The notes beneath the pieces are model-generated. The model did not search any database and had not been told where the DNA came from. It saw nothing but the letters and a program-made list of their open reading frames with translations. Shown piece after piece: positions 1-10,417 of a DNA stretch of 10,417 nt. Each line of letters opens with the position of its first letter. The stretch's first letter is position 1. The stretch comes from Pseudolysobacter sp. (lineage in GTDB: Bacteria; Pseudomonadota; Gammaproteobacteria; Xanthomonadales; Rhodanobacteraceae): the NCBI GenBank assembly GCA_025351985.1, contig JANXUW010000201.1:1-10417 (forward strand). The letters run 5' to 3'. The translations under genes were made by a program, and so were the position numbers.

Positions 1-687
1 CTCGTCATGCCTGGCGGCGATGGCGACAACCAGATCACCTGGGAACTCACCGGCCACGTCTGGCAGGAAGAACCCTACACCGACGAATCGCGCAAGATCG
101 GCTACAACCCGAAATCGGTCAGCGAAAGCACCAAGACCGGCTATGGCGCGGCGAGCGCGTATGACATCGTGCTCGACGATACTCCGGGCACGACGCCATC
201 CGGCGGACGTTACGGCGTGCCGGGCGATTACCTGTATCGCGGCTGGACCGCGAACATTTTCCAGGGCGGTGCGTGGGGCGTGTTCCGCGTCGCACCCTGG
301 ACGCCGCACGGCAACGTGCGACTGCCGGATACGGTCGGCATCTCGTCGGTGAGCAATGCCGCCGGCGTCACCACGATCAGCGGCTTCACCACGCCGTGTC
401 CGGTGACGGTGCAGGATGCGGGCGGCAAAGTGATCTGTCGCGCCGGTGGGTTCGTACCGCAGGTAACGCTGAGCGGAGGCGGTACGGCCAAGGTCGTCAA
501 CGGCCTGTGGACGCTGACGAGCAAGGCATCGGTGAACACCGCGTTCGATGTGACCTCGCCCGCCGGCGGTGTCGCAGCGTGGAAAAATACCGCGGTACCG
601 TTGCTCGCAGCGAGGGCGGAAATCGCGCCGCAGGCAGTTCAGACCAAGACCTTGCCGAATCGGCCGAAACGGTTGCCGCGTCACTGA
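1..687 (+). CDS. Multicopper oxidase-like protein, C-terminal part (5' end outside window)
   Basis: The reading frame is open from base 1 (Leu-Val-Met) to TGA at 685-687, giving 228 visible residues of a gene that starts upstream. Residues about 1-100 look like the last cupredoxin domain of a large multicopper oxidase: the stretches WELTGHVWQEEPY, then GVPGDYLYR, then GAWGVFRVAP have the spacing and wording of the C-terminal end of MnxG/McoA/MofA-like oxidases as I remember them. Such enzymes oxidise a metal or organic substrate at a type 1 copper and reduce O2 at a trinuclear copper centre, outside the cytoplasm. No HCHxxxH ligand motif is present in the visible part, so catalytic competence cannot be judged. 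After the usual end (about residue 100) there are some 128 more residues: a beta-rich segment with two cysteines (C133, C146) and a basic tail. The in-frame ATG at 7 is almost certainly internal. The gene overlaps the next by one base (TGATG), which suggests translational coupling. The substrate is unknown; manganese is only a guess. Confidence 0.75.
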   Translation, partial: LVMPGGDGDNQITWELTGHVWQEEPYTDESRKIGYNPKSVSESTKTGYGAASAYDIVLDDTPGTTPSGGRYGVPGDYLYRGWTANIFQGGAWGVFRVAPWTPHGNVRLPDTVGISSVSNAAGVTTISGFTTPCPVTVQDAGGKVICRAGGFVPQVTLSGGGTAKVVNGLWTLTSKASVNTAFDVTSPAGGVAAWKNTAVPLLAARAEIAPQAVQTKTLPNRPKRLPRH

Positions 688-2597
688 TGCGCTACTTACT
701 CGCCATGCGTTTTACGGCGCTCGCCTGCCTCGTATTGGCAGCGCGTGCGTACGCCGGTGGAGCGCCGCAGTCGGCGGGGAATCCGACGACCGACACGCGC
801 TCGCCGCCAGCGTCCGTGCCTGCGCAACACGAAGTCGACCAAGGCATCGCGGTGGGTTTCAGCGCGTCGCCACCCGCGCACAAGGGCGATCCGATCACGT
901 TCGGATTCACCCTCACCGATACCGCCAGCGGCACGCCGATCAGTGGCGTGCGTCTGGCGGCATGGCTGGTCGCGCATGACCAGAATGCGCCTGATAAAAA
1001 CGGCAGCAAAACGCCGCAAAGTTGCAAGCAACAGGTCGCCACTTACCTCAGCGCCGATCTGTTCCGGCGCGCCGATATCGACCTCAACAGCTATTACGTG
1101 CTGTCGCTGAACGACGACAACTCGATCAGCGTGGTCGATCCGCTGTTCGGTTTCGGCGGCTCGCAATTGCTCGCGATGTTACCGCTCGCGAGCCGCGCCG
1201 CGGACTGGGCGCTGGCGACGCAGAACGACGCGTTGTTCGTGACGATGCCGGCGAGTGGCAAGGTCGCGATCGCCGATACACGAAGCTGGAAAATCGCCGA
1301 CACCATCGCCACCGGGCCGAATCCTCGCCGCATCGTAGTGCAGGCCGGACGCGCGTGGATCGCCGATGATGAAGGCCTCAGTGTCATCGATATCAAAACG
1401 CACGTATTGAACCGGCTGCGTTTCGGCGCGACACGTGAACTCGCGATCAGCAACGACGGCGATTTCGTCTTCGCCGCGGGCGAACACGATGTGGTGATCG
1501 TCGATGCGCACGCCGCAAAAATCCTTGCCGATATCGTGATCGACGGCACGCCCGGTTTGCTCGCGTATTCGAATGCCGCCAAAGCGATCTACGCCGCCGA
1601 TACCGCGGCCGGCAAACTCTTCGCGATCGATGCGCGCAGCCATGCGATCACGACCACTGTCACGATCCGCCCCGGCGCGACGCAAATCCGCTTCGCGCCC
1701 GATGGCCGGCACGCGCTGATTCCGAATCCGCAGCAGAACGTGGTGCAAGTGCTCGACGCGGCGAGCAATCGCATCGTGCAGAGTGCGGACATCGGCGACG
1801 GCCCGGATCAGGTCAGCTTCACGTCGCTGCTCGCGTATGTGCGCCGACGCGCGAGCGAAACCGTGGTGATGATTCCGCTCGATCAGCTCGGCGTCGAAGG
1901 CCATGCGATCGGCGTTGCGGATTTCCCGGCGGGTCAACACGCGCTGGGCGATGGCAGCCTCGCCGATTCCATCGTCAGCGCGCCGGACGAACCCGCCGTA
2001 CTCGTCGCGAACGCCGCCGACAAGATGATTTATTACTACAAGGAAGGCATGGCCGCGCCGGCCGGCGGATTCAACACCTACGGCGCCACACCGCGTGCGG
2101 TGCTGGTGGTCGATCACGGTTTGCGCGAACGTGAGCGTGGCCGTTACGCGACCGCGTTGCCGGTGAAAAAACCCGGCGCCTATGACGTCGTGATGTTCGT
2201 CGATGCGCCGCGCGTGGTCGCGTGTTTCGGCCTGACCATCGCCGCCGAAAAAGAGGCGGTGGAAAAACCGCTGACGCGTGTCACCGCGATCAATCCGCCG
2301 CGCGAGTTGCAGGCCGGCGCGACGGTGCGATTGCAGTTTGCGCTGAGTGATCCTTCGCGCAAGGAACAACGCCACGCCGACGACGTGCGTGCGCTCGCGT
2401 TCGAGGCGCCCGGCGTGTGGCAGCGACGCGGCGATCTGAAACGTCTCGCCAACGGCAATTACGAACTCGAATTCATTCCGCCGAACGCAGGCACGTATTA
2501 CGTCTGGATCGAATCGGACGCACTCGGCCTGGCGCACAACAACTCGCAATTTTCGGTGTATCAGGCGATCGATCCAACGATCAACCAGACGAATTAA
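687..2597 (+). CDS. Exported YVTN/YncE-like beta-propeller protein
   Basis: A 636-residue protein. The ATG at 687 overlaps the preceding stop and opens directly into a signal peptide (basic MRYLLAMR, hydrophobic core, cleavage likely after AYA at residue 23), so the protein should be periplasmic. ATG 705 (Met7) is a possible alternative start, and neither start has a strong Shine-Dalgarno site. Domains in order: an Ig-like beta domain about residues 45-110 (GDPITFGFTLTDTASG); a linker with C113 and the phrase SVVDPLFGFGGS; propeller blades recurring about every 40 residues near 181, 224, 262, 302 and 344, each of the type 'FVTMPASGKVAIADT'; a segment MIYYYKEGM at 447-455; and a second Ig-like domain about 527-628 (LQFALSDPS to GTYYVWIES). 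No heme-binding CxxCH is present. Related propellers include YncE and the cytochrome d1 type, which bind ligands or partner proteins. Its position right after the oxidase suggests an accessory or scaffold role for that enzyme; this is inference. The open frame extends upstream to 273, but that part is a shadow of the oxidase gene. Confidence 0.85.
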   Translation: MRYLLAMRFTALACLVLAARAYAGGAPQSAGNPTTDTRSPPASVPAQHEVDQGIAVGFSASPPAHKGDPITFGFTLTDTASGTPISGVRLAAWLVAHDQNAPDKNGSKTPQSCKQQVATYLSADLFRRADIDLNSYYVLSLNDDNSISVVDPLFGFGGSQLLAMLPLASRAADWALATQNDALFVTMPASGKVAIADTRSWKIADTIATGPNPRRIVVQAGRAWIADDEGLSVIDIKTHVLNRLRFGATRELAISNDGDFVFAAGEHDVVIVDAHAAKILADIVIDGTPGLLAYSNAAKAIYAADTAAGKLFAIDARSHAITTTVTIRPGATQIRFAPDGRHALIPNPQQNVVQVLDAASNRIVQSADIGDGPDQVSFTSLLAYVRRRASETVVMIPLDQLGVEGHAIGVADFPAGQHALGDGSLADSIVSAPDEPAVLVANAADKMIYYYKEGMAAPAGGFNTYGATPRAVLVVDHGLRERERGRYATALPVKKPGAYDVVMFVDAPRVVACFGLTIAAEKEAVEKPLTRVTAINPPRELQAGATVRLQFALSDPSRKEQRHADDVRALAFEAPGVWQRRGDLKRLANGNYELEFIPPNAGTYYVWIESDALGLAHNNSQFSVYQAIDPTINQTN

Positions 2598-2604
2598 ACG
2601 CAAC

Positions 2605-2611
2605 AAAGGAG
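2605..2611 (+). promoter_or_regulatory. Strong ribosome binding site (AAAGGAG)
   Basis: AAAGGAG lies 8 bases before the ATG at 2620 and fixes that start. It is the best Shine-Dalgarno match in the window. It marks independent, probably strong, translation at the head of the four-gene block 2620-8732, in contrast to the coupled junction at 687. Confidence 0.85.
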
Positions 2612-2619
2612 CCGTCATC

Positions 2620-4494
2620 ATGTCGAGCAATGCTGCAACACCGGTCCAGCCGCAATACACCTACAACCCGACCACCAAGACTTATCACCTCGTACATTTC
2701 ACCACGCCGGGCTGCAATAACGACTTCCCGAACAATCCGGCGGCGTATGCGAGGCTCGCGCAGGCGTGGAGCCAGAACGTCAACGGTTTCACCAACCAGG
2801 CGATCACCGGCAATCCGTGGAACTCGCTGTTCTCCGCGCAGCAGACGGCGTATTACAACCCGCTGGTCACGCCGATTCCCGCCGGCTCGGGCGCGGTCGA
2901 CGTGGCGTGGATCGCATTTCCGAATCGGCTGGAGCAATACCTCGGCAAGAACCAGATACCGCCCAATCCGAACAACCTGGACATGGATACGCTGTATCAG
3001 CTGGCCGACACCGGCCAGCTCGGTCAGTACCAGATTCCGCAAACGCGTTGTCCACAAGCGGACTGGAAAGGCCAGCTCGAAGCGTATGGCCCCTACGGCC
3101 CACGCGGCTGGCTCGATGAATATTGCGAGTTCAGCGTCGTGCGCAACAGCGGCGGCAAAATCACGCGTATCGATTTCACCTGCGAAAATCCCGAATATTT
3201 CCAGACATTATGGCGTATCGATCCGCAGACGGTGGCGGACGTCTACACCTCGGCGCTCAACATGGGTACGCCGCAAAACCAATGGGTGAAGGTCACAGTC
3301 GCTGACCTGACCTTGGTGGATCCAGTCACTGGCGGGCGTGTAATCGATCCGCAGACCGGCCTGCCCGCCTACAACCCGTTGAACCGGTGGAACAGCGGCA
3401 CGACCGCCGTGCGCACCGGTAGTGCGTCGGGTTTCAGCGGCGGCGCGATGCACCTGACCGCGACGCCGAACACCTTGCAGACCGAGCTCGGTCTCGGCGC
3501 TGGCGCCACCGTGCAGCGCAGCGCGGGCAACACCGATCCGCAGGCGCTGATCTGCTGCGGCCAGTACGGCCAAAACTACCGCAACAGCGATCCGCACATC
3601 GGCCAGTCCATCAACCTGGCGGTCGGTGCGGGCTTCAATATTTCGCTGGCCGATCCGCCGGGACTTTACATCCAGATGCCGAGCTTCGCGCAATACGTGC
3701 TGCCGGCGGACCCGAAGTTGCCGAGAGGCGCGCGCGCGTCCGACTGCTGGCAGATCGTGCGCGGCTTCGAAAAAATCATCGATCCGATCACCAATGCGCC
3801 GTTTCCGGGTTCGTTCATCCTGCATGCGGCGTTCCAGATTCCGCAGGCATGGATCGACGCGGGCGTTTCATTCACGGTGGGCGACATCCTGATCGCTGGC
3901 AAAAACATCAAGTGGGGCTCGCAGGTGGCTGCCACGCTCGAGATCGCGCTGTTCGGCCGTCCGATCGCGCCGGTCGTTCCCGCGCCCCAGCTGGCCTGCG
4001 TCATTCCGTCCACCACGATCCAGGCACAGCCGCTGCAGATCATGTTCCAGAATCTCTGGAACGCTTATTACGGCACAAAAATCAACACGCCCTCCGGCGT
4101 GCAGATGGTGCTGGCGAGCAACTCCAGCATTATTCCGCCGACGTTGCGCACGGGCGCGGCGAATGTTCCGCTCGCCCTCACCTACGCGGCACCGTCGGGC
4201 ACCACGCCATTACCACAACCGCAGTGGCCGAATGTGGTTTTCACGCTGCCGAACGGGCAGGCCGACCCCACGATCAGGACCGCGGTCATCGGCTTCAACC
4301 CCAATGTGTCTTACGCCGTGCCGGGCAATACATACCCGAGTTCGTCGCAGTTGCTGAATCTTCAGGTCAGCGTCGCGGGGAATGCGCCGGCCGGCGTGCG
4401 CGGCGTCGTGATCGTGCCGTTCGGACAGACGTTTTCGCCAGCCATCACGCCGGCGCCGGCGTTCCTCGTTATCGCATCATCGACCACAGCCTGA
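2620..4494 (+). CDS. Uncharacterised 624-residue protein without signal peptide
   Basis: The start is fixed by a strong AAAGGAG site. The N-terminus (MSSNAATPVQPQYTYNP) is polar with no signal peptide, lipobox or transmembrane segment, so the protein looks cytoplasmic, unlike most neighbours. Recognisable landmarks are GWLDEYCEFSVVRN (D166-E167-Y168-C169), FTCENPEYF shortly after, MHLTATPNTL (M277, H278), an ICCGQYGQNYRNSDPHIG stretch (adjacent C312 and C313, R321, D324, H326), then LADPPGLYIQMP and SFTVGDILIAGKNIKWG. These match what I recall of a scattered family of bacterial hypothetical proteins with DEY(L/C)E(W/F), CENPEYW and RNSDPHIG motifs; I know no function or family name. Residues from about 470 on look like a beta-sandwich (VPLALTYAAPSG, LLNLQVSVAGNAPAGVRG). 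The clusters of Asp, His, Arg and Cys could be an active or metal site, but this is speculation. It lies 22 bases after the propeller gene and 10 before the next gene, so it is in the same operon. Confidence 0.8.
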   Translation: MSSNAATPVQPQYTYNPTTKTYHLVHFTTPGCNNDFPNNPAAYARLAQAWSQNVNGFTNQAITGNPWNSLFSAQQTAYYNPLVTPIPAGSGAVDVAWIAFPNRLEQYLGKNQIPPNPNNLDMDTLYQLADTGQLGQYQIPQTRCPQADWKGQLEAYGPYGPRGWLDEYCEFSVVRNSGGKITRIDFTCENPEYFQTLWRIDPQTVADVYTSALNMGTPQNQWVKVTVADLTLVDPVTGGRVIDPQTGLPAYNPLNRWNSGTTAVRTGSASGFSGGAMHLTATPNTLQTELGLGAGATVQRSAGNTDPQALICCGQYGQNYRNSDPHIGQSINLAVGAGFNISLADPPGLYIQMPSFAQYVLPADPKLPRGARASDCWQIVRGFEKIIDPITNAPFPGSFILHAAFQIPQAWIDAGVSFTVGDILIAGKNIKWGSQVAATLEIALFGRPIAPVVPAPQLACVIPSTTIQAQPLQIMFQNLWNAYYGTKINTPSGVQMVLASNSSIIPPTLRTGAANVPLALTYAAPSGTTPLPQPQWPNVVFTLPNGQADPTIRTAVIGFNPNVSYAVPGNTYPSSSQLLNLQVSVAGNAPAGVRGVVIVPFGQTFSPAITPAPAFLVIASSTTA

Positions 4495-4497
4495 GGA
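4493..4497 (+). promoter_or_regulatory. Ribosome binding site overlapping upstream stop (GAGGA)
   Basis: GAGGA begins inside the TGA stop (4492-4494) of the 624-residue gene and lies 7 bases before ATG 4505. It favours ATG 4505 over the second in-frame ATG at 4514 and implies that translation of the two genes is linked. Confidence 0.75.
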
Positions 4498-4504
4498 CGA
4501 GACC

Positions 4505-6067
4505 ATGACTCCCATGAAAAACTCCATCGTGTTCTGCGCCTTGGCTTCGACGTTGTTGTTGGCCGCCTGCAACCAGGAGACTACCAAAAGCTCGACCAAA
4601 CCCGCCGAGGTCACGCCCGCGGCCAGCACCGCCGCGGTGCAGCCTCCGGCCGATGCGGCGGCGGCGCTTGCCGCCGGCTCAACCAGCAATTGTCTCGCAC
4701 CGCCGTTCCTGGTTTCCTCGACCAGCGGCAAATATCCCTACACGGTACCGCCCGATTTTGCGCTGACGCGCCAGGCTGATGCGAACTGCTTCGCGTGGCA
4801 GCAGTTCATCGCGTTGAACTGGGTCGCCTCGACCAGCCAGCGCGGACAACCAAATACGGCGGTGTCGGCGGCCAACTTCGGCACGCCCAACGACCAGCGC
4901 GCGACGGTGTGGGAAACCTACAAGGAATCCGACGAGGTGTTTCTCGCCGATGCAAAAAATCCCGGTCAATGGAACTACACCGCAACCGCGGCCGAAAACG
5001 TCAAGGTGCTCGGCGGTCTGCGCTCGGAAGTCGCCGCCAAGCCGGTGCTGGACCTGAGCGCGATCGGCCAGGCTTCTCAAGGCAGCCCGTGGCTCACCGC
5101 GCAAAGCAAGATCCTGACCTTGTACGAGCGCCGCATGAATGAGGACGAGTACAACTATATCGTCAAGAACAACCTCTACAACGCCGTGACGCAGCAGACT
5201 TTCGTGGTCAAGCCGGGCATCAGCCTGCCGGATGGCACCCCGGCCAGCTCGGCGTACGGAAACACAGGCTCGATCGAAACCAAGGCGGCATGGCTCGAAC
5301 TTCCCAACGCCGCGGACTGGCCGAGCTTCAAGGTATCGAAAGCGATCGTGACCTATCCGAATCAGCCATCGAAAACCGTGGTGGTGGGTCTGGTGGGATT
5401 GCACATCATCCACAAGACCGCGCTCGGCCAGCAGTTCATCTGGGCGACGTTCGAGCACAAGCGCAACGCGCCCGATGTCAACCAGGTGGCGAGCCGCACG
5501 TTCACGCCGCCGTACACGTATTACAACGTCAACTGCAATCCGAATACGGACTACTACAAGTGCGTGGCGAACGCCAATCCCGCCAAGGTGAACGGCGGCA
5601 AAAATCCGTACAACGCGCCGATCCAGACCGTGCGCCAGACGCCGATCGCGACACGTCCGAACAACGACGTGGCAGGGCTGAACCAATACGTGTGGTCGCA
5701 GGTCATCGCCAAGCAGAATCCGAACTCGGTGTTCCTCAACTACGAACTCGTCAATACGCTGTGGTCGAACCAGAACACGACCATCCCGCCCGGTACGCGC
5801 ACGCCGCTGGTGGCGACGCAACTCTCGCCCGGGCCAAGCCAGGAGCCGGTTTCGAACGCAACGATGGAAACTTACGTGCAGAGCCTCACCTGTCTGGATT
5901 GCCATGCGTCGGCACCGATCGCGACGTTGAAAAAAGCCAACACGCTGAAGATCTACGATCCGGCGACGGCGGGTACGGAGGCGACCAAGGCCAATCCGTT
6001 TGCGTCGGATTATTCGTTCCTGCTCGGCAATGCCACGCAGCCGAAATCGCCCCACGCGAAACATTGA
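4505..6067 (+). CDS. Monoheme cytochrome c-like lipoprotein
   Basis: A 520-residue protein. It begins with a lipoprotein signal peptide: MTPMKNS, a hydrophobic core, and lipobox LAAC with the lipidated cysteine at C22, followed by Asn. It is therefore probably anchored by lipid, facing the periplasm. A low-complexity Ala/Thr/Pro/Ser linker runs to about residue 60. The main domain has FAWQQFIALNWVAS, then VGLVGLHIIHKTALGQQ (H300, H303) and FIWATFEHKRNAP (H318). A single c-type heme motif, CLDCH, lies near the C-terminus (C463, C466, H467). The wording is familiar from bacterial proteins annotated only as 'cytochrome c family', with no known reaction. The heme attaches through the two cysteines and H467 is its proximal ligand; the distal ligand is not evident. 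The long non-heme domain suggests more than a simple electron carrier, perhaps a heme-linked oxidoreductase. The gene lies 10 bases after its neighbour and is followed by a 32-base gap. Confidence 0.8.
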   Translation: MTPMKNSIVFCALASTLLLAACNQETTKSSTKPAEVTPAASTAAVQPPADAAAALAAGSTSNCLAPPFLVSSTSGKYPYTVPPDFALTRQADANCFAWQQFIALNWVASTSQRGQPNTAVSAANFGTPNDQRATVWETYKESDEVFLADAKNPGQWNYTATAAENVKVLGGLRSEVAAKPVLDLSAIGQASQGSPWLTAQSKILTLYERRMNEDEYNYIVKNNLYNAVTQQTFVVKPGISLPDGTPASSAYGNTGSIETKAAWLELPNAADWPSFKVSKAIVTYPNQPSKTVVVGLVGLHIIHKTALGQQFIWATFEHKRNAPDVNQVASRTFTPPYTYYNVNCNPNTDYYKCVANANPAKVNGGKNPYNAPIQTVRQTPIATRPNNDVAGLNQYVWSQVIAKQNPNSVFLNYELVNTLWSNQNTTIPPGTRTPLVATQLSPGPSQEPVSNATMETYVQSLTCLDCHASAPIATLKKANTLKIYDPATAGTEATKANPFASDYSFLLGNATQPKSPHAKH

Positions 6068-6086
6068 TATCGCGCCACTGAGAATC

Positions 6087-6091
6087 GAGGA
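6087..6091 (+). promoter_or_regulatory. Ribosome binding site (GAGGA)
   Basis: GAGGA lies 8 bases before ATG 6100 and supports that start. The 32-base gap around it shows no hairpin or promoter-like boxes that I can recognise. Confidence 0.65.
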
Positions 6092-6099
6092 TCGAGAAC

Positions 6100-6930
6100 A
6101 TGGATCAGCAATCCGTTCCAAGCTGGCTCGCCGCATCGTGGCAGCGCCTCTGGGTGATCAACAACAACCAGGGCCCGCCGAAGGACACGGTCAACGTGCG
6201 CAACATCCAGACGCCGACCTTGTTCGGCGACTGCCGCATTCCGAAAGACCGGCCCGCGTTTCCCGACGCGAAATCGCTGGCCGACCTGACCGATGCGCAA
6301 TTGAAAACGCTGTATGCGCAGGAAGGTTTCAGCGGCTACACCACGGTCGAGGGTTACATCATCACGTGGCACCACGAGATCGGTTACCAGCCGCCCGACG
6401 GCACGATCGACATCGGCCGTTTCGAGATCCTCGGCGGACGCAACGTACTCGAACACGGCGTGCAGGCGGTGTACCTCGAACACTGGTGGCGGCTCGAACA
6501 ATCCGGCCGCGATTTCCTCGGCGTGAAGGTGATGCGCAAGCTCGGCGACGGTCGCCAGCGTGTGCATGAAATCCTGTCGGTGAGCGGCGATCATTTCATC
6601 TACGCGCGCAATCGCGATTTCGATCTGCCGATGGCGAACTCGCTGGCCGACCTCATCAAGCAAGAAAAATATTCGCGCAAGCAGATTCTCGCGGTGCTCG
6701 ATTGCGAGGTGTCGCACGGCTTCGTGCTTGGCGGTCGTTGTCCGTGGGAAGTGCAGTTCTCGACGTTGCCGTTCAAGGAAAACAAGCCGCTCGATTTCGC
6801 CAAGCAGATCGTGGTCGATCCGAAAACCGGCGTGCTTTCGCATCGCGGTGGCACGCCCGACCTGAGCTGGTCGTTCCCGATCAACACGCTGAATATCGAA
6901 GATCTGCTCGTGCTTTTTCCGCCAGCGTGA
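6100..6930 (+). CDS. Uncharacterised 276-residue protein, possibly Hri1/lipocalin-like
   Basis: The protein starts MDQQSVPSWLAASWQRLWV and has no signal peptide or membrane segment, so it is predicted cytoplasmic. The order of motifs is NVRNIQTPTLFGDCRIPKDR near residues 27-46, SLADLTDAQLKTLYAQEGFSG near 53-73, ITWHHEIGYQPP near 88-99, DIGRFEILGGRNVLEHG, YLEHWWRLE, and a C-terminal half with SVSGDHFIYARNRDFDLP. Alternating beta strands, the 'TPTLF-D-RIP-DRP' element and the 'WHHEIGYQPP' element recall bacterial relatives of the Hri1-type double lipocalin-like fold as I remember it; this assignment is weak. Such folds bind small ligands in a barrel. The paired Trp residues and the HH pair could line a pocket. 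It sits between two exported heme proteins in the same operon, which is unexpected for a cytoplasmic protein. No function is assigned. Confidence 0.75.
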   Translation: MDQQSVPSWLAASWQRLWVINNNQGPPKDTVNVRNIQTPTLFGDCRIPKDRPAFPDAKSLADLTDAQLKTLYAQEGFSGYTTVEGYIITWHHEIGYQPPDGTIDIGRFEILGGRNVLEHGVQAVYLEHWWRLEQSGRDFLGVKVMRKLGDGRQRVHEILSVSGDHFIYARNRDFDLPMANSLADLIKQEKYSRKQILAVLDCEVSHGFVLGGRCPWEVQFSTLPFKENKPLDFAKQIVVDPKTGVLSHRGGTPDLSWSFPINTLNIEDLLVLFPPA

Positions 6931-6941
6931 AACCCCATTCC

Positions 6942-6946
6942 AGGAG
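6942..6946 (+). promoter_or_regulatory. Ribosome binding site (AGGAG)
   Basis: AGGAG lies 7 bases before ATG 6954. It sets the start of the second monoheme gene inside a longer open frame that extends back to 6702. The signal peptide that begins at 6954 agrees. Confidence 0.8.
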
Positions 6947-6953
6947 TCGAACC

Positions 6954-8732
6954 ATGTACCGATTGATTGCAAGTCTCACCCTCGCGCTTGGCGTTTGCGC
7001 GCTCGCGCAGGCCGACACCGGCAAGGCAACCCAGATCTCGCCGCGCCACGCTACCGATGCGAGTCCGCACCTGCTCGCGGCGCGCGCGCCGGGCACCGCG
7101 CACTGCCTGATCCAGAACAACAACACAGGCAATCCACTCGCCGCCGGCAGCAACGACGATGCCTTGTTCAAGCTGCTGTCGGCGCAACCACGCTGCCCGG
7201 AAAACGCGCTGATATTTCGCGACCTCGTACTCGCCAGCAAGATGACCCTGCATCCGGCGATGGTGGCGAATCGCGGTTTCCACAATCCGTTGCCGCAGGG
7301 CAGTTTCAGTTTCTTCGAATCGGTGCAGGGCGCCTACGCCGGACAAACCCTCGCGCCCGGCGACTGGTTCTTCGGCCACTTCACCGCGGCGTCGATCGAC
7401 AATGTCGCACTGACCAGCATCATGGCGCCGCAACAGGCCGCGACGCCCGATAATCTGCTGCTCGAGACGCTGGTGTGGGATCCGAAAAAACAGGTGTTCA
7501 ATTTCTACGAAATCCGCGGCACCGGCCAGGGCGGCGAGTGGTTTTATCGCGGCGACTCGGTCGATATTCTTGCCGACATCGCCAACCTCGACCGCGCTTA
7601 CGATGCCTCGCAACCGATCTTCATGGGGCCGCTCGATAGCGGCAAGGCGAGCATGCCGCGGCTGCGTTGCTCGGGCTGCCACATGAACGGCGGGCCGATC
7701 ATGAAGGAGCTGAAAACGCCGCACGATTCGTGGTGGACGGTCGAACGTCCGCTGGATTTCGGCGCCCTGCGCATCGCGCCGGAATTCAACACCATCCTCG
7801 CCAATCTGGTCAGCGCCAACGAACTGGAAAAGTGGATCAAGGCCGGCGACGAGAAACTGCTGGCGAGCGCGCCGTTCTGGAAAACGCGCTCCGCATTGTC
7901 GTTGCAGGAACAACTGCGTCCGCTGTTCTGCGAGCAGGAAGTCAATCTCGAATCCGACCCGCAGCCGTTCGAAGGGCCGGATACCAACATCCAGGCGCCG
8001 ATCGGCGCGTTCGTCGATCAACGTCTTGTGCCCGACCAGCAAACCATCAGCATCAGCAAGGATCTGTACACCGCTTCGCTGACGTTGTTCCAGTCGCAGT
8101 TCATCGATTACCAGAGCGGCGGATTCGCCAACTCGGTGCAGCCGATCAACCAGATCGACGCCGACCACGCATTCGAGACGCCGGTCAAATCGCATAGCGA
8201 CATGCTGGTCGTCGACAAACTCGTCGCCGCCGGCGTGGTCGATCAGAAGTTCGTATTCGATGTGCTCGCCACCGACATGACCCGTCCGATGTTTTCGTCC
8301 GGCCGTTGCGGCTTGCTGCAGAAGCTGCCGGCTGGCCCAGCGAGCGGAGACTGGAAAACCAAGTTCCAGCAGAACCTCGCGAACGCGAATTCTGCGGCGG
8401 CAAAAGAGCTGCTCGCCAACCTCGGCGATCCGGCGCGCACACCGGCATATCATCGCGCCAAGGCCAAACAACTCATCGCAAAAATCCAGAGCAACGCCGC
8501 GCAACAGCCGGCCGTGAACGGTTATGTGCGACTGCTCACGCAACGTCGTATCGCGGTGTACCAGGCGCAGATTTCGCAGCATCCGCAAGGGCAGATTTTC
8601 GAGCCGGGTTTCCGCCTGATTTTCCCGACCATGCAGCTGTTCCAGAAGAACCAGCAGCAGATTGCGTACGGCGGCGTGCCGGATCAGTATTGGCTGAATC
8701 CGGCGACCGGCGCCGTGGAATTGACGGAGTAA
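6954..8732 (+). CDS. Exported monoheme cytochrome c-like protein, uncharacterised family
   Basis: A 592-residue protein with a Sec signal peptide (MYRLIASLTLALGVCALAQA, cleavage likely after A20), so periplasmic. A single c-type heme motif, CSGCH, sits mid-protein (C239, C242, H243) inside RLRCSGCHMNGGPIMKEL. The preceding segment FNFYEIRGTGQGGEWFYRG and DSVDILADIANLDR, and the following HDSWWTVERPLDFG, are features of a family I recall only as hypothetical or cytochrome-c-like. M245 two residues after the heme His, and GGPIMKEL, are possible contributors to the heme site; the distal ligand is not established. The C-terminal 250 residues are mixed alpha/beta and end in a segment GQIFEPGFRLIFPTM. 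The protein is far longer than a simple class I cytochrome c, so it may be a redox enzyme or an adaptor in the oxidase pathway. Its last bases carry the Shine-Dalgarno site of the next gene, which starts 3 bases after the stop. Confidence 0.8.
   Translation: MYRLIASLTLALGVCALAQADTGKATQISPRHATDASPHLLAARAPGTAHCLIQNNNTGNPLAAGSNDDALFKLLSAQPRCPENALIFRDLVLASKMTLHPAMVANRGFHNPLPQGSFSFFESVQGAYAGQTLAPGDWFFGHFTAASIDNVALTSIMAPQQAATPDNLLLETLVWDPKKQVFNFYEIRGTGQGGEWFYRGDSVDILADIANLDRAYDASQPIFMGPLDSGKASMPRLRCSGCHMNGGPIMKELKTPHDSWWTVERPLDFGALRIAPEFNTILANLVSANELEKWIKAGDEKLLASAPFWKTRSALSLQEQLRPLFCEQEVNLESDPQPFEGPDTNIQAPIGAFVDQRLVPDQQTISISKDLYTASLTLFQSQFIDYQSGGFANSVQPINQIDADHAFETPVKSHSDMLVVDKLVAAGVVDQKFVFDVLATDMTRPMFSSGRCGLLQKLPAGPASGDWKTKFQQNLANANSAAAKELLANLGDPARTPAYHRAKAKQLIAKIQSNAAQQPAVNGYVRLLTQRRIAVYQAQISQHPQGQIFEPGFRLIFPTMQLFQKNQQQIAYGGVPDQYWLNPATGAVELTE
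8726..8729 (+). promoter_or_regulatory. Ribosome binding site inside upstream gene, deciding a GTG start
   Basis: GGAG, within ACGGAG, lies in the last codons of the 592-residue gene and 6 bases before GTG 8736. It supports the GTG start of the first SCO gene and indicates coupled translation. Confidence 0.7.
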
Positions 8733-8735
8733 GCG

Positions 8736-9311
8736 GTGCGCAATTTGCTGGGAGTTGTCCTGTTCTTCGGCAGTGTGGCGGCGGTGTTTGCCGCCGCCGC
8801 ACCGAGCGGTGCGGCGAAATATTTCGACGGCATCACCTTGATCGATCAGGACGGACGCAGCGTCGATCTTTACCGCGACGTGATCGCCGATCATGTCGCG
8901 GTGATCCACACGTTTTTTGCGGGCTGCACGGCGAGCTGTCCGGTCGTCATGAGCACGTTGAAATCGCTGCAAGGCCAGCTCGGCACGAAGCTCGGGCGCG
9001 ACGTGCGCCTTATCTCGATCACGGTCGATCCGGCGCACGACAGCCAGCACGCGCTGAAGGAATATGCGCAACGTCTGAATGCCAAACCCGGCTGGTATTT
9101 CCTGACCGGATCGAACGATCAGATCGCCGCCGCGCTCAAGCATATCGGCCAGTACACCGCCGAACCGGATACGCATATGGACCTGATCGTGGCCGGCAAC
9201 GACCGTACCGGGCTGTGGAAAAAAATCAACGGTCTCGCGACGACAGCCGAGATCAACAGCCTCATCATGGGCGTGGTCGACGATCAAGGCGCGGCCGCGG
9301 TCGCGAAATAA
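8736..9311 (+). CDS. SCO1/SenC-family copper chaperone-like protein (first copy)
   Basis: A 191-residue protein starting at GTG, 3 bases after the upstream stop. It has an N-terminal signal or anchor segment (LLGVVLFFGSVAAVFA), so it acts in the periplasm, either free or membrane-tethered. It has a thioredoxin-like fold with the SCO copper site: GCTASCP gives CxxxC at C64 and C68, and DTHMD gives the distal histidine at H147. LISITVDPAHDS is the usual SCO 'ISxDPxxD' element. SCO proteins bind Cu through the two Cys and the His, and deliver copper to, or reduce cysteines of, copper oxidases such as the CuA site of cytochrome oxidase. No cytochrome oxidase subunits are visible here, so the operon's multicopper oxidase is a plausible client; that is inference. 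The stop codon falls in the loop of a hairpin. Confidence 0.93.
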   Translation: MRNLLGVVLFFGSVAAVFAAAAPSGAAKYFDGITLIDQDGRSVDLYRDVIADHVAVIHTFFAGCTASCPVVMSTLKSLQGQLGTKLGRDVRLISITVDPAHDSQHALKEYAQRLNAKPGWYFLTGSNDQIAAALKHIGQYTAEPDTHMDLIVAGNDRTGLWKKINGLATTAEINSLIMGVVDDQGAAAVAK

Positions 9312-9320
9312 TCGCGGCCG
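9298..9320 (+). other. Stem-loop spanning the stop codon of the first SCO gene
   Basis: CGGTCGCGA (9298-9306) can pair with TCGCGGCCG (9312-9320) over 9 bp with one G-U pair, closing a five-base AATAA loop that holds most of the stop region (TAA at 9309-9311). No U-run follows, so it does not look like a standard intrinsic terminator. It could weakly attenuate transcription, protect mRNA ends or affect termination at the stop codon. High local GC makes chance hairpins common. Confidence 0.5.
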
Positions 9321-9407
9321 TAGGCATCGTCGCGATTGATCCTCCGCACGCTTTCGTTCAACCCGAAAAACTGCGATTCCGTGCAAAAAAACCAAGGCCG
9401 TTGCTGT
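9312..9407 (+). other. Largest intergenic gap (96 bases), between the two SCO genes
   Basis: The only gap of note in the operon. It contains the 3' arm of the hairpin, a seven-base A run (9385-9391) and AAGG at 9394-9397, a modest ribosome binding site 10 bases before ATG 9408. I see no convincing -35/-10 pair. An in-frame TTG at 9336 would extend the second SCO protein, but the extension does not look like a signal peptide. Confidence 0.5.
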
Positions 9408-10004
9408 ATGCGTTTCAGATTTGTCTTGCCCATGCTGAGTCTCCTGCTGGCGTGCTCCGCTTACGCGCAGGAGCATCGTCATCCCATCAGCATTGCGAGG
9501 GGCAGCGAAAAAATCGCTACACAATCCATCGCCGATGTGAACGTGATCACGCAGGCTGATCGATCCGTGCGTTTCTACAGCGATCTCGTGAAAGGCCGAC
9601 TCGTGGCGGTCAATTTCGTCTTCACCGATTGCGGCACCGTCTGTCCGCTGATGGGTTTGCGTTACGCGCAACTGCAGAATCTGCTCGGTGCGCTGGCGAG
9701 CGATGTATCGCTGCTTTCGATCAGCATTGACCCGCTCACCGACACGCCGGCGCGGCTCGCGCAATGGAGCCAGAAGTTTGGCGCGAAACCCGGCTGGACG
9801 CTCGTCACCGGCGGCAAGGCGGATATCGATACACTCGTGAAATCGCTCGGCTCATCCGCGGTGGATCCGGCCTCGCATTCGCCGTTGCTGATCGTGATCG
9901 ATGATAAACATGGCGGACCGTGGCAACGCCTCGATGGGCTCGCCGAGCCGACGACCATCGCGCGTATCCTGCGCGAACATCTCGCACCGCCAGACAAACA
10001 ATGA
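9408..10004 (+). CDS. SCO1/SenC-family copper chaperone-like protein (second copy)
   Basis: A 198-residue protein from ATG 9408. This start is chosen because it opens directly into a signal peptide, MRFRFVLPMLSLLLACSAYA, cut after A20; an imperfect lipobox ending at C16 makes a lipoprotein possible. The SCO copper site is complete: FTDCGTVCP gives C75 and C79, and ASHSPLL gives H157. LLSISIDPLTDTPARL is the conserved ISxDPxxDT element. The protein is clearly divergent from the first copy: it shares the motifs (both also have AKPGW and a TG step before the His loop) but little else, so the pair is an old duplication or two recruited paralogues. One may load copper and the other may reduce the metal-site cysteines, a split described for SCO-like proteins elsewhere; which does what is unknown. 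It overlaps the next gene by four bases (ATGA). Confidence 0.93.
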   Translation: MRFRFVLPMLSLLLACSAYAQEHRHPISIARGSEKIATQSIADVNVITQADRSVRFYSDLVKGRLVAVNFVFTDCGTVCPLMGLRYAQLQNLLGALASDVSLLSISIDPLTDTPARLAQWSQKFGAKPGWTLVTGGKADIDTLVKSLGSSAVDPASHSPLLIVIDDKHGGPWQRLDGLAEPTTIARILREHLAPPDKQ

Positions 10005-10417
10005 TTCTGCTGCACATGGGCTTTATCGCCATCGTCATGCTGGGCGCCGGATCGACCGAACAACAGCAACGCGGTCGCGAAATTTTTCTGCATGGGCAAG
10101 CCGACAGCAATCGCAACATCGATGCCACGCTCGGCAACAACAGTGCCGTCATTTCGGCCTCGCTGCTGCCGTGCGCGAATTGCCACGGCATCGACGCTCG
10201 CGGCAAGTCGGAAGGCGGCGTGCATCCCGCCGATATCACGCCGGCCGCACTCGCTCGCAGCGCCACGGTCGGCTCACGTTCGCGACCGGCGTATACACCG
10301 AGCTTGCTCAAGCGCGCGATCACGATGGGACTCGACAGCGCCGGTTATCCGCTTGACAACGCGATGCCGCGCTTTCGTTTGAGACAGCAGGATGCAAGCG
10401 ACTTGCTGGCCTATCTC
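10001..10417 (+). CDS. c-type cytochrome, N-terminal part (3' end outside window)
   Basis: The frame is open from ATG 10001, which overlaps the preceding stop as ATGA, to the window edge: 139 residues. The N-terminus MILLHMGFIAIVMLGAGS is a short hydrophobic export signal. A class I cytochrome c domain follows: RGREIFLHG, then heme motif CANCH (C58, C61, H62) in LLPCANCHGIDARGKSEGG, and a probable axial methionine M122 in NAMPRFRL, followed by the closing helix DASDLLAYL. Heme is bound covalently through C58 and C61. No Shine-Dalgarno site is evident, so translation probably depends on coupling. The style of this domain (GREIFL, 'LKRAITMGLD-AG--LD-AMPRF') resembles proteins in which a cytochrome c is joined to a periplasmic substrate-binding-protein-like domain; whether that holds here lies beyond the window. 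Role: electron carrier in the oxidase module. Confidence 0.88.
   Translation, partial: MILLHMGFIAIVMLGAGSTEQQQRGREIFLHGQADSNRNIDATLGNNSAVISASLLPCANCHGIDARGKSEGGVHPADITPAALARSATVGSRSRPAYTPSLLKRAITMGLDSAGYPLDNAMPRFRLRQQDASDLLAYL

Follow-up and report, generated by a model that had tools for sequence, protein, structure and literature searches.

Gene content of the locus

The window analyzed here, the whole 10,417-bp stretch of contig JANXUW010000201.1 in a Pseudolysobacter sp. assembly (GCA_025351985.1), contains four genes, designated A to D, between a gene for a beta-propeller protein and two genes for SCO-type copper chaperones (Table 1). The coordinates bore out the position given to this block in the initial annotation, and all four genes were confirmed as real and located on the same strand. 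Gaps from the propeller gene through A, B, C, and D to the first SCO gene were 22, 10, 32, 23, and 3 bases, and spacing this small (3 to 32 bases) makes a single transcript likely. Inside the block, a pattern scan picked out a single promoter-like and a single terminator-like site on the plus strand, both within gene D; counts over the whole window were near the shuffled background (promoter-like, 2 versus 2.2; terminator-like, 16 versus 11.4, standard deviation 4.1). Each gene had been credited with a good ribosome-binding site, a description that holds for the strong sites before A (AAAGGAG) and D (AGGAG); those before B and C (GAGG) are only moderate.

Table 1. Features of the window, with positions counted from its first base
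Feature	Position	Strand	Basis or remark
MnxG homologue (giant multicopper oxidase), C-terminal 228 aa	1..687	+	start beyond contig; matching N-terminal part on G000:C622
Beta-propeller gene, exported	687..2597	+	TIGR03866 E 6.3e-17, below cut-off; position corresponds to propeller gene of Pseudomonas mnxG operon
Gene A, long form, 624 aa	2620..4494	+	charged fraction 0.096 with 8 Cys; lacks signal peptide and CxxCH
Gene B, lipoprotein, 520 aa, one heme c motif	4505..6067	+	open reading frame
Lipobox LAAC of gene B	4559..4570	+	from translation
CLDCH heme c motif of gene B	5891..5905	+	from sequence
Gene C, tentatively HRI1-like, 276 aa, without signal peptide	6100..6930	+	alignments A2, A5
Gene D, signal bearing, 592 aa, one heme c motif	6954..8732	+	open reading frame
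CSGCH heme c motif of gene D	7668..7682	+	from sequence
SCO-type copper chaperone 1	8736..9311	+	PF02630 E 1.6e-16
SCO-type copper chaperone 2	9408..10004	+	PF02630 E 3.1e-17
Cytochrome c protein, cut by contig end	10001..10417	+	PF00034 E 1.2e-6

All four genes had been described as encoding heme proteins without a familiar function. The first part of this description applies to B (CLDCH) and D (CSGCH) and was rejected for the set as a whole, as A and C contain no CxxCH and their reading as unexported heme proteins is therefore unsupported. The described alternation of signal peptides (absent, present, absent, present) is real but unremarkable by itself, since 2 of the 16 arrangements alternate. 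The lack of a familiar function was upheld: in a profile scan, none of the four matched a Pfam or NCBIfam family over its cut-off. PDB sequence searches with A, B, and D returned nothing credible, as did profile searches with A to D (lowest E value, 0.0098, from the D profile over a short stretch of collagen).

Similarity to mnxG operons

The initial annotation had treated the block apart from the oxidase, and the flanking genes mark the operon as mnxG-like. The C-terminal part of the MnxG homologue matched NCBIfam NF041487 (copper_ox_MnxG; E = 2.3e-8; profile positions 1790 to 1893 of 1894) and also matched, at 94.7%, the end of a 1886-aa frame in a genome of the same genus (G001). The motif HCHFYPHF was present in both full-length MnxG relatives inspected (L011 and G001). 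NF041487 matched G000 and its relatives in several pieces, none of which exceeded the 3100-bit cut-off (0/197 and 0/274 genomes). With the homologue far below this equivalog cut-off, Mn(II) is no more than its probable substrate.

The mnxG operon of Pseudomonas putida GB-1 consists of mnxG, a propeller gene, two SCO genes, a gene for a protein with a cytochrome c domain, and a SurA gene (PMC11409713); the Fig. 2 legend of a second report lists genes of these kinds, and five additional operon genes are mentioned in the text of that report (PMC8218464). The window shares the order oxidase, propeller, two SCO genes, and cytochrome c (the last three at 8736 to 10417) with that operon, which itself lacks A to D; in the window, these are inserted between the propeller gene and the SCO pair. 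It further differs in the subthreshold score of its MnxG homologue and in having no SurA gene. By reading of the genes, none was seen after the cytochrome c gene in G001 either (L005), where this gene is full length (384 aa; L005 1059 to 2213); a SurA-like gene was found in L058. The propeller gene directly follows mnxG in the window and in L006, L010, L011, L057, and L058. In three Tahibacter-type loci (L006, L010, and L011), the second SCO gene and the cytochrome c gene lie upstream on the other strand, and A to D with the first SCO gene remain behind the mnxG-propeller pair. Membership of A to D in an mnxG-type oxidase operon is very probable.

In the Bacillus Mnx complex (MnxE, MnxF, and MnxG), a multicopper oxidase works with further proteins for which binding of heme and copper is possible (PMC5622069). 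The likeness to the present locus would lie in an oxidase working with additional proteins. MnxE and MnxF are small proteins, in contrast to A to D. In a table of a reactor survey, the single Tahibacter isolate scored 0 in the apparent Mn-oxidizer column (PMC7734401).

Recurrence of the block and of the A-B pair

The order A-B-C-D was found in all six uncut Rhodanobacteraceae loci (the window, L004, L006, L007, L010, and L011), in agreement with the proposal of a dedicated conserved unit; a seventh locus (L008) is cut inside C. Among 197 Rhodanobacteraceae genomes, six had an MnxG match, and all six also had A. Two further readable mnxG-like loci lacked A to D. Searches of relatives and of family, class, and phylum samples did not recover the four genes together without the oxidase, and the idea of a unit of four traveling without it was rejected; the pair A and B did occur without it. 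The phylum and class samples were thin, with A in the window's genome and 2 of 299, D in the window's genome alone of 299, and B in 3 of 274 genomes.

B followed the long form of A in all 15 long-A loci inspected (the window, L004, L006 to L012, L018, L027, L028, L031, L074, and L075), and this pair occurred in Pseudomonadota and in one Bacteroidetes metagenome-assembled genome. Both the A-B recurrence and the recurrence of the whole block exceed chance. Seven of the 15 loci had no adjoining MnxG gene: the neighbor was tyrosinase-like in three (L018, L028, and L031), and no oxidase was recognized in four (L027, L074, L075, and L012, the last on a contig cut just upstream of A). In Massilia, A and B were present with neither C nor D within 13.7 kb. 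The triplets of Paracoccus denitrificans PD1222, Sinorhizobium sojae, and G543 resemble the window in that long A precedes a B with CxxCH beside a copper oxidase gene, but this oxidase is tyrosinase-like rather than MnxG (PF00264 in Paracoccus, where the protein is signal-less; by similarity to the Paracoccus protein in the other two), and no propeller, SCO, C, or D gene was present in the stretches inspected. A literature search, for which most subscription papers were beyond reach, yielded no description of A to D or of an A-B module.

Putative heme proteins B and D

Both B and D have an N-terminal hydrophobic segment, and B also has the lipobox. All 10 aligned members of the B family, the most distant at 28% identity, keep the CxxCH, with C463, C466, and H467 invariant (alignment A4), and the CSGCH of D was kept in all five Rhodanobacteraceae rows of alignment A3. 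Neither protein matched a Pfam cytochrome c profile at an E value of 1, and in NCBIfam B showed only a signal-region match to cytochro_C551 (E = 0.081; 12.9 of 118 bits). B-family genes were found without A in seven further loci, so B does not need A. B and D are likely to be exported c-type electron-transfer proteins. In proteins with CxxCH, attachment of heme takes place in the periplasm and relies on the general Ccm machinery; nothing in the data shows the cytoplasmic heme maturation step that had been suggested.

Members of the A and D families also lie side by side or are fused in Rhizobium, Bradyrhizobium, Microvirga, and Azospirillum. These pairs differ from those of the window in that A is short and the D-like protein lacks CxxCH in all four distant relatives inspected (L019, L020, L021, and L087) and a signal in the three that were scored (L019, L020, and L021). 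In L087, the short A/D-like fusion extends to a PLD-like part.

Composition and predicted location of A and C

An N-terminal hydrophobic segment was found in neither A nor C, no signal was present on either in any Rhodanobacteraceae locus, and no proteobacterial A inspected carried one. The A relative from Bacteroidetes (L012) begins with a lipoprotein-type signal and has a normal charged fraction (0.218). Charged residues account for 9.6% of A, a fraction lower than in any of 60 signal-less background proteins (mean, 0.227; standard deviation, 0.035; minimum, 0.146) or 21 signal-bearing ones (mean, 0.214; minimum, 0.172). The background came from twelve 20-kb stretches of G001 holding 136 complete genes of at least 200 aa, of which 101 had no internal membrane segment; 20 of these fell between the signal cut-offs and were dropped, as B (2.21) and D (2.57) themselves would be. 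The exported B (0.137) was likewise below all 60 signal-less proteins, and long A from tyrosinase-linked loci was intermediate (0.156 to 0.188). Charge is a weak guide to export here, hardly separating exported from other proteins. Long A contained 8 to 12 cysteines in MnxG-type and A-B-alone loci and 7 to 9 in tyrosinase-linked loci; short A had 4 in four of six counted, with 6 in the Microvirga fusion and 9 in a Massilia paralogue. Cys 169, 312, 313, 376, and 460 and His278 of A were conserved (alignment A1).

C had an ordinary charged fraction (0.225; 26 of 60 background proteins were as low or lower), so nothing favors its export, which was rejected. Noncanonical export, raised for both signal-less proteins in the initial annotation, is thus possible for A, given its charge and the lipoprotein-type relative, and not for C. 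No recognizable exporter gene is encoded in the operon. Relatives of C matched HRI1 (PF16815) weakly and in a similar register, in five of nine members of alignment A5 (E = 2.1e-5 for the best and 0.03 to 0.12 for the remaining four), but all scored below the gathering score (best, 24.8 bits versus 27), and the window copy of C matched no family profile, PF16815 included. Structure prediction, also proposed earlier, gave models too poor for any fold (mean pLDDT, 47.9 for A with 9 sequences and 34.4 for C with 5), from alignments that were shallow because the input was confined to sequences of the window and related loci. The chances that long A acts outside the cytoplasm appear evenly balanced, and a role of C as a cytosolic helper is about equally open either way.

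Proposed roles of A to D

From the position, order, heme motifs, signals, and recurrence of A to D, each observed directly, we infer possible roles. Tentatively, the four genes encode accessory electron-transfer or complex components of a variant Rhodanobacteraceae Mnx-type operon. The lipoprotein B and the soluble, periplasmic D may be monoheme electron-transfer proteins for the MnxG-like multicopper oxidase, working with it on a metal substrate, probably Mn(II). Long A, never seen without B, would act with B outside the cytoplasm despite having no Sec or Tat signal, as a subunit or as a partner facing the substrate or mineral, and C may be a cytosolic, HRI1-like protein, putatively ligand-binding, that serves D or the operon. 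Counting against this account are the subthreshold score of the MnxG homologue, the lack of a signal on proteobacterial A in an operon free of recognizable exporter genes, the B-family genes found without A, the absence of A to D from the P. putida operon, and the zero entered for the Tahibacter isolate. A broader account, unlikely as a whole, would make long A a new leaderless family that reaches the surface or periplasm nonclassically. Paired with a cytochrome of the B family, it would constitute an exchangeable module for electron transfer, joined in separate events to a metal oxidase of the MnxG type and to copper oxidases resembling tyrosinase. In Rhodanobacteraceae, D would have extended the module, as a member of a cytosolic-type family that had gained both a signal peptide and a heme c motif.

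It is somewhat unlikely that A and C both stay in the cytoplasm and there serve the exported oxidase, B, and D through maturation, regulation, or the supply of cofactors. The absence of signals on A and C throughout the Rhodanobacteraceae loci would fit such a role, as would the Massilia A frame, which opens three codons before its ATG and so excludes a hidden upstream signal, and the typical charge of C. The operon already includes two SCO copper chaperones, and the short-A branch, in which A is fused to a D-like protein lacking CxxCH or lies next to one, and in L087 is also fused to the PLD-like part, looks cytosolic. The extreme charge of long A, though a weak guide, and the lipoprotein-type signal of the Bacteroidetes A argue against it, and the occurrence of A-B beside tyrosinase-like genes or no recognized oxidase means that no single oxidase is being matured.

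In a quite improbable scenario, A-B and C-D would be two distinct redox modules, inserted into the operon and driven by its promoter, with no part in metal oxidation. In its favor, A-B lacks an adjoining MnxG gene in nearly half of the long-A loci, and the Massilia pair lacks C and D. Retention of A in every MnxG-bearing Rhodanobacteraceae genome speaks against this, as do the Tahibacter-type loci, where A to D and the first SCO gene keep their place although the second SCO and cytochrome c genes are on the other strand. Highly improbable is a reading of A-B, with or without D, as itself an oxidase or peroxidase acting on an organic or peroxide substrate, with MnxG or tyrosinase as its partner. 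A-family genes do lie by tyrosinase-like genes and by genes for DyP-type peroxidases (L009, L022, and L086) in unrelated bacteria, a LodA-like gene shares a cluster with one in L020, and A has its conserved cysteines and His278; however, neither a known catalytic fold nor a site for a cofactor was recognized, and no PDB or family match was credible.

Implications

The locus bears on the assembly of MnxG-type oxidases, the fate of their electrons, and the benefit that metal oxidation brings to the cell. The A-B pair is a module found beside two unrelated copper oxidases and also with none recognized. With an mnxG-like operon that also encodes two proteins having both a signal and a heme motif, along with a partner conserved together with them, this clade offers a concrete and genetically simple test of whether such oxidation is coupled to electron transfer, and the strains available for it are Tahibacter aquaticus DSM 21667, T. 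harae, and T. caeni.

Four putative accessory genes in an mnxG-type operon

The locus formed by genes A, B, C, and D is real and conserved, and it represents a variation on an operon type already known, not a new kind of system. PMC11409713 gives the gene order of the Pseudomonas putida GB-1 operon as mnxG, propeller, SCO, SCO, cytochrome-c-domain protein, and SurA, and genes of these types are also listed in a figure legend of PMC8218464. The window, like GB-1, keeps the order oxidase, propeller, SCO, SCO, and cytochrome c but differs in having A to D between the propeller and the SCO genes. It spans the full length of contig C237, from an assembly that is fragmented into 766 contigs and 86% complete, and carries nine genes (see the table).

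Genes of the window and their coordinates
Feature	Position	Strand	Remark
Giant oxidase, last 228 aa	1-687	+	NCBIfam NF041487 match
Propeller	687-2597	+	
A	2620-4494	+	
B	4505-6067	+	
C	6100-6930	+	
D	6954-8732	+	
Two SCO genes, then start of cytochrome c gene	after D	+	

The oxidase fragment aligned with the C-terminal end of the MnxG profile (positions 1790 to 1893 of 1894, E = 2.3e-8), and a piece matching the N-terminal part was found on contig C622 of the same genome. The final bases of C622 were similar, not identical, to window positions 1 to 80, as if the assembly had split at strain variation. The MnxG homologue scored well under the curated NF041487 cutoff and is thus termed an MnxG-like oxidase, not a proven manganese oxidase.

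Distribution of the A-D block

A contig search with A gave seven loci, to which the window and a same-genus genome (G001; L004/L005) were added for comparison. Named matches to A came from Tahibacter species, two Rhodanobacteraceae/Lysobacterales MAGs, Massilia horti, and one Bacteroidetes MAG. Six uncut loci (window, L004, L006, L007, L010, and L011) carry A, B, C, and D in identical order; in L008, A, B, and a partial C are followed by the contig end. In L006, L010, and L011, SCO2 and cytochrome c are encoded upstream on the opposite strand, with A to D and SCO1 still behind MnxG and the propeller. In Massilia horti (L009), A and B separate the propeller from SCO1, and neither C nor D was found within 13.7 kb; A and B are also present on the 6.3-kb Bacteroidetes contig (L012).

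Among 197 family genomes, A was found in nine and MnxG in six, all six being within the nine; this count and that of the named loci are not independent, as coordinates identify several of these genomes with named-locus genomes. The remaining three were G682, which is fragmented and in which the position of A agrees with that in L008, where a propeller piece precedes A, and G672 and G722, which have A-B without MnxG. Apart from that of the window, long MnxG-like genes turned up in G072, G193, and G067 among 274 genomes sampled from the class; G061 and G287 showed nothing beyond short, weak matches. The order in G193 was MnxG, propeller, SurA-like, SCO, SCO, and cytochrome c; G067 had MnxG, propeller, and one SCO found, with cytochrome c arranged otherwise. 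None of A to D was present in G193 (19.9 kb) or G067 (15 kb), and the G072 contig ends within the propeller.

A phylum sample of 299 genomes contained A in two genomes besides that of the window, D in the window's genome only, and C in the window's genome and, at low similarity, six others. By tblastn, no A, B, or D was detected in five of those six C neighborhoods (14 kb each), all five of which contained the C relative. Plasmid records matched A (26), B (30), and D (13), with 0 for C; 12 plasmid stretches were examined, two of them without annotated features. In the genomes and plasmids covered, the four genes were not seen to travel as a unit without the oxidase.

Long and short forms of A

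At all 15 loci read that carry long A (577 to 641 aa), B follows it. Eight of these were MnxG-type operons (window, L004, and L006 to L011), four of which (window, L007, L008, and L009) have MnxG cut or off the contig and were recognized by the propeller and other genes. Three were beside a tyrosinase-like gene (L018, L028, and L031), and four had no recognized oxidase gene (L012, with the contig cut just upstream, L027, L074, and L075). B-family genes without A in the stretch examined were found at seven loci (L014, L023, L029, L030, L088, L089, and L090), and in L020 about 10 kb separates a B-like gene from a short A.

Short A, 368 to 454 aa long when not fused, had no adjoining B in seven of seven loci read. 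A DyP-type peroxidase was its neighbor in L022, in L086, and in L009, where the short A is a second A gene located downstream of cytochrome c. In L019, L020, L021, and L087, its partner was a D-like protein, either adjacent or fused, and A of L087 is additionally fused to a PLD-like part. In Massilia horti (L009, 7380-10419), the short paralogue and the peroxidase (TIGR01413, E = 6.1e-35) directly follow the cytochrome c gene; the pair recurs in Mycetohabitans (L022) and, by similarity, in Nostoc (L086). A single 954-aa protein of Azospirillum argentinense (L021, 7315-10179) comprises a D-like part and a short A part. Within 14 kb, a Bradyrhizobium plasmid (L020, 13836-27037) has genes for B-like, ferritin-like, LodA-like, D-like, and short A proteins, together with a flavoprotein annotated as tryptophan 7-halogenase.

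Heme motifs of B and D and relatives of C

The initial annotation described four alternating heme proteins and has to be amended; CxxCH is present in B and D and absent from A and C. The motif was conserved in 10 of 10 aligned B members, at identities down to 28%; Rhodanobacteraceae members carry a lipobox, and Massilia B has an ordinary signal instead. CSGCH was found in five of five aligned close D members and was missing in four of four distant relatives read (L019, L020, L021, and L087), so the signal and the heme motif were probably acquired by D, or else were lost in these relatives. The histidine of CSGCH aligned with a conserved histidine in the three distant relatives compared. Neither B nor D matched a Pfam cytochrome c profile.

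Elsewhere in the window's genome, outside the operon, are three additional B-like genes (C681, L029 8586-11456; C646, L030 8818-9676); two are in tandem and each encodes CxxCH, and the third is cut by a contig end. B-like genes also lie near GMC oxidoreductase genes (L023, 7776-11617; L090, 6668-11018), an arrangement that would suit a role of B in accepting electrons from a range of oxidases.

Residues common to C and its distant relatives include W14, R16, D44-R46-P48, W90, Q97-P98, E127, W129, D201, and E203. HRI1 (PF16815) matched five of nine C-family members in similar register (E = 2.1e-5 in L063 and 0.03 to 0.12 in the other four), all under the gathering score, and did not match the window's C; C is tentatively taken as an HRI1-like protein. 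The C relatives in L061, L063, L064, and L065 make up a family that no named Pfam entry matched over the cutoff, and among the L061 neighbors are an NMT1-type binding protein, a 2OG-Fe(II) oxygenase, and a metallo-beta-lactamase fold protein.

Cellular location of A

No hydrophobic N terminus was seen in any proteobacterial A read (gene calls and hydrophobicity cutoffs were simple ones set for this analysis), and the Massilia A frame opens only three codons before the ATG, leaving no room for a hidden signal. The charged-residue fraction of A was 0.096 overall and 0.031 at residues 466 to 624. Background proteins of G001 had nearly equal values with and without signals (21 signal-bearing, mean 0.214, standard deviation 0.026, minimum 0.172; 60 signal-less, mean 0.227, standard deviation 0.035, minimum 0.146), and A lay below both classes, so the low charge of A is unusual and not diagnostic. 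The exported neighbor B (0.137) was also below all 81 background proteins, D (0.174) was near their low end, and C (0.225) was average. Fractions ranged from 0.095 to 0.138 for long A encoded in MnxG-type operons and at L027, L074, and L075, from 0.156 to 0.188 for tyrosinase-linked long A, and from 0.220 to 0.230 for six short A proteins. Bacteroidetes long A has a lipoprotein-type signal yet normal charge (0.218), a combination that weakens the case for linking charge with export. The earlier suggestion of noncanonical export of the signal-less proteins survives for A alone, whose export by an unusual route is a testable possibility; the rival reading is that A works in the cytosol.

Possible roles of the block

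The Bacillus Mnx complex shows that an MnxG can depend on additional proteins, which may bind copper and heme and may participate in transferring electrons or metal (PMC5622069). Purely by analogy, B and D may be electron carriers, A may serve as the structural partner of B, and C may act as a cytosolic helper. Alternatively, a passenger module or an independent enzyme could be involved. A point against manganese as the substrate is that the sole Tahibacter isolate in a reactor survey table (PMC7734401, read without its column headings) appears as a non-oxidizer. Search listings from the literature contained no description of A to D, and these genes represent probable accessory families, so far undescribed, within an mnxG-type operon.
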